64,000 nucleotides of DNA from Flavobacteriaceae bacterium (GTDB lineage: Bacteria > Bacteroidota > Bacteroidia > Flavobacteriales > Flavobacteriaceae), in contig JAQWJV010000011.1 in the NCBI GenBank assembly GCA_029248185.1, positions 1 to 64,000 on the forward strand, written 5' to 3'. The notes under the pieces are model-generated. The model was given only the letters and a program-made list of their open reading frames with translations. It ran no database searches and was not told the DNA's origin. The position numbers and the translations under genes were made by a program. Within the stretch, counting starts at the first letter, position 1; every line of letters begins with the position of its first letter. Positions 1 to 64,000 of this stretch are shown here, piece after piece.

Positions 1-23
1 CTTTGTTTGTGTGATTACCTTCA

Positions 24-242
24 CTAATTAGTTTTAGTAGCGTTTTCTTGTTTTGAGGATTTTCTTCTGATATAAGACTCTTCAGCTAGTATTCCTAAAA
101 GGCTTAATACTCCCCATTTAACAAGTTTACTTTTTTCCCAAGAAGTAAAATCAAAATTTGTCTCTATAGGAAACAAATCAATTGCGCGAAATAGATAAAA
201 AATTAAAATGATTGCTGGATAAAAGAAAACTCTTTTTTTCAT
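24..242 (-). CDS. Small hypothetical membrane protein
   Basis: The product is 72 residues and not recognised. It begins MKKRVFF and has a hydrophobic segment at about residues 5-20, a second weaker one at about 43-53, and a basic C-terminus. The start is supported because the 20 bases before the ATG match the leader found before the other island genes (GAAACCATAAATCAATAATT against AACCATAAATCAATTAAA), here in reverse orientation. Its last codons lie over a sequence resembling the junction hairpin. It is probably an inner-membrane protein encoded by an inverted cassette. No function can be assigned. Confidence 0.5.
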   Translation of the reverse strand: MKKRVFFYPAIILIFYLFRAIDLFPIETNFDFTSWEKSKLVKWGVLSLLGILAEESYIRRKSSKQENATKTN

Positions 243-262
243 AATTATTGATTTATGGTTTC
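240..262 (-). repeat. Cassette leader copy, inverted
   Basis: On the minus strand this reads AACCATAAATCAATAATTAT followed by G, so it ends in the start codon of the small membrane-protein gene at 24-242. It matches the leader in front of the plus-strand island genes at 1197, 1781, 2719, 3699 and 4686. It is the only copy in the opposite orientation. Confidence 0.7.
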
Positions 263-299
263 AATAAATGTAGTGTTTTCTATTTATTGACGTTTTTGG

Positions 300-323
300 T
301 GCTATTTCTTGAAAATAGTAGCA
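300..323. terminator. Hairpin downstream of integrase fragment
   Basis: The arms TGCTATTT and AAATAGtAGCA pair with one bulged base and a short loop, and T-runs flank the stem on the plus strand. It lies just after the stop codon of the recombinase fragment, where the other junctions also carry a hairpin, but its sequence is different. It probably acts as a terminator. Confidence 0.5.
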
Positions 324-330
324 TTTTCTT

Positions 331-552
331 TTAAACTACAGGCATATCATTTTCTGTAAGTTCTGGGATTTCTAAACCCCTTAGATAGGTTAAACTAACA
401 TTTATAGACGAGTGTCCCATTGCCTTTTGTAGCTTGGTTATACTTCCTGTTCTTTTAAAGATATCTATTGCTCCAGAGTGTCTAAATGAATAGATAGTAG
501 TAGTTGCTATAACATCAGGATTAAATCTCTTAAAACGTCTCCAAAGAAGCAT
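331..552 (-). pseudogene. Tyrosine recombinase, C-terminal catalytic fragment
   Basis: The 73-residue reading frame ends with the catalytic half of a phage-type integrase. It has YSFRHSGA, which is the box II arginine-histidine motif, then KAMGHSS, which is the second histidine, and SLTYL, which carries the nucleophilic tyrosine. It ends IPELTENDMPVV. The N-terminal DNA-binding domains and the first catalytic arginine are missing, and in-frame stop codons lie just upstream of the ATG, overlapping the next small gene. A full enzyme of this family has roughly 300-400 residues, so this is a remnant and should be inactive. Its last 12 or so codons recur in degraded form at several junctions further right. 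It resembles Bacteroidota integrases, but the exact subfamily cannot be told. Confidence 0.85.
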
Positions 553-556
553 AAAA

Positions 557-685
557 CTAAAATCGCCCTATTAGATATCCTACTAGAAAAGCTATGAGAA
601 CAAGAACTCGCATTTCCACCCCTAAACTTTTTGCGATTGAATCTACTCTATCTAAATTCCACTCTTTTATTTTTTCTAAATCCAT
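557..685 (-). CDS. Very small single-pass membrane protein
   Basis: This 42-residue frame is too short for usual gene calling. It begins MDLEKIKEWN with an amphipathic, charged N-terminal half, followed by one transmembrane segment (VLVLIAFLVGYLIG) and a short RF tail. It ends five bases from the ATG of the integrase remnant on the same strand. The clean charge-then-membrane pattern suggests a real protein, perhaps a holin-like, toxin-like or phage superinfection peptide. No family was recognised. Confidence 0.45.
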   Translation of the reverse strand: MDLEKIKEWNLDRVDSIAKSLGVEMRVLVLIAFLVGYLIGRF

Positions 686-830
686 AAATCAAAAATACAG
701 AACAGTATGGGAAGAACAGCAGGAACACCAATCAAAATAACCACAGCCATTTAGGGTTACGGAGAAACCTTTACTCGAACCCCTTTTAACAGAGTTTTTT
801 TTGTAGCTATAAATATGTTATATTTACAAT

Positions 831-1007
831 ATGAGTAAGTTTTGGCTAATTGTTGGATATATAACTGGTGTAGGTTGCATAGTTTCTATAATTCTTAGCA
901 TTGTAAATGCGGACTACATTGCAGCAATTGGCATTTCTCTTTTCTTCTATTTTATTTGGCTTACTCCAAATATGGTAAAAATCAAAAATTGGATTAAATC
1001 CTTTTAA
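831..1007 (+). CDS. Very small two-pass membrane protein
   Basis: This 58-residue frame begins MSKFWLIVGY and has two hydrophobic helices, at about residues 4-25 and 29-45, then a basic tail (KIKNWIKSF). Just upstream is TTATATTTAC, close to the Bacteroidota -7 box. A minus-strand frame overlaps it but is low in coherence, so the plus-strand reading is preferred. The product is an unknown inner-membrane protein. Confidence 0.5.
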   Translation: MSKFWLIVGYITGVGCIVSIILSIVNADYIAAIGISLFFYFIWLTPNMVKIKNWIKSF

Positions 1008-1077
1008 GGGGCTAGTTGATTCTTTAGACATAGACGATGTGGATATTAGCTAAAGAATTAAGATGCTTCAAATAGCC

Positions 1078-1219
1078 TTACAATACGTCTTACCAAGAAT
1101 GAAACAAGTTACTGATGAAGTAAGTGAAGATTTGACTTTGTTTAGCAAGTTCTGGAATTTGTAATTGTTTAATAATATTTATAGATTAGATAATTATTAA
1201 CCATAAATCAATTAAAATG
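1078..1219 (+). repeat. Junction repeat copy B (middle module and leader)
   Basis: This copy holds the central module (starting TTACAATACGTCTTACCAAG), the direct-repeat core variant GCAAGTTCTGGAATTT at 1145-1160, an AT-rich stretch with ATTTATAG, and the leader TTAACCATAAATCAATTAAA at 1197-1216. The hairpin and the integrase-tail half found in copies C-E are missing on its left. It leads to an ATG at 1217, in front of hxlR. Confidence 0.75.
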
Positions 1220-1288
1220 GAAGCCTATTCCTTATATTTTAAAAAAATGTGTGTAAAATTTACCATTAAGACTGAAGTAAATGGATAA
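1217..1288 (+). CDS. Possible 23-residue leader peptide upstream of hxlR
   Basis: The ATG placed exactly after the conserved cassette leader opens a 23-codon frame starting MEAYSLYFKK. Its stop TAA at 1286-1288 overlaps the first codons of the HxlR gene at 1281. In every other cassette that ATG is the start of the gene itself, so ribosomes probably enter here and may reach the regulator by translational coupling. It could also be a chance frame in a decayed junction. Confidence 0.3.
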   Translation: MEAYSLYFKKMCVKFTIKTEVNG

Positions 1289-1730
1289 GATTAAATACAA
1301 AAACAGGGACTCTCTATGCGCTTGCAAGGTATCACTTGATATTCTTGGGGACAAGTGGTCCTTAATCATTGTGCGGGATTTATTTAGAAATAAAAACACC
1401 TTTTCCCAATTTCTAAAAGAGTCAAGTGAAGGAATTGCCTCAAATATTCTTATCGACAGATTAAAAAAACTAATTGAATTAAATATTATTGGTTTTGAAC
1501 GAAACCCTGAAGATAAAAAAATTAAAAAGTATTATTTAACCGATAGAGGGGTAGATTTATACAGTATTATTTATGAATTACAGGACTGGACTATTAAGAA
1601 TGTAGATTTCAATCATTCAGCCAATACGGAAAAATGGGAAGAATTAAATACTCTAAAATCAAAGGACTTTGTTATTTCGAGTTATAAAAATGAATATAAA
1701 AAATTAAGACTAGAAGAATTTGGGGTTTAG
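1281..1730 (+). CDS. HxlR family transcriptional regulator
   Basis: The 149-residue protein matches the MarR-related HxlR winged-helix family. It has the typical N-terminus with cysteines at residues 13 and 15, then LDILGDKWSLIIVRDLF, a recognition region around ASNILIDRLKKL, and the wing GFERNPEDKKIKKYYLT. Length is near the family norm of about 110-150. HxlR proteins are dimeric cytoplasmic regulators, and several (HxlR itself, YodB) respond to formaldehyde, quinones or disulfide stress through an N-terminal cysteine. A zinc alcohol dehydrogenase three genes downstream fits an aldehyde or electrophile response, but that link is inferred. The gene sits in the island behind junction copy B, and the repeated leader is a possible operator. 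Confidence 0.88.
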   Translation: MDKIKYKNRDSLCACKVSLDILGDKWSLIIVRDLFRNKNTFSQFLKESSEGIASNILIDRLKKLIELNIIGFERNPEDKKIKKYYLTDRGVDLYSIIYELQDWTIKNVDFNHSANTEKWEELNTLKSKDFVISSYKNEYKKLRLEEFGV

Positions 1731-1733
1731 ACA

Positions 1734-1756
1734 TTTAATTGTTTATTGCAATTAAA
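1734..1756. promoter_or_regulatory. Perfect inverted repeat after hxlR
   Basis: TTTAATTG and CAATTAAA form a perfect 8-bp inverted repeat with a 7-base spacer, just after the hxlR stop and just before the -7 box of the next gene. It may be a weak terminator or an operator for the adjacent regulator. The AT-only arms make the operator reading attractive but unproven. Confidence 0.35.
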
Positions 1757-1763
1757 AATATTG

Positions 1764-1771
1764 TATATTTG
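1764..1771 (+). promoter_or_regulatory. Bacteroidota -7 box (TATATTTG)
   Basis: TATATTTG is an exact match to TAnnTTTG. It is followed by the leader copy at 1781-1800 and the start codon at 1801. No TTG lies at the ideal 19-nt distance; candidates end at 1741 and 1748. Confidence 0.5.
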
Positions 1772-1780
1772 ATTTAACCA

Positions 1781-1803
1781 TAACCATAAACCAATTCAAT
1801 ATG
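1781..1803 (+). repeat. Cassette leader copy (diverged)
   Basis: TAACCATAAACCAATTCAAT followed by ATG is a diverged copy of the leader. It lacks the hairpin, integrase tail and middle module, so hxlR and the gene at 1801 may have travelled as one cassette. Confidence 0.65.
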
Positions 1804-2547
1804 AAAAAAATAACCCTTTTACTCTTTACACTATTAATTTCCTTTTATTCTTTCTCTCAAGAGGCTAGACAAAATTGGGAATATTGGAATACTTGGAAAT
1901 ACACACCAAAAGTTGGTATGAATGAACAATTTGAGAATGCAGCAGCAAAAAAAACAAAAAAGTTTAATTCTGAAAATGATAATTTAATTGTTACATACAA
2001 AATTGTCACTGGACAAGATAACGGAACTTATCTAAGAATTCAACCTTTTCAAAAATCAAAAGATTATGATAAAGACAAATCTAATGAGTTAGAATACTGG
2101 CAAACAAATGTTTCAGAATATGTTGGAAAAGCTGGCGGACAACAAAGGTGGGTAAGAATGCCTTGGGGAGATGTAAACACGGATGGCACACCAAAGAAGT
2201 ATTTAACTCAGCATAGTTATATTATTAAACCAGGAAAAGTTCAAGATTTTAGAAGATGGCAAGAACGAATTGGCAAAATTAATTCAGAAAGAAGACCAGA
2301 AAACGCAAGGGTAATTCTTGCAATTATATCTGGTGGTAACTGGCAGGAATTTATTGTTTTTAATGGATTTGACAAGTACGAAAGTTCACCGAAAAAGTTT
2401 GATACAACCTGGGAAGAAGAATATAATAAAAGATTTGGAGCTAATTCTTGGGATGATGATAGAGAAAGCAGTAGTGAGTCTATTGAAATGCTTATTGGTC
2501 ACCAAGTTCAAACCCTAGAACTTGTAGAAGCTATGATGCCTAATTAA
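1801..2547 (+). CDS. Secreted protein of unknown function (island paralogue 1)
   Basis: The 248-residue product has a signal peptide ending near residue 19 (LISFYSFSQ), so it is exported. The mature part is polar and rich in Trp and Lys, with no catalytic motif that I recognise. It seems built from two similar alpha/beta halves: IVTYKIVTGQDNG in the first and HSYIIKPGKVQDFRRW in the second, which resembles the strand-helix pattern of dimeric alpha-beta barrel proteins. It is more distant from the two secreted proteins that follow than they are from each other. It has its own promoter and leader. The ligand, if any, is unknown. Confidence 0.75.
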   Translation: MKKITLLLFTLLISFYSFSQEARQNWEYWNTWKYTPKVGMNEQFENAAAKKTKKFNSENDNLIVTYKIVTGQDNGTYLRIQPFQKSKDYDKDKSNELEYWQTNVSEYVGKAGGQQRWVRMPWGDVNTDGTPKKYLTQHSYIIKPGKVQDFRRWQERIGKINSERRPENARVILAIISGGNWQEFIVFNGFDKYESSPKKFDTTWEEEYNKRFGANSWDDDRESSSESIEMLIGHQVQTLELVEAMMPN

Positions 2548-2626
2548 TATTTTATAATTATCTGTTACAATTCCTTAAGGGAAATGATTTTTATTAAATA
2601 TTAGTAAAGTAATTTTAGCCAATTTT

Positions 2627-2741
2627 AACGTCACAAATTAACTTTAGTGACGTTTTCTTTTAAACCGCAGGCATATCCTCTTCAGTAAGTTCTGGGATTT
2701 ATTTATATTAGATAATTATTAACCATAAATCAATTAAAATG
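2627..2741 (+). repeat. Junction repeat copy C (short form)
   Basis: It contains hairpin arms AACGTCAC (2627-2634) and GTGACGTT (2647-2654). Next comes the integrase tail, which on the minus strand reads PELTEEDMPAV then stop, and the core GTAAGTTCTGGGATTT at 2685-2700. It ends with TTTATATTAG and the leader TTAACCATAAATCAATTAAA at 2719-2738. Only one direct-repeat core is present and the middle module is absent, as expected if the two cores recombined. Confidence 0.8.
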
Positions 2742-3488
2742 AAAAAAATTATTTTATTATCTTACTTTTTTTCCACAGTAATGTTTGGTCAAAATGTAAT
2801 AGAGATTCATTACAGACATGTTCCAAAAGAGCATATAGCTGAATTTGAAGCTAAAGAAATGAACCATTGGTCTAAAGTCAAACAAAACGCAATTGACAAC
2901 GGCGACATGTTGGCAACTGCCTTTTTTAAGGTAGCTGATGCTGGATTAGTTCAAGATAATACTATGCCCACTCATGCCTTTGTATTAATTTACAAAGATT
3001 TTAAACAATTAGCTGATTCAAAAAATATTTGGTCTAGTGCTGAAGAAGTTTTAGGAATGAATCCAAGTTATATCTCAACAGATGAAATCTCTACTACAAT
3101 GATGATTCAACGATATAAATTAATTGATGAACTTTCACCGCTTAAAGAATTTAAATACGCTGTGTGGAATTATTCAAAACCTAAAAACATGAATGGTTTT
3201 GTTAATGAAAATATTAAACTATGGAAACCTTATTTTGAGAAAAAAGCAGGTAAAAACGGTTTTGCAGGTTGGGGAATTTTAGCACGGGTATATCCTCAAG
3301 GAATGAATGAATCAAGCATCCTAACTTACGACCACTACACTAGTTTAGATAGTGCAATGCAAGCTCTTTCTCCAATGGATTTTGACTCATCAATTTTGTC
3401 TAAATCAAAAATGTCTGAATATGACCCAGATGGTTTTAGATATAGAGTCTTATTAGAGCTACTTCAATTCCAGGGAAGTGTAAACTAA
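2739..3488 (+). CDS. Secreted protein of unknown function (island paralogue 2)
   Basis: The 249-residue product starts with a signal peptide (MKKIILLSYFFSTVMFGQ). Its first half has a strand-helix-strand layout (IEIHYRHVP, then a long helix ending KQNAIDNG, then a strand), and its second half repeats the layout (FKYAVWNYSKP and helix). This looks like a duplicated dimeric alpha-beta barrel fold. K-x-NAIDNG is shared with the protein at 3720 (HKNAIDNG), so the two are paralogues. No active-site residues are recognised. The gene sits between junction copies C and D with its own promoter-leader. Confidence 0.75.
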   Translation: MKKIILLSYFFSTVMFGQNVIEIHYRHVPKEHIAEFEAKEMNHWSKVKQNAIDNGDMLATAFFKVADAGLVQDNTMPTHAFVLIYKDFKQLADSKNIWSSAEEVLGMNPSYISTDEISTTMMIQRYKLIDELSPLKEFKYAVWNYSKPKNMNGFVNENIKLWKPYFEKKAGKNGFAGWGILARVYPQGMNESSILTYDHYTSLDSAMQALSPMDFDSSILSKSKMSEYDPDGFRYRVLLELLQFQGSVN

Positions 3489-3510
3489 ATAAAATACTTT
3501 TTAAAAAACG

Positions 3511-3722
3511 AACGTCACTAATTAACTTTAGTGGCGTTTTCTTTCAAACCATAGGCACATCCTCTTCAGTAACTTCTACAATTCACCTTGACAAGAATGA
3601 AACACGCTACTAATGAAGTAAGTGAAGACTTGCCTTTGTTTGTTTAGTGAGTTCTTGGATTTGTGATTCTTTAATAATAAGTTTATATTTAAGTATTATT
3701 AACCATAAATCAATTTAAAATG
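3511..3722 (+). repeat. Junction repeat copy D (full form)
   Basis: In order it holds hairpin arms AACGTCACTAA (3511-3521) and TTAGTGGCGTT (3528-3538) with one G-T pair, and the integrase tail reading VEVTEEDVPMV then stop on the minus strand. The direct-repeat core follows at 3569, then the middle module, the second core GTGAGTTCTTGGATTT at 3647-3662, TTTATATTTA, and the leader at 3699. The two cores are 78 bp apart. Confidence 0.8.
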
Positions 3723-4454
3723 AAAAAATTATTATTCACTTTTTTACTATTTACATTCGTTGTAACAGCACAAAAAAATATGCCTGTAGGGATGCATTAT
3801 GTTACAGTTGAATCATCAGATGCAAATGAATTAATTGAATTAGAAAAAAACTATTTTTCGAAACTTCATAAAAATGCCATTGATAATGGGGAAAAGATTG
3901 GTTGGGATATGTGGAGACTAGAAAACAGTGCTAACCCTAATCACACTACTTTTTTGTACGTACACTTACAACCATCTTTAGAATCTAATTTTGGAGGCGA
4001 TAATAAAGAAATGTTTCCTGAATCTGAATTATCAATGGCAAAAAAAAGATGGGGTGAACTTGTTGTTAAATCAGAATTCATAATGACTTCTTATAAAGGA
4101 GGATTTGCTCCAATCAATGAAAAACCTGTTAAATATGTTCAATTAAGCTATATGAATGTAAATCCAACAGGTCATTATGATTATGAGCAAATGGAATTAA
4201 AGGATTTTATGCCATCACATAAAAGCAATAAACTTCTTAAAGGTTGGTCTCTTCACAGAATAAATACCCCCCACGCTGAAAGTGAAGATGACTACCTTAC
4301 AGCAAACTTTTTTGAATCAATGGAGGACATTTACAGGAATACAGATGGTGTTGCACAACTTTCAAAACAACAAAAAATGAATTATCAAAAAATTCTTGAC
4401 ATTAGAGAAATGACTAAAGTTGAAGTTTTAAGCCTTGTAATGGGAGTTAGATAA
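3720..4454 (+). CDS. Secreted protein of unknown function (island paralogue 3)
   Basis: The 244-residue product has a signal peptide (MKKLLFTFLLFTFVVTAQ) and a mature part with two alpha/beta halves. The first runs from MHYVTVESSDANELIELE to HKNAIDNGEKIGW and the second from VKYVQLSYMNVNPTGHYD to KGWSLHR. It is paralogous to the protein at 2739, most clearly in the helix ending NAIDNG. A perfect 7-bp inverted repeat (AGAATAA/TTATTCT, 4454-4477) follows the stop and may end transcription. Function is unknown; a periplasmic binding or antioxidant role would be speculation. Confidence 0.75.
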   Translation: MKKLLFTFLLFTFVVTAQKNMPVGMHYVTVESSDANELIELEKNYFSKLHKNAIDNGEKIGWDMWRLENSANPNHTTFLYVHLQPSLESNFGGDNKEMFPESELSMAKKRWGELVVKSEFIMTSYKGGFAPINEKPVKYVQLSYMNVNPTGHYDYEQMELKDFMPSHKSNKLLKGWSLHRINTPHAESEDDYLTANFFESMEDIYRNTDGVAQLSKQQKMNYQKILDIREMTKVEVLSLVMGVR

Positions 4455-4487
4455 GAATAATGTAATTTACTTATTCTCAAAAATACG

Positions 4488-4708
4488 AACGCCTCTAATT
4501 CACTTTAGAGGCGTTTTCTTTTAAAGCACAGGCATATCCTCTTCAGTAAGTTCTACAATACACTTTACCAAGAATGAAACAAGCTGATAATGAAGTAAGT
4601 GTGGACTTGCCTTTGTTTGTTCAGTAAGTTCAGGAAGAAAAACTCGGATTAGAGATATTGTAGATTTTCTTATATTAGTAGCTAATTAACCATAAATCAA
4701 TTAAAATG
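4488..4708 (+). repeat. Junction repeat copy E (full form, perfect hairpin)
   Basis: The hairpin arms AACGCCTCTAA (4488-4498) and TTAGAGGCGTT (4505-4515) pair perfectly over 11 bp. Then come the integrase tail (VELTEEDMPVL and stop on the minus strand), the core at 4546, the middle module and the second core at 4624. An AT-rich promoter with TTATATTAG and the leader at 4686 finish it. Here the whole module stays open on the minus strand, running from PELTEQTKAS through to the tail. Confidence 0.8.
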
Positions 4709-5710
4709 AAGGTAAATGCATACGCTGTAAAAGAACCTAAAGGCAAATTAGTCCCTTTTTCTTATGAATCGGGGGAGTTAAGTCCCGAAAACATCGATAT
4801 TAAAGTTTCCTATTGCGGTCTCTGTCACTCAGACATGAGTATGATGAATAATGATTGGGGAATGACACAATATCCAATTGTTCCAGGTCATGAAATAATT
4901 GGTGAAATAGTTGCAGTGGGAAATGCAGTTAAAAATTTAAAAGTCGGAGATAAAGTAGGTCTAGGCTGGATGTCCTCTTCTTGTATGAGTTGCTCTGAAT
5001 GTATGAGTGGAGACCATAATTTGTGTGGCAATTCAGAAGGTACAATTATTGGAAGACATGGTGGTTTTGCAGAATACGTAAGAAGTCACTGGTCGTGGGC
5101 TATTCCAATTCCAGAGGGTATGGACCTTAGTAAGGCTGGACCCTTATTGTGTGGAGGAATAACTGTATTTAGCCCAATATTTTTATCTAATTTAAAACCA
5201 ACAGACTCTGTGGGAGTAATAGGGATTGGAGGTTTAGGTCATTTGGCTATAAAATTTTTAAAACATTGGGGTTGTGATGTGATAGCATTTAGCTCAAATC
5301 CGTCCAAAAAGGATGAAATCTTATCGATGGGAGCAAATAAGGTAATCAATTCAAAAGACTCTGATGAATTAAAGTCAGTAACAGGAAAATTAAAATTCAT
5401 ACTGAACACAACAAATGTAAGTTTAGACTGGGATTCCTACTTAACTGCTTTATCACCAAAAGGTAAATTACATACTGTTGGAGCAGTCTTAGAACCAATG
5501 GAAATCCCTGCTTTCAGTTTAATTATGGGAGATAAAAGTGTTGGAGGTAGTCCAATAGGAAGTCCAGAAATTATTAGAATAATGCTTGATTTTTGTAATA
5601 GACATAACATTTACCCAAATGTTGAAGAATTCCCAATGGAAGAGGTAAATGAGGCTATAGAACATTTAGAACAAGGTAAAGCACGCTACAGAATAGTTTT
5701 AAAGAATTAA
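4706..5710 (+). CDS. Zinc-dependent NAD(P)-alcohol dehydrogenase, cinnamyl-alcohol dehydrogenase type
   Basis: The 334-residue protein is a medium-chain dehydrogenase/reductase that interconverts alcohols and aldehydes in the cytoplasm. Visible are the catalytic zinc ligands C40 (GLCHSD), H62 in GHE, and a likely third ligand at C149. The structural zinc set is C93, C96, C99 and C107. The Rossmann loop GIGGLGH lies at 173-179. The SSNPSKK stretch after the second strand suggests NADP preference, as in the YahK/CAD branch. It is the last gene of the island. Together with HxlR it suggests handling of reactive aldehydes, which is an inference. The start directly follows the repeated leader. Confidence 0.92.
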   Translation: MKVNAYAVKEPKGKLVPFSYESGELSPENIDIKVSYCGLCHSDMSMMNNDWGMTQYPIVPGHEIIGEIVAVGNAVKNLKVGDKVGLGWMSSSCMSCSECMSGDHNLCGNSEGTIIGRHGGFAEYVRSHWSWAIPIPEGMDLSKAGPLLCGGITVFSPIFLSNLKPTDSVGVIGIGGLGHLAIKFLKHWGCDVIAFSSNPSKKDEILSMGANKVINSKDSDELKSVTGKLKFILNTTNVSLDWDSYLTALSPKGKLHTVGAVLEPMEIPAFSLIMGDKSVGGSPIGSPEIIRIMLDFCNRHNIYPNVEEFPMEEVNEAIEHLEQGKARYRIVLKN

Positions 5711-5846
5711 ACCCCAGGCACATCTAGAGTAAGTTATACCAAGAATGAAAAAAGCTACGAATGAGGTGAGTGTGGACTTGCCTTTGTTTGTTGAGTAAGT
5801 TCTGAGATTTGTTATATTAGCTGTAACTATAAATCAATTAAAAATA
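5711..5846 (+). repeat. Junction repeat copy F with no gene behind it
   Basis: The integrase tail relic begins right at the stop of the dehydrogenase gene, without a hairpin (minus strand: LTLDVPGV then stop). The middle module follows, then the second core GTAAGTTCTGAGATTT at 5795-5810, TTATATTAG, and the leader AACTATAAATCAATTAAAAA. No ATG or reading frame follows, so the promoter-leader drives nothing visible. From 5847 to 5950 nothing recognisable is seen. The two core copies are 66 bp apart here instead of 78. Confidence 0.75.
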
Positions 5847-5950
5847 TACAATCCTATACATTAATCTGACGGCATTAACACTAAACCACTAATAATAGGG
5901 TATTAGAGAGTGGAATTGTTTAAAGAAAATCACAAATGAATAAGGGGTAA

Positions 5951-5994
5951 TCTGATTAACAGTCAGATGCTCTAACCAACTGAGCTAAGGAGGA
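5951..5994 (-). tRNA. Truncated tRNA-Asn(GTT), 5' half only
   Basis: Reading the minus strand from 5994, the sequence TCCTCCTTAGCTCAG gives the acceptor 5' strand and D-arm. TCTGA-CTGTTAA-TCAGA then forms the anticodon stem-loop with anticodon GTT, which is asparagine. Straight after the anticodon stem the sequence becomes TTACCCC and no variable loop, T-arm or GGAGGA acceptor strand follows. The gene is broken at a position (anticodon arm) often used by tyrosine recombinases, with the island on the 3' side. Unless another copy exists, the product cannot be functional. Confidence 0.85.
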
Positions 5995-6011
5995 ATGTTT
6001 TAATTGGTGCG

Positions 6012-6041
6012 CAAATATAAATGTTTTGTTGCATTATACAA
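6012..6041 (-). promoter_or_regulatory. Promoter of the truncated tRNA-Asn gene
   Basis: On the minus strand TTG (6039-6041), 19 nt, and TATATTTG (6012-6019) match the Bacteroidota -33/-7 consensus exactly. The tRNA begins 18 bases downstream. The intact promoter shows that the tRNA gene was active before disruption. Confidence 0.75.
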
Positions 6042-6072
6042 ACCCTAAAAAATATTTTATTTCAATCTTTTT

Positions 6073-7392
6073 TTAATCAAAAAGTAAGCGGAATAAATCA
6101 TTGCCGTTTGCATACAGAACCAAAGCCATCAGAAGGAAAAATCCAAACATTTGTGCATATTCCATAAACTTATCGTTTGGCTTTCTGCCAGTGATGATTT
6201 CATAGGTTAAAAACATGACATGACCTCCATCTAAAGCGGGGATGGGGAGAATATTCATAAAGGCTAAAATGATAGAAATTAAAGCGGTGCTGGCCCAAAA
6301 ACCTTTCCAATCCCAAGTGCCAGGAAACATATTTCCAATCGCTCCAAATCCACCTAATTGGGAGGCTCCTTTTTTGGTAAAGATATACTGAAACTGGGCT
6401 ACATAGTCATAAAGCGTCCAATAGCCATAATCAAAGCCTTCAATTATACTTTCAGACAAACTTAATTTTTCGTTGTTAAATTGGATGAGAGGGTTTTTTG
6501 GATAAACACCAATTGTTCCCTCTTCATCAGTGCTAAATTGTAGCGTTTGACGTGAACGATCGCGTTCTATTACCATAGTGATATCTTGCTTTCCCTTTCC
6601 TTTAATACGAGCGCTTAAGTCATTCCAGTATTGTATTTTTTCATCGTTGATTGAAATCAAACGATCCCCAGATTGAAGTCCAATTAGTGCTGCAGGACTG
6701 TTGGGAATTATAGAATCTAAAACGGGAGCTAAGGTTGGGCTGAAAGGCATCAACTCACCACTTTCAAACATTTTTTTGCCAATCCCTTCAGGGATTTCTA
6801 GGGTAGTGAAGTCGCCACTACTCCGTTTAACCGTTACTTGATGGACATCTCTTAAAAACAATAGTTTATTGATTTCAAAAACATTATCTAAGGTTTTACC
6901 GTCTACAGTTATTATTTGATCTCCAATTTCAAATCCAGCGTCTTGAGCTACTGGCGACGGACTTAAGCCCAGGGGTAAAGCCTCAGTGTATAGGGTGTTT
7001 TTGCCCCAAACAAACAAGATCATCATGTAGATGAGGAATCCTAAAATAAGATTTACGGTTACTCCCCCCAACATGATTATCAAACGCTGCCATGCGGGTT
7101 TGGAACGAAATTCCCACTCCTGTGCAGGTTGATTCATTTGCTCGGTATCCATGCTTTCATCTATCATTCCAGAGATTTTCACATACCCTCCCAGCGGAAG
7201 CCAACCTATACCATAGGTAGTTTCACCAATTTTCTTTTTAAATAAAGCAAATTTAACATCAAAAAAAAGGAAGAATTTTTCTACTCGAGTTTTAAAAATT
7301 CGAGCGGGGATAAAATGCCCTAGTTCATGGAGAATGATCAAAAAGGATAAACTCATCAATAACTGAATGGCTTTTACAAAAAAGGGACTCAT
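6073..7392 (-). CDS. rseP: RIP metalloprotease RseP (site-2 protease)
   Basis: The 439-residue inner-membrane zinc protease cleaves transmembrane segments, classically of anti-sigma factors and leftover signal peptides. The zinc motif HELGH is at residues 22-26 inside the first helix. Two PDZ regions are seen at about 135-200 and 215-295, and the third zinc ligand motif NILPIPALDGG starts near 380, with membrane helices before and after. Length is typical of the RseP/YaeL family. The start at 7392 lies about 20 bases after a TACTTTTG box. It is the first intact gene right of the island and looks like core genome. Confidence 0.95.
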   Translation of the reverse strand: MSPFFVKAIQLLMSLSFLIILHELGHFIPARIFKTRVEKFFLFFDVKFALFKKKIGETTYGIGWLPLGGYVKISGMIDESMDTEQMNQPAQEWEFRSKPAWQRLIIMLGGVTVNLILGFLIYMMILFVWGKNTLYTEALPLGLSPSPVAQDAGFEIGDQIITVDGKTLDNVFEINKLLFLRDVHQVTVKRSSGDFTTLEIPEGIGKKMFESGELMPFSPTLAPVLDSIIPNSPAALIGLQSGDRLISINDEKIQYWNDLSARIKGKGKQDITMVIERDRSRQTLQFSTDEEGTIGVYPKNPLIQFNNEKLSLSESIIEGFDYGYWTLYDYVAQFQYIFTKKGASQLGGFGAIGNMFPGTWDWKGFWASTALISIILAFMNILPIPALDGGHVMFLTYEIITGRKPNDKFMEYAQMFGFFLLMALVLYANGNDLFRLLFD

Positions 7393-7411
7393 AGCATGGT
7401 TTTAATTCCTG

Positions 7412-7419
7412 CAAAAGTA
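7412..7419 (-). promoter_or_regulatory. -7 box of rseP (TACTTTTG)
   Basis: On the minus strand TACTTTTG fits TAnnTTTG and lies 20 bases before the rseP start. No TTG is found at the ideal upstream spacing. Confidence 0.45.
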
Positions 7420-7504
7420 GCACAATAGGCCTCATTATAAAAATAGATTCCCTAGTTTTAAGATTCTTTTGGGCTTCAAATTCGAATATCGGTTTTAAAT
7501 CTAC

Positions 7505-7512
7505 TAAATTTG
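7505..7512 (+). promoter_or_regulatory. -7 box of the SCO gene (TAAATTTG)
   Basis: TAAATTTG fits TAnnTTTG and lies 16 bases before the ATG at 7529. An earlier TTG start at 7517 would fall at or before the expected transcription start, so this box decides for the ATG. Confidence 0.45.
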
Positions 7513-7528
7513 CACATTGAGCCGTCGG

Positions 7529-8203
7529 ATGAATTTCTTTTTTAAAAAATATAAACTCTTTTTTTTTGTTTTCTGTGGAATTGCAGCGCTTGTTTTATTT
7601 TTATTTTATGACGCATTAAAACCCATAAAAATCCTTCCAATTTATCAACCTGCCATGGTAAATTATGAATTGGTAGATAGCACGCTTCAGCATGTGAAGA
7701 AATACCACCAAATAGCCCCGTTTAAATTGACGAATCAAAATGGAGAAATCATTACCCAAAAGGAGTATGATGATAAAATCTATATTGCCGATTTTTTCTT
7801 TACCACTTGTCCAACCATTTGCCCTAAAATGACACAAAACATGGCAAATATACAGGCACAAATTTTAGATGATCCTCAAGTAAAACTCCTCTCCTTTAGT
7901 GTGACACCTAAAATTGATTCCGTAGCGCAACTCAAACGTTATGCAATCGAGAAAGGAGTGCTTGACCGTAAATGGAATTTATTAACAGGTGATAAAAAAG
8001 AAATTTATGCTTTAGCCAGAAAGTCATTTTTGGCAGTGAAAGAAGATGGCGATGGAGGAGCCTTTGATATGATCCATACTGAAAATTTTATTTTAGTCGA
8101 TCCCGAAAAACGCATTCGAGGGTTCTATGACGGTACAGACCCCGCTGCAATGGATGAATTGATGGAAGACATTGTAATCTTGAAACAAGAGTATCCAAAT
8201 TAA
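7529..8203 (+). CDS. SCO1/SenC family copper chaperone
   Basis: The protein (224 residues from this ATG) is membrane-anchored by a helix at about 9-27 and has a thioredoxin-like periplasmic domain. Copper ligands of the SCO family are present: C94 and C98 in TTCPTICPKM, and H183 in DMIHTENF. SCO proteins deliver copper to the CuA site of cytochrome c oxidase or act as thiol reductants. A TTG codon at 7517 would add four residues, but the -7 box at 7505 favours the ATG. Oxidase genes are not in the window. feoA follows on the same strand after 69 bases. Confidence 0.93.
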   Translation: MNFFFKKYKLFFFVFCGIAALVLFLFYDALKPIKILPIYQPAMVNYELVDSTLQHVKKYHQIAPFKLTNQNGEIITQKEYDDKIYIADFFFTTCPTICPKMTQNMANIQAQILDDPQVKLLSFSVTPKIDSVAQLKRYAIEKGVLDRKWNLLTGDKKEIYALARKSFLAVKEDGDGGAFDMIHTENFILVDPEKRIRGFYDGTDPAAMDELMEDIVILKQEYPN

Positions 8204-8208
8204 TTTTT

Positions 8209-8224
8209 TGATCATTATCATTTT
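8209..8224. promoter_or_regulatory. Possible Fur-like half site upstream of feoA
   Basis: GATCATTATC at 8210-8219 matches the right half of the Fur consensus (AATCATTATC) at nine of ten positions. It lies between the SCO stop and the -7 box of feoA. The left half of a Fur box is poor, so this is only suggestive of iron control. Confidence 0.25.
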
Positions 8225-8242
8225 TTCAGTAACTAATTTCCT

Positions 8243-8250
8243 TACTTTTG
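8243..8250 (+). promoter_or_regulatory. -7 box of feoAB (TACTTTTG)
   Basis: TACTTTTG matches TAnnTTTG and lies 22 bases before the feoA start. No clear TTG at the usual distance is seen. Confidence 0.5.
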
Positions 8251-8272
8251 TTCTTTAAAATGATTCTAAATA

Positions 8273-8506
8273 ATGATTGCGCTAGATGAATTAGAGAAAG
8301 GTCAAGAAGCTGAAATCGAACATATCGAAACAGATCAACTCCCTTTAAAGCTGATTGAAATGGGCTGTTTGCCAGGGAATTCAATTTCATTAATCCAAAA
8401 AGCACCTTTTAATGACCCCTTGTACTTAAAAATAGATGGATCTCATCTTGCGATAAGGAAAGAAACAGCACGATTTATTTATGTGCGCTTGAAAAATAAA
8501 GAATGA
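8273..8506 (+). CDS. feoA: FeoA, ferrous iron transport accessory protein
   Basis: This 77-residue cytoplasmic protein has the SH3-like FeoA fold pattern, including LPLKLIEMGCLPGNSISLIQKAPFNDPLYLKIDG and a final strand HLAIRKETARFIYV. It supports Fe(II) uptake by binding FeoB. The reading frame overlaps the feoB start by 4 bases (ATGA), so the two are translationally coupled. Length is normal for a stand-alone FeoA. Confidence 0.93.
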   Translation: MIALDELEKGQEAEIEHIETDQLPLKLIEMGCLPGNSISLIQKAPFNDPLYLKIDGSHLAIRKETARFIYVRLKNKE

Positions 8507-10593
8507 GTACCTCTTTGAATGTTGCTTTGTTGGGAAATCCAAATACGGGAAAAACATCTGTTTTTAATCGTTTAACGGGTCTTACCCAAAAAGTAGGAAA
8601 CTATCCTGGAATTACTGTTGAAAAAAAGGAGGGAGTTTGTAAACTGAATCGAACCACCAAAGCACATTTATTAGATTTACCAGGAACCTACAGTTTAAAC
8701 GCCTCTTCTATGGATGAAAGCGTTGTTATTGAGCTTTTGTTGAATAAAAACAGTAAAGATTTTCCTGATGTTGCAGTCGTGGTTACAGACGTAGAAAATT
8801 TAAAACGAAATCTTTTGCTTTTCACTCAAGTGAAGGATTTAGAAATCCCAACCATCTTGGTCATTAATATGTCTGATCAAATGAAACGGAAAGGGATTTC
8901 ATTGGATATTGAGACCTTAGAAAAACAATTAGATACTAAGATTGCTTTAATTAGTACGCGTGAAAATGAAGGGATTGCGCAGCTGAAAAGCTTGATTTTA
9001 AATTACCGTCAACTTTCAACAAAACATTCGATTTCCCTTACCTCCATTGATCAAGAATATTTTCAGAATTTAGAAAAAGCCTTTCCTAATCAATCTTTGT
9101 ACAAACTTTGGCTTGTTATTACCCAAGATGTGAATTTCGCCAAAATAGATAGAAAAAGGGTGTCAGATGCCACTGATTTCAAAACACAATCAGACCCGTA
9201 TTTAAAACGTTTACAGCAAAAAGAAACAGTAAAGCGGTATCAGTTTATCAATAATATATTGAAAACAACCCTTGTTATTGATCGTGAGGTTGCAACCGAT
9301 TTACGCAGTCGTCTAGATCGCGTGTTGATCCATAAATTTTGGGGATATGTTATTTTCTTTGCAATTTTGACCACCATCTTCCAATCCATTTTTGATTGGA
9401 GCAGTATTCCTCAAGATTTCATTGACAGTACCTTTACAAACCTGAGCGAACAAGCCAAAACAAAACTTCCTCAAGGTGTTTTTACCAGTCTTTTGGCAGA
9501 AGGTATCATCCCGGGTTTAGGGGGTATTGTTATTTTTATTCCTCAAATTGCCTTTTTGTTTTTATTCATCTCGGTACTCGAAGAAACGGGCTATATGAGC
9601 CGTGTAGTTTTTTTAATGGATCGAGGATTGCGACGCATCGGATTGAGTGGAAAAAGTGTAATTCCGTTGATTTCTGGAACGGCTTGCGCCATTCCAGCGG
9701 TCATGGCAACTCGAAATATAGAGAGTTGGAAGGAACGCTTGATTACGATTCTAGTAACCCCCTTTACCACTTGTTCTGCACGACTTCCTGTTTATGCAAT
9801 TTTAATTGCTTTAGTCATTCCTGAAGGTTCTTTTTTAGGGATGAATTATAAAGGGCTCACGCTCATGGGACTTTATTTAGTGGGTTTTGGAATGGCATTA
9901 TTGTCTGCTTGGATATTGAGTAAAACCTTGAAAATTCCCTTTAAAAGTTATTTTGTCGTTGAAATGCCTAATTATAAATTACCCCTATTAAAAAATGTAG
10001 GAATTACCGTATGGGAAAAAACAAGGACCTTTGTGACCGAAGCAGGTAAAATTATTTTGGCGATTTCCATACTACTCTGGATTTTAGCATCCTATGGGCC
10101 TGGAAAAGATTTTTCTAATGCTTCCGAAATTGTTCAATCACAATATGCTGAGTTGAATGGGGAGGAATTAGAAAATAAGATAAATGCCTATCAATTGGAG
10201 CATTCTTTTATAGGAATCTTGGGAAAAGCGATAGAGCCTGCCATTACTCCTTTGGGGTATGATTGGAAAATTGGAATCGCTTTAATCAGTTCGTTTGCGG
10301 CACGAGAAGTTTTTGTCGGCACCCTTGCCACCATATACAGTGTAGAAAACGATGCTGAAGAAACCATTAAAAGTCGAATGGCATCAGAAGTTTTGCCCAA
10401 TGGACAGCCCCTGTTTAATTTAGCAAGTGGGATTTCCTTGATGTTGTTTTATGCGTTTGCCATGCAATGTATGAGCACTCTAGCCATTGTAAAAAAAGAA
10501 ACTAATACATGGAAATGGCCAATGGTTCAGCTTTTCGGGATGACCTTTTTAGCTTATCTTGTTGCTTTTAGCACCTATCAAATTATTTCATAA
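8503..10593 (+). CDS. feoB: FeoB, GTP-gated ferrous iron transporter
   Basis: The 696-residue inner-membrane protein imports Fe(II). The N-terminal G domain shows G1 GNPNTGKT (11-18), G3 DLPG (58-61) and G4 NMSD (122-125). A helical spacer domain follows to about 265, then the polytopic membrane part with the gate motif SGTACAIPAVMATR and a second gate region near FAAREVFVGT. Length is slightly below the E. coli protein (773) and usual for Bacteroidota. It overlaps feoA by 4 bases and the following small gene by one base (TAATG), which indicates one operon. Confidence 0.97.
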   Translation: MSTSLNVALLGNPNTGKTSVFNRLTGLTQKVGNYPGITVEKKEGVCKLNRTTKAHLLDLPGTYSLNASSMDESVVIELLLNKNSKDFPDVAVVVTDVENLKRNLLLFTQVKDLEIPTILVINMSDQMKRKGISLDIETLEKQLDTKIALISTRENEGIAQLKSLILNYRQLSTKHSISLTSIDQEYFQNLEKAFPNQSLYKLWLVITQDVNFAKIDRKRVSDATDFKTQSDPYLKRLQQKETVKRYQFINNILKTTLVIDREVATDLRSRLDRVLIHKFWGYVIFFAILTTIFQSIFDWSSIPQDFIDSTFTNLSEQAKTKLPQGVFTSLLAEGIIPGLGGIVIFIPQIAFLFLFISVLEETGYMSRVVFLMDRGLRRIGLSGKSVIPLISGTACAIPAVMATRNIESWKERLITILVTPFTTCSARLPVYAILIALVIPEGSFLGMNYKGLTLMGLYLVGFGMALLSAWILSKTLKIPFKSYFVVEMPNYKLPLLKNVGITVWEKTRTFVTEAGKIILAISILLWILASYGPGKDFSNASEIVQSQYAELNGEELENKINAYQLEHSFIGILGKAIEPAITPLGYDWKIGIALISSFAAREVFVGTLATIYSVENDAEETIKSRMASEVLPNGQPLFNLASGISLMLFYAFAMQCMSTLAIVKKETNTWKWPMVQLFGMTFLAYLVAFSTYQIIS

Positions 10594-10724
10594 TGGAGAC
10601 GATTCAAACCCTTTTTGTTTTTCTATCAGGTGGTTTGGCCCTTAGCTTTTTGATTCGAAAATATTTTTTCAAAAAAAAATCTACTAAAGACTCCAATTGT
10701 TCCTCTGACTGCGGTTGCCATTAA
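10593..10724 (+). CDS. FeoB-associated small Cys-rich membrane protein
   Basis: This 43-residue protein has one N-terminal membrane helix (LFVFLSGGLALSFLI), a basic stretch (RKYFFKKKS) and a C-terminal metal-binding-like tail, C36-x3-C40-x-C42-H43. Its ATG overlaps the feoB stop in TAATG. Similar short Cys-rich proteins follow feoB in many bacteria (the FeoB-associated Cys-rich family), and FeoC-like roles have been proposed. It is short enough to be missed by standard gene callers. Confidence 0.8.
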   Translation: METIQTLFVFLSGGLALSFLIRKYFFKKKSTKDSNCSSDCGCH

Positions 10725-10816
10725 AATAAGAGTTCTTTCTATAAATTTTAACTCTCACAAATCCAATAGTATAAAATACTATATATTAGAGGAAACAAAT
10801 TGAAATTAACTTTATT

Positions 10817-12028
10817 ATGACAAACAGTAAAAGACTTTTTTATGGCAGTTGTTTTGCACTGATCACAACAGCCTTTTCTTTTAGTATTCGTGCGGGAATT
10901 TTACCCCAATTAGCAGAAACTTTTAGCCTTAGTGGGCAACAATTAGGATTTATTAATTCAATGTGGTTTTTAGGATTTCCTATTTCTATGATTTTGGGAG
11001 GATTATTTTATCATACCATTGGTCCCAAACGAATCATGCAGTTTGCATTTGCAACCCACACTTTAGGAATTATTTTGACTATTTTTTCAGGTGGATATAC
11101 GGGTCTTTTAGTTTCAACCTTATTGATTGGAATTGGAAATGGGTGTACTGAAGCTGCATGTAATCCCATGATTGCAGATGCCTACGAAGGCAAGCAGATG
11201 AATACCCTTCTAAATCGTTTTCACATGTGGTTTCCCGGAGGGATTGTCTTAGGAAGTCTGGTTTCCTTATTGATGACCACGCTAGACCTTGGGTGGCAAG
11301 CACAAATTTGGATCATTATGATTCCGACCTTAATCTATGCCTATCTCTTTATGGGACAAGAATTTCCAAAACCAAAAATTGAAGGGGTAACTTCTATTGG
11401 AGAAAATTTTAAAGCGATGCTTTCTCCCATTTATATTTTTATTTTAGCCTGTATGGCATTAACGGCCATTTCAGAATTTGGACCCCAACAATGGACTTCA
11501 TTGATTTTGAGTAATAGTGGAGCACATCCTATGGTAATTTTAGCCTTGATTACAGGTTTGATGGCCATCGGTCGTTATTTTGGAGGGGATATTGTCCACA
11601 GGTTTGATCAAACAGGAGTGTTATTAGGTTCAGCGATATTAACCGCAATAGGGATCTTTTTACTGAGTACGCAAACCGGAGGTATGGTCTATGTCGCTGC
11701 AGTATTCTTCGCATTGGGTGTTTGTTATTTTTGGCCCAATATGATAGGATTTGTTGCTGAAAAAATTCCGCTCAGTGGCGCATTGGGAATGTCTATAGTA
11801 GGAGGGATGGGTATGTTTTCTTCTTCTATTTTCCAAGCCATCATTGGAGGGTGGATTGATTCTTCAACGGCTGAGCAAGTTGCATTAGGTCTGATGGGAA
11901 CGGATTTAGAATTAGCAGCTGGACAGCAAACCTTGACCTATATGATCAGCTTTCCTGCCATCTTGATCGTTTTGTTTACGATTTTATATTTCTGGCAAAG
12001 GAATGTCAAGACAACAGCAACAGCATAA
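10817..12028 (+). CDS. MFS transporter
   Basis: The 403-residue protein is nearly all hydrophobic helices, with about 12 predicted membrane passes. Between helices 2 and 3 it has the degenerate MFS loop (GGLFYHTIGPKRIM). GNGCTEAACNPMIADAY resembles the sugar-porter FucP/NagP-like branch found in Bacteroidota. The substrate cannot be told. It stands alone and is followed by a strong bidirectional terminator shared with the convergent aminopeptidase gene. Confidence 0.85.
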   Translation: MTNSKRLFYGSCFALITTAFSFSIRAGILPQLAETFSLSGQQLGFINSMWFLGFPISMILGGLFYHTIGPKRIMQFAFATHTLGIILTIFSGGYTGLLVSTLLIGIGNGCTEAACNPMIADAYEGKQMNTLLNRFHMWFPGGIVLGSLVSLLMTTLDLGWQAQIWIIMIPTLIYAYLFMGQEFPKPKIEGVTSIGENFKAMLSPIYIFILACMALTAISEFGPQQWTSLILSNSGAHPMVILALITGLMAIGRYFGGDIVHRFDQTGVLLGSAILTAIGIFLLSTQTGGMVYVAAVFFALGVCYFWPNMIGFVAEKIPLSGALGMSIVGGMGMFSSSIFQAIIGGWIDSSTAEQVALGLMGTDLELAAGQQTLTYMISFPAILIVLFTILYFWQRNVKTTATA

Positions 12029-12045
12029 ATCTTGATGTAACGTAT

Positions 12046-12076
12046 AAAAAAAAGCCACCCTTGGGTGGCTTTTTTT
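12046..12076. terminator. Bidirectional rho-independent terminator
   Basis: GCCACCC and GGGTGGC form a 7-bp GC-rich stem with A-run before and T-run after, so it works on both strands. It lies between the converging MFS and aminopeptidase genes and slightly overlaps the latter's stop codon at 12075. Confidence 0.9.
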
Positions 12077-13367
12077 AATTGTTCATCAGGGTTTCAATTT
12101 CTTCAATTTCAATGGGAATGGATTTCATCAAATTAATGGGTTCTCCAGTTTTTTGAATGACCACATCATCTTCCAAACGCACTCCAAAACCTTCCTCTGG
12201 TATATAAATTCCCGGCTCAACGGTAAAGACCATGTTAGCTTCCATGGGTAAATGTAACAAGCCGTAATCATGGGTGTCTAATCCCATGTGATGAGAAGTG
12301 CCGTGCATGAAATATTTTTTATAAGCTGGTTTTTCTTGCGTTTCATTTTGTATATCTACTTTATCTAATAAGCCTAATTTTAATAGTTCAGCCGTCATTA
12401 TTTTTCCAACTTCAACATGATATTCCTTCCAGAGCGTCCCCGGTAAAAGTAGCTTGGTTGCCTCTTTTTTGACGTCAAGTACGGCTTGGTAGACTGCTTT
12501 TTGTCGATCTGAAAAGCGTCCTGATACGGGCACAGTTCGGGTGAGATCGCTGGCATAGTTTCCATATTCTGCTGCTACATCCATCAGTACCAAATCTCCT
12601 GCCTTACATTGCTGATTGTTTTCCGTATAATGCAAAACATTGGCATTATTTCCACCAGCAATAATAGGACTATATGCAAAGCCTTTAGAGCGATTTCGGA
12701 TAAACTCATGAACCCATTCTGCCTCAATTTCGTATTCCCATACGTTGGGCTTGATCAATGAAAGCACTCTTCTAAATCCCTTTTCTGTAATGTTGCAAGC
12801 TTGCTGTATTTGGGCAATTTCTTCTTCTTCTTTAACCGATCGAAGTTGTTGTAAAATGGGATTGCTTTTGGCTACTCCATGTGCAGGATATTGTTTCTTG
12901 CACCATTCAATAAAGCGATCCTCACGGGTCTGGGTTTCAACCGCTTGACGGTAATGTTCATTGGTGTTAAAGTAAAATCGATCACATTGTGTACTGAGTT
13001 CTTGAAAAACGCGATAAAAATCATTGAGCCAATAAATAGTTTCAATCCCGGTTAATTTTGTGGCTTGTGGTTTTGAAAGTTTCGCTCCTTCCCAAACGGC
13101 GATATGATCATTGGTTTCTCTCAAAAAAAGAATTTCACGATGTTTGGCCTCTGTTGCATCGGGGAATAATAACAAGATAGATTCTTCTTGATCAACCCCA
13201 CACAGATAAAATAAATCACGCTGTTGCTGAAAGGACATTGTACTGTCTGCACTAATAGGGTAAACATCGTTAGAATTAAAAATTGCAAGGCTATTGGGTG
13301 TAAGGTTTTTACAAAATTTATTTCGATTGTTTTTGTAAAAGAGAGCGGAAAGTGGTTGATATCGCAT
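12075..13367 (-). CDS. pepP: Xaa-Pro aminopeptidase (M24B, PepP type)
   Basis: The 430-residue cytoplasmic metallopeptidase removes an N-terminal residue preceding proline. An N-terminal creatinase-like domain (about 1-170) is followed by the pita-bread catalytic domain. All five metal ligands are visible: D263, D274, H359 (GTSHHMG), E384 (TVEPG) and E399 (RLED). Length matches E. coli PepP (441). The gene is monocistronic, between the shared terminator and a divergent sdh promoter region. Confidence 0.94.
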   Translation of the reverse strand: MRYQPLSALFYKNNRNKFCKNLTPNSLAIFNSNDVYPISADSTMSFQQQRDLFYLCGVDQEESILLLFPDATEAKHREILFLRETNDHIAVWEGAKLSKPQATKLTGIETIYWLNDFYRVFQELSTQCDRFYFNTNEHYRQAVETQTREDRFIEWCKKQYPAHGVAKSNPILQQLRSVKEEEEIAQIQQACNITEKGFRRVLSLIKPNVWEYEIEAEWVHEFIRNRSKGFAYSPIIAGGNNANVLHYTENNQQCKAGDLVLMDVAAEYGNYASDLTRTVPVSGRFSDRQKAVYQAVLDVKKEATKLLLPGTLWKEYHVEVGKIMTAELLKLGLLDKVDIQNETQEKPAYKKYFMHGTSHHMGLDTHDYGLLHLPMEANMVFTVEPGIYIPEEGFGVRLEDDVVIQKTGEPINLMKSIPIEIEEIETLMNN

Positions 13368-13537
13368 GATTTCTTTTTGGGTAAAAAGTGTTTAGGTAAA
13401 ATTAAGGTTTTTAAAATTTTAACCCTACATGTTCAGTGTTTTTGTTTTAAATGTAAATATGCATAAGTAAATGTTAAACAGTTTTTTTGATTTACTAAAA
13501 CAACATCAATAAAACAGCAAATAATAGGAAAAGCAGT

Positions 13538-13567
13538 TTGCTACTTAGAGTTTATGCCTTAATTTTG
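13538..13567 (+). promoter_or_regulatory. Promoter of sdhCAB
   Basis: TTG at 13538-13540, a 19-nt spacer and TAATTTTG at 13560-13567 match the Bacteroidota promoter consensus exactly. The start codon at 13586 lies 18 bases beyond. The -33 TTG coincides with a possible TTG start codon, which rules out the longer sdhC reading. Confidence 0.75.
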
Positions 13568-13585
13568 TTGTACAAATTGAATACT

Positions 13586-14245
13586 ATGAGTCTAATATCA
13601 TCAACAATTGGACGAAAAGTAGCTATGGCACTCTCAGGATTGTTTTTGGTTGTCTTTTTAACCCAACATTTTACTATAAATTTCATTTCTGTTTTTAGTG
13701 AAAACACCTTCAATGAGATTTCTCATTTTATGGGAAATAACCCTCTGGTTCAGTTTTTACTCCAACCCATTTTAATTTTTGGAGTTATTTTTCACTTCAT
13801 CATGGGGTTTGTGTTGGAAATACAAAACCGAAAATCACGAACGGTTCAATATAGCATGTACAAGGGAGGAGCTAATGCACCTTGGGTATCTCGAAATATG
13901 ATCTGGTCTGGAGCAGTAGTGCTTTCTTTTTTAGGATTGCACTTTTACGACTTTTGGTTTCCCGAGATGAATTATAAATATGTAGAGGTGCTACCCCTAG
14001 ACCCCCATCGATACTATGAAGAAATGACCCACAAGTTCCACGATTATATTCGTGTGATTTTATATGTTATTTCTTTTGGATTTTTAGCAATGCACCTGTA
14101 TCATGGTTTTGCCTCCTCTTTTCAAAGTATGGGAGTAAACAATAAGTACAGTGCAGGCATCAAAAAATTTGCCATTGCATTTTCAGTGGTGATTCCCCTC
14201 GGCTTTATCTTTATTGCCTTATTTCATCATATAAACTCATTATAG
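13586..14245 (+). CDS. sdhC: Succinate dehydrogenase cytochrome b subunit
   Basis: The 219-residue integral membrane subunit begins [18 protein letters not shown] and has five hydrophobic segments with conserved histidines (LTQHFT, FHFIMGF, GLHFYD, HLYHGF). This is the layout of B-type, di-haem, single-anchor succinate:quinone oxidoreductases (Bacillus, Wolinella, Bacteroidota). It anchors SdhAB and passes electrons to menaquinone. The stop is one base from the sdhA start, so the genes form one operon. A start 48 bases upstream is excluded by the promoter. Confidence 0.93.
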
Positions 14246-14246
14246 C

Positions 14247-16247
14247 ATGGCATTAGAATCTAAAATACCTAAAGGACCACTTTCAGATAAGTGGACAAAT
14301 CATAAAAGCAATATCAATCTTGTAAGTCCAGCCAATAAAAGAGCGATTGATGTCATCGTTGTGGGGACAGGTCTGGCAGGGGCTTCAGCCTCTGCAACTC
14401 TAGCCGAGCTAGGATACAATGTAAAGACCTTTTGTTTTCAAGATTCTCCTAGAAGGGCGCACTCCATTGCTGCTCAAGGGGGAATCAATGCGGCTAAAAA
14501 TTATCAAGGGGACGGAGATTCTACCTACCGCCTTTTTTACGATACCATTAAGGGGGGAGATTACCGTTCGCGAGAATCAAACGTACATCGTTTGGCTGAG
14601 GTTTCAACCAATATTATCGATCAATGCGTAGCACAAGGGGTTCCTTTTGCCCGTGATTATGGAGGCTTACTAGACAACCGTTCTTTTGGTGGAGTTTTAG
14701 TTTCTCGAACGTTTTACGCCAAAGGACAGACGGGACAGCAGTTATTACTTGGAGCTTATTCCGCAATGAACCGTCAAATTGGGCGTGGAAAAATAAAAAT
14801 GTACAACCGCCATGAAATGATGGAATTAGTAGTTGTGGATGGAAAAGCACGTGGGATTATTACCCGAAATTTAGTGGATGGAAAGATTGAGCGCCATGGA
14901 GCACATGCTGTAATTATTGCTTCGGGAGGCTACGGAAACGTATTCTTTTTATCAACCAATGCCATGGGAAGTAACGTTTCTGCGGGTTGGAAAATTCACA
15001 AAAAAGGAGCGTATTTTGCCAATCCCTGTTACACACAAATTCACCCCACTTGTATTCCTGTTTCTGGAGAGCATCAGTCTAAATTGACCTTGATGTCAGA
15101 ATCCCTGAGAAATGATGGACGTATATGGGTCCCTAAAAACATAGAGGATGTTAAAGCCATCCGTGAGGGTAAACTCAAGCCCACAGAAATTGCAGAGGAA
15201 GATCGCGATTATTATTTAGAACGCCGTTACCCCGCCTTTGGAAATTTAGTGCCGCGTGATGTTGCTTCTCGTGCTGCCAAAGAGCGTTGCGATGCTGGCT
15301 ACGGCGTAAACAAAACAGGTGAAGCAGTGTATTTAGATTTTGCTGCTGCCATCATTCGCTACGGTTCAGAACAAGCCCATGTGAAAGGATTAGATGAAAA
15401 CGATGCTGCTCTTGTGAAAAAATTAGGGCAAGAGGTAGTGCGTGCAAAATATGGGAACCTGTTTCAGATGTATGAAAAAATTGTAGATCAAAACCCTTAC
15501 GAAACACCGATGATGATTTATCCTGCGGTACATTATACTATGGGAGGTGTTTGGGTGGATTACAACTTAATGACTTCCATTCCAGGTTGCTATGCCATTG
15601 GAGAAGCTAATTTTTCCGATCACGGAGCGAACCGACTTGGAGCTTCTGCTTTAATGCAAGGACTCGCCGACGGCTATTTTGTTTTACCGTATACCATTGG
15701 AGATTATTTAGCCGATGACATTCGTACAGGAAAAATTGACACCAACCATCCAGAATTTGAAAAAGCTGAAGCCGCGGTAAAAGCGCAATTAGACCGTTTT
15801 GTTAATATCAAAGGAAAAAATACGGTGGATTATTACCACAAAAGATTGGGTAAAATCATGTGGGACAAATGCGGAATGTCAAGAAATACTGAAGGCTTAA
15901 AAGAAGCCATCGCTGAGATCAAAGCCTTGCGTGAAGATTTCTATGAAAATGTAAATGTACCTGGAACTACCGCTGAATTTAACGAGCAGTTGGCCAAAGC
16001 AGGACGCGTAGCAGATTTCTTGGAACTCGGAGAGTTATTTGCAAAGGATGCCCTTGAAAGGAGCGAATCTTGTGGAGGACATTTTAGAGAAGAGTCCCAA
16101 ACTCCAGAAGGAGAAGCCTTACGAAATGATGAGGACTTTACTTTTGTCTCTGCATGGGAATACAAAGGAGAACCTTCAAAGGCCAAGTTGCACAAAGAAG
16201 AGTTGAATTATGAAGAGATCGAAGTGAAAACAAGATCTTATAAATAA
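14247..16247 (+). CDS. sdhA: Succinate dehydrogenase / fumarate reductase flavoprotein subunit
   Basis: The 666-residue catalytic subunit oxidises succinate to fumarate. It has the FAD-binding GTGLAG (40-45), the covalent-FAD histidine region [11 protein letters not shown] (H72), substrate-site residues around [11 protein letters not shown], and the final FAD clamp [13 protein letters not shown]. Length is typical for the Bacteroidota/epsilon-type flavoprotein and longer than the E. coli SdhA (588). It lies between sdhC and sdhB in one transcript. Confidence 0.97.
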
Positions 16248-16267
16248 AAGTATTAAGTATACAAGAT

Positions 16268-17014
16268 ATGAATTTGACATTAAAAGTTTGGCGACAAGCA
16301 AATGCGGAAGCAAAAGGGAAAATAGAAACCTATCCGATAGCGGATGTTTCTCCAGATATGTCCTTTTTGGAAATGATGGATGTTTTAAACGAACAATTGA
16401 TAGGCAAGGGAATTGATCCCATTGCTTTTGACCATGACTGCCGTGAAGGGATTTGTGGAATGTGTTCCATGTTTATTAATGGGGAAGCCCACGGCCCAGA
16501 CCGACTGGTAACTACTTGTCAGTTGCACATGCGAAAGTTTAAAGATGGAGATACCATTACCATTGAGCCTTTCCGTGCCCAAGCGTTTCCTGTTATTAAA
16601 GATTTAACTGTAGATCGTTCTGCCTTTGATCGGGTACAACAAGCTGGGGGATTTGTAAGTGTCAATACCTCTGGAAATACTCAAGATGCCAATTCCATTC
16701 CTATTGATAAACACGATGCAGATAAAGCTTTTGATGCCGCCGCATGTATTGGCTGTGGAGCTTGTGTAGCGACCTGTAAAAATGCTTCCGCCATGCTGTT
16801 TGTTTCGGCTAAGGTGTCTCAGTATGCATTGCTACCCCAAGGGAAAGTAGAAGCCACAGACCGTGTGATGAATATGGTAAAACAAATGGACGAAGAAGGC
16901 TTTGGAAATTGTACCAATACAGGTGCCTGCGAAGTGGAATGCCCTAAAGGGATTTCTTTAGAAAATATTGCTCGCATGAATCGCGAATACTTATATGCAA
17001 GTTTGAAGGGGTAG
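16268..17014 (+). CDS. sdhB: Succinate dehydrogenase iron-sulfur subunit
   Basis: The 248-residue subunit carries three Fe-S clusters. The [2Fe-2S] ligands are C58, C63, C66 and C84. The ferredoxin motif C160-x2-C163-x2-C166-x3-C170 and the second set C215, C221 and C225 hold the [4Fe-4S] and [3Fe-4S] clusters. It relays electrons from SdhA to the haem-bearing SdhC. It ends the three-gene operon, 20 bases after sdhA. Confidence 0.97.
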
Positions 17015-17074
17015 TGAAGGCTACTTAGAAATGCAGTAGATCCTTGTAACTGATATTTTGTTTTTTCAGGACCT

Positions 17075-18694
17075 TTATTTCCCATTAAAAAAGACAAGTA
17101 CACCAACTACTATTAGTAAGACCACAACCGAGATGACTATATCTATCCAAGTATAACTATTCTTATTTTTTTGTTTTTCTTCTAAAGTGATGGTTCCAAA
17201 AGTCAGGTTTGTAATGGCCTCACGATTAGGCGCTTGAGTAGCATAACTAACCAGCAGCATAAATACAACACAAAGTAAAAAGAACCAAGAACCAAAACTT
17301 AAAAAGTTTAGGGTACCTAAAGAATATAAAACCCCCTCGGGATGAAGTTGATCTTGAACAAGTTCTAAGAAGATTCTAAAAAAGGCAAAGACAATTCCCA
17401 TGACTAGGGTATAAAAAGCGGCTGTTGCATTGACTCTTTTGTGAAAAATTCCTAGTAGAAATACCGCAGTAATGGGAGGAGCGATATAGGATTGTACGCT
17501 TTGTAAATATTCATATAAAACTCCAGAAATATTGCTCATAATAGGTATCCACACGATTCCAATAAGGACGACAAAAACCGTTGCGATTTGACCGGTTCGC
17601 ACTAGTTTTTTTTCGGGAGTATTGGGGCGTAATTTTTTATAAATATCCACCGTAAAGAGCGTAGAACAAGAGTTAAATACCGAAGCCAAAGAACTCATTA
17701 AGGCTGCAAGCAGTCCCGCAGCGACGAGTCCTCTTAAACCCGAAGGGAGTAAATTACTCATCAACACGGGGAAGGCTTGGTCTGGGCTATCCCATTCCAA
17801 TTCTCCTCTTAATTTTAGGGTCAGGGCAATTACTCCCGGGATCAAGAAGAGGAAGACAGGTAAAAGCTTTAATAAAGCCCCAAAGATGGTTCCCCTTCGA
17901 CCTTCTTTAATACTTTTTGCAGTGAGTGCGCGTTGTACGATATACTGATCCGTACACCAATACCAAATTCCTACAATCGTACTGGAAACAAACAATGCAG
18001 GCCATGGAAAATCGGGATCGGTTACGGGACGCCACATATTAAAATATTCCGGTCCTAGGGTTGCTTTCATACTGCTCCATCCCCCTACTTTGTCTAAACC
18101 AAGATAGGTCAGGGCAGCGGCTCCAATAATTAACAAAATAGCTTGTAATGTTTCGGTAAAAACCACAGTACGCATACCCCCTAAAACGGTATATATTCCT
18201 GTTAAAACAACAGTAGCAATGGCTCCTGTCCAAAAATCGATACCGAGTAATGCGGAGACGACAACCCCTCCAGCATAAATGGTTACCGATATTTTTGTTA
18301 ATACATAAGCAATGATAGAAAAAATGGAAAGGACCCAACGTGATCGTGCATCAAAACGTTTTTCAAGAAATTCGGGCATAGTAAAAACACCGCTTCTTGC
18401 ATAAAAAGGAAGAAAAACCCACCCTAATATAAGGACAATCCAAGCATGAACTTCATAGATTAATAAAGGTAATTTATTACTAGCTCCTGTTCCAGCAAGT
18501 CCAACGACATGTTCAGATCCAATATTGGAGGCGAAAATAGAGGCGCCAACCACGAACCAACCAATATTTCTGCCTGCAAGAAAATAGTCTTCTGTATTGT
18601 CTTTTTTCTTTCTGATAACCCATATAATAATGCCAAGAAGCAGCATAAAATAGAGCGCAATACTAATCCAATCTAAGGTATCTAACTGTTGCAT
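17075..18694 (-). CDS. Sodium/solute symporter, SGLT-like (probable sugar)
   Basis: The 539-residue membrane protein belongs to the SSS family. The first helices contain GASIFASNIGSEHVVGLAGTG, a signature of vSGLT-type sodium-sugar cotransporters. About 13-14 membrane helices are seen, with a late loop rich in charge and a final helix VVVLLIVVGVLVFF. It probably imports a hexose or related sugar using the sodium gradient, which is usual in marine bacteria. Its neighbour on the same strand is a beta-phosphoglucomutase-like HAD enzyme, which supports a sugar role. Confidence 0.9.
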   Translation of the reverse strand: MQQLDTLDWISIALYFMLLLGIIIWVIRKKKDNTEDYFLAGRNIGWFVVGASIFASNIGSEHVVGLAGTGASNKLPLLIYEVHAWIVLILGWVFLPFYARSGVFTMPEFLEKRFDARSRWVLSIFSIIAYVLTKISVTIYAGGVVVSALLGIDFWTGAIATVVLTGIYTVLGGMRTVVFTETLQAILLIIGAAALTYLGLDKVGGWSSMKATLGPEYFNMWRPVTDPDFPWPALFVSSTIVGIWYWCTDQYIVQRALTAKSIKEGRRGTIFGALLKLLPVFLFLIPGVIALTLKLRGELEWDSPDQAFPVLMSNLLPSGLRGLVAAGLLAALMSSLASVFNSCSTLFTVDIYKKLRPNTPEKKLVRTGQIATVFVVLIGIVWIPIMSNISGVLYEYLQSVQSYIAPPITAVFLLGIFHKRVNATAAFYTLVMGIVFAFFRIFLELVQDQLHPEGVLYSLGTLNFLSFGSWFFLLCVVFMLLVSYATQAPNREAITNLTFGTITLEEKQKNKNSYTWIDIVISVVVLLIVVGVLVFFNGK

Positions 18695-18736
18695 TTTTAG
18701 ATGAAAAGGTTAACGAACTATGAAAGGTATTTAAAT

Positions 18737-19390
18737 TTAATTGTAAATGAAATCAGGATTGATTTTTTTGTAGTGGCTTATCGTTTTAATACATCCTAGT
18801 GCTAAAAGTGTTTTTTCATCAAACATTGTAGTAACTCCCACTACATCCATTCCTGCTTGAAGCGCAGCAGTGATACCCGAAGGTGTGTCTTCAAATGCAA
18901 GACAGTCCTGGGGGTCAACCCCTATTTTTTGTGCTGCGGTTAAGAAAATCTCTGGATGAGGTTTTCCTCTCACTACTTCGTGCCCTCCTGTGGTGGAATG
19001 GAAGTAGGGGCCAATTTGTAGCGCTTCAAAGGTAAAATCAATATTATGTTGGTCACCCATGGTGGCAATTCCCATGGGTAAGTTTCGTTGGTGTATTTGC
19101 GTGAGGAAGGATTCAAGTCCAGCAATTGGCTGTATATGGGGTCGGTAGAGGTCACGGTACAATACTTCTTTATAACTCCCGATTTCTCTAAGCGTTTCTC
19201 GATCTGAAATGTGTGGAAAAAGACGTGCCATAATTTCAACCAAGGACCCTTTATGGTATTTTTGATCAAAAGTTTCATAGTCTAAGTCCAATTGATGGTG
19301 CTTGAATAACTCAATCCAAGATTGTTTGTGGTAGTTCATATTATCCACCAAGGTCCCATCCATGTCAAAAACAAGTGCTTTATAAGGCAT
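18737..19390 (-). CDS. HAD-family hydrolase, beta-phosphoglucomutase-like
   Basis: From the ATG at 19390 the protein has 217 residues and begins MPYKALVFDMDGTL. The nucleophile and acid/base pair are D9 and D11. A helical cap follows (about 15-80), then motif II around GIATMGDQ, K/H in GKPHPEIF, and the acidic motif AFEDTPSG. This is subfamily IA, close to beta-phosphoglucomutases and sugar-phosphate phosphatases. An ATG nine bases upstream is possible. Its 5' end overlaps the 3' end of the serine hydrolase gene, so the two are likely cotranscribed. Confidence 0.85.
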   Translation of the reverse strand: MPYKALVFDMDGTLVDNMNYHKQSWIELFKHHQLDLDYETFDQKYHKGSLVEIMARLFPHISDRETLREIGSYKEVLYRDLYRPHIQPIAGLESFLTQIHQRNLPMGIATMGDQHNIDFTFEALQIGPYFHSTTGGHEVVRGKPHPEIFLTAAQKIGVDPQDCLAFEDTPSGITAALQAGMDVVGVTTMFDEKTLLALGCIKTISHYKKINPDFIYN

Positions 19391-20528
19391 CCAGTACATC
19401 TTTTACAAAGTGACCTATTTGGCTGGGTTCCAACCATCGGGTAACAATAACGAGTTCCTTATCGGGAACAATAACAATAAAGTTTCCTCCAAAACCAGCG
19501 GCATAAAAAACATTTTCAGGAACACCCTCCCAATACCGAGTAGTTCCTTTTTTGTTTAGCCACCACATGTATCCGTAATTAACTTGAGCAGGGGAGGAGC
19601 TTGTCGCTTTTTTAATCCAGCTTTTACTAATCAATTGTTTGCCATTCCAAGCTCCTTCATTTAAAAACAGCAAGCCAAAACGAGCATGATCTAGCGTGTT
19701 GATAAAAACACCCCCTCCAGAGTGTCCTCCACCAGAAACAGACTGTACGTAATGCCCGTCTATTTCCGTCCAAGAATTTTCATAACCAAACCAGCGCCAA
19801 GTAGAACTTGCTCCAATGGGATCCATAATTTGTTCTTTTAAAATTTGTGGTAGCGGTTTACGCCATACTTGCAGGAGGGAATAAGCCAATAAATTTACCC
19901 GGACATCATTATATTCAAAGCGGCTGCCCGGGGTGTAAAGCGCTCTGTTTTTCCATTGATCTATGCTCCCTTCTTTTGGGGGTCTATCCGCCCAATCATG
20001 GGATCCCCAGAGCGTACCAGACCAATCGGAAGATTGATTGAGAAGATGTTCCCAGGTGATTTGTTGGTTGTGATTTCCGTCAAAAGAAGTATCCCAGAGT
20101 GTAGTGCTCACTTTTTCTTTAGGAGAAATTAAGCTTTGATCTACTGCCAAGCCCGCTACTGTTGAGAGATAACTTTTAGTCACACTAAAGGTCATGTCTA
20201 CTCTGCTGATATCTCCCCAAGAAGCTATTTGATATCCTTTTTTTAAAATTATTCCTGCGGGACCTCCTCTCTTTTTGGTAGGGCCTAAAATTTTATGGTA
20301 AGGTTCATGGGCAAAACTTTTTAAAATGGCAATTCGTAAATCTCGAGAGCCACTGTATTCGTTTTCTTCAGCAAACTCAATTGCAGCGTTTAGTTTTTTA
20401 GTTTCTATTCTAAATTCTTTGGGATCTTTTTGTTCCCAAAGACCCTTTGCAGGAGGAAAATAGTTTTGAGAAAAGACTAAGGAGCCATTAAAAAAAAGGA
20501 TTAAAAGGAGTTTAAAAAAAAGCTTCAT
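19380..20528 (-). CDS. Secreted serine hydrolase, beta-lactamase class C/esterase family (S12)
   Basis: The protein, 382 residues from MKLFFK, has a signal peptide ending near residue 20 (SLVFSQ). The S-x-x-K nucleophile motif is SVTK at 115-118, with a candidate second catalytic residue Y206 (FEYND). The C-terminal GFGGNFIVIVPD matches the end of S12 domains. Such proteins are esterases, D-aminopeptidases or transpeptidase-like more often than true lactamases. A longer reading from 20627 is rejected because the signal peptide starts here and the longer frame would overlap the divergent gene at 20610. Confidence 0.85.
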   Translation of the reverse strand: MKLFFKLLLILFFNGSLVFSQNYFPPAKGLWEQKDPKEFRIETKKLNAAIEFAEENEYSGSRDLRIAILKSFAHEPYHKILGPTKKRGGPAGIILKKGYQIASWGDISRVDMTFSVTKSYLSTVAGLAVDQSLISPKEKVSTTLWDTSFDGNHNQQITWEHLLNQSSDWSGTLWGSHDWADRPPKEGSIDQWKNRALYTPGSRFEYNDVRVNLLAYSLLQVWRKPLPQILKEQIMDPIGASSTWRWFGYENSWTEIDGHYVQSVSGGGHSGGGVFINTLDHARFGLLFLNEGAWNGKQLISKSWIKKATSSSPAQVNYGYMWWLNKKGTTRYWEGVPENVFYAAGFGGNFIVIVPDKELVIVTRWLEPSQIGHFVKDVLDAL

Positions 20529-20609
20529 GAAAGAGAAATCTAGTTGTATTGTTGTGTTGGAGTTTAAAGATAAGTAAATTAGAATTTCATTAACTCCTTT
20601 CGCTAAAAA

Positions 20610-21389
20610 ATGAAACCTGATTTGCATATCACAGCTTTAGAAGTTCCTTTAATTTGGGAGCAGATATTACAAAACCGAATTTTTATTGAGAAACAATTTC
20701 AGGGACTCTCTCAAAAAACAGATCTTGTTCTCTTGCCCGAAATGTTTACAACTGGATTTACAATGAAACCCCATGAGGTAGCAGAAACCATGAGGGGTGA
20801 AACGATTCAATGGATGAAAGAATGGGCAGCAAAACTGGGGAGTGCCCTAGGAGGAAGCTTAGTGATTGAAGAAGAAGGTAAATTTTATAATCGATTTATT
20901 TTTATTACTCCTGCAGGGACGCTTTCCTATTATGACAAGCGACATCCTTTTACCTTAGCGGGAGAACATTTGATTTACGCTTCAGGAAAAAATGACGGAA
21001 TTTTAGAATACAAAGGGTGGAAAATATGTTTACGCATTTGTTACGATTTACGTTTTCCTGTATGGTCTCGAAATACACAAAATTATGATCTTTTAATCTA
21101 TGTTGCCAACTGGCCAAAGCCGAGAATTAATGCATGGGATACCTTGCTGCAAGCCCGTGCCATTGAAAACATGAGTTATGTAATTGGAGTTAATCGCATA
21201 GGCGAGGATCAGAAAGGGCACCTATATCCGGGACATACGGCTGTATACGATGGTTTAGGAAATTGTGTTTCAGTGAAATCGAAAGAGTCAGAATTAGTAA
21301 TTTCAGCAAAACTTAATTTTCTGGAACAGCAAGAACTCCGGAAACAGTTGCGCTTTCTTGAAGATCAGGATAATTTTGACTTGTATTAA
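20610..21389 (+). CDS. Nitrilase-superfamily amidase (omega-amidase/YafV type)
   Basis: The 259-residue cytoplasmic enzyme has the Glu-Lys-Cys triad of the nitrilase fold: E44 (LLPEMFTTGF), K110 (YYDKRHPF) and C144 (LRICYDLRFP). Close relatives hydrolyse alpha-ketoglutaramate or ketosuccinamate and act in metabolite repair and methionine salvage. The gene is divergent from the serine hydrolase and its last 77 bases overlap the convergent lipoprotein gene. Confidence 0.9.
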   Translation: MKPDLHITALEVPLIWEQILQNRIFIEKQFQGLSQKTDLVLLPEMFTTGFTMKPHEVAETMRGETIQWMKEWAAKLGSALGGSLVIEEEGKFYNRFIFITPAGTLSYYDKRHPFTLAGEHLIYASGKNDGILEYKGWKICLRICYDLRFPVWSRNTQNYDLLIYVANWPKPRINAWDTLLQARAIENMSYVIGVNRIGEDQKGHLYPGHTAVYDGLGNCVSVKSKESELVISAKLNFLEQQELRKQLRFLEDQDNFDLY

Positions 21390-22977
21390 AGGTTTCATTC
21401 ATGTCCCAGTTGGCTCTCAAGTCAATCTCTTTCCAATAATAAATAACTTCTTCAGGTTGAATTTTCTCTAAGTAATTACCCGTGTCCCATTGTTTATTTC
21501 CATTGGGATCTTCTATGAGTCGGACATTATATTCCCCTGCATTTAACAATTCAAAAGTATAATTATTGCCGGGTACAAGAGAATCATAACGTCGAACAAC
21601 TTTTTTCTTATTCAACAATTCAATGATATAAGGGTGAGGGCTTTGGTGTTGAACTCGCAAATAGATATTTCCGTAGTCTTCAATTTTTTTAGTGGAAGTT
21701 TTAAAAACAAGTGTATCATGGGTTTGTCCCCAAAAATCTTGGAGGGCATTGGGCAAGAGTTTTATTTGATAACGGTCATTAGGAGACACCTCAAAATCTA
21801 CAGTAATACGATCGTAATTTTCTTGAATTTTCAGAGAGGCTGGGATTTGAATTGTATCCACATTGGTTACAATGACTTGTTGGTCATCCACTTGGGTAAT
21901 CGGTAAATTAGTACTTATTTCAAATTTACTTTTCAAGTTTAAATTTCCAGAAGTTAATCTGTTAACAACTAAGGAATCTTCGATGGGGTCTTTAAAATAG
22001 ACTGTCTTGGTTCGCAGGGTATCTTGAATTTCAAATTCAAATTTTAGGGAGTCCAAAACGGGTCCCTTAAACCAATAATTTAAAGTGTCTGATGTACGGC
22101 TTTTACTGACAAGGGATTCAAAGTTATCGGGGACTTGACTTATCATTTTAAAAGGTTCATCTTTGCGCTCACCATAATAGGCTAGTGCAATATGGTGATC
22201 GTTAATGAAATAGGGATTATCCCAAACAAATTTTGTGCGCTCTTTGAAGATTCTTAAATCAATTACAGAGTCCTGGGGAAGCTCGATGAGTCGATCTACA
22301 AAGCCTATTTTGTCTGAACTTTGATCAAATAAATAATTTCCAGTCATATCTTCAAGAGCGATCAGGGCATATTTTCCGGCACGTAAGTTTTGAAAACGAT
22401 AGATGGTGGTATCCAAAGTACTGGTTACATACAAGGGTTTTTGGGTGTATATGGTTGAATCTTTGTAGGTGCTGTCTACAGGGTAAAGTTGTAATGAGAT
22501 AAAGGGGCTTGTCTCTTTTTCAAAGGCATCAGTAATACGTCCTTTAATGTACATGGAATCAATGGTAGCTCCTGTAGATAAGGTGTAGGTTAGATAGGAG
22601 CTGGGATTGGATTCATTAAAATCAACAATTCCTTCACCAAAATTAAAGGTGTATGTCGTATTCTCTAAAAGAGTATCCATCAATTTGATATTTACTTTTT
22701 TGGAAGCCCCCGTGGTTGGATATACTTTGTATTGGTCTGAATTTAGGGGGGGAGAGATAATGAGCTGTTTACCTACATCTTTTAGGGTAATATACTCATC
22801 AAAAGTGAGTGTAATTTCCTCCTTGTCAAAAAAAGTAGTATTCATTTTTGGAGAGGAGTTAATTAAAATGGGAGGAATAGAATCCTTGGGTCCACCAGTA
22901 GGAGATGCTCTTTTAGCACACTGAATTGTGTTGAGCAAAATAATACCAATTATCAGGAGTGAACCGGTTCTTTTCAT
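21313..22977 (-). CDS. Lipoprotein with N-terminal Ig-like (SbsA-type) domain
   Basis: From MKRTGSLL the protein has 554 residues. A lipobox ends at C20 (LLNTIQC), so it is a lipoprotein, probably on the outer membrane. Next comes the pattern GGPKDSIPPILINSSPKMNTT followed by FDEYITL, the hallmark of the SbsA/Big_5 Ig-like domain. The rest is beta-rich repeats without known catalysis, ending in a transthyretin-like part (GEYNVRLIEDPNGNKQWDTG). The last 26 residues are coded over the convergent amidase gene. An upstream start at 23007 is less likely since it would hide the signal peptide. Confidence 0.85.
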   Translation of the reverse strand: MKRTGSLLIIGIILLNTIQCAKRASPTGGPKDSIPPILINSSPKMNTTFFDKEEITLTFDEYITLKDVGKQLIISPPLNSDQYKVYPTTGASKKVNIKLMDTLLENTTYTFNFGEGIVDFNESNPSSYLTYTLSTGATIDSMYIKGRITDAFEKETSPFISLQLYPVDSTYKDSTIYTQKPLYVTSTLDTTIYRFQNLRAGKYALIALEDMTGNYLFDQSSDKIGFVDRLIELPQDSVIDLRIFKERTKFVWDNPYFINDHHIALAYYGERKDEPFKMISQVPDNFESLVSKSRTSDTLNYWFKGPVLDSLKFEFEIQDTLRTKTVYFKDPIEDSLVVNRLTSGNLNLKSKFEISTNLPITQVDDQQVIVTNVDTIQIPASLKIQENYDRITVDFEVSPNDRYQIKLLPNALQDFWGQTHDTLVFKTSTKKIEDYGNIYLRVQHQSPHPYIIELLNKKKVVRRYDSLVPGNNYTFELLNAGEYNVRLIEDPNGNKQWDTGNYLEKIQPEEVIYYWKEIDLRANWDMNETFNTSQNYPDLQESATVSGVLAVPEN

Positions 22978-23015
22978 TTGTTTAAGATTACCCACAAAAT
23001 AACACAATATTCTAC

Positions 23016-23717
23016 TTACAACCTACACGCTAGGGCTGCGATACTTAATTTTATTGTACTATTTTTCTTAAAAGCATTCGTACAAGCGGCTAAGGTTGCC
23101 CCTGTTGTGATTACATCATCTATCAAAAGGAGATGTTTGGGTAAATTTACAGAGGATGAATTCACTTTGAAAGCATCTTTGATTTCTATCCAGCGTGCCT
23201 CCTCCCCAATATGTGCTAGGGTTCTTGTTTTTTTATATCGTATCAAGACCTCGGTAAAAAGGGGTATTCCTAATTTTTTAGAGAGAACTTTTCCAATGAT
23301 TTCAGCCTGGTTAAAGCCTCTTTTTCTTTGTCTTGAAGGGTGCAGGGGAACAGGAATAATTCCCTCTACTTTTTTAAAAAAAGCACTTTGATCAAGCGTA
23401 TTTGCCAAATAGTGAGCGAGTAGGTTACCGCACGATAGGTTACCGTTGTATTTGAATTGATGAATTAAATCGGCTATCCGACCCTCTTTTTGAAACACAA
23501 ATGCGGCTGATGCCGCCTCCAGTGTGAATAATAGTTTTAGTTTTTTAAAAACAGGGTTATTAGGGGTAAGATGAAAATGGGTTTGGGGAAGTTCTATTTG
23601 ACATCTTAAACAAAGAGCTGCCTCATGAAAATTTAAATACTGATTACACCCCAAACAAGTTCTGGGAAAAAGCAGGTCTGAGAAGGATTGAAGTATAGGA
23701 GCAAGTAATTTTTTCAT
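23016..23717 (-). CDS. comF: ComF family protein (double zinc ribbon, phosphoribosyltransferase)
   Basis: From MKKLLAP the protein has 233 residues. The N-terminal zinc ribbon is CLGCNQ...CLRC, followed by a type I phosphoribosyltransferase domain with the PRPP loop LLIDDVITTGATL. ComF homologues are needed for DNA uptake in naturally competent bacteria, but the enzymatic role is unclear. It is divergent from glyQS. An ATG 33 bases upstream would lie closer to the shared promoter region and is less likely. Confidence 0.88.
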   Translation of the reverse strand: MKKLLAPILQSFSDLLFPRTCLGCNQYLNFHEAALCLRCQIELPQTHFHLTPNNPVFKKLKLLFTLEAASAAFVFQKEGRIADLIHQFKYNGNLSCGNLLAHYLANTLDQSAFFKKVEGIIPVPLHPSRQRKRGFNQAEIIGKVLSKKLGIPLFTEVLIRYKKTRTLAHIGEEARWIEIKDAFKVNSSSVNLPKHLLLIDDVITTGATLAACTNAFKKNSTIKLSIAALACRL

Positions 23718-23757
23718 AGATTCCGATTCAGAGTTCCATAAAAATAACAAAAAGGAT

Positions 23758-23765
23758 TATTTTTG
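23758..23765 (+). promoter_or_regulatory. -7 box immediately before glyQS (TATTTTTG)
   Basis: TATTTTTG fits TAnnTTTG and ends only four bases before the ATG at 23770. If used, the transcript would begin at or next to the start codon. No TTG is present at the ideal distance. Confidence 0.4.
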
Positions 23766-23769
23766 CGCC

Positions 23770-25311
23770 ATGGCTCAACAAACAGATCAATTCAAAAAAG
23801 TAATTTCCCATGCCAAAGAGTATGGATTTGTGTTTCCATCTAGTGAAATTTATGACGGTTTAAGTGCTGTTTATGATTATGCTCAAAATGGATCTGCATT
23901 AAAAAACAATATTAAAGAGTACTGGTGGAAATCCATGGTACAACTTCATGAAAACATTGTAGGGATAGATGCAGCAATTTTTATGCATCCCACAACCTGG
24001 AAAGCTTCAGGACATGTAGATGCCTTTAATGATCCTTTGATTGACAATAAAGTATCCAAAAAGCGATATCGAGCGGATGTGTTGGTAGAAGATTATGTTG
24101 CCAAAATTGAGGCTAAAATGGAGAAAGAAGTTGCTAAAGCTGCCAAACGTTTCGGAGACACTTTTGACGAAGCGCAGTTTAAAGCAACAAATCCAAGAGT
24201 TTTGGGGTATCAAGAAACAGCAAAGACCATTCTAAAACGTTTGGGGCAGTCTCTAGAAAAAGAAGATCTAGACGATGTAAAAGCCTTGATTGAAGAACTT
24301 GAAATTGCTTGTCCGGAATCGGGGTCAAGAGATTGGACCGATGTAAAGCAATTTAATTTAATGTTTGGAACAAAATTAGGTGCGTCAGCGGATTCTGCCA
24401 TAGATTTGTATTTGAGACCAGAAACCGCACAAGGAATTTTTGTGAACTTTTTAAACGTCCAAAAAACAGGACGAATGAAACTTCCTTTCGGAATTGCTCA
24501 AACGGGAAAAGCGTTTCGTAACGAGATTGTTGCACGTCAATTTATCTTCAGAATGCGTGAGTTTGAGCAAATGGAAATGCAGTTTTTCATTCCACCGGGA
24601 ACCCAAAAAGAGTGGTATGAACATTGGAAAGAGACCCGTCTAAATTGGCATCTGAATTTAGGCTTGGGAAAAGAAAACTATCGTTTTCACGACCATGAAA
24701 AATTAGCACATTATGCAGATGCTGCTTCGGATATTGAATTTCGTTTTCCTTTTGGATTTAAGGAATTGGAAGGAATCCATTCCCGAACAGATTTTGATTT
24801 AAGCAGTCATGAAAAGTTTACGGGAAAAAAACTACAATATTTTGACCCTGAACGTAATGAAAATTATGTGCCTTATGTAGTCGAAACTTCAATAGGATTA
24901 GATCGAATGTTTTTAGCAGTTTTTTCAAATGCTTTAACTGAAGAGGTTTTAGAGGATGGATCTACACGTACGGTTTTAAAACTACCTCCAGCACTTGCGC
25001 CAACTAAGGTAGCCGTTTTGCCGTTAGTTAAAAAAGATGGTTTACCAGAACTTGCACGTTCTATTGTAGATGAGCTGAAATGGAGTTTTTCTACCAATTA
25101 TGATGAGAAAGATGCGGTAGGAAGACGCTATCGTAGACAAGACGCTTTAGGAACTCCTTATTGTATTACCGTTGATCATCAAAGTTTGGAAGATCAAACC
25201 GTAACCTTGCGAGAGCGTGACAGTATGAAACAAGTGCGAATTTCTATTGTAGATTTAAAAAAGGAGATAACGGGACATGTTGCCTTAGAAACTTTGCTGC
25301 GTAAACTTTAA
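23770..25311 (+). CDS. glyQS: Glycyl-tRNA synthetase, class II single-chain
   Basis: The 513-residue dimeric enzyme charges tRNA-Gly. The class II motifs are visible: motif 2 region FRNEIVARQFIFRMREFEQMEMQ, substrate site around RPETAQGIFVNF, and motif 3 near ETSIGLDRMFLA. The C-terminal anticodon-binding domain starts at about 415 (PTKVAVLPL). Length and layout match the archaeal/eukaryal-like GRS1 type found in Bacteroidota. Its stop overlaps the convergent barrel gene by 4 bases. Confidence 0.97.
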   Translation: MAQQTDQFKKVISHAKEYGFVFPSSEIYDGLSAVYDYAQNGSALKNNIKEYWWKSMVQLHENIVGIDAAIFMHPTTWKASGHVDAFNDPLIDNKVSKKRYRADVLVEDYVAKIEAKMEKEVAKAAKRFGDTFDEAQFKATNPRVLGYQETAKTILKRLGQSLEKEDLDDVKALIEELEIACPESGSRDWTDVKQFNLMFGTKLGASADSAIDLYLRPETAQGIFVNFLNVQKTGRMKLPFGIAQTGKAFRNEIVARQFIFRMREFEQMEMQFFIPPGTQKEWYEHWKETRLNWHLNLGLGKENYRFHDHEKLAHYADAASDIEFRFPFGFKELEGIHSRTDFDLSSHEKFTGKKLQYFDPERNENYVPYVVETSIGLDRMFLAVFSNALTEEVLEDGSTRTVLKLPPALAPTKVAVLPLVKKDGLPELARSIVDELKWSFSTNYDEKDAVGRRYRRQDALGTPYCITVDHQSLEDQTVTLRERDSMKQVRISIVDLKKEITGHVALETLLRKL

Positions 25312-25871
25312 AAACGTTTTCCGATGGAGAGTCCGATTCTAGGATAAGCATCTATTTCTTGTTCATTAAGAAAACGCCCTGCCCCTGCAAAAATTTCAAA
25401 AGCATAATTACTGCGGTTTACAAATTTATAACCTAAGGTAACTCCAAGCGAGATTCCTATATATTCTTGGGTGTATAAATTTCCATATCTATTTGCGTTA
25501 TAGTCAAAGTCAAAGAAATCGGTTTCTCCCACGTTTAATCCAGAAAAAACTTCGGTGTAAAGCCCTTTATTATCCAATTTATCATGATTCTGAAAATAGA
25601 TACGATAGAAGGGAGCAAGCTCAAATTTTTCATAGCGGTATCCTTCATCGTTGTTAAAATTAACAAAACCATAAATCCCAAAACTAGAGGTTGGATTTAA
25701 ATAATTTTCATAGGTGATACCGATGGCTGGCATGATCAATAATTCAAGCATATTTAATTTCAGCTCGTTTTTTATAGGATCTAGTGGATGTAAGCTGTCT
25801 TGGGCTTTGTACTGAGAAAGTAAAATCCCAGGAATAATAAGCAAGCTTAGTAATACTGTAGAACGTTTCAT
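25308..25871 (-). CDS. Outer-membrane beta-barrel protein, unknown function
   Basis: The 187-residue protein has a signal peptide (LLSLLIIPGILLSQ) and a mature part of alternating strands rich in aromatic residues. GITYENYLNPTSSFGIYGFVNF is characteristic of small flavobacterial barrels of the DUF3575-like type. It ends with a basic-aromatic C-terminus (GLSIGKRF), as usual for barrel assembly. No ligand can be inferred. Confidence 0.75.
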   Translation of the reverse strand: MKRSTVLLSLLIIPGILLSQYKAQDSLHPLDPIKNELKLNMLELLIMPAIGITYENYLNPTSSFGIYGFVNFNNDEGYRYEKFELAPFYRIYFQNHDKLDNKGLYTEVFSGLNVGETDFFDFDYNANRYGNLYTQEYIGISLGVTLGYKFVNRSNYAFEIFAGAGRFLNEQEIDAYPRIGLSIGKRF

Positions 25872-25928
25872 TGGTTTTTTTGTAATTGAAATAGTTCGCT
25901 TTCAAATTTTGTACCACAGTACCTTCTG

Positions 25929-26741
25929 ATGAATAATTTTTATTACCCAGAGGATTTTTTATCTTCGTATAAAAACAATTTGAAGGTACTTTCATATAAT
26001 GTTAACGGAATACGAGCAGCACTCAACAAAGGTTTTGCAGATTGGCTCAAAGCCAGTCAAGCCGATGTAATTTGTATCCAAGAAATCAAAGCTCTTGAGG
26101 AACAGGTTGATACCGAAATCCTAGAAGCTCTAGGCTATCATCATTTTTGGTTTTCTGCTCAAAAAAAAGGCTACAGTGGGGTCGCTATTTTTTCTAAAAT
26201 TAAACCCAACAATGTGACCTATGGAAGTGGTATTGAGCACATGGATTTTGAGGGTCGAATCATTCGCGCTGACTTTGATGAAGTCTCCATCATGAGTTTG
26301 TATTTGCCTTCGGGTACAAACATGGATCGATTGGAATATAAATTCAAATTCATGGATGAATTTCAAGATTATATCAATGAGCTAAAAAAGAATTTTCCTA
26401 ATTTAATTATTTGTGGAGATTATAATATTTGCCATGAAGCAATAGATATTCACGATCCCGTTCGAAATAAAAAGGTATCAGGATTTTTACCCGAGGAACG
26501 CGCCTGGTTAGATGACTTCATGAATTCAGGCTTTATTGATTCTTTTCGTTACCTAAATCCACAACCTCATCAATACAGCTGGTGGAGTTATCGTGCAAAT
26601 GCAAGAAATAACAATAAAGGGTGGCGTATTGATTACGCACTAGTCAGTACCCCTTTGAAAGATAAAATTAAACGATCATTCATTTTAGCCGAAGCAAAAC
26701 ATTCTGATCATTGTCCGGTGGGAGTTGAATTAAATTTATAA
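25929..26741 (+). CDS. xth: Exodeoxyribonuclease III (AP endonuclease)
   Basis: This Mg-dependent exonuclease/AP endonuclease works in base-excision repair. Catalytic features are N in VLSYNVNGIRAA, E in CIQEIKA, Y in LYLPSG, DYNICH, and the final SDHCPVGVE. From the ATG the product has 270 residues, but homologues usually begin at the MKVLSYN position. That corresponds to a TTG at 25980 and 254 residues, so the true start may be this TTG. The stop is followed after 2 bases by the OmpA-like gene, giving a probable operon. Confidence 0.93.
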   Translation: MNNFYYPEDFLSSYKNNLKVLSYNVNGIRAALNKGFADWLKASQADVICIQEIKALEEQVDTEILEALGYHHFWFSAQKKGYSGVAIFSKIKPNNVTYGSGIEHMDFEGRIIRADFDEVSIMSLYLPSGTNMDRLEYKFKFMDEFQDYINELKKNFPNLIICGDYNICHEAIDIHDPVRNKKVSGFLPEERAWLDDFMNSGFIDSFRYLNPQPHQYSWWSYRANARNNNKGWRIDYALVSTPLKDKIKRSFILAEAKHSDHCPVGVELNL

Positions 26742-26743
26742 AC

Positions 26744-27640
26744 ATGAAAAAACGTTCTTTTTTAGTTCTCCTTACTATAGTATTGACAGCTTCAAGTTGT
26801 GTCTCTACTAAAGTATTCAATGATTTAGAGTCACGTTACGCCATTTTAAAAATGGAGCGAAATGCCCTTGAGAAGTCTAAAGATTCAATTCAACAAGCAT
26901 GGAATATTTTGGATGGAAAATGGCAAGAAACAGAGGGCTATCTAAAGCGATCTCGAGATAGTGTTTCGAATGCATTAGAGCAATTGAAAACACTACGCAA
27001 GGAATACGCTTTGCTCGAGCAAAATAGCGATCAAAAAATTCAAGAAAGTATTGGATCCAACAATGCGTTACTCAAAGAAATTGCAATCAAAGAGGCTCAA
27101 TTATTAGCACGCTCAGAACGGGTAGATCAGTTAGAGCAACTGATGTCAGAACAAAAACAAGCCTTACTCGAATTGAAACAACGTCTTACGGATGCTCTTC
27201 TTAACTTTGAAGGAAAGGGATTGACTGTAGAGCAACGAAATGGGAAGGTGTATGTGTCCATGGAAAACAAACTTTTGTTTAAATCCGGGAGTTGGAATGT
27301 AGGCGGTGAGGGACAAAAAGCGTTGAGTCAATTAGGGACAGTTTTAGCAGAAAATCCAGACATTGTTGTTATGATAGAAGGGCATACAGATAATGTTCCC
27401 TTTAGTCCAAAAGAGGCCTTAGAATCCAATTGGGATTTATCCACAAAAAGAGCAACAGCTGTAGTCAATATTTTATTAAAAAATGACTTAATTTTACCCC
27501 AAAACTTAACGGCAGCGGGACGTAGTGAATATGTTCCTGTAGCGCCTAATTCCGATGCAATGGGCCGCGCAGCAAATCGCAGAATTGAAGTAATATTGAG
27601 CCCACAATGGGACGAAATAAATGCTTTACTAAATAACTAA
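26744..27640 (+). CDS. OmpA-family outer-membrane lipoprotein with coiled coil
   Basis: The 298-residue protein has a lipobox ending at C19 (LTASSC), a long Lys/Glu/Gln-rich coiled coil (about 25-160), and an OmpA/MotB peptidoglycan-binding domain (about 170-290). The latter contains IEGHTDNVPF, NWDLSTKRA and GRAANRRIEVIL. It should tether the outer membrane to the cell wall. It follows xth with 2 bases between them. Confidence 0.92.
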   Translation: MKKRSFLVLLTIVLTASSCVSTKVFNDLESRYAILKMERNALEKSKDSIQQAWNILDGKWQETEGYLKRSRDSVSNALEQLKTLRKEYALLEQNSDQKIQESIGSNNALLKEIAIKEAQLLARSERVDQLEQLMSEQKQALLELKQRLTDALLNFEGKGLTVEQRNGKVYVSMENKLLFKSGSWNVGGEGQKALSQLGTVLAENPDIVVMIEGHTDNVPFSPKEALESNWDLSTKRATAVVNILLKNDLILPQNLTAAGRSEYVPVAPNSDAMGRAANRRIEVILSPQWDEINALLNN

Positions 27641-27644
27641 ATTT

Positions 27645-28682
27645 ATGGACTATAATTTTTTACCTGATACTGACATAAAAGTTAGTAAAATTTGCTTGGG
27701 AACAATGACCTGGGGGCGTCAAAACAATGAAGCAGAAGGACATGCCCAAATGGATTATGCCTTGGAACGTGGAGTCAATTTTTTTGATACCGCAGAGTTA
27801 TACCCTGTTCCCCCTCGGCAAGAAGAACAAGGAGATACAGAGCGATTTATAGGAACATGGTTTAAAAAAACAGGAAATCGAGAAAAGATTATTTTGGCTT
27901 CAAAAATTGCAGGTCCTTCTGGGTTTACTCAGCATATCAGGACCGATAAAAGTTTTTCTAAACAAACCATTGATGCTGCAATTGAGGGTAGCTTAAAACG
28001 CCTTCAAACCGATTATATTGATTTATATCAAATTCATTGGCCGGAACGTAACACTAACTATTTTGGAAAACGAGGGTATAGCTATGAAAAAGGAGAAGTT
28101 TGGGAAGAAAATTTTGAAGCTGTTTTAGAGGCATTAAACTCCCATGTTCATGCTGGAAATATTCGACATGTAGGTTTGTCTAATGAAACGCCATGGGGAA
28201 TTATGCGTTTCCTTCAGGCTCAAAGTGAAAATCGCCCCAAAATACGAACAATACAAAACCCCTATTCATTATTGAATAGAACATTTGAAGTTGGAAATGC
28301 AGAGGTGTGCCATCGTGAAAATGTAGGCTTATTGGCTTATTCTCCTCTTGCTTTTGGTGTATTAAGCGGTAAATATCGTGAGGGAAAAAAGCCCGAAAAT
28401 GGACGCATTACTTTATTCCCTAATTACAGTCGATATAGCAATACCCAATGTAATCAAGCTGTAGATAGATATCACGATCTTGCAACTGCAAGTGGAATGA
28501 CACTCACCCAGCTGGCCTTGTCTTTTGTGAATGACCGCCCATTTGTGACCAGTAACATTATTGGTGCAACTACTTTAGAGCAATTGAAAGAGAATATTGA
28601 TACTGCTTCAATTACACTATCGGATGAGGTCTTACATGCAATAGATGAAATTCAAGAGTTAGTTCCAAATCCAGCGCCTTAA
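27645..28682 (+). CDS. Aldo/keto reductase (Tas-like)
   Basis: The 345-residue NADPH-dependent oxidoreductase has a TIM barrel with the full catalytic tetrad D48 (FFDTAELY), Y53, K87 (ASKIAG) and H131 (YQIHWPERNTNYFG). The NTNYFG stretch and length are typical of Tas. The substrate is unknown; family members reduce aldehydes and ketones. It starts 4 bases after the OmpA gene. Confidence 0.93.
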   Translation: MDYNFLPDTDIKVSKICLGTMTWGRQNNEAEGHAQMDYALERGVNFFDTAELYPVPPRQEEQGDTERFIGTWFKKTGNREKIILASKIAGPSGFTQHIRTDKSFSKQTIDAAIEGSLKRLQTDYIDLYQIHWPERNTNYFGKRGYSYEKGEVWEENFEAVLEALNSHVHAGNIRHVGLSNETPWGIMRFLQAQSENRPKIRTIQNPYSLLNRTFEVGNAEVCHRENVGLLAYSPLAFGVLSGKYREGKKPENGRITLFPNYSRYSNTQCNQAVDRYHDLATASGMTLTQLALSFVNDRPFVTSNIIGATTLEQLKENIDTASITLSDEVLHAIDEIQELVPNPAP

Positions 28683-28797
28683 TTTGTATAAAGTATCTTT
28701 AATTTTCTCGAGTTTCTCTAGGGTGTAACAAGAGGTAGAAAAGATCGTCTAATAAGAATAAAAAAGAGTACCAATAAAATAACTAAAAACCAAACCA

Positions 28798-29550
28798 ATG
28801 AAAACAATTAAATTACTTACGCTTGCTTCATTTTTACTCTTGTCTCAGAATATTTTTTCTCAGACTGTAGAAGAAATCATATCAAATTATTTTGAGAATA
28901 TTGGGGGTTATGAAAACTGGGGAAATCTTGAAGGAATTAAAATGGTTGCCAATATGAATCAACAAGGTATGGAAATTCCAATGGAAATTTACCAAATGAA
29001 AGATGGCAAACAAATGACCGTTATCAACTTTCAAGGGAAAGAGATTAAACAAGGAGTTTTTGATGGGGAGCATTTATGGTCTCACAATTTCATGACCATG
29101 GAGGCAGAAGAAAGTGATGCAGAAACAATGGCTAATTTTAAACTAGACATTAATGACTTTCCAGATTCTTTTTATGATTATGCGGCAAAAGGATATACAG
29201 TTGAACTGATGGGAACTGAAGATTATCAGGGAACGGAAACCTTTAAAGTTAAATTAGTGAAGGAGCCTAAAACCAATGAGGGGATTCAAGAAGAAGATAT
29301 TTCTTTTTACTATTTTGACACCGAAAGTTTTGTTCCCATCGCAATGGAAAATGAAATAAAATCCGGCCCTGGAAAAGGAATGGTCTTGGAAATATCTTTT
29401 AGTGACTATGAGGAAGTTGAGGGCCTTTACTTTCCTTTTTCTCTGACTCAGGGAGTAAAAGGGCAGCCTGGACAACCTATTACAATGAGTGAGATTATTT
29501 TGAATCCTTCAGTGGAAGCAAGCAATTTTGCAATTCCCACAAAAGAATAA
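28798..29550 (+). CDS. Exported LolA-like protein
   Basis: The 250-residue product has a signal peptide (LLSQNIFSQ). The mature part is a half-barrel-like pattern of strands, beginning VEEIISNYFENIGGYENW and including FDGEHLWSHN. This layout is common in Bacteroidota outer-membrane lipoprotein-sorting proteins, but the specific family is uncertain. Its stop overlaps the start of the large propeller protein in TAATG, so the pair is translationally coupled. Confidence 0.7.
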   Translation: MKTIKLLTLASFLLLSQNIFSQTVEEIISNYFENIGGYENWGNLEGIKMVANMNQQGMEIPMEIYQMKDGKQMTVINFQGKEIKQGVFDGEHLWSHNFMTMEAEESDAETMANFKLDINDFPDSFYDYAAKGYTVELMGTEDYQGTETFKVKLVKEPKTNEGIQEEDISFYYFDTESFVPIAMENEIKSGPGKGMVLEISFSDYEEVEGLYFPFSLTQGVKGQPGQPITMSEIILNPSVEASNFAIPTKE

Positions 29551-32500
29551 TGATGAGAAACACGAGGCTTTTTAAATTGAGTCTAGCATCTGTTTTTGTA
29601 CTTTTTACCACGTTTATTTTTGCTCAAGGTAAAAAATCGAATGAAGGAAAGTCTCTTTTTGGAGACCTTACTGCTAGACACATAGGACCCGCTTTAATGA
29701 GCGGAAGAATAAATGATCTTGAATTACACCCAACAAATAATAAAATTCTGTATTTGGGTGCTGGCGGAGGTGGTGTTTGGAAATCAAATGATGGAGGGGC
29801 AACGTTCAATCCAATTTTTGATGAGTATATTCAATCCATTGGAACTGTAACAATAGACCCCAACGATCCTGACAACACCATTTACGTGGGAACAGGTGAA
29901 ACGTGGACTCGAAATAGTGTTTCCTATGGAAATGGGCTATATAAATCTACGGATGGGGGTTCAAATTGGAATAAAATTGGGCTTGAAAATTCAGAACGTA
30001 TTGCAAGTATTGTGATAAATCCAACCAATGGTCAGGAAATTTATGTTGCCGCTTTAGGGGCACTGTGGGGAGACAACCAAGAGCGAGGAGTTTTTAAATC
30101 TTTGGACGGAGGTGAAACATGGGATAAAGTACTTTATGTGAATGCAAAAACAGGTTGTGCCGATTTGCTAATGGATCCAAACAACCCTGCGGTTTTATAT
30201 GCGTCAATGTGGGAATTTAGAAGAACTGGATGGTCTTTTGATTCGGGAGGTGAAAATAGCGCCTTATATAAATCGACAGATGCAGGAAAGACTTGGAATA
30301 AAATCCATAATGGATTTCCTCAAGGAAAATTGGGAAGAATGGGCCTTGCCTTAGCGCCAAGTAATCCCAATAAACTTTATACAGTAATTGAAGCTGAAAA
30401 GAAAGAAGATAAAGGTTTGTACGCCAGTTCAGATGGTGGGCAAAATTGGGAACAATTGAATAACGACTTTGAAATAACCGTACGGCCCTTCTATTTTTCC
30501 AGAATAGTAGTAGATCCCAAAGATGAAAATGTGATTGTTAAGGGCGGTCTTACTGGATCGATTTCAAGAGATGGAGGAAAAACGTTTAAAAGTTTGGGAA
30601 ATATGCATAGTGATGTGCACGATATTGTTTTTTCAAACATCCATTCAGACATTATGTATTTTGGAACCGATGGGGGCGTTTATCGAAGTTGGAATGGAGG
30701 AACAACCTGTGAGATTGTAGAAAATTTACCACTTTCACAATTTTATCAAATTAGTTTAGATAATGCAACCCCCTATAATATTTATGGAGGACTTCAAGAC
30801 AATGGTTCCTGGTATGGTCCCTCTTCTTCACCAGGAGGAGTGGAGGCTAGAGATTGGAATTCCATAGGGGTGGGCGATGGTTTTAGAGTTTTAAAACATG
30901 CTACTAAAAACATTATATATTCTGAAATGCAAGGTGCCGAAAATGTTTGGCGCATCGACCCTGATAAACAACTAATTAAAACCATTCAGCCGCTGCCTTC
31001 AGCATCGTATGAAAAATTACGCTTCAATTGGAACGCGCCCATGGCTCTATGTGCTTCCAATCCAGATAGAATCTACATGGGGAGTCAATACCTACATCAG
31101 TCTGATGATATGGGAGAGTCATGGAAAATCATTTCTCCAGATTTGACAACGAATGATCCTTCAAAACAAGATCAAGATAATTCGGGTGGTCTTTCTATCG
31201 ATAACTCAGGAGCCGAAAATCACACGACTATTTTCACAATTGCTCCATCTGAACTTGATGAGGATGTGATTTGGGTAGGGACAGATGATGGGAATGTTCA
31301 GGTAACTCAAAATGGAGGACAAACTTGGACTAATACAGTCGATAATATACCTGGTCTCCCCAAAAACACCTGGTGTTACCATATTGAAACAAGTTCGTTA
31401 GATAAGGCAACTGCCTTCGCAGTTTTTGATGGTCACACGGCAAATGATAAAACTCCATATGCGTATAAGACAACTGATTTTGGAAAGACATGGGTAAATA
31501 TTATGACGGATGAAGTAGAGGGAGTTGCTCGAAATATACAAGTTGATTATGAGAACCCAGATTTACTTTTTTTGGGAACAGAATTAGGGCTTTATATTAC
31601 CTTAAACGGGGGTAAAAAATGGTATAAATTCACCAACAACATGCCTGCTGTAGCAACTCATTTCATTGATTTGCAAAAGCAAACTAATGATTTGGTTTTA
31701 GGTACACATGGACGAGGAGTTATTATTATTGATGATATCTCTCCACTACGTCAAATGAACGAAACCATTCAAAATAAGACGCTTCATTTTTTTGAAAGCA
31801 AACCTGTTATTATAAAAGAAAATCAGAGTTTTTCTGGTAGTTTCGGGAATGAAACTCAATTTATTGGAGCAAATAAATCCAGTCAAGCTCAGATTAAATA
31901 TCATTTAAAAAAGCGCCATACATTCGGAAAGATGACTATGGTAATAGTCAATTCAAAAGGCGATACGCTTTCTGAGTTAACACCTGGAAAATCTAAAGGA
32001 ATAAACATTGTTAACTGGTCTTTCAGACGAAAGCAACCCAAAGTAGCCAAGGGTAAAACATTTTCTTTTGGTGGTTTTACCACTCCAGTATTTCCTGCTG
32101 GAAAGTATACTGCTAAAATCACGAAAGGCAAGCAAACCTTTGAACATCAGTTTGAATTAATTCATGACCCCAAAAGCAATATATCTCATGAAGATCGGAT
32201 GCAAAAAGAGAATGTCATTAATGAGCTCTATGATATGATTGAAGCTTTAGCCTATAGAGTATATGAGCTGGACGCCTATTTGGAGTTTTCAACAACTTCA
32301 AAAAAGAAAAAATTAATAAATCAACTCAATGCGCTAAAGGAAACATTGGTTATAACAACTGGAGATAATTATGTGGGTGCAGCAGAGCCACAGTTGAGAG
32401 AAAAAATGACTAATATTTTTCAACGTATTGAAGAGAATTACGGTGCACCTAGTCCAGATGAAATTCAAAATTTAGAAAGTATAAAAAATAGATATCAAAA

Positions 32501-32591
32501 AGCGGCTGATGAATTGGATAAAATCAAAAGGAGGTATAAGTTAGACCGTTTGGTTCCACTAAAAACATTTGAGGCGTTTTTAAAGTCTTAG
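29550..32591 (+). CDS. Large exported VPS10/sortilin-like BNR propeller protein (copy 1)
   Basis: The 1013-residue protein has a signal peptide (SVFVLFTTFIFAQ), then many Asp-box repeats of the form S-x-D-x-G-x-T-W (for example KSTDGGSNW, KSTDAGKTW, ASSDGGQNW). Residues about 30-720 should form one or two beta-propellers. A C-terminal region (about 740-1013) has an Ig-like and a helical part. Such proteins are annotated as glycosyl hydrolases, but catalysis has generally not been shown for them. It is paralogous to the protein at 55874 and is coupled to the LolA-like gene. Confidence 0.88.
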   Translation: MMRNTRLFKLSLASVFVLFTTFIFAQGKKSNEGKSLFGDLTARHIGPALMSGRINDLELHPTNNKILYLGAGGGGVWKSNDGGATFNPIFDEYIQSIGTVTIDPNDPDNTIYVGTGETWTRNSVSYGNGLYKSTDGGSNWNKIGLENSERIASIVINPTNGQEIYVAALGALWGDNQERGVFKSLDGGETWDKVLYVNAKTGCADLLMDPNNPAVLYASMWEFRRTGWSFDSGGENSALYKSTDAGKTWNKIHNGFPQGKLGRMGLALAPSNPNKLYTVIEAEKKEDKGLYASSDGGQNWEQLNNDFEITVRPFYFSRIVVDPKDENVIVKGGLTGSISRDGGKTFKSLGNMHSDVHDIVFSNIHSDIMYFGTDGGVYRSWNGGTTCEIVENLPLSQFYQISLDNATPYNIYGGLQDNGSWYGPSSSPGGVEARDWNSIGVGDGFRVLKHATKNIIYSEMQGAENVWRIDPDKQLIKTIQPLPSASYEKLRFNWNAPMALCASNPDRIYMGSQYLHQSDDMGESWKIISPDLTTNDPSKQDQDNSGGLSIDNSGAENHTTIFTIAPSELDEDVIWVGTDDGNVQVTQNGGQTWTNTVDNIPGLPKNTWCYHIETSSLDKATAFAVFDGHTANDKTPYAYKTTDFGKTWVNIMTDEVEGVARNIQVDYENPDLLFLGTELGLYITLNGGKKWYKFTNNMPAVATHFIDLQKQTNDLVLGTHGRGVIIIDDISPLRQMNETIQNKTLHFFESKPVIIKENQSFSGSFGNETQFIGANKSSQAQIKYHLKKRHTFGKMTMVIVNSKGDTLSELTPGKSKGINIVNWSFRRKQPKVAKGKTFSFGGFTTPVFPAGKYTAKITKGKQTFEHQFELIHDPKSNISHEDRMQKENVINELYDMIEALAYRVYELDAYLEFSTTSKKKKLINQLNALKETLVITTGDNYVGAAEPQLREKMTNIFQRIEENYGAPSPDEIQNLESIKNRYQKAADELDKIKRRYKLDRLVPLKTFEAFLKS

Positions 32592-32599
32592 AAAATCAA

Positions 32600-32630
32600 A
32601 GGCGCTCCTCACCCCAAAGAGCGTTTTTTT
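32600..32630. terminator. Weak hairpin terminator
   Basis: CGCTC and GAGCG form a short stem with a loop of about 11 bases, followed by a T-run on the plus strand. It lies between the converging propeller and ABC genes. Confidence 0.5.
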
Positions 32631-32652
32631 AAACTTTCACAAGGATAAAGTT

Positions 32653-34335
32653 TCAGGCCATTGAAGGAATTGCATCAATTAGCTTTTGTGTGTATGCTTG
32701 TTCCGGATGTTTGTAGAGTTGATCGGCTTCTTGAAGTTCTATTAGGCGTCCTTTTTCCATAACCATTACGCGATCTGACATGTATTTTACTACGGCTAAG
32801 TCATGGGAAATAAAGAGGTAACTTAATCCTAACTCGATTTTAAGATCGTTCAGTAAATTGAGTACTTGAGCTTGAACAGAAATATCAAGGGCAGCGACAC
32901 TTTCGTCACAAATCAAAAGTTTGGGTTCGGTGGCAAGTGCTCGGGCAATTACTGCGCGTTGACGTTGACCTCCAGAAAGTTCGTGTGGATATCGATTCGA
33001 AAAGAAAGCGCTCAATCCGACTTGATTTAATAATTCTACACAGCGCTTTTGCTGCTCATCAGCAGCGCTTGTTATTTGGTGTACGTGCAGTACTTCTGTG
33101 ATGGCATTTCCAATAGTTTTTAGTGGATGAAGAGCTGCATAAGGGTCTTGAAAAATAAATTGAATTTCTTTCCGAATTTTCTGTAATGCCGAGGTAGATT
33201 TTACCATGGGCTTTCCTTCATAATGGATACTCCCTTGTGAAGGAGGATCTAAATAAATTAATGCTTTCGCAAGTGTAGATTTCCCGCAACCAGACTCTCC
33301 CACAAGACCCAATGTTTCTCCAGGATAAAGTGAAAAATCGAGTGCATGTAACGCTTTAAATCCTTTTTGATCACCCCTCCATGTTCTTTTTGTATAGGTC
33401 TTTTCAAGCCCTCTAACTTCCAGTAAAGGGGCTTTATTGTAAAGTTTTAGGTGTCTTTTTTGACGCTCCTCTGAAGAAATTAAGTTGGGTTGGAAACCTC
33501 CAGACTGATAATCGGCAAGAGTAGGGAGTCGCTTCAATCGAACATCAGTTTTTGGACGTGCAAAAAGTAAGCCCTTAGTATAGGGATGTTGTGGGTTGTT
33601 AAAGAGATTTTCTGTCTCTCCTTCCTCTACAATCTTTCCTTGATACATGACAAAAACTTTATTTGCCAATTGTTTGACTAAAGCCAAATCATGAGAGATG
33701 AACAGAATACCCATCTGATACTTTTTTTGGAGGCTTTTGAGCAGTTGAATGATTTCTTTTTGAACGGTCACGTCCAATGCAGTTGTGGGTTCGTCAGCAA
33801 TGAGCAGTTTTGGTTTGCAGAGCAAAGCCAGCGCAATCATAATGCGTTGTTTTTGTCCTCCACTTAGCTGGTGAGGGTAGGATTTTAAAATTCGCTTTGT
33901 ATCGGAAAGTTGTACTTCATTTAAAACATCAATAATCTCTTGCTTTTGATCTTTAACCGATAGAGAAGTGTGTTGTTGCAATACCTCTTGCAGTTGTTTT
34001 CCACACCGCATAGAAGGGTTTAAGCTTGACTGGGGCTCTTGGAAAATCATTCCAATGGACTTTCCTCGTATTTTTTGCCAGTCTTTGGACGAAAGATACT
34101 GAATATCACTTCCATTAAAATCTATTTTATCAGCTTCAATACGTGCTTTGTTAGGATGAAGTCCAAGAAGGGAAAGAGCGGTTAGAGATTTTCCACTCCC
34201 TGACTCTCCCACAAGAGATACAATCTCTTGTGTCCCAATTTTAAAGCTAATGGCATTAAGAAGTTTAGCACTTCCAATCTGGAGTGACATGTTTTTTATT
34301 TCAATCAAGTGGGAATCACTAGATTTTTGTTTCAT
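32653..34335 (-). CDS. Fused ABC transporter ATPase, oligopeptide type (DppD-DppF/YejF)
   Basis: The 560-residue protein has two ABC ATPase domains in tandem. The first has Walker A GESGSGKS (43-50), LSGGQKQR and LLIADEP. The second has GESGCGKS, LSGGQRQR and LLICDES. This fusion is typical of the YejF/GsiA-like ATPases of peptide or nickel importers. Permease and binding-protein genes are not adjacent, so it must work with parts encoded elsewhere. Confidence 0.92.
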   Translation of the reverse strand: MKQKSSDSHLIEIKNMSLQIGSAKLLNAISFKIGTQEIVSLVGESGSGKSLTALSLLGLHPNKARIEADKIDFNGSDIQYLSSKDWQKIRGKSIGMIFQEPQSSLNPSMRCGKQLQEVLQQHTSLSVKDQKQEIIDVLNEVQLSDTKRILKSYPHQLSGGQKQRIMIALALLCKPKLLIADEPTTALDVTVQKEIIQLLKSLQKKYQMGILFISHDLALVKQLANKVFVMYQGKIVEEGETENLFNNPQHPYTKGLLFARPKTDVRLKRLPTLADYQSGGFQPNLISSEERQKRHLKLYNKAPLLEVRGLEKTYTKRTWRGDQKGFKALHALDFSLYPGETLGLVGESGCGKSTLAKALIYLDPPSQGSIHYEGKPMVKSTSALQKIRKEIQFIFQDPYAALHPLKTIGNAITEVLHVHQITSAADEQQKRCVELLNQVGLSAFFSNRYPHELSGGQRQRAVIARALATEPKLLICDESVAALDISVQAQVLNLLNDLKIELGLSYLFISHDLAVVKYMSDRVMVMEKGRLIELQEADQLYKHPEQAYTQKLIDAIPSMA

Positions 34336-34344
34336 TCCCTCTCT

Positions 34345-36039
34345 TTAAAGGTTTTGTTTTTTCAATTCAGCTACAGCGTGATTAGTCGCACGTGCTGTTA
34401 AGGCCATATAAGTAAGTGATGGATTTTGATTGGCTGATGAGGTCATACAGGCGCCATCGGTAACAAAAACATTTGGTACGCTGTGTACTTGGTTGTGTTT
34501 ATTCAATACAGATGTTTTGGGATCTTTACCCATTCTAGCAGTACCCATTTCATGAATTCCTTTACCAATAGGTGCATTAGAATCGAAAACGGAAACCTCT
34601 TTAAAACCGGCATCCTCTAGCATCTCTGCTGCTTGCACCATCCAATCTTCTTTCATGATTCGTTCATTTTCTTTGAACTCGGCATCAAATACAATGGTAG
34701 GAAGTCCATGCTGATCTAAATTATCATAATTTAAAAACATTTTGTTTTCATGATAGGGAAGTACTTCGCCAAAACCAGTCATACCTAATGACCAAGCTCC
34801 AGCTTCTAAAATCCCTTTTTTAAAGTCTTTACCATAAGCAAGTTCACTGACCGCTTCCGTCCAGTTGCCTCGTCCTGCTCCTCCCTGGTATCCGTATCCT
34901 CTAAGAAAATCTACAGTACTGGATTTTTTCCCTAGGTTTCTGAATCGAGGAATATAAAACCCATTCGGTCTTCTTCCTGTATAGTATTGATCTTCAAAAC
35001 CATCGTATTTTCCATATGCACCACTTCCTAATTGGTGATCCATAATGTTGTGGCCTAATTCCCCACTATCATTTCCCATTCCATTGGGGAAACGATCTGA
35101 TTTGGATTGCATTAAAATAGCTGTCGATGCCATAGAAGAGGCACATAAGAAAACAATTTTGGAGTTGAATTCAATCGATTCATTCGTTATTGCATCGACT
35201 AGACGAACTCCTGTTGCTTTTTGAGTCTTTTCATCATAAAGTACTTCTGCTACAATTGAGTTGGGACGTAAAGTCATATTTCCAGTAGCCTCTGCTGCTG
35301 GAAGTGTAGATGAGTTGGAACTAAAATAAGCGCCAAAAGGACATCCTCTATCACAACGATTTCTGAATTGACAGGCCGTTCTTCCTGCACCTTTTTTTGA
35401 TCCTTGGGTAATGTGAGCCACACGTCCGATAGTCATTAATCGATCATCATAAGAGTTGGCGATACTCTCTTTTAAATGAGTTTCTAGACAATTTAATTCC
35501 ATGGGAGGAAGAAAAGTACTATCGGGAAGATGAGGTAAATTAAGTGCTTCTCCGCTGATACCAATATGTTTTTCTACATGTTCATACCATGGGGCAATAT
35601 CTTTATATCGAATTGGCCAATCTACTCCATATCCGTCTTTGGCATTGGCTTCAAAATCAAGATCACTCCAGCGATATGTTTGTCTTCCCCAAATCAAGGA
35701 ACGTCCCCCAACTTGCTTTCCACGAATCCAATCAAAGGGTTTGACTTCGTCATAATCATGTTCAGAATCTTTGTTGTAAAAATGACGTCTTGTTTCATCT
35801 ACTCCCCAACGACGTTGTTTGTTATAATCTTTTAATACCTCCTGAGGTGTAGCTCCACCATGCGGCATGTCCCATGGGTCCTTATGCATGGTTGGATAAT
35901 CTTCTACATGCTTTACCATACGGCCACGTTCCAAAACTAGGGTTTTCAGTCCCTTTTCACATAATTCTTTGGCGGCCCAACCGCCACTAATTCCAGTGCC
36001 TACAACAATGGCATCGTATTTATCTGTTTTTAAATTCAA
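34345..36039 (-). CDS. GMC-family FAD oxidoreductase
   Basis: The 564-residue enzyme has the N-terminal FAD motif VGTGISGGWAAKEL and the GMC features GRQTYRW and HEMGTARMG...TDGACM near the C-terminus. A cysteine-rich stretch (CQFRNRCDRGC) is seen in the gluconate dehydrogenase-like group of Bacteroidota. The likely substrate is a sugar alcohol or sugar acid; the precise one is unknown. It lacks a visible Tat signal. It sits 9 bases upstream of the ABC gene on the same strand. Confidence 0.88.
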   Translation of the reverse strand: MNLKTDKYDAIVVGTGISGGWAAKELCEKGLKTLVLERGRMVKHVEDYPTMHKDPWDMPHGGATPQEVLKDYNKQRRWGVDETRRHFYNKDSEHDYDEVKPFDWIRGKQVGGRSLIWGRQTYRWSDLDFEANAKDGYGVDWPIRYKDIAPWYEHVEKHIGISGEALNLPHLPDSTFLPPMELNCLETHLKESIANSYDDRLMTIGRVAHITQGSKKGAGRTACQFRNRCDRGCPFGAYFSSNSSTLPAAEATGNMTLRPNSIVAEVLYDEKTQKATGVRLVDAITNESIEFNSKIVFLCASSMASTAILMQSKSDRFPNGMGNDSGELGHNIMDHQLGSGAYGKYDGFEDQYYTGRRPNGFYIPRFRNLGKKSSTVDFLRGYGYQGGAGRGNWTEAVSELAYGKDFKKGILEAGAWSLGMTGFGEVLPYHENKMFLNYDNLDQHGLPTIVFDAEFKENERIMKEDWMVQAAEMLEDAGFKEVSVFDSNAPIGKGIHEMGTARMGKDPKTSVLNKHNQVHSVPNVFVTDGACMTSSANQNPSLTYMALTARATNHAVAELKKQNL

Positions 36040-36081
36040 AAGATTCGTCTTAATTTAAATTTATTTCAATATACCTTTTTT

Positions 36082-36798
36082 TTAACTACTGTAAGTAATT
36101 TCTCCTTCAGAAAGCAGTGGTTCATTTCTCAATCTAAGAACTACTTGAGCAACAGTGACTACGTCTTTTTCACAATAAAGTGCTATGCGATTGATGTTCT
36201 GTTCTTTGTAGAATACATCAGCAACTTGACTCCCATCAATGTCATCTTTGGGCGAAGGGATATTGAGAACATATGCCATTAATTTTAGGGAAGTATAATG
36301 CTTATAATCCCCAAAACGCCATAAGTGAAGGGTGTCAAGATGGGGGACTTCCCAAGGTTTTTTATTGAAAAGCTGGAGTGTTTTGGGTAAAGAAATTTGG
36401 TGAATTAACATGCGCCGTGCTATAAAAGGAAAATCAAATTCCTTGGCATTATGTCCACAAAGGCGATGCTTAGGAGAGTTGAAATAGTCTTCAATTAGGG
36501 CTTTGAATTCAGTCAAAAGTGTTACTTCATCTCCTTTAAATGTTTTTAGTCTAAAATTTCTACCTTGTTTTTGAGGGCTAAAATACCCCACAGAAATACA
36601 AACAATTTTTCCAAATTCTGCCCAAATCCCAGCACGATTGTAAAATTCTTTTGGGCTAAAATTTTCTTTTCTTTGGTAGGCTGTTTTTTCCTCAAAATAA
36701 TGTTGCTCCAGTTCTGGGGCATCCTCAAAATTAGTATAGAGTGGCACGGTTTCTATATCTAGAAATAGTATTTGATGTAAATTAAGGTGTGCTAACAT
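36082..36798 (-). CDS. DnaQ-like 3'-5' exonuclease
   Basis: The 238-residue protein has the DEDD-type exonuclease motifs: LFLDIETVP (D14, E16), the HNAKEFDFPF block, and a C-terminal YCEKDVVTVAQ. It resembles the predicted PolB-like exonuclease group (related to ribonuclease H folds) widely found in Bacteroidota. The role is likely in DNA repair or RNA processing. Its start overlaps the 3' end of the serine hydrolase gene by 17 bases. Confidence 0.85.
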   Translation of the reverse strand: MLAHLNLHQILFLDIETVPLYTNFEDAPELEQHYFEEKTAYQRKENFSPKEFYNRAGIWAEFGKIVCISVGYFSPQKQGRNFRLKTFKGDEVTLLTEFKALIEDYFNSPKHRLCGHNAKEFDFPFIARRMLIHQISLPKTLQLFNKKPWEVPHLDTLHLWRFGDYKHYTSLKLMAYVLNIPSPKDDIDGSQVADVFYKEQNINRIALYCEKDVVTVAQVVLRLRNEPLLSEGEITYSS

Positions 36799-37942
36799 TT
36801 TTATTGATTTCTAGAGCTGCATCCATATAAGTATAGATGTCAGGAGTAAAAGGGTCACCCTTTTTACCTTTAGGCCCTTTTGAATGTCCTAAGCGAACTA
36901 AGATCAAGTTTTCTTTTGGAAACGTCATTACATATTGACCCAAATGGCCACGCATCATAAAAATTTGGTGTCCTTTGTATTCTTTGAGCCACCAACTATA
37001 TCCATATTCTGGACTTTCTGGAAACCGAGGACGTAAGGACTTTGCAATAAAGGTAGAATCCAATAATGTTTCTCCATTCCACTTCCCGTGATCTTTGTAT
37101 AATTTGGCAATTCGTGCAAAGTCTCTCGCGTTGGATGCAATACAGCAATAGGCTTTTTCAGAGCCATTTTCAACACTATCTACTTGCCAAAGACTTTCCT
37201 GTTCTGCTCCCATGGGATTCCAAAGGGTCTCATAAAGATATTCCGTCAGATTTTTCCCCGTAGCCTTGGCGATTACCATTCCTAGTAAATGCGTAGTGCC
37301 ACTTTTATATTCAAATGATTTCCCAGGGACTTCCTCTATCGGTTGTTCCAGTATAGCAGAGTCAAGATCTTTTAAAAAATAAGCAGCAGCCGTAACAGAA
37401 AAGGGAGAGTAATATTTTTCTTCCCAGCGTTGTCCTGATGCCATACTAGCTAGATCGCCAACAGTAACTTGATCGGCATAGGGTCCTGAGAGTTCAGGAA
37501 TAAAATCTTGTACAGCTTGATCTAAATCACGAATATATCCATCCATGATTGCTCTTCCCAAGAGCGCAGAAACAAAACTCTTGGCAACTGAAAATGAATT
37601 ACTTTTTGAGTCTACCCCATAACCATCATAATATTTTTCAAAATAGAGACTGTCATTTTTTATCACCAAAAAAGCAACAGTTCCCCTTTTTTTGTGATGC
37701 TGTTCTAAATTATCTGAAAGAGAAATCGTATTATATTGTGCATGTAATGGCCAAGCTTGAGGATTTTCAGAGGCAGCTAGAGTTCTATTATCAAAATAAG
37801 TGTAATCATCCAGGAAAGCAGTTTTGTGTCCCGTCAAGTAAATCTTAAATACACCATCAAGTAAATAGCTATAGTCTGAAACATAAAGGGCACCAACTAA
37901 TACAGCTAGAGAAAACCCTAAAATTTTAAATATTTTTTTCAT
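36782..37942 (-). CDS. Membrane-anchored serine hydrolase, beta-lactamase family (S12)
   Basis: The 386-residue protein has an N-terminal hydrophobic anchor or signal (about 5-22) and the active motif SVAK at 118-121. Further signs are EYKSGTTHLLG in the middle and RGHLGQYVMTFP near the end. It resembles the first S12 protein at 19380 in family only. Likely an esterase or peptidase acting in the periplasm. It overlaps the exonuclease gene and follows ogt on the same strand. Confidence 0.85.
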   Translation of the reverse strand: MKKIFKILGFSLAVLVGALYVSDYSYLLDGVFKIYLTGHKTAFLDDYTYFDNRTLAASENPQAWPLHAQYNTISLSDNLEQHHKKRGTVAFLVIKNDSLYFEKYYDGYGVDSKSNSFSVAKSFVSALLGRAIMDGYIRDLDQAVQDFIPELSGPYADQVTVGDLASMASGQRWEEKYYSPFSVTAAAYFLKDLDSAILEQPIEEVPGKSFEYKSGTTHLLGMVIAKATGKNLTEYLYETLWNPMGAEQESLWQVDSVENGSEKAYCCIASNARDFARIAKLYKDHGKWNGETLLDSTFIAKSLRPRFPESPEYGYSWWLKEYKGHQIFMMRGHLGQYVMTFPKENLILVRLGHSKGPKGKKGDPFTPDIYTYMDAALEINKNVSTP

Positions 37943-37953
37943 TCAATTAGACT

Positions 37954-38457
37954 TTAATTAATGTTTTTTTGAAGAGAGTCATACAAATCTAAGCTTTTTT
38001 GAATAGGAAAGCCTTCGTGTTCTAAAAGCCACTTTTTATTGGGAATACCTCCTGCGTAGCCAACCATTGAACCATTACTTCCAATCACACGATGACAAGG
38101 AATGAAAATTAAAATGGTATTTTTTCCAATGGCTGCACCTATAGCGCGAATCGCTTTTCTATTGCCATAACGTTCGGCTATTTTGCTATATGAAAGTGTT
38201 TTTCCAAGCTCAATTTGTGATACTAATTTCCAAATTTCTTGTTGAAAAGGAGTGCCTTTGGGCTTCATCTTAAAATTGAGATCCAATGATTTATTGTTGA
38301 AATAGTTTGCCAACTGTTCTTCAATTTTACAATTTATTTTCTTGTTGGGCGATCGTTTTTCTTTTGGGTTTAGGATAAAATGCATGGCGATTAAGGCTTT
38401 ATCTTTTGTTTCGATCTCAATCCATCCTAAGGGACTCTTGTAGTGACTTATTTCCAT
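37954..38457 (-). CDS. ogt: Methylated-DNA-protein-cysteine methyltransferase
   Basis: The 167-residue suicide DNA repair protein takes the methyl group from O6-methylguanine onto C121 in the motif IPCHRVIG. The C-terminal domain follows the helix-turn-helix around SYSKIAERYGNRKAIRAIGAA. Size is normal for a stand-alone Ogt. It is divergent from the hydroxyproline operon. Confidence 0.95.
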   Translation of the reverse strand: MEISHYKSPLGWIEIETKDKALIAMHFILNPKEKRSPNKKINCKIEEQLANYFNNKSLDLNFKMKPKGTPFQQEIWKLVSQIELGKTLSYSKIAERYGNRKAIRAIGAAIGKNTILIFIPCHRVIGSNGSMVGYAGGIPNKKWLLEHEGFPIQKSLDLYDSLQKNIN

Positions 38458-38560
38458 GTTTAAGACTTGGTGTATTTCATATTATTTGTTTTATCAAGTT
38501 AATTAAAATACTTTTTCAAAAACGTATATTAGCCTTGATATTAAAATAATACCTACTACA

Positions 38561-39481
38561 ATGGAAAACTTTAAATGGGAAGGAGTCATGCCTGCAATTA
38601 CGACTCAATTTGACGCTGATGGAAACCTTTCTTTAACGGCATTCAAAAATAATCTAACACATCAGATCAAAGCGGGAGTTCATGGTATCATTTTGGGGGG
38701 AACCCTGGGAGAAGCCAGTACATTGACACTGGAAGAAAAGAAAATTTTACTTGAGATTACCCTTGCACAAGTAGAGGGAAAGATTCCGGTAATTATGAAT
38801 ATTGCTGAACAATCAACCCTGGAGGCAATTCAAGTAGCGAAAACCGCAGAAGCAAATGGCGCAGATGGACTCATGTTATTACCTCCCATGCGATATAAAG
38901 CGACAGACGATGAAACGGTAGCTTACTTCTCTGCCGTTGCTGAGGCGACACAGCTTCCAATTATGATTTATAACAATCCAGTAGATTATAAAATTGAAGT
39001 AACCCTAGAAATGTTTCAAGTTTTAGCTAAGCACAAAAATATTACCGCCGTAAAGGAATCTACTCGAGAGGTAACCAATGTGACTCGAATGATCAATCAT
39101 TTTGGAGATCGTTTTAAGATATTATGCGGTGTAGATACGATTGCCATGGAATGTTTGTTGATGGGAGCAAGTGGTTGGGTTGCAGGTTTGGTGGATGCTT
39201 TTCCAGAGGAAACGGTAGCAATTTACACCTACTGTAAAGCAGGGGAATGGGAGAAAGCTAGAGCTGTCTTTCGTTGGTTTTTGCCGCTTTTAGAACTAGA
39301 TATTTCTCCTCAACTAGTACAGAACATAAAATTATGTGAGGTAGCAACAGGACTTGGAACAGGACATGTGAGAAAACCAAGGCTGCCTCTTACAGGCACA
39401 GCACTAGAAAATGTAAAAAAAATAATTGCTGAGGGTATGGAAAATCGACCCCAAAATTTAGACTATAAGAACTATTTATGA
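38561..39481 (+). CDS. DapA-family lyase, probable 1-pyrroline-4-hydroxy-2-carboxylate deaminase
   Basis: The 306-residue TIM-barrel protein has the Schiff-base lysine K165 (ITAVKEST) and active-site Y137 (MIYNNP) of the DapA superfamily. Taken alone it could be a dihydrodipicolinate synthase, but the three genes that follow define a hydroxyproline operon. The expected reaction is deamination and dehydration of pyrroline-hydroxycarboxylate to 2-oxoglutarate semialdehyde. It overlaps the aldehyde dehydrogenase start by 4 bases. Confidence 0.85.
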   Translation: MENFKWEGVMPAITTQFDADGNLSLTAFKNNLTHQIKAGVHGIILGGTLGEASTLTLEEKKILLEITLAQVEGKIPVIMNIAEQSTLEAIQVAKTAEANGADGLMLLPPMRYKATDDETVAYFSAVAEATQLPIMIYNNPVDYKIEVTLEMFQVLAKHKNITAVKESTREVTNVTRMINHFGDRFKILCGVDTIAMECLLMGASGWVAGLVDAFPEETVAIYTYCKAGEWEKARAVFRWFLPLLELDISPQLVQNIKLCEVATGLGTGHVRKPRLPLTGTALENVKKIIAEGMENRPQNLDYKNYL

Positions 39482-41019
39482 TTACAGGACAAAATTTAGT
39501 TGGGGGCCTTTGGGAGTCGAACGCATCAGATAGGATTTTCCAAACTGCAAATCCAAAGACAAAGGAGTATTTAAGCCCGATGTTTCAGGAGGCTACTTCG
39601 GAACAAGTTACATTGGCCGTTGAAAAAGCTGCAGCTGCTTTTGAAGCCTATGCGGCAACAAGTTTTGAACAGCGGGTAGAACTTTTAAAAGCAATTCAAG
39701 ACGAGATTAAACAAAAGAAAACGGAAATCATAGTAACTTACCAAGTAGAATCAGCCTTGCCTGAAGGGAGAGCAAAAGGGGAGTTACAACGAACATTGGA
39801 TCAAATAGAGCGTTTTATTGAGTTACTGAAGGACGGTTCTTTTTCTCAAGCAACGATCCACACCCACGGTCCCGATTTGAGAAAAATGTTATTTCCTATG
39901 GGTCCAATAGTCGTATTTGGAGCAAGTAATTTTCCTCTAGCCTTTTCTACTGCGGGAGGAGATACAATTTCTGCCCTAGCTGCTGGATGTCCAGTTATTG
40001 TAAAAGCACATCCTTATCATGCCGGGACAAGTGAATTGGTTGCCCAAGCGATACATTCAGCCTTGAAAAATAGGGGCTTACCTCTTTCGATTTTTTCACA
40101 TCTGGGAGGACAATCTCATACAGTGGGAAGTGATTTGGTAACTCATGCTAAGGTAAAAGGGGTTGGTTTTACTGGAAGCTTTTTTGGTGGAAAAGCCTTG
40201 TATGATTTAGCTCAAAAACGATCCGAACCTATTCCTGTTTTTGCTGAAATGGGGAGTATAAATCCCGTGTTTATTTTAGAACATAAATTAAAATCAGATG
40301 AAAATTTAGCTGCTGATTTAGCGAGTTCTGTTACTTTAGGTACAGGACAATTTTGTACTAATCCCGGAGTGATTATAATTTGTGATCCTTCCCAAGAAAG
40401 TAGTTTGGTTCGACGTATGCATGAAGAAATGCGTAAAATGGAATTACCGCCTATGGTACATGCGAATATTGAACTGAAGTTCAAGGAGCAAATTGCTGAG
40501 TTAACAGCCAGAGGAAAGGAAGTAGAGTACTATTTCTCTGATAATAATCACGCAGTAATTGGAGTTGTGTCTGCGTTTCACTTCATAGAAAACCCCTCTC
40601 TTTCAGAAGAGGTTTTTGGTCCGTTTAGCTTGATCGTTCATTGTCATTCTCTGGAGGAAATGGTTGACGTTGTTGCAGGACTAAAGGGACAATTGACGGC
40701 AACTTTATTAAGTAGCCCTGAGGATCAAAAGGCAGTTCAGCTATTGTTGCCCAAAGTTCAAGCTAAAGTAGGGCGAGTACTTTTTGAAGGAGTTCCAACA
40801 GGAGTTGCCGTGACCCAAGCCATGCAACACGGAGGACCATATCCAGCAACCACTGACAGTCGATTTACTTCGGTCGGTTCGGATGCAATTTATCGATGGT
40901 TACGTCCCTTGGCTTTTCAGGATTGTCCAGATGAGCTCTTGCCATTAGCGCTCAAAAAAGAGAATCCTTTGGGAATTCAAAGACGGGTAAATGGGGTGTT
41001 AACTACCGAGGCAGTATGA
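39478..41019 (+). CDS. 2-Oxoglutarate semialdehyde dehydrogenase
   Basis: The 513-residue protein is an aldehyde dehydrogenase with catalytic C293 (GQFCTNPG) and general base E257 (AEMGSINP), plus the cofactor region FGASNFPLAF. Its length and the GSINPVF and TGQFCT blocks match the type III alpha-ketoglutaric semialdehyde dehydrogenases linked with hydroxyproline use. It would oxidise the deaminase product to 2-oxoglutarate, which enters the TCA cycle. It overlaps both neighbours by 4 bases. Confidence 0.88.
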   Translation: MITGQNLVGGLWESNASDRIFQTANPKTKEYLSPMFQEATSEQVTLAVEKAAAAFEAYAATSFEQRVELLKAIQDEIKQKKTEIIVTYQVESALPEGRAKGELQRTLDQIERFIELLKDGSFSQATIHTHGPDLRKMLFPMGPIVVFGASNFPLAFSTAGGDTISALAAGCPVIVKAHPYHAGTSELVAQAIHSALKNRGLPLSIFSHLGGQSHTVGSDLVTHAKVKGVGFTGSFFGGKALYDLAQKRSEPIPVFAEMGSINPVFILEHKLKSDENLAADLASSVTLGTGQFCTNPGVIIICDPSQESSLVRRMHEEMRKMELPPMVHANIELKFKEQIAELTARGKEVEYYFSDNNHAVIGVVSAFHFIENPSLSEEVFGPFSLIVHCHSLEEMVDVVAGLKGQLTATLLSSPEDQKAVQLLLPKVQAKVGRVLFEGVPTGVAVTQAMQHGGPYPATTDSRFTSVGSDAIYRWLRPLAFQDCPDELLPLALKKENPLGIQRRVNGVLTTEAV

Positions 41020-42026
41020 ATCAAAACGAACGCATAGTTTTTAATTGTGTTGATGCCCACACGGCTGGCAATCCAGTGCGTTTGGTTAGAGGGCCTAAGC
41101 CTCTATTAGAGGGAAAGACAATGGGAGAAAAACGAGCATACTTTTTAAAAGAGTTTGACTGGATTCGAACGGGATTGATGTTTGAACCTCACGGGCATGA
41201 TATGATGAGTGGCAGCTTTTATTATGATCCTGTTGATCCTCAAAATGATGTTGCGATTTTATTCATCGAAACCAGCGGTTGTCTTCCGATGTGTGGTCAT
41301 GGACTGATTGGTGCGCTAACTGTTCTTTTGGAAGAAAAGCTAATTCAGCCCAAAGTAAATGGAATAGTTCGAGTAGAAACTCCAGCAGGTCTGGTGCTTG
41401 CCAATTATGGTATAGACGGAAATAAAGTTACTGCCGTTCGGTTTACAAATGTCCCAGGATTTTTAGCCGCATTTGATTTGGAAATTGAGTGTCCTGATCT
41501 GGGAATTTTGACAATTGATGTTTCTTATGGAGGAAATTTTTATGCCATAATTGATATACAAGAAAACTTTAAAGGGATTTCGAAGTACACGGCAAGTCAA
41601 TTAATTGGCTGGAGCCGTACGATTCGGGAGAGGATTAATGAGGCTTATTCATTTACTCATCCATTGGATGAAAAAATAGAGGGCTGTAGCCATGTTTTGT
41701 GGGGAGGGTTGCCTACTCAAGAAGGAGCATCAGCAGCGAATGCGGTGTTTTATGGAGACAAAGCTATTGATCGCTCTCCTTGTGGAACAGGTACTTCGGC
41801 TCGTATGGCACAATGGTTTGCTAAGGGAAAATTAAAAGTTGGAGACTCCTTTGTTCATGAAAGCATTATTGGCTCTCTTTTCAAAGGAAAAGTCGAAGAA
41901 GCCGTTCAAGTGGGCCGTTTTTCGGGGATGATTCCCAGCATTGAAGGAGCGGCAAGAATTTTGGGTTACAACCAATTGATATTGGATCCTGAAGACCCCT
42001 ATGTAAAAGGATTTCAAGTGATTTAG
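41016..42026 (+). CDS. 4-Hydroxyproline 2-epimerase (proline racemase family)
   Basis: The 336-residue enzyme inverts the alpha carbon of trans-4-hydroxy-L-proline to the cis-D form. Two catalytic cysteines are present, C93 (PMCGHG) and C256 (DRSPCGTGTSARM). A Cys-Cys pair fits epimerase or racemase activity, whereas the dehydratase branch has Thr in the second site. It overlaps the dehydrogenase gene by 4 bases and precedes the oxidase by 2. Confidence 0.92.
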   Translation: MNQNERIVFNCVDAHTAGNPVRLVRGPKPLLEGKTMGEKRAYFLKEFDWIRTGLMFEPHGHDMMSGSFYYDPVDPQNDVAILFIETSGCLPMCGHGLIGALTVLLEEKLIQPKVNGIVRVETPAGLVLANYGIDGNKVTAVRFTNVPGFLAAFDLEIECPDLGILTIDVSYGGNFYAIIDIQENFKGISKYTASQLIGWSRTIRERINEAYSFTHPLDEKIEGCSHVLWGGLPTQEGASAANAVFYGDKAIDRSPCGTGTSARMAQWFAKGKLKVGDSFVHESIIGSLFKGKVEEAVQVGRFSGMIPSIEGAARILGYNQLILDPEDPYVKGFQVI

Positions 42027-42028
42027 TT

Positions 42029-43285
42029 ATGGCACAAAAAAAAGTCATTATTATTGGAGGGGGTATTTTAGGACTTTCAACCGCCTATTATCTCAAAGAA
42101 GAAGGGCATGAGGTTCTTGTTATTGATAAAGGAGATTTGCAGGGCGGCGCTTCCAATGTCAATGCAGGTTATTTAACACCCAGTCATATTGTTCCTATGG
42201 CTGCCCCAGGAATGATATCAAAAGGAATTAGATGGATGTTTAATGCATCGAGTCCATTTTATATCAAGCCAAGATTTGATAAGGATTTAATGCGTTGGGG
42301 GCTAAAATTCATGAAATCCTGCACTCCAGCGCATGTACAACATTCGCTCAAGACGATTTTAGACATCAATTTATTGAGTAAGCAACTTTATTTGGAAATG
42401 CAACAATTGAAAGGTTTTGATTTTCATTTAGAGTCCAAAGGACTGCTGATGGCTTACCAATCCACCCATGCTGAAAAAGAGGAGGCTGAGGTGGTAGCAT
42501 GGGCAAGAGGTCTGGGTTTGTCTATAAAACAACTTGACAAGAAGGAGGTATTGGCACTTCAGCCAGCGGCACCTATGGATATTGTCGGTGCTTATTGGTA
42601 TCAAAGTGATGCCCACAGTACTCCAGAAATTTTTATGCAGCATTTGAAAACAAACCTCGAAAAGAAAGGCGTCCGTTTTGTGCTCGAAACAAAAGTTCAA
42701 AGCTTTCAAAAAACAAGAGATAAAATTAACTCTGTTGTCACGGATAAAGAGGTTTTTAATGCCGATGAGTTTGTCGTTGCGTCAGGTGCTTGGTCTGAAG
42801 ATCTTTTAAAATCATTAGGAATTAAACTTTCTGTACAGGCAGGTAAAGGATATCGTCTTGATGTACATTCAAAAACGGGAATAAATATACCTGCCATTTT
42901 ACTGGAATCTAAAGTAGCGGTCACCCCGATGCAGGGTTTTACTCGATTTGCAGGAACAATGGAAATTTCGGGGATCAACAATAAGATTATGCCCAAACGA
43001 GTGGCGTCGATAGCAAAAGCAGCTTCGACTTATTATCCTAAAGTTGAGGTTTCTCAAAAGGCAATCGATACTGTGCAATGTGGATTACGACCTTTATCTC
43101 CAGATGGCTTGCCTTTTATTGGGCGTCATTCTGCCGTTTCAAATTTAGTTTTGGCTACGGGTCACTCCATGATGGGGTGGAGTTTAGGGCCAGCTACTGG
43201 AAAATTAGTGTCAGAATTAATTTCGGAACAAACAACCTCACTTTCTTTAGATCCTTTTGCCCCGGAAAGAAGGTATGGTTCTTAA
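42029..43285 (+). CDS. D-amino acid oxidase/dehydrogenase, probable D-hydroxyproline dehydrogenase
   Basis: The 418-residue FAD enzyme has GGGILGLS (10-17) at its N-terminus and a DAO-type substrate domain, ending with CGLRPLSPDGLPFIG and TGHSMMGWSLGPATG. It resembles DadA, but its place in the operon points to cis-4-hydroxy-D-proline oxidation to 1-pyrroline-4-hydroxy-2-carboxylate. It overlaps the convergent outer-membrane gene by 4 bases and ends the operon. Confidence 0.88.
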   Translation: MAQKKVIIIGGGILGLSTAYYLKEEGHEVLVIDKGDLQGGASNVNAGYLTPSHIVPMAAPGMISKGIRWMFNASSPFYIKPRFDKDLMRWGLKFMKSCTPAHVQHSLKTILDINLLSKQLYLEMQQLKGFDFHLESKGLLMAYQSTHAEKEEAEVVAWARGLGLSIKQLDKKEVLALQPAAPMDIVGAYWYQSDAHSTPEIFMQHLKTNLEKKGVRFVLETKVQSFQKTRDKINSVVTDKEVFNADEFVVASGAWSEDLLKSLGIKLSVQAGKGYRLDVHSKTGINIPAILLESKVAVTPMQGFTRFAGTMEISGINNKIMPKRVASIAKAASTYYPKVEVSQKAIDTVQCGLRPLSPDGLPFIGRHSAVSNLVLATGHSMMGWSLGPATGKLVSELISEQTTSLSLDPFAPERRYGS

Positions 43286-44133
43286 AAAATCAAAAATACG
43301 CCACCAGAAAAACTAGTAGCTTTATAAATCACTTTTCCAAATAGTGGAGTAGCTGTTCCAAGAGCCATTCCCCATTTTTCTCCGATACTCCAGGCCAATT
43401 CTCCCCCCAGGGTAAAACTTTCTATATTATTGGCAAAAATAGCACCGTTGGCATTTGAGGCATCCAAAGTACCGTTGTATAGAGGTTTTATCCAATGCAA
43501 TCGGCTAAGGATTAAAAGGTTTGAATTAAAAAGTTGGGTTCCTGTTTCTCCAAACCAATGGAATTCATCTGAAAACCCCTGAGTACGATTGTTATAGCCT
43601 AGGTAGGATTTTAAATAAAAGCTTTGATTGTTGATGCGATAACTTTTACCCAGATTTATTTGTAACAATTGATTGAATTCACCATCTCCCGTTTGGTAAC
43701 TCCCATCGCTACCCGCTGTACTTTCTCCAGAGGGAATGCCCAATATAAGTGAGCCCGAAAGCTTCCAGTTTTTAAGTTGACCCCACCCATATTCTAACCC
43801 CAGATTAAAATCACCTAGACCATTATATTCTTGTCTTGGTTCGTAGACTTTTCCTGTGGTTTTGGGAACTTGGGCATACTGGTAGTTTTTTACAAAAAAT
43901 GGAAGGTAAGCGATTATGTTGATTTTTTTACCAATCCCTATTTCACCATAAATGCTATTGATAAAAAGACCTCGAGTAGAATTGGGATCTGTGAGTCCCT
44001 GATCAGTAAAATGTTTATTTGCTAAAAGCGACCAGCCTCCAAGTTTTAGATATCCAGTTCCTTTTTCTTTTATCCATTGACCATGAACTAAAAAACTTGA
44101 GCAAATTAAAAGAAGTGTGAGTAGGTTTTTCAT
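43282..44133 (-). CDS. Outer-membrane beta-barrel protein
   Basis: The 283-residue protein has a signal peptide (LLTLLLICSSFLVHGQ) and a mature part of about 10-12 amphipathic strands, with repeated aromatic-ended patterns and a C-terminus ending in F (GGVFLIF). It resembles Bacteroidota proteins of the protochlamydia/transporter-like barrel type. Its start touches the stop of the DM13 lipoprotein upstream (position 44133), so the two are coupled. Confidence 0.78.
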   Translation of the reverse strand: MKNLLTLLLICSSFLVHGQWIKEKGTGYLKLGGWSLLANKHFTDQGLTDPNSTRGLFINSIYGEIGIGKKINIIAYLPFFVKNYQYAQVPKTTGKVYEPRQEYNGLGDFNLGLEYGWGQLKNWKLSGSLILGIPSGESTAGSDGSYQTGDGEFNQLLQINLGKSYRINNQSFYLKSYLGYNNRTQGFSDEFHWFGETGTQLFNSNLLILSRLHWIKPLYNGTLDASNANGAIFANNIESFTLGGELAWSIGEKWGMALGTATPLFGKVIYKATSFSGGVFLIF

Positions 44134-45158
44134 TAATCATAAATTTTTGCTTCACCTACTTTTACATTAAAGGGTTTACACCAATAGAGAATGTACTTGT
44201 AATCCATTAATTCAATGGAATTGGGAAGGTTGTAGGAATGGGCTCCATTAAAGACGGTTACAGCTCCAATTCCATAAGCCCCTGCAGTGGTGTTTGCGTT
44301 GTTAGATAGGTAGATATAAAGTCCTGGTAGCGCCGTTGAGGCTTTATAATTTTCGTCAAGAGAGAGGACTAGTCCGTCATTTCCACTGGACAAAGTAAAA
44401 CTCCCTTCAAGTGTGTAGCTACTTTTAGAAACGACCTCTCCTGAAAATGAAGTAACCATCTCCACTGCAGGTGCAATTATATTGATAACGCTTTGGGCGC
44501 TAATGAGGGTGTTGGATACCTGCACTGAAACAGTAAGGGTTACGGTACCCGCTGCGATGGCTTGAAGAGTTCCCGTTTCATCAACCTGAAGTAGTGATTC
44601 GTTTGAACTGGTCCAATTGCTATTTGGAACATCTGCTGGATTTCCCATTGCGTCTTGAAAGGCCAATTCTAATTGATAATTCGTTTCTGCAGTAATTTGA
44701 GTTATAGCATTCGTAATCGTTATGGTGGGAGTTTGTGTGTTAGATCCAGAAATTAATTCCTCCTCCGATGGTTCTTCCATAGGTTCTTCAGGTGTAACTA
44801 AAACTACATTACTTTGAATTGTGATATTAATTTCATCTTGTAAAACAGAGCCTTCTGAAGAAGTTGTTCTAACAATAATTTGAACTGTTCCTACCCTAAG
44901 GGGAGTTGCATTTCCATTAGAATCAATGGTTAAAATTTCTGAATTAGAGCTTTCCCATTCGAATTGAGAATTTGGTATAAATTCTCCTATATTATTAAAG
45001 TAGCTTGCTTCAAAAGAATAAGAGTCACCTAAAGTAATCTCAGAATAAGGAGTGGTTATTCTTAGGACAGGGGGTACATAGTCATCAATAAGATCCACGC
45101 CTGTACAAGATATAAATAGGCAAATAAAAAAAAGCGAAAGCGGCTTATGATATTGCAT
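44133..45158 (-). CDS. Lipoprotein with Big2 Ig-like domains and C-terminal DM13 domain
   Basis: The 341-residue protein has a lipobox ending at C18 (CLFISC). Two Big2-type Ig-like domains follow: about 30-115 (WESSNSEILTID) and about 145-228 (WTSSNESLLQVD). Between them is an acidic linker rich in Pro and Glu. The last 105 residues match the DM13 domain: GSFTLSSGNDGLVLSLDENYK, LPGLYIYLS, AHSYNLPN and the conserved cysteine in ILYWCKPFNVKVGEA. DM13 domains have been proposed to do redox chemistry at cell surfaces. The downstream barrel gene abuts it. Confidence 0.88.
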   Translation of the reverse strand: MQYHKPLSLFFICLFISCTGVDLIDDYVPPVLRITTPYSEITLGDSYSFEASYFNNIGEFIPNSQFEWESSNSEILTIDSNGNATPLRVGTVQIIVRTTSSEGSVLQDEINITIQSNVVLVTPEEPMEEPSEEELISGSNTQTPTITITNAITQITAETNYQLELAFQDAMGNPADVPNSNWTSSNESLLQVDETGTLQAIAAGTVTLTVSVQVSNTLISAQSVINIIAPAVEMVTSFSGEVVSKSSYTLEGSFTLSSGNDGLVLSLDENYKASTALPGLYIYLSNNANTTAGAYGIGAVTVFNGAHSYNLPNSIELMDYKYILYWCKPFNVKVGEAKIYD

Positions 45159-45213
45159 GTTAAGAATTTGGATCTTAACAAAGTTAACTTATTTTCTTAA
45201 AAATTTAAGCGGT

Positions 45214-46185
45214 TCACAATAGTTTAACAGCTTCTTCAGCGAAATAGGAGGCAATGAGTGTAGCGCCTGCTCTTTTAAAACTAAATAATTGTTCCATCAT
45301 AGCCGCATCGTGATCTAGCCATCCTTTTTCCGCAGCAGCTTTTAGCATTGCATATTCTCCACTGACTTGATAGGCTGCAATGGGTACGGATACAGATTCT
45401 CTTAGGTCACGGATAATATCTAAATAAGCTAAGCCGGGTTTTACCATGACAATATCAGCGCCCTCTTCAATATCTCTTTGGGTTTCTATGATGGCTTCGT
45501 TACGGTTCGTAAAGTCCATTTGATAGGTTTTTTTATCGCCAAAGCCAGGTGTAGAATCTAAAGCATCTCGAAAAGGACCATAAAATGAAGAAGCATATTT
45601 AGCACTATAACTCATGATGATTGTATCATGGAAATGCTCTTGTTCCAGAGATTTTCGTATGCTTAATACCCGTCCATCCATCATGTCACTAGGGGCAATT
45701 ACATCGGCTCCAGCTTGGGCATGAGACAGTGCCATAGAGGCTAGAACTTCAACGGTAGCATCATTGATTATTTTGCCTTCTTTGACAATTCCATCATGCC
45801 CAAAAGAAGAATAAGGATCAAGAGCAACATCCGTCATAACCACCATTTCAGGCACAGCATTTTTTACCGCTTGTATGGATCTTTGCATCAGTCCATTTGG
45901 ATTTAATGCCTCGCTACCTTGGTTGTCTTTTAAATGATCGGGCACTTTTACAAAAAGCAAAACAGCTTTCAAGCCAGACTGCCAAAGCGATTTTACTTTT
46001 TCAGCAATAAAGTCGGTGGACCATCGGTAGTAACCAGGCATGGAGGCGATGGGTTCCTTTTTTTGTGTCCCTTCGATCACAAACAAGGGAACAATAAAGT
46101 CGCTAGGACTCAGGTGGTGTTCTTGAACTAATGCTCTGAGGGTTGCAGAACTTCGAAGTCTTCTATTGCGCTGAATGGGATACAT
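45214..46185 (-). CDS. hemB: Delta-aminolevulinic acid dehydratase (porphobilinogen synthase)
   Basis: The 323-residue enzyme condenses two 5-aminolevulinate molecules to porphobilinogen. The Schiff-base lysines K196 (YSAKYAS) and K249 (MVKPGLAYLD) are in place. The zinc-binding cysteines of animal and yeast enzymes are absent: the site reads DVALDPYSSFGHDG (119-132), with Asp and Ala where Cys occurs, which predicts a Mg-dependent enzyme. It is last in the minus-strand haem cluster, after the antiporter. Confidence 0.96.
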   Translation of the reverse strand: MYPIQRNRRLRSSATLRALVQEHHLSPSDFIVPLFVIEGTQKKEPIASMPGYYRWSTDFIAEKVKSLWQSGLKAVLLFVKVPDHLKDNQGSEALNPNGLMQRSIQAVKNAVPEMVVMTDVALDPYSSFGHDGIVKEGKIINDATVEVLASMALSHAQAGADVIAPSDMMDGRVLSIRKSLEQEHFHDTIIMSYSAKYASSFYGPFRDALDSTPGFGDKKTYQMDFTNRNEAIIETQRDIEEGADIVMVKPGLAYLDIIRDLRESVSVPIAAYQVSGEYAMLKAAAEKGWLDHDAAMMEQLFSFKRAGATLIASYFAEEAVKLL

Positions 46186-46196
46186 AATTCTTTGTT

Positions 46197-47531
46197 TTAA
46201 GGATTATCAGTTTCGTTTTCTCCTTGATTATTGTTATCAAATTCGGAGTGGTTTTCAGGAGAGAAATGGACTTCAACAGAATCGTTTTCATGTTCATTTT
46301 CTATTTCCTCATCTGGAAGTATGGTTGCATCACGCGTCCTTTTCTTTAGGGTTCCTAAAAGCATGATAAACATCGAGCTTAAAATGACGATCAAAAGAAC
46401 CCGCTCATCAATCGGACTTGTTTCTGTATTGATAAAGGTAATCTCTTTGAGTTGGATAAAAAGAAGGATGCTTATCAATCCCCGTGGTGACATGTAAACC
46501 AATGAGCTGGGTTTTAGTTTAAAGGTAGTTGCAGACAAATAAACATACCGTAAAATAAGCATAACCAGAAAAATAATTAAACCGTAGATTATTGGAGAGA
46601 AGCTATCAAAATCTAAAATTTGTATCGAAAAGCCGAAAAATAAGAAAAAGAAAGTGCGAACAATAAAGGTGGATTCTGCGGTGAGTATATGAAATTCATG
46701 AAACCCTTTTTCCGTTTGTTCAATGTCTAAATATTTTAATAAAAATTGCGGCAGTAGACTTTTAACATTACTCAAGAAAATTCCAAAGATAAAGATGGTC
46801 ACCAGTGCTGGGAGATGAAATAGTTTTCCAAAAGCATACACCAAAATAAGTAAAGCTAAAATTAAAAAGAACTTTACATGATGATCAATTTGCTGTAAAA
46901 GCCGAAAAAGCACATAGGTGATGGCAAGTGAGATCACAATAACCCCCAAGATTTGAAATCCTAATGAAACTAGAGGGCTTGCTCCAATTAGTGGTTGATT
47001 GGATTCAAATTGACGAATGGCGTAATTGAAAATCATAATTCCCAAAATATCTGAAAATGTGGATTCATAAATTACAAACTCACGTTCTTTGCTTAACAGA
47101 CTTGCAGCTGAAGGGATAGCAACTGCACTGCTGATTATGGATAACGGAATGGCGTATAAAATAGCTTCGTTCGTTTCCATTTGAAAAAGGAAATTAAAGA
47201 TCCATTTTAAGGCCCAAATATTTGCAACAAGAATAAAAAGGGCTGCTAAGAAACCTTTCAAAATTAAAGGGAGTTTTTCTCTGCTGATTTCTAACTCTAC
47301 GGCTCCCTCAAGGACAATCAGAATTAATCCAATCGTACCTAAAACAGGGATTAAATTGTCTATAAAATCAAATTCATTATAGCCGTAGGCATTGGCTGTG
47401 GCTCTGACAATAATCCCGGTAATCATGAGAAGAATCACAGCAGGAAATTTTGTTCTTCGAGCAAAAGCATCAAACAAGTATGAAAATATGATGAGTAGGG
47501 GAAGCACAAATAAGATGGAAAGGGTATTCAT
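46197..47531 (-). CDS. Cation:proton antiporter, CPA family (NhaP-like)
   Basis: The 444-residue membrane protein has about 12 helices, with the typical ILIVLEGAVELE, SILLFIQLKE and a discontinuous-helix region SSAVAIPSAASLLS. A hydrophilic acidic tail of about 55 residues, ending NNQGENETDNP, follows. It exchanges Na+ or K+ for protons. It lies between hemF and hemB on the same strand, with short spacing to hemB. Confidence 0.87.
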   Translation of the reverse strand: MNTLSILFVLPLLIIFSYLFDAFARRTKFPAVILLMITGIIVRATANAYGYNEFDFIDNLIPVLGTIGLILIVLEGAVELEISREKLPLILKGFLAALFILVANIWALKWIFNFLFQMETNEAILYAIPLSIISSAVAIPSAASLLSKEREFVIYESTFSDILGIMIFNYAIRQFESNQPLIGASPLVSLGFQILGVIVISLAITYVLFRLLQQIDHHVKFFLILALLILVYAFGKLFHLPALVTIFIFGIFLSNVKSLLPQFLLKYLDIEQTEKGFHEFHILTAESTFIVRTFFFLFFGFSIQILDFDSFSPIIYGLIIFLVMLILRYVYLSATTFKLKPSSLVYMSPRGLISILLFIQLKEITFINTETSPIDERVLLIVILSSMFIMLLGTLKKRTRDATILPDEEIENEHENDSVEVHFSPENHSEFDNNNQGENETDNP

Positions 47532-47588
47532 GAGATTGGCTTTTTTGAGGCTTTAAGATACAAAATGTTAAAAGATCCCCTCATATAT

Positions 47589-48491
47589 TTACACCCAAGC
47601 TTTGGGTTTTTTTAAAACATCGATTAATTTAGATTCCTCACTCCCTTCTTCAGGCTGATGATTATAGTGCCATTGAACTGAGGGTGGAAGACTCATTAAA
47701 ATACTTTCTATACGACCGTTGGTTTTTAAACCAAAGAGTGTTCCTTTATCGTGAATTAAATTAAACTCAACATAACGACCTCTTCTAATTTCTTGCCAAG
47801 TCCGCTGTTCGGGAGTGTATTTCATGGACTTCCGTTTTTCTAAAATAGGAATGTAAGCCTCAATAAAGGAGTTCCCTACTTCGGTTGTGAAGTCAAATCG
47901 ATCTTGAATGCTATATTCTTCATTCGCTTTTAGATAATCAAAAAACAATCCGCCAATCCCTCTGGCTTCTTCTCGATGTGCATTGTGAAAATAAGCATCA
48001 CATTTGTCTTTAAATTCTTGATAAAAATTTGGATGATGCTTATCACAGGCCTTTTTGCATAGTAAATGAAAGTGTTGTGCATCTTCTTCAAAAAGATAGT
48101 ATGGAGTTAGGTCTAGGCCTCCACCAAACCATTGATCAATGCAATTTCCTGAAGCGTCATACATTTCAAAATAACGCCAATTTGCATGAACAGTGGGAGC
48201 CATCGGGTTTTTTGGGTGAATGACTAAACTCAAACCACAGGCGAAAAAATCTACTTTTTCTACCTTAAAATAAGCTTGCATGCTTTCCGGTAAGGGACCA
48301 TGAACAGCCGAAATATTGACTCCTCCTTTTTCGATTATAGCACCATTTTCTATCACACGGCTGTGTCCACCACCGCCCTCTTTTCTTTTCCAGGAATCTT
48401 CTCTAAACGTAGCTGAACCATCTACTTTTTCAAGTGCTTCTGTAATCTGATTTTGTAGTGTTTGAATATATTGGTAAAACAGGTCTTTCAT
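47589..48491 (-). CDS. hemF: Coproporphyrinogen III oxidase, aerobic
   Basis: The 300-residue enzyme needs oxygen to convert coproporphyrinogen III to protoporphyrinogen IX. Conserved blocks are GGGGHSRV, VIHPKNPMAPTVHANWRYFE, WFGGGLDLTPYY, and GRYVEFNLIHDKGT, all characteristic of HemF. It starts 9 bases after the hemE stop. Oxygen dependence indicates aerobic life. Confidence 0.97.
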   Translation of the reverse strand: MKDLFYQYIQTLQNQITEALEKVDGSATFREDSWKRKEGGGGHSRVIENGAIIEKGGVNISAVHGPLPESMQAYFKVEKVDFFACGLSLVIHPKNPMAPTVHANWRYFEMYDASGNCIDQWFGGGLDLTPYYLFEEDAQHFHLLCKKACDKHHPNFYQEFKDKCDAYFHNAHREEARGIGGLFFDYLKANEEYSIQDRFDFTTEVGNSFIEAYIPILEKRKSMKYTPEQRTWQEIRRGRYVEFNLIHDKGTLFGLKTNGRIESILMSLPPSVQWHYNHQPEEGSEESKLIDVLKKPKAWV

Positions 48492-48500
48492 TTGGATGGT

Positions 48501-49526
48501 TTAGGGGTTGTATTCTTTAACTGCATCCACGAATGCTTTTGCATGGTCTACTGGAATATTGGGGAGAATACCATGGCCTAAATTGACAATGTATTTATCT
48601 TTTCCAAAGTCAGTGATCATTTTATGAACTCCTGCTTTAATTTCAGGAATTGGAGAAAGAAGTCGAGAAGGGTCAAAATTTCCTTGCAAGGTAATTTGAC
48701 CTCCGGAAAGATACCTTGCGTTTCGGGCGGTACAGGTCCAATCTACCCCCAGGGCTGAAGCACCCGAGCGACCCATTTCGTGTAATGCAAACCAACACCC
48801 TTTACCAAATACAATAACAGGAATTTCTTCTTTAAGGGCATCAATGATTTGTTGAATATAAGGCCATGAAAAAATAGTGTAATCCTCTGGAGAAAGAAGT
48901 CCCCCCCAAGAATCAAATACCTGAACAGCATGCACTCCTGCTTTCACTTTTTCTTTTAAGTAGGCAATGGTTGTATCGGTAATTTTTTGAAGCAAGGTAT
49001 GTGCAGCTTCGGGTTGACTAAAGCAAAACCCTTTGGCAATATCAAAATTTTTAGATCCTTGACCTTGCACAGCATAACATAAAAGTGTCCAAGGTGAACC
49101 TGCAAATCCAATTAAGGGTACGCGTTCATTCAGTGCTTGCTGTGTCATTTTTACCGCATCTAATACGTATCCTAAGTGTTCGTGAATGTCAGGAACAATG
49201 ACTTGTGAAACCTGTTCAGAAGATCGAATGGGATTCGGAATCCAGGGTCCAATACCATCTTTCATTTCAACAGGAATTTGCATGGCTTGAAGTACCACAA
49301 GGATGTCACTAAAAAGAATAGCGGCATCGGGGCCTACTTGGTCTATCGGCATGACCGTAATCTCTGTGGCTAATTCTGGTGTTTGACAGCGGGTAAAGAA
49401 ATCATATTTTGCTTTTAATTTCATAAAATCTGGGAGGTAACGTCCCGCTTGTCGCATCATCCATACTGGGGGTCGGTTTACTGTTTCTCCTTTTAGTGCT
49501 TTTAAGAAAAGATCATTTTTGAGCAT
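48501..49526 (-). CDS. hemE: Uroporphyrinogen decarboxylase
   Basis: From the ATG at 49526 the protein has 341 residues and begins [14 protein letters not shown], which matches flavobacterial HemE. The signature [15 protein letters not shown] lies at about 20-35. [16 protein letters not shown] and [13 protein letters not shown] complete the identification. An ATG six bases upstream is possible. The 5' end overlaps hemD, so translation is coupled. Confidence 0.96.
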
Positions 49527-50190
49527 AGTCATGAGTGTAATAGTGGTGAATACTTAATAGTAGCTGATTTTCGTTTGGTGATTTAGCTACCGAGTAGTTT
49601 TTGGTAAATTTGGATAAACTTGCTGCAGTGGTATTGCCAATGCAAAATCCATGCATTCCAGCTTTCCAAGTATTTGATTTAAAATAACTTTTTACCGCAG
49701 AGGGACTAAAAAAAAGAACCCCATCAAATCTTGATTCGATTGCTTTTGGGGTGTAAAGCGTATCATAGATTTCATGTAAAATCAAAGGAGTTTCATTTTG
49801 AGCCAATACCTTCTCAATTTCTGGTCTTCTTTGCTTTCCGCAGAAAAATGAAAAAGATTCATTTATATGGTTTTTTGATATAAAATGAGCTAAAAATGAA
49901 GCATTTTGGCTCATTTTTACCACTTTATGACCTTCTTTCTCTAAAATCAATTTCGTTTTTTCTCCTACACAGAAATAGTTTTTACCCTCTAATTTAGGGC
50001 TTATATTAGGTTCATTTAGTGCCAATCGAACTGCATTTTGACTGGTAAAAATGATATTATTATGGATCTTGTTTATTTTAGATGGAATAGGTTTGATTTG
50101 GATAAAAGGAAACTCAACTAATGAAAATCCCCGATGAATTAATCGATCTTTAAAATTTGCTGACAGGAGTTTTGTAGAAAGTAAGCGCAT
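49513..50190 (-). CDS. hemD: Uroporphyrinogen-III synthase
   Basis: The 225-residue protein has low overall conservation, as is normal for HemD. It shows the two-lobed alpha/beta pattern with [29 protein letters not shown] and [13 protein letters not shown] ... [14 protein letters not shown]. The position between hemC and hemE supports the call. The start overlaps the hemC stop by one base. Confidence 0.88.
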
Positions 50191-51092
50191 TAGAGTTGGG
50201 ATTTAATTTGTTGCATCAGTTCTTTCCCTCCTTTACTTAAAATTTCCTGGGCTTTTTTAATTCCGAAACCTTTACTTTTATTTAAAGAAATTTGCTCTTT
50301 ATGGACCAGGGCCCTAGAGCCGTCCAAACTAAAAAGACCCCCCCAGAAGAAAAGAGTGTCCCTCTCCAAATAGGCATAGGCACCTATGGGTGCGGTACAT
50401 CCCCCTTCTAAGGTGTTCAAGAAGGTGCGTTCAATTTCAGCACAGTATGCGGTTTCAGTACAATTTATTTTTTCTAAAACAGCTCCAATTTGTTTGTTGG
50501 TTTTTAAACAGGCAATGCCCACAATTCCTTGGGCAGGTGCCGGTATCATCCAATCGAGTACTTCGTGATGATTGTGAAGTAAATTCAATCGTTCCAATCC
50601 TGCTTGAGCAAAGACAGCACCAGACCAATCCGAATGATTTAATTTTTCAAGTCGTTTTTGTACGTTGCCTCTGAGATTTTCAACTTGATGTTTTGGATAT
50701 TTCCTCAACCATTGTGCTTTTCTTCTTAAACTTCCTGTGCCAATAGAGGATTGGGATTTCCAACTTTTAAATGCAGTATTATATACCATTGCGTCCCAGG
50801 GGTTCCCCCTTGAAAGAACAGCTTTTATCTCAATTTCCTCAGCTAAAAGGGTGGGGACATCTTTTAAGCTATGAACCGCAACATCAATTTTATTATTCAG
50901 CAATGCGGTGTCTAAACTTTTTGTAAAGATTCCTTGGATACCCATTGTGTATAAAGGCTGTGTAAGGTCTAGATCTCCATTACTTTCAATGAGAACCAAT
51001 TCAGCAGGATGCCCCTGGGATTGCAATGCGGTTTTTACTTGCTTGGCTTGCCATAAGGCTAATTCGCTTTTTCGAGTACCGATGCGTATCAT
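50190..51092 (-). CDS. hemC: Hydroxymethylbilane synthase (porphobilinogen deaminase)
   Basis: The 300-residue enzyme polymerises four porphobilinogens. Catalytic D78 lies in HSLKDVP, arginines for substrate binding in GTGSLRRKAQ, and the dipyrromethane cofactor attaches to C232 (GGCTAPIGAYA). It is followed by hemD with a one-base overlap and preceded by hemA. Confidence 0.97.
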   Translation of the reverse strand: MIRIGTRKSELALWQAKQVKTALQSQGHPAELVLIESNGDLDLTQPLYTMGIQGIFTKSLDTALLNNKIDVAVHSLKDVPTLLAEEIEIKAVLSRGNPWDAMVYNTAFKSWKSQSSIGTGSLRRKAQWLRKYPKHQVENLRGNVQKRLEKLNHSDWSGAVFAQAGLERLNLLHNHHEVLDWMIPAPAQGIVGIACLKTNKQIGAVLEKINCTETAYCAEIERTFLNTLEGGCTAPIGAYAYLERDTLFFWGGLFSLDGSRALVHKEQISLNKSKGFGIKKAQEILSKGGKELMQQIKSQL

Positions 51093-51093
51093 C

Positions 51094-52305
51094 CTAACTG
51101 TGATTTTCTGGGGTCAGCTGAAAGACTTCATTAAGTAGGGCAACTGTTTTATCTGCTTCTTTTGGATTTGATCTCAAGTATGCAGCAATTTGCCCTGTTA
51201 ATTTTTGAGCCATTTGGTCTGGACTCATTTCTGTTTCCCATTGACTATCAAAACCCTCTATTTGAGTTAATTTCTTTTTAAAGGCTTTGAGTGTGGGTAC
51301 GTATTTACGGTGTTCCAGCCAGATGTAAAATTCGTTTTCAACTTCAGTTAATATTTGTTCAGCTTGAGGAATAAATTTTTTGCGCTTTTCGAACGTAGCA
51401 TCTGTGATTTGAGAAAGTTCATCCAGATGGATTACTTCAACATTGGGAAGAGCGTTGACCTCAGGAGCCACATTTCTTGGAATAGAAAGGTCTAGGATTA
51501 GAAGGGGTTTGGTGTTGTGAATTAAATCAGAAGAAACAGTGGGCTTTTGAGCTCCTGTGGCCACAATAAGAACATTGGACTGATGGATTGCGCTAGTTAA
51601 TTCTCCGTAGGGTTTTACCCTAACAGGGAATTTTCCTGCAATTTTCTCTGCCTTTTCCTGGGTTCTATTAATTAAAACAATATGATCATTTTGGGTGTGT
51701 TTTACTAAATTCTCACAGGTGTTTGCTCCAATTTTACCGGTTCCAAAAAGCAGGATATTTTTTTCAGAAATAGCAGACACGTTTTTTAAAATGTATTGTA
51801 CGGAGGCAAAAGCAACCGAAGTTGCACCGCTTGATATTTCAGTTTCAGTTTTAATGCGCTTGCTTGACTGAATTACGGCATTGATTAAGCGCTCTAAAGG
51901 CCCTTGAGCAAGCTGCATTTTTTTTGATCGATAAAAACTTTGTTTGATTTGACCTATGACCTCAAAATCACCTAAAATCTGACTTTCTAGACCTGTTCCT
52001 ACTCGAAAAAGATGGTGATAAGCATCTCTGTCAGTGTAGGAATATCCAATTTGATCAAAGGTTTTTTTGTCCCCACCAGAATGATCACATAACAAGTTAA
52101 CTAGTGTTTTATATTCTGAAGTCCAACTGTATAGCTCTGTCCGATTGCATGTATTGATTACTAAAAAGTTTGAAATACCCAATTCTTTTGCTTCAAGAAA
52201 TAAAGCATGAAGCTGGGTGTCATTCAAACTGAATTGTCCACGCAGGTCAATGTCGGCAGTTTTGTAACTTACCCCTATGGCATGAAAATGTTTGGCTTTA
52301 ATCAA
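51094..52305 (-). CDS. hemA: Glutamyl-tRNA reductase
   Basis: The 403-residue NADPH-dependent enzyme makes glutamate-1-semialdehyde from glutamyl-tRNA and starts the C5 haem route. The catalytic C53 lies in INTCNRTELYS, with ILGDFEVIGQIK and the NADPH motif LFGTGKIGANT downstream. A C-terminal dimerisation helix follows. It is the first gene of the minus-strand hem operon; hemL, which would act next, is not in the window. Confidence 0.97.
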   Translation of the reverse strand: MIKAKHFHAIGVSYKTADIDLRGQFSLNDTQLHALFLEAKELGISNFLVINTCNRTELYSWTSEYKTLVNLLCDHSGGDKKTFDQIGYSYTDRDAYHHLFRVGTGLESQILGDFEVIGQIKQSFYRSKKMQLAQGPLERLINAVIQSSKRIKTETEISSGATSVAFASVQYILKNVSAISEKNILLFGTGKIGANTCENLVKHTQNDHIVLINRTQEKAEKIAGKFPVRVKPYGELTSAIHQSNVLIVATGAQKPTVSSDLIHNTKPLLILDLSIPRNVAPEVNALPNVEVIHLDELSQITDATFEKRKKFIPQAEQILTEVENEFYIWLEHRKYVPTLKAFKKKLTQIEGFDSQWETEMSPDQMAQKLTGQIAAYLRSNPKEADKTVALLNEVFQLTPENHS

Positions 52306-52331
52306 AAAAGGAAATCGTAAAAATTCGAATA

Positions 52332-52339
52332 CAAAAGTA
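52332..52339 (-). promoter_or_regulatory. -7 box of the hemA operon (TACTTTTG)
   Basis: On the minus strand TACTTTTG fits TAnnTTTG exactly and lies 27 bases before the hemA ATG. No TTG lies at 19 nt spacing. The 191-base region up to the divergent regulator gene is AT-rich and is the likely control point of both operons. Confidence 0.5.
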
Positions 52340-52433
52340 AGGGAGTAGATAGCTAAAAAATAACGGTAAAAAGGTTTAAAGTACCTCTAAAGGTTTTTTT
52401 TATGATTTTTAATCCCTTACTTTGAAAAAGTCC

Positions 52434-52441
52434 TATTTTTG
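52434..52441 (+). promoter_or_regulatory. -7 box upstream of the AraC regulator (TATTTTTG)
   Basis: TATTTTTG fits TAnnTTTG and lies 55 bases before the start codon at 52497. It shares the divergent intergenic region with the hemA operon. Confidence 0.45.
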
Positions 52442-52496
52442 TGGTACTAAGACTGTTTTATTTAACATTTTGTAGGATTCAAAAATCAAATACTAT

Positions 52497-53390
52497 TTGA
52501 ATATGGAGGTAAAAAATGACGTTAAAAGTACTTTTGAAGTTAGTGTCCTAGATTCTGGGTTTAAAGTGCTGAGAATTAAAAATGACACACAACAGCCGAT
52601 TAAAGAGGAATATCCTGTAAATCAAGATTTTATCCAATTTCATTTTTGCTTAAAGGGGCAAATGAATTTTATTTTTAATCAAGGAAGTTATAGTTTTCCA
52701 GTAAATGAAGATCATTCAATGTTACTTTTTAATCCGCAAAAAGCATTGCCTATAGCGGTAGAATTAGCACCAAATGCATGGTTGGTGAGTGTTCTTATAT
52801 CAATTTCAAAATTTCATTCTTTGTTTTCTGCTGATGCAGATCATATTTCATTCTTAAGCCCTGAAAATAGTGCTAAAAAGTATTATGATAATTTGCCTTT
52901 TAGTTCATCAATTGCAGTTGTTTTAAGTCAAATTTTGCACGCTAAAGTTCACGACAGCATGAAGAGTTTGTATTTTAAGGGTAAGGTGTATGAATTGCTT
53001 AGTTTGTATTTTAATAAAAGCGAAGATCCCTCATTGGAACAGTGTCCCTTTTTGGTCGATGAAGAAAATGTAAGAAAGATAAGAAAGGCTAAGGATATTA
53101 TTTTAGAGCGTATGTCTGATCCTCCGTCTCTTGAGAATTTGGCAGCCGAAATTGGCTTGTCATTAAAAAAATTGAAAGAGGGTTTTAAACAGCTTTATGG
53201 CGATACGGTCTATGCCTATCTTTTAGATCAAAAAATGGAAGAAGCCAGGCGAATGTTGAATTCACAAAAGTTTAATGTTAACGAAGTAGGTCTCAAATTA
53301 GGTTACAGTACAGCAAGTCATTTTATTGCTGCTTTTAAAAAGAAATATGGAACCACTCCCAAGAAATATTTAGGTTCAGTATCTTTGTGA
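52497..53390 (+). CDS. AraC-family transcriptional regulator
   Basis: The 297-residue protein has an N-terminal sensing domain (about 1-170, with a cupin-like pattern) and a C-terminal pair of helix-turn-helices (about 195-297). The latter contain LENLAAEIGLSLKKLKEGFK and the AraC signature GYSTASHFIAAFKKKYGTTPKKY. It lies divergent from hemA and 10 bases before hemH, so it probably controls haem synthesis in response to an unidentified signal. That role is inferred from position. Confidence 0.92.
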   Translation: MNMEVKNDVKSTFEVSVLDSGFKVLRIKNDTQQPIKEEYPVNQDFIQFHFCLKGQMNFIFNQGSYSFPVNEDHSMLLFNPQKALPIAVELAPNAWLVSVLISISKFHSLFSADADHISFLSPENSAKKYYDNLPFSSSIAVVLSQILHAKVHDSMKSLYFKGKVYELLSLYFNKSEDPSLEQCPFLVDEENVRKIRKAKDIILERMSDPPSLENLAAEIGLSLKKLKEGFKQLYGDTVYAYLLDQKMEEARRMLNSQKFNVNEVGLKLGYSTASHFIAAFKKKYGTTPKKYLGSVSL

Positions 53391-53400
53391 AAAATTGTGA

Positions 53401-54432
53401 ATGAAAGGAGTATTACTAGTCAATCTGGGATCGCCAGAGAGTACGGAAACAAATGATGTAAGAGATTATTTAGGTGAATTTTTGATGGATGAGCGGGTGA
53501 TTGATTTACCCAAATGGTTTCGAAGCTTTTTAGTCAAAGGGATTATCTTAAAAACACGACCCAAGAAATCTGCAAAAGCTTACAGGAAAATTTGGTGGAA
53601 GGAGGGCTCACCCCTCATTGTACTTTTAGAACGTCTTCAAGAAAAAGTTCAGAAAAAGGTTTCTGTACCTGTGGCTTTAGCCATGCGGTATGGTTCTCCT
53701 TCAATTCATGATGGTTTAAAAGAGTTGGCAGATCAAGGGGTGACTGAAGTTTTCTTGGTACCCTTATATCCTCAGTTTGCCATGGCTACTACGGAAACGA
53801 TTCTAGTCTTAGCAGAAGCGCTTAGAAAAAAGTACTTTCCTCAGATGGAATTCACTTCCTTGCCCGCATTCTACAATCATCCTGATTACATTCGAGTGCT
53901 AGGAAATTCAATTCAAGAAGCTTTACAAGGTAAAAACTGGGAGCATATTCTGTTTTCTTATCATGGGGTTCCTAATCGACATATTAGAAAATCGGATGTG
54001 ACAAAGTCCCATTGTAAGATGGATGGAAAATGTTGTTTTAGTGATTCTCCTGCTCATGCCTATTGTTATCGACATCAATGTGAAATGACTACTGTTAAAG
54101 TGGCGGAGTATTTAGAACTCAAGGAAGGCTCTTATTCTACAAGTTTTCAATCGCGTGTTTCTATTTTAGGTTCTTGGTTAAAACCCTACACTGATAAAAC
54201 AGTTGAGGCTTTTGCAAAAGGAGGTACTAAAGAGCTTGCCATTGCTACACCTGCTTTTGTTTCGGATTGTTTAGAAACACTTGAGGAAATTGGAATGGAG
54301 GCTGCAGAGGATTTTGAAGATAATGGAGGAAAACATTTACATGTCATTCCTTGTATCAACGACCGTGAGGATTGGGTAAAAGTATTGAGTAGATGGATTG
54401 ATGAATGGGCACTTAATGAAAGTGTTTCATGA
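53401..54432 (+). CDS. hemH: Ferrochelatase
   Basis: The 343-residue enzyme inserts Fe2+ into protoporphyrin IX. It shows VNLGSPES, the metal-site histidine in LFSYHGVPNRHI, and the C-terminal substrate-loop pattern AIATPAFVSDCLETLEEI. A cluster of cysteines (CKMDGKCCFSD, CYRHQC) lies in the middle and may bind metal. It overlaps the MATE gene by 4 bases. Confidence 0.96.
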   Translation: MKGVLLVNLGSPESTETNDVRDYLGEFLMDERVIDLPKWFRSFLVKGIILKTRPKKSAKAYRKIWWKEGSPLIVLLERLQEKVQKKVSVPVALAMRYGSPSIHDGLKELADQGVTEVFLVPLYPQFAMATTETILVLAEALRKKYFPQMEFTSLPAFYNHPDYIRVLGNSIQEALQGKNWEHILFSYHGVPNRHIRKSDVTKSHCKMDGKCCFSDSPAHAYCYRHQCEMTTVKVAEYLELKEGSYSTSFQSRVSILGSWLKPYTDKTVEAFAKGGTKELAIATPAFVSDCLETLEEIGMEAAEDFEDNGGKHLHVIPCINDREDWVKVLSRWIDEWALNESVS

Positions 54433-55772
54433 GTAAAAACCTAACGGAGTTATTAGGAACAGATTCCATTCCAAAACTACTAGTTAAACAAGCATTACCT
54501 GCTTCTATAGGGATCTTAGTGATGTCGCTTAATATTTTAATCGACACCATTTTTGTGGGACAATGGATTGGCTCTAACGCCATAGCAGCCATCAATGTAG
54601 TGCTACCTGTTTCTTTTTTTATTGCGGCTTTGGGAATGTCTATTGGGGTAGGAGGAGCTTCGATTATCTCTAGAGCTCTAGGAGAAAAAAAGCATTCAAA
54701 AGCAGAAGCTACTTTTGGGAATCAAATTACATTGACCTTTTTATTGACCATTACTGTTGTTATTTTTGGTTTGGCTTTTGTAGATCAACTAATCCTACTT
54801 TTTGGAGGAAAGGGGTCTCTTTTTTCACTTGCTAAAACCTATTATGTCATTGTGCTTTATGGAGTCCCTGTTTTGGCTTTATGTATGATGGCTAACAATA
54901 CCATACGTGCTGAGGGAAAACCAAAAAATGCTATGTATGCAATGCTTTTACCGTCAGTTTCTAATTTACTTTTAGATTATGTATTCATTAATATTTTTGA
55001 TTGGGGAATGATGGGTGCCGCATGGGCAACAACCCTTTCCTATGGGGTTTGTGCTTTGTATATCGTATATTTTTTTCTTTCCAAAAAGAGTAGTTTGTAT
55101 CCAAGCTGGAGTTCTTTTAAGTTACAACCTGCTTTGATAAAAGAAATTTCTTCTTTAGGGTCTGTTACTTTGGCTCGTCAAGCCATGGTGAGTATCACCG
55201 TACTCTTGGTAAATAATATTTTATTTTCTTATGGGGGAGAATCTTCAATTGCAGTTTATGCAATTATTAGCCGAATGCTAATGTTTGCAACGTTTCCAAT
55301 CCTTGGGATAACACAAGGATTTTTACCCATTGCAGGATATAATTACGGGGCGCAAAATGTACAACGTGTTCGTAAGGTGATCAATATTTCCATTCGATAT
55401 TCTGTAATTTTAGCGACTACAATTTTTCTTTTCATTTTCTTTTTTGCGGAACAGATTCCAGGAATTTTCTCAAAGGATAACGCAGTAGCTACTGAAACTC
55501 CTTTAGCCTTACGCTATGTGTTTGCAGCGCTACCAATTATTGGAGTGCAATTAATTGGGGCAGCCTATTTCCAGGCCATTGGTAAAGCCATCCCTGCTTT
55601 GTTGTTAACCTTAAGCCGTCAGGGTCTTTTTTTCATTCCTTTATTATTTATTCTCTCTCATTTTTATGGAGTAATGGGAGTTTGGATGGTTTTTCCTGTG
55701 GCAGATGTATTTTCTACCCTAATGACAGCCTATTTTTTGAATCGAGCAGTTACAAAACAATTAGTAAAATAA
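54429..55772 (+). CDS. MATE-family efflux transporter
   Basis: The 447-residue protein has 12 predicted membrane helices in two homologous halves. MATE features are LIDTIFVGQWIGSNAIAAIN, GVGGASIISRALGEK, and the second-half mirror GITQGFLPIAGYNYGAQN. It probably exports cationic compounds with Na+ or H+. It overlaps hemH by 4 bases, so both are likely transcribed together. Confidence 0.92.
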   Translation: MSKNLTELLGTDSIPKLLVKQALPASIGILVMSLNILIDTIFVGQWIGSNAIAAINVVLPVSFFIAALGMSIGVGGASIISRALGEKKHSKAEATFGNQITLTFLLTITVVIFGLAFVDQLILLFGGKGSLFSLAKTYYVIVLYGVPVLALCMMANNTIRAEGKPKNAMYAMLLPSVSNLLLDYVFINIFDWGMMGAAWATTLSYGVCALYIVYFFLSKKSSLYPSWSSFKLQPALIKEISSLGSVTLARQAMVSITVLLVNNILFSYGGESSIAVYAIISRMLMFATFPILGITQGFLPIAGYNYGAQNVQRVRKVINISIRYSVILATTIFLFIFFFAEQIPGIFSKDNAVATETPLALRYVFAALPIIGVQLIGAAYFQAIGKAIPALLLTLSRQGLFFIPLLFILSHFYGVMGVWMVFPVADVFSTLMTAYFLNRAVTKQLVK

Positions 55773-55873
55773 TTGTTTTTAGGATTGCCTTTGTTTTAAT
55801 TTTAAAGATCTAATGCCAGGAGCTTCCTTTTTAAGAAATATATTTTATACTTTTAATTTCATCAATTGACATT

Positions 55874-58800
55874 ATGAAAAATAGTACCTTTTTATTTGTA
55901 TCCATTTTTATTTCGTTTCTCACCATTCAACCATTTTTTGCTCAGCGAAAAAAGCGAGCAAATCAGTCGAAAATACTGAGTTATCCTGAAAATACTTACG
56001 AGTCTCTTTCGTACCGATCTATTGGTCCGTTTAGAGGCGGTAGATCTGCAGCAGTGACAGGTGTTCCTGGAAAGCCAGATTTATATTATTTTGGGGCTAC
56101 AGGAGGTGGTGTATGGAAAACAGAAGATGGGGGCCAAACGTATGAAAATATTTCAGACGGCTTTTTTGGTGGAAGTATAGGAGCTGTAGCCGTTTCAAAA
56201 AGTGATCCCAATGTCATTTATGTAGGAGGTGGAGAAGTAACGGTTAGAGGAAATGTTTCTTCTGGATACGGAATCTGGAAATCAGTAGACGCTGGGAAAA
56301 CATGGACTTTTTCTGGCCTGCCAAAATCAAGGCATGTACCAAGAATTGTAATTCACCCAACCAATCCGGATATCGTGTATGCAGCTGTTTTGGGGAATAT
56401 TTATAAGCCTACGGATGAACGAGGGGTTTATAAGAGTATCGATGGGGGCCGGAGTTGGAAAAAAGTTTTATTTTCAAATGCCGATTCAGGCGCATTTGAA
56501 TTGGTAATGGATCCTTCCAATCCAAGAAATCTATATGCTTCTACTTGGAGATTAAATCGAACCCCCTATAGTTTAAATAGTGGAGGAGAAGGTTCTGCTC
56601 TATGGAAAAGTACAGATGAGGGAAAAACATGGAATGAAATTAGTTTAAATAAAGGTTTTGCAAAAGGAACCTTGGGTGTTATTGGGGTGACTGTATCTCC
56701 AATAAATTCAGAGCGAGTTTGGGCCATAGTAGAAAATAAAGAAGAAGGAGGTGTTTATCGCTCTGACAACGGAGGAACCACTTGGTCCCATATAAATGAT
56801 AGCCGTGCTTTACGTCAGCGCGCATGGTATTATTCTAAAATTTATGCGGATTCCCAAGATGCCGATATTGTTTATGTGATGAATGTTTCTTATCACAAAT
56901 CAAAAGATGGAGGGAAGACCTTTAAAAGTAATAATGCGCCCCATGGAGATCATCATGATTTATGGATTGCACCAGAGGATAATCAACGCATGATCATCGC
57001 AGACGACGGAGGGGCTCAAATAAGCTATAATGGTGGAGCAACATGGAGTACTTATTACAATCAGCCTACAGCACAATTTTATCGAGTCACAACGGACAAT
57101 GCATTCCCATATCGAATTTATGTTGCACAACAAGACAATTCTACGATCCGCATAGCACATCGTTCGAGTGGAAGTGGAATTTCTAGTGCTGATTGGGAGG
57201 TAACTGCAGGAGGTGAGTCTGCTCACATAGCTGTTGATCCTCTAAACAATGATATTGTTTATGGCGGAAGTTATGGAGGCTATTTGACACGTGTAAATCA
57301 TCAAACAAAAACAAGAAGAGGAATCAATGTTTGGCCCGATAACCCCATGGGATATGGAGCAGAAGGGATGAAGTATCGTTTTCAGTGGAATTTCCCTATC
57401 CTTTTCAGTAAGCACAACCCAAAGAAATTATACACTTTTTCAAACCAAGTTCACGTATCTGAAAATGAGGGACAATCATGGGAAATTATCAGTCCGGACT
57501 TGACGCGAAACGATCCTGAACGATTGAAATCTTCTGGGGGACCCATTACACAGGACAATACAGGAGTTGAATATTACTGTACTCTTTTTGCAGCAAATGA
57601 ATCTCCTTTAGAAGAAGGCTTATTGTGGGTGGGTAGTGATGACGGATTATTGCATTTAACTCGTGATGGAGGTAAAAACTGGACAAATGTTACGCCAGCT
57701 CAAATGCCCAAATGGTTAATGATCAACAGTATTGACCCTTCTCCTTTTGATCCTGCCGTTTGTTATGTGGCGGGAACACTCTACAAAACAGGGGATTTTA
57801 CCCCTTATTTATATAAAACATCAGACTATGGACAGTCATGGGTTAAAATAACTAAAGGGATAAATAAAGAGCATTTTACACGTGTACTTAGAGCTGATCC
57901 CTCTAGAAAGGGATTACTCTATGCAGGAACAGAAACAGGAATGTATGTTTCCTTTGATGATGGGGCCTCTTGGGATCCTTTTCAATTGAATTTACCCATC
58001 GTTCCAATTACTGATTTGACACTCAAGGATAATAGTTTGATTGTTGCTACTCAAGGAAGAAGCTTGTGGATGATAGATGACTTAACAGTTCTTCATCAAT
58101 TAAATCAACAAGTAGTTGATCAAGAAGTCACTTTATTTAAACCCAAGGACAGTTATCGAACTCAAGGTAGAAGCAGAAGTTCTTTAACTCAAGGAACCAA
58201 CCTACCCAATGGAGTTATCGTGCATTTTAATGTCAATGATTTTGATGCAGCAAAGGATACCATCCAATTGCATTTTAAAGAAAAAGGGGGTGAGCTAATC
58301 AAAACATTTAGTACCGCCTCTGAAAAGGATAAATTAGACATTAAAGTGGGTGGAAATCAATTTGTATGGAACACCCGTTATAAAGGGGCTGAACGTCTTG
58401 AAGGGATGATTTTGTGGGGAGCTTCTTTGTCTGGTGCTAAAGCAGTACCCGGAGACTATACGGTGAGTTTACAGAAAAATGAAACGGTTATTGAACAATC
58501 ATTTAGCATTCTGCCTGACCCGAGAGCTGAAACATCTATTGCTGATATGCAAAAGCAATTTGATTTTGTAAATAGCGTAAATCAAACTCTTGATGAAGCC
58601 CATCAAGCCATCAAAAACATAAGAAGCATTAATAAAAAATTAAGTGCGTTTGAAACCAATTATGGAAATTTGAATGAAGCAAAAGCGATACTCAAAACCG
58701 CTACAGATCTTAAAAATGAATTTTCAGAGATTGAAAAGGCGCTTTATCAAACACAAAATAAGAGTAATCAAGATCCACTTAATTTTCCCATTCGTCTGAC

Positions 58801-58999
58801 AAATAAGTTAGGTCATATAAATAATTTAGTGATGTCCAGCGATTTTCCTCCTACAGATCAAGATAGTGTAGTGAGTAAGTTGCTTACAAACCAAATTAAG
58901 GAACAAATGAAACGGTACAACAAATTGGTAAAAGAAGATCTAGAATCTTTCAATAAAACTTTTGCTGCCTTGAAGCTAGATTATTTAACATTAAAATAG
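55874..58999 (+). CDS. Large exported VPS10/sortilin-like BNR propeller protein (copy 2)
   Basis: The 1041-residue protein has a signal peptide (FISFLTIQPFFAQ) and repeated Asp-boxes such as KTEDGGQTY, KSVDAGKTW, KSIDGGRSW and KSTDEGKTW. The propeller part extends to about 740, then an Ig-like and a helical tail. It is a paralogue of the protein at 29550, with the same order of domains. The enzymatic function of the family is unproven. Its stop at 58999 is 6 bases from the hemJ start, so it may share a transcript with hemJ. Confidence 0.88.
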   Translation: MKNSTFLFVSIFISFLTIQPFFAQRKKRANQSKILSYPENTYESLSYRSIGPFRGGRSAAVTGVPGKPDLYYFGATGGGVWKTEDGGQTYENISDGFFGGSIGAVAVSKSDPNVIYVGGGEVTVRGNVSSGYGIWKSVDAGKTWTFSGLPKSRHVPRIVIHPTNPDIVYAAVLGNIYKPTDERGVYKSIDGGRSWKKVLFSNADSGAFELVMDPSNPRNLYASTWRLNRTPYSLNSGGEGSALWKSTDEGKTWNEISLNKGFAKGTLGVIGVTVSPINSERVWAIVENKEEGGVYRSDNGGTTWSHINDSRALRQRAWYYSKIYADSQDADIVYVMNVSYHKSKDGGKTFKSNNAPHGDHHDLWIAPEDNQRMIIADDGGAQISYNGGATWSTYYNQPTAQFYRVTTDNAFPYRIYVAQQDNSTIRIAHRSSGSGISSADWEVTAGGESAHIAVDPLNNDIVYGGSYGGYLTRVNHQTKTRRGINVWPDNPMGYGAEGMKYRFQWNFPILFSKHNPKKLYTFSNQVHVSENEGQSWEIISPDLTRNDPERLKSSGGPITQDNTGVEYYCTLFAANESPLEEGLLWVGSDDGLLHLTRDGGKNWTNVTPAQMPKWLMINSIDPSPFDPAVCYVAGTLYKTGDFTPYLYKTSDYGQSWVKITKGINKEHFTRVLRADPSRKGLLYAGTETGMYVSFDDGASWDPFQLNLPIVPITDLTLKDNSLIVATQGRSLWMIDDLTVLHQLNQQVVDQEVTLFKPKDSYRTQGRSRSSLTQGTNLPNGVIVHFNVNDFDAAKDTIQLHFKEKGGELIKTFSTASEKDKLDIKVGGNQFVWNTRYKGAERLEGMILWGASLSGAKAVPGDYTVSLQKNETVIEQSFSILPDPRAETSIADMQKQFDFVNSVNQTLDEAHQAIKNIRSINKKLSAFETNYGNLNEAKAILKTATDLKNEFSEIEKALYQTQNKSNQDPLNFPIRLTNKLGHINNLVMSSDFPPTDQDSVVSKLLTNQIKEQMKRYNKLVKEDLESFNKTFAALKLDYLTLK

Positions 59000-59005
59000 A
59001 GCAAT

Positions 59006-59539
59006 TTGTATTATAATTACATTAAAGCATTACATCTTATCTTTGTAATTACTTGGTTTGCAGGTTTGTTTTATGTACCTCGTCTTTTTATATATCATAT
59101 AGAGGCGTCTAAAAAGTCAAAAGCGGAAGCAGACATCCTAATTCCTCAATTTAAATTAATGACCAAAAGGTTGTGGTATATTATAACTTGGCCTTCAGCA
59201 ATTTTAGCAATTTTATTTGCTATTTGGTTGTTGTTTTTGATGCCTTCATGGTTGATACAGCCTTGGATGCACTTGAAACTTTCATTGGTCTTACTTTTGG
59301 CCATGTACCATTTGAAAACCCATCAGTATTTTAAAAAACTACAAAAAGACATGATTACACACAGCAGTAATTTTATGCGCATCTGGAATGAAGGGGCGAC
59401 CCTCTTGCTTTTTGCTATTGTATTTCTTGTTGTTTTAAAAGATAGTTTTCATTGGATCACGGGATTACTTGGACTGGTAGGATTGGCATTTGTTCTCTTT
59501 TTGGGAATACGATTGTATAAAAAAACAAGAAAAGACTAA
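59006..59539 (+). CDS. hemJ: Protoporphyrinogen oxidase HemJ (TTG start)
   Basis: The 177-residue membrane protein converts protoporphyrinogen IX to protoporphyrin IX. It begins MYYNYIKALHLIFVITWFAGLFYVPRL with the conserved histidine and the WxxGLFY motif, followed by four further helices. The only usable start is TTG, since the in-frame codon three triplets upstream is the stop of the previous gene and no ATG or GTG lies between. It fills the step between hemF and hemH. It overlaps the kinase gene by one base (TAATG). Confidence 0.94.
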   Translation: MYYNYIKALHLIFVITWFAGLFYVPRLFIYHIEASKKSKAEADILIPQFKLMTKRLWYIITWPSAILAILFAIWLLFLMPSWLIQPWMHLKLSLVLLLAMYHLKTHQYFKKLQKDMITHSSNFMRIWNEGATLLLFAIVFLVVLKDSFHWITGLLGLVGLAFVLFLGIRLYKKTRKD

Positions 59540-61008
59540 TGGCAGTATTTTTTAAGCTTCCCGAAAAATTTTCATTCAGAACTCGACTTTTTGTAGTCAT
59601 GATTGTCATGCTTTTAGTTTCTGGGGTGCTTATCTTAGGAACCACATCCATACAGTATGAGTCACAAAGAGAGAATTATCATTTAGGGAGATTGGACAGG
59701 AAAGAGTCCCAAATTAAACGACATATTAATTATTTGGTGAGTAAAAATAATTTGTTCAACAAACCCGATAGTATTTGGAATCAGTTTAGTGCAGATTTTG
59801 AAAAAATCAATTCCATTCACAGCATCAGGTATTCTCTTTTTAAATTGGATGGATCACCGCTTTTAATATACCATACGCCCCTTGAGATTATTGCAAATGA
59901 TTACCAGTTAGATCAAGTGTTATTAAATAAGATTTCTGAAAGCCAAGCAGGGGTATATTTGGAACAATACAATTCCGATCTGGATAAATTTCATGCCTCA
60001 TATAGTCTGTTGAGGGATAGTCGAAACCGACCCTATGGAATTTTATTTTTCCCTTATTTTGAGGATATTTCTTTTTCTGAAAACGAATTGAATTCTTTTT
60101 TACAGAATCTATATCAGATCTATATTTTGCTATTTTTTGGGGTAATTTTCATAGCGTATTTCTTATCTAAGTATGTTACACGTTCCTTAGAGACCATTAG
60201 GGTTAGGATGGCAGAAACGAGTTTGCAAAAAAAGAATGAAAAGATATATCTTAAAAATGCAACTCGTGAAATTGATAGTTTGGTTAATTCATACAATAAC
60301 ATGATTGACGATTTATCGGAAAGTGTTGCTAAACTGGCCAAGACTGAACGAGAACAAGCTTGGCAAGAAATGGCACGACAAGTAGCACATGAAATAAAAA
60401 ATCCATTGACCCCGATGCGTTTGACCATTCAGAGTTTTCAGCGCAATTATGACCCCAATGACTTAGACAGTAAAAATAAATTAAATGATTTTTCTAATCT
60501 TTTGATTCAACAAATTGATACGATGAGCGAGGTTGCTGAGGCTTTTTCTGACTTTGCAAGCTTGCCCAAACCCAATATGAAGGAGTGTGATTTGGTGGAG
60601 GTAACCAAAATGGCCGTCACTATTTTTCAGCAAGAGCATATTGTTTTCTCTTCGGATCAAGCCCACATTTATCAAAAGTTGGATCGGACTCAGTGGACTC
60701 GGGTGATTACGAATTTAATTCAAAATGCACTCCAATCAGTATCTCCAAAAAAGACACCCCAAATTGGGATACACATTAATGCCGAATCCGATCAAACAAT
60801 TATTACGATTATGGACAATGGGAGTGGAATTTCTCCTAAGCTAAATGACAAAATTTTTGAACCTAAATTTACTACCAAAAGTTCTGGAATGGGCCTAGGA
60901 CTGGGGATCGTCAAAAATATTATTGAATCCCATGGTGGAATTATTTCCTTTGTGTCCACCCCTAAGAAAGGAACTACGTTTACTATTATTTTACCGACGA
61001 GTGTATAA
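59539..61008 (+). CDS. Sensor histidine kinase (NtrY-like), orphan
   Basis: The 489-residue protein has two membrane helices (about 14-36 and 192-210) flanking a periplasmic domain, a HAMP-like linker, and a DHp helix with H284 (QVAHEIKNPLTPMRL). The ATPase domain has NLIQNALQS (N box), DNGSGI, and GMGLGLGIVK. Sequence style fits the NtrY/nitrogen-type kinases. No response regulator is adjacent. It is coupled to hemJ by TAATG. Confidence 0.92.
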   Translation: MAVFFKLPEKFSFRTRLFVVMIVMLLVSGVLILGTTSIQYESQRENYHLGRLDRKESQIKRHINYLVSKNNLFNKPDSIWNQFSADFEKINSIHSIRYSLFKLDGSPLLIYHTPLEIIANDYQLDQVLLNKISESQAGVYLEQYNSDLDKFHASYSLLRDSRNRPYGILFFPYFEDISFSENELNSFLQNLYQIYILLFFGVIFIAYFLSKYVTRSLETIRVRMAETSLQKKNEKIYLKNATREIDSLVNSYNNMIDDLSESVAKLAKTEREQAWQEMARQVAHEIKNPLTPMRLTIQSFQRNYDPNDLDSKNKLNDFSNLLIQQIDTMSEVAEAFSDFASLPKPNMKECDLVEVTKMAVTIFQQEHIVFSSDQAHIYQKLDRTQWTRVITNLIQNALQSVSPKKTPQIGIHINAESDQTIITIMDNGSGISPKLNDKIFEPKFTTKSSGMGLGLGIVKNIIESHGGIISFVSTPKKGTTFTIILPTSV

Positions 61009-61144
61009 AAACCTCAGGATATTAGTGATTAGATTTATGGATCCTGCCTGTTTCAAAGAATAATACTATTGCTGCTGAATGATCTTTTAAAGATATTCTC
61101 CTTTTGGTTAAGGCATTTTTAAATAAAAGAGATCTTCTTCAGTA

Positions 61145-62095
61145 TCATTGATTGTTTAAAAATGTAATGACTGCTTTTAAACTTTGATCGGGCATTTCCT
61201 CCATTGGAATATGTCCGACTCCTTTCATAATTACTAGGGTATCTTTTTGCAGGTCGTTATGGAATTGGTATGCTTTTTCCTTTGGGATGAGATTGTCTTG
61301 ATCTCCCCAGAGTATCAGGGTTTTCTGTTTGATTGATTTGATTTTTTGATAAGCATTCGTATCTTTTTTAGCATCAAACCGGTCAATAAAAGCCTGACGA
61401 TTTCCTTCCCTCAGGGTAAGTTCAAAATAACGATCCACCAGTGAATCGGTAACTTTTGTTTTGTCTGCATAAACATTTTCAACACTTTGTTTTGCAATCA
61501 AGCGCGGGGTAATGAAGGTGAAAATATTTCTTAGAATAGGCATTTGAGCAATTTTAAATGCCAACGGGACACTCTTCGAACGGTTAGGATATCCTGCAGC
61601 ATCTATTAAGATCAATTGATCCACCATTTTGGGGTATTGGGCTGTAAATCTCCATGCAATATTTCCACCTAGAGAATTACCTCCAAGGATGCATTTTTCT
61701 ATGCCACGCGCACTCAAAAATTGTCGGATAAAATTGACATAATTATCTATGGAGTAATCGCGATTCGGAAAAGGTCCCGTGAGGCCATAGGCAGGTAGAT
61801 CCATACGGATAACTCTAAAGTCAGACTTGAGTTGTGCTGACCATTCATCAAAGGTGTGAAGGCTTGAACCTGTTCCATGAATCAGAATAATCGGTATTGA
61901 ATCCCTTGGATCTCCTTCGTCTCGATAATGAACTTCCATTCCGTCAACAGAAAGAAATGAAGAAGGAGGAGGCGCATATTGTTTTTTTAATTTTTCTAAT
62001 GCAATGTCTCGATGACCATAAAGTGAAAGAATAAGAATTACCAGAAATCCAATACTTAAAAGTAATATTTTGATGATTTTGGACAGTAATTTCAT
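61145..62095 (-). CDS. Membrane-anchored alpha/beta hydrolase
   Basis: The 316-residue protein starts with a hydrophobic anchor (about 7-27) and has an alpha/beta-hydrolase fold. The oxyanion motif is HGTGSS at 73-78, the nucleophile S141 in GGNSLGGN, and the terminal catalytic histidine is in GVGHIPMEE. DQDNLIP probably carries the acid. Substrate is unknown. An unassigned stretch of 136 bases separates it from the convergent kinase gene. Confidence 0.88.
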   Translation of the reverse strand: MKLLSKIIKILLLSIGFLVILILSLYGHRDIALEKLKKQYAPPPSSFLSVDGMEVHYRDEGDPRDSIPIILIHGTGSSLHTFDEWSAQLKSDFRVIRMDLPAYGLTGPFPNRDYSIDNYVNFIRQFLSARGIEKCILGGNSLGGNIAWRFTAQYPKMVDQLILIDAAGYPNRSKSVPLAFKIAQMPILRNIFTFITPRLIAKQSVENVYADKTKVTDSLVDRYFELTLREGNRQAFIDRFDAKKDTNAYQKIKSIKQKTLILWGDQDNLIPKEKAYQFHNDLQKDTLVIMKGVGHIPMEEMPDQSLKAVITFLNNQ

Positions 62096-62167
62096 TACAT
62101 ATTGAGTTGAAAAGTCACCTAAGTGTTAGTTAAGAGTGTAAGGTACTGTTTTTCGTTAAGGTAGAAG

Positions 62168-62917
62168 TTAGTTTTGATGCTGTAATGCTTCAACCCCAAT
62201 ACCTATCGTTTTTTCAATAATTTGCAGCAGTTTTTCATTTTCCTCGGGGATGTTTTCCAAGGCAGGGTGTACTTTGATTTTTAAATAAACACCTAGGGGC
62301 ATTGGAAAATATTTATTTTCTGCAAAGCGCCAGGAATTCCCCACTGAAATAGGAACGACAAGCGCATCGGGCATGTATTGCAGGAGCGACAGGAGACCTG
62401 CTTTTTGAAAGGGTTTTGTTTTTCCGTTTCGACTGCGTGTCCCTTCAGGAAATATAACTGCGGAATGTTTTTTTTCGCTCAAGCTTTTTCCGAAATGTTG
62501 AATGGCTTCTATTGCTTTTTTTGGATTTTTTCGATCGATGAGTAGTGCGCCTCCATGGCGTAAATTAAAAGAAACACTGGGGATTCCTTTGCCTAACTCT
62601 TTTTTGCTAATGAATTTAGGGTGATGTTTTCGCAGATACCAAATCAGCGGGGGAATGTCATAGGTGCTTTGGTGGTTTGCAACAAAAATAATTGAGCGGT
62701 TAGCGAGAATAGGGTGGGGATGATCAAAAGAAATTCGGGTTCCTAATAAGTTTAAAAACCGCAGCAGAAAAAAATTTAATAACTCAATGGAGTGTTTGTG
62801 TGCTTTATAGCCGAATCCGTAAAAACAAACCCATTGGATTCCGTGAAAAAGCAATAAGAAAAAACCAAAGCAGCCATAGAAGACAATACTCATCAAATAT
62901 CGGAATGCCTTTTTCAT
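62168..62917 (-). CDS. plsC: 1-Acyl-sn-glycerol-3-phosphate acyltransferase
   Basis: The 249-residue membrane enzyme acylates lysophosphatidic acid to phosphatidic acid. The HX4D motif is at H82-D87 (NHQSTYD), FPEGTRSRNGK gives the glycerol-phosphate site, and GIPSVSFNLRHGGALLIDR lies between them. An N-terminal helix (about 9-34) anchors it. Length is typical. Confidence 0.94.
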   Translation of the reverse strand: MKKAFRYLMSIVFYGCFGFFLLLFHGIQWVCFYGFGYKAHKHSIELLNFFLLRFLNLLGTRISFDHPHPILANRSIIFVANHQSTYDIPPLIWYLRKHHPKFISKKELGKGIPSVSFNLRHGGALLIDRKNPKKAIEAIQHFGKSLSEKKHSAVIFPEGTRSRNGKTKPFQKAGLLSLLQYMPDALVVPISVGNSWRFAENKYFPMPLGVYLKIKVHPALENIPEENEKLLQIIEKTIGIGVEALQHQN

Positions 62918-62953
62918 GATTGAGGTGCGACCAATAAATTTAGATTAGACGAT

Positions 62954-63364
62954 CTAGCAGTGGTCGTTATATGCCGCTTTTAGATTTTCTGCGATCATTT
63001 CGGCAGGGCGTCCTTCAATGTGATGACGTTCCACCATATGGACTAATTCACCATCTTTAAATAATGCAATGCTGGGAGAAGAAGGAGGAAAAGGAACCAT
63101 CATATCTCTTGCGCTTTTAGTTGCTTCTGCATTGACTCCAGCAAAAACGGTTACTAAGTTTTCAGGAGTATTTTCATTTTGTAAGGAATAAAAAACACCT
63201 GGGCGTGCATTGGCAGCAGCACATCCACAAACGGAATTAACGACAACCAAGGTTGTACCTTGTTTTGCTAGTGCGTTGGAAACATCTTCAGGAGTAAACA
63301 ATTCATCGAAACCGATATTTGTTAACTCTTCTCTCATGGGTTTTACTAATTCTGCTGGATACAT
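62954..63364 (-). CDS. Bacilliredoxin, BrxA/BrxB family
   Basis: The 136-residue cytoplasmic protein has a thioredoxin-like fold with the CGC motif C46-G-C48 (NSVCGCAAANARPG), typical of the YphP/YqiW family. In Bacillus these proteins remove bacillithiol from modified proteins. Whether this organism makes bacillithiol cannot be seen here. Its gene is divergent from the TerB-like gene. Confidence 0.93.
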   Translation of the reverse strand: MYPAELVKPMREELTNIGFDELFTPEDVSNALAKQGTTLVVVNSVCGCAAANARPGVFYSLQNENTPENLVTVFAGVNAEATKSARDMMVPFPPSSPSIALFKDGELVHMVERHHIEGRPAEMIAENLKAAYNDHC

Positions 63365-63460
63365 ATTTTTTTTTCAAAGATATAAAAGTAATGTCTTATA
63401 AATATGTTTTGTAGCGCGGATTTTATTTGTCAAATTTGTAAATTAAAATTGAACATCAGC

Positions 63461-64000
63461 ATGATTAAATGGGTGGCAGCCTTTTTTGGGTATTATTTAT
63501 TTCGTTTTCCTGGAGCTATTTTCGGATTTTTTGCTGGAAGTTTTTTGGAAAAATTAGTTCAAGGTTCACGAGTAAATTTTCAAACATTTTCACAGCGTTC
63601 AGAACCGGCACAGTTCCAGCTGAACCTTATTGCTTTTGCGGCTATTGTGATTAAAGCAGATGGGCAAGTAAAGGCACAGGAACTCCAATTTGTCCGCAAT
63701 TTTTTCATTACCAATTACGGTCAACAACAAGCAATTTCAATTTTCGAAACCTTTAATGAACAGGTAAAAAAGGAAACACAAAATATTGAGGAACTGGCAC
63801 AAGTTTTTATTTCTCAAAGCCGTTATGAAACTCGCTTGCAAGTCATTCATTTTTTGATGGGAGTTGCCAATGCGGATGGAAGTATTTCTCAATCAGAGCT
63901 TTCTAAAATTAGGCAAATCGCGTCGGCTTTTGGCATACGTCCTAAGGATTTGGATAGTATTAAAGCGATGTTTGTAAAATCTACTGGAAATGCCTACCGT
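63461..64000 (+). CDS. TerB/DjlA-like membrane co-chaperone, partial
   Basis: The first 180 codons of a gene that continues past the window. It begins MIKWVAAFFGYYLFRFPGAI, a short glycine-rich membrane segment, followed by a TerB-type helical domain with AIVIKADGQVKAQE and VANADGSISQSE, which carry acidic metal-binding-like motifs. In flavobacteria this layout usually continues with a C-terminal J domain. The J domain lies outside the window and is inferred. Confidence 0.82.
   Translation, partial: MIKWVAAFFGYYLFRFPGAIFGFFAGSFLEKLVQGSRVNFQTFSQRSEPAQFQLNLIAFAAIVIKADGQVKAQELQFVRNFFITNYGQQQAISIFETFNEQVKKETQNIEELAQVFISQSRYETRLQVIHFLMGVANADGSISQSELSKIRQIASAFGIRPKDLDSIKAMFVKSTGNAYR

Follow-up and report, generated by a model that had tools for sequence, protein, structure and literature searches.

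Islands that carry a 5′ fragment of their target tRNA gene are known and rare, since the portion of the Islander report consulted gives a 5′ fragment for 159 of 3919 islands and a 3′ fragment for 3760 (PMC4383910). As seen in relatives of the source genome, the elements described here resemble those islands in their complete tRNA gene with a displaced 5′ fragment, their tyrosine integrase and their anticodon-centred site; a conserved element-borne promoter and an integrase family of two polarities were not found in the same portion, and the word 'promoter' occurs 0 times in the main text (PMC4383910). The archaeal pTN3-like elements similarly have the 5′ half of a tRNA gene as attB and, according to the sections consulted, express the rebuilt tRNA from the integrase promoter (PMC8371274), as would the elements proposed below. 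Their integration disrupts the integrase gene (PMC5495485, PMC8371274, in part), whereas the integrase gene (int) is intact in three of our genomes (G014, G001, and G011), in none of which an attP lies inside it. These elements also belong to another domain of life, and they are likened to ours by layout. According to the part of PMC8371274 consulted, bacterial tRNA genes that have undergone recombination retain, with very few exceptions, the promoter they had before. In ICEKp1, the tRNA-Asn promoter reads into int when the element is integrated and an end promoter drives int in the circle, much as proposed below; the consulted portion describes integration at the 3′ end, however, with the tRNA keeping its own promoter (PMC13023037).

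As far as the literature examined goes, the new features of the present system are a promoter that is carried by the element and conserved over several tRNA targets, and the occurrence of both polarities in a single integrase family. Elements carrying a 3′ half leave the tRNA promoter untouched, whereas the 5′-half family of this genus seems to take it over. As this happens at what is apparently the only tRNA-Asn gene, an essential gene seems to have become dependent on the element. Because related integrases use the same anticodon-stem site with opposite polarity, the change between 3′ and 5′ halves can be traced on a tree and would be testable in the laboratory.

The half tRNA-Asn gene and the rseP site in relatives

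The window, which is the whole 64 kb stretch of DNA analyzed, represents contig C33 of an 89% complete MAG of 53 contigs and 1.91 Mb. On its minus strand, the 5′ half of a tRNA-Asn(GTT) gene, a displaced fragment of 44 nt that spans the first base through the anticodon stem, was identified at 5951–5994 by Rfam and by its match to the relative G023. The native promoter precedes it on the same strand, with a −7 box TATATTTG at 6012–6019, 25 nt before the tRNA and identical in G023, and a −33 box TTTG at 6039–6042, 19 nt from the −7 box. We take TTTG, 19 nt, and TATATTTG to be the promoter motif of Bacteroidota. The chromosomal neighbour on the right side, rseP (M50 protease; 6073–7392, minus strand), anchors the locus in relatives.

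Only positions 10–42 of the Rfam tRNA model match (window 5985–5951, minus strand), with 27.9 bits, just below the gathering score of 29 (E 0.0028 in 1.5 kb), and ARAGORN made zero tRNA calls across the 64 kb window. Over the 34 nt core CTCAG...TCAGA and the preceding 60 nt, a stretch that takes in the promoter, the window and G023 do not differ; in G023 the tRNA-Asn goes on intact past the shared core, at the contig end. Immediately past the anticodon stem the similarity to G023 stops, and element sequence beginning with TTACCCCTTATTC follows in the window. The preliminary description had reported an intact promoter with a 5′ half and no 3′ part, and had placed an island end inside tRNA-Asn; the partial Rfam match and the promoter identity in G023 bear out the first statement, and the second agrees with our finding that the 44 nt half is followed by an element left end homologous to those at five other loci. 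The half tRNA is most likely the footprint of a mobile element that inserted into the front half of a tRNA gene.

A count of tRNA-Asn in the whole genome, which that description had proposed, was made on all 53 contigs and gave one occurrence of the anticodon stem-loop; two more matches with 3 mismatches (C32 and C42) both lie outside the tRNA matches of the genome. The matching 3′ half, which it had suggested seeking at the other end of the island, did not turn up, as all seven matches to the tRNA-Asn 3′ half pattern (≤2 mismatches, 53 contigs) are inside other tRNA genes. The far end of the island lies beyond the contig start, outside the sequence examined. The tRNA-Asn of the source genome has probably not been lost, and a complete copy would be expected beyond the contig start, since relatives show one at the far end of the element.

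In a DNA search with rseP and the half as query, 39 of 40 genomes matched, the source genome included, and the loci of 20 relatives were compared, most of the relatives' genomes being incomplete MAGs. The site is empty in G023, G007, G020, G021, G022, G016, and G005, where the native promoter and half are continuous with the 3′ half (in G022, the contig stops 9 nt into it). Of the 20 relatives' stretches given to ARAGORN, 15 yielded a tRNA-Asn without interruption. Leaving G000 aside, the half is continuous with a 3′ half in 26 genomes of the genus, five contigs ending 6–9 nt later. The tRNA-Asn pattern gave a single match in 25 of these 26 genomes, and G017 has a second, 5′-damaged copy that ARAGORN did not call; tRNA-Asn thus looks single copy in the genus, as judged by a pattern that would miss more diverged copies. 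The contigs of G007, G013, G022, G023, G042, G043, and G044 end 6–33 nt past the tRNA-Asn half, as expected if strains in the population differ at this site. Mobile DNA was also observed on the 3′ side of the same tRNA-Asn, namely relatives of the small gene p102 in G011, G016, and G015 (L045, L049, and L051) and clade B integrases in G021 and G017 (L036 and L093).

Element ends, upstream promoter motif, and alternative explanations

At four loci, a half and a complete tRNA gene were found within one contig. Beside rseP in G010, the half gives way to TTCCCC..., and a complete tRNA-Asn lies 6.5 kb on, its upstream region unlike that of the half. In G014, half and complete tRNA-Asn are likewise 6.5 kb apart with an integrase in between; this half is in turn flanked by element-type sequence, an arrangement that two elements in tandem would give. 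Two other tRNA genes show the same layout: tRNA-Arg(TCT) in G001, with 9.7 kb between half and complete copy on a 1.1 Mb contig, and tRNA-Met(CAT) in G009, with 6 kb. In G011, an Arg half stands next to an integrase and the far end falls outside the sequence compared. A complete tDNA with an upstream 5′ fragment in the same orientation, by which 5′-fragment islands are recognized, is thus present in G010, G014, G001, and G009, and the fragment end only in the window. A Phage_integrase domain lies beside the half in G014, G001, and G011; the window holds only a remnant of another clade, and its element's left end is adjoined by a cargo cassette array instead of int. This left end (TTACCCCTTATTCATTT...GTCAGATTAATGTAT; 5856–5950, minus strand) was aligned with those of G010, G014, G001, G011, and G009. 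The six left ends are homologous: when the window was compared with each of the other five, 0 of 1000 shuffles per comparison scored as high as the actual alignment. The junction between half and element had 0 exact matches in IMG/VR.

The preliminary description had supposed that the element failed to restore its tRNA and that the rest of the gene was either lost by a later deletion or survived intact at the island's left end or elsewhere. Neither failure to restore nor later deletion is supported: a half plus a complete copy is seen in G010 and G014 (Asn), G001 (Arg), and G009 (Met), so that the half beside rseP would be a normal displaced fragment, the 3′ half staying with the complete copy. 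The layout with an intact copy at the other end is seen in relatives, and in the source genome that end is off the contig. That description assumed the usual 3′-half rule, whereas the element here carries a 5′ half.

From these comparisons of sequence, we hold it highly probable that the half tRNA is the displaced fragment of a tyrosine-integrase element that recombines at the tRNA-Asn anticodon stem-loop with reversed polarity and swaps the promoter. This reading draws on both ends seen at four loci, the empty sites, the homology of the ends, the conservation of a promoter motif, and the opposite polarity of related integrases. The attachment site of the element would hold the first 44 nt of the tRNA, its 5′ half. 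On integration, the native promoter and 5′ half would stay beside rseP, reading into the element, and at the far end a complete tRNA-Asn would be rebuilt from the 5′ half of the element and the chromosomal 3′ half. With its 7 nt loop, the anticodon stem-loop is nearly palindromic; were strand exchange to occur in this loop, an element with either half could rebuild the gene, and one that carries the 5′ half would take over the promoter. The rebuilt tRNA would then be transcribed from a putative element promoter ~112–140 nt upstream. In the circular form, the same end promoter probably drives int, reading through the 5′ half; once integrated, it would read the tRNA, and the native tRNA promoter would read toward int.

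That the 3′ half was instead deleted, after or without integration, with another tRNA-Asn elsewhere in the genome, would fit a MAG without any tRNA-Asn 3′ half. However, the tRNA sequence stops precisely where the anticodon stem ends, next to sequence homologous to element ends at Asn, Arg, and Met genes elsewhere, and tRNA-Asn is apparently single copy in the genus (one match in 25 of 26 genomes), all of which makes such a deletion very unlikely. We give still less weight to an assembly chimera of two tRNA-containing fragments. The source is a MAG, and the contigs of seven relatives stop ≤33 nt past the half, but the junction of half and element occurs independently in G010 and G014 with equivalents at Arg and Met, and both element ends share a contig at four loci. 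As tRNA introns lie near the anticodon, the position of the break would also suit a split tRNA or one with an intron, the 3′ exon being located further left. Contig C33 has no such 3′ half, which the preliminary description had named as the mark of an intron-split tRNA, and the tRNA-Asn called in 15 of 20 relatives' stretches is uninterrupted, leaving this explanation with hardly any probability.

The displaced-fragment reading involves a promoter brought by the element, and a candidate was found at the right ends. Twelve right ends were chosen by eye from known flanks (ten Asn, including the tandem half of G014, one Arg, and one Met), and 11 of them have the motif TAnnTTTG 112–140 nt ahead of the tRNA, compared with a mean of 0.35 and a maximum of 4 in 2000 rounds of single-base shuffles. 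As the right ends are related by descent, this recurrence reflects conservation and not 12 independent events. Some right ends have further motifs (at 31 nt in G008, at 95–96 nt in G010 and G017, and at 196 nt in G024), and the Arg half of G001, an element-type flank outside the 12-end test, has the motif at 136 nt. In the 26 genomes of the genus, counted without the damaged second tRNA-Asn copy of G017, the nearest TAnnTTTG lies at 21–67 nt in 17, and nine, which include G008, G010, G017, and G024, have one at 119–136 nt (an exact match in eight and one mismatch in G015). In G009 and G050, the motif is at 67 nt, and their flanks fit neither the native nor the element class well. Among the element-flank genomes, the stretch from rseP to the tRNA was scanned in eight (G051 left out), and a half with a non-element flank persists beside rseP in G010 only, so that decay or another route must be assumed for the other seven.

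By eye, an upstream block is common to the right ends at Met (G009) and Asn (G010, G015, G017, and G051), whereas the native Met and Asn genes have dissimilar flanks; the promoter block is therefore part of the element. Short direct-repeat pairs between promoter and tRNA differ from element to element, but each element has its pairs again at the opposite end (G010 and G014, by eye); they may be arm sites of the integrase. In G001, the identified tRNAs include one tRNA-Asn, which is the copy behind the element promoter. This tally rests on 36 Rfam matches: 30 were covered as loci, of which 26 were scanned, and six more matches were observed as neighbours; of the remainder, three are unassigned and one is the Arg half.

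Integrase family and polarity

The integrases of clade A begin 150–200 nt from the 5′ half in G014, G001, and G011, are mutually 41–60% identical, and have a reading frame that starts after the half and is open throughout. Among 395 sampled genomes of the order, 20 contained a clade A relative at E ≤ 1e-40, at 21 loci, and up to 420 nt before each integrase was read. At 19 of these 21 distant loci, the integrase starts beside a tRNA 3′ half cut at the anticodon stem, the tRNA being tRNA-Asn in eight of the 19. At L121, only a short piece resembling the Asn anticodon stem was seen, and at L115 no tRNA 3′ half was found in the up to 420 nt read before the integrase. A complete tRNA is present at four of seven distant loci with the flank examined (G294, G157, G384, and G399), and in G213 the contig ends close by; a motif of the TATATTTG type is visible before three tRNA-Asn copies among these four genomes. 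Judged from such flanks, the relatives of these integrases in other genera act at the same position in the anticodon stem, with the usual 3′ polarity.

In the phylogenetic tree, the three 5′-type integrases (G014, G001, and G011) form one group (support 98/97), to which the integrase of G071 is sister (100/100), and both fall within a 24-row group together with 3′-type integrases (99/95). The tree is midpoint rooted, nine of its 26 inner branches are open, and its outgroup rows have no assigned polarity. The simplest reading would be one polarity change within the family; by numbers a change from 3′ to 5′ is likelier, the direction not being fixed by the tree. G071 has the nearest integrase outside the genus (41% identity). 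No tRNA half was recognized beside it, and a search of nine more genomes from its family added no second integrase of this kind. In IMG/VR, clade A has three weak relatives and clade B none; integrase matches occur in 44 phage records, all at <60% identity, and among plasmids there is one weak match for clade B.

Both polarities also seem to occur at the clade B loci L102 (tRNA-His), L101 (tRNA-Ala-like), L093, and L107. Beside clade B integrases, the 5′ part of the tRNA is kept and the 3′ end lost in G045 and G015, and the 3′ part is kept in G017 and G010; the set further comprised G049, which is unclear, and G021, at a contig end.

The cassette array left of the half tRNA

The 5.9 kb left of the half consists of genes parted by a repeated boundary site, the array spanning 316–5802. 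All its features are on the plus strand except a tyrosine integrase C-terminal remnant of clade B (331–552, minus strand; 68–81% identical to clade members), whose 3′ end is overlapped by a cassette site (339–366; 7 mismatches). It is followed by a remnant of p102 (1012–1119), which is a small gene near the element's far end in G014 and G001, and by an HxlR-type regulator (1281–1730). The next three genes are cassette genes without a Pfam match and encode 248 aa (1801–2547; also without an NCBIfam match, with a 48% identical relative in the G024 island), 249 aa (2739–3488), and 244 aa (3720–4454). Boundary sites follow at 2668–2695 (4 mismatches), 3552–3579 (7 mismatches), and 4529–4556 (6 mismatches to the consensus), respectively. 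The last cassette gene (4706–5710) is an NADPH-dependent aldehyde reductase, Ahr-like and above the NCBIfam cut-off, and the array closes with a partial boundary and p102 remnant of repeat families D9 and D1 (5709–5802).

In the loci compared, 112 distinct cassette sites were aligned. A 25 nt core of the site consensus TTTAAATCATCGGCATATCCTCTTCATTAAGTTCAGG was found with ≤3 mismatches in 32 of 38 genomes of the genus (reversed control, 0 of 38) and the site occurs also in G071, of another family; the four sites in the window are among the more diverged (4–7 mismatches over 28 nt). With a looser site definition and without deduplication, 103 units between successive sites ≤3.5 kb apart have a median length of 872 bp. 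In 92 units the longest ORF and the site share a strand, in six they are on opposite strands, and five units have no ORF of 60 aa. All six clade B integrase genes examined have their 3′ end overlapped by a site. Integron-like arrays of mostly single-gene cassettes were observed at L181, L182, L183, L184, L106, and L036 in addition to the window. Contigs C12 and C24 also have sites close to their starts, which could be parts of the array in the window, with nothing joining the contigs.

Eight pairs of units, each drawn from two genomes, could be aligned along ≥85% of the longer member; two of these pairs cross the family boundary (G071 with G049 and with G014). Among the known neighbours, the next neighbours of recurring pairs are not similar, the G009–G017 pair sharing a wider context. 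Compared with G017, G009 has one extra single-gene unit of 825 bp between flanks of 96% identity; a ~65 bp repeat lies at the join, and homologous recombination between repeats could alternatively be the source of this difference.

Five integrases scored 24–38 bits with the IntI-type model TIGR02249 (cut-off 265), and the folds of the consensus alone were unlike attC (37 nt, −0.6 kcal/mol as DNA, z −1.28; 81 nt, z −0.11). The site had 0 exact matches in IMG/VR, and it is undescribed in the limited collection of literature examined, which includes parts of PMC10865867, PMC8371274, PMC13023037, PMC5495485, and PMC4383910. We tentatively propose, as a possibility somewhat short of an even chance, that this genus of flavobacteria has a two-layer mobile system in which elements that take over single-copy tRNA genes, promoter included, from the 5′ side would be combined with single-gene cassettes at a 37 bp site that may be mobile without an integron integrase or attC. 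One class of sequence following the site (GAAGAAAAACACG) resembles p102 coding sequence. In G001 (L038:2858–3520), a cassette with a short gene lies inside p102, with p102-like sequence seen by eye on both sides.
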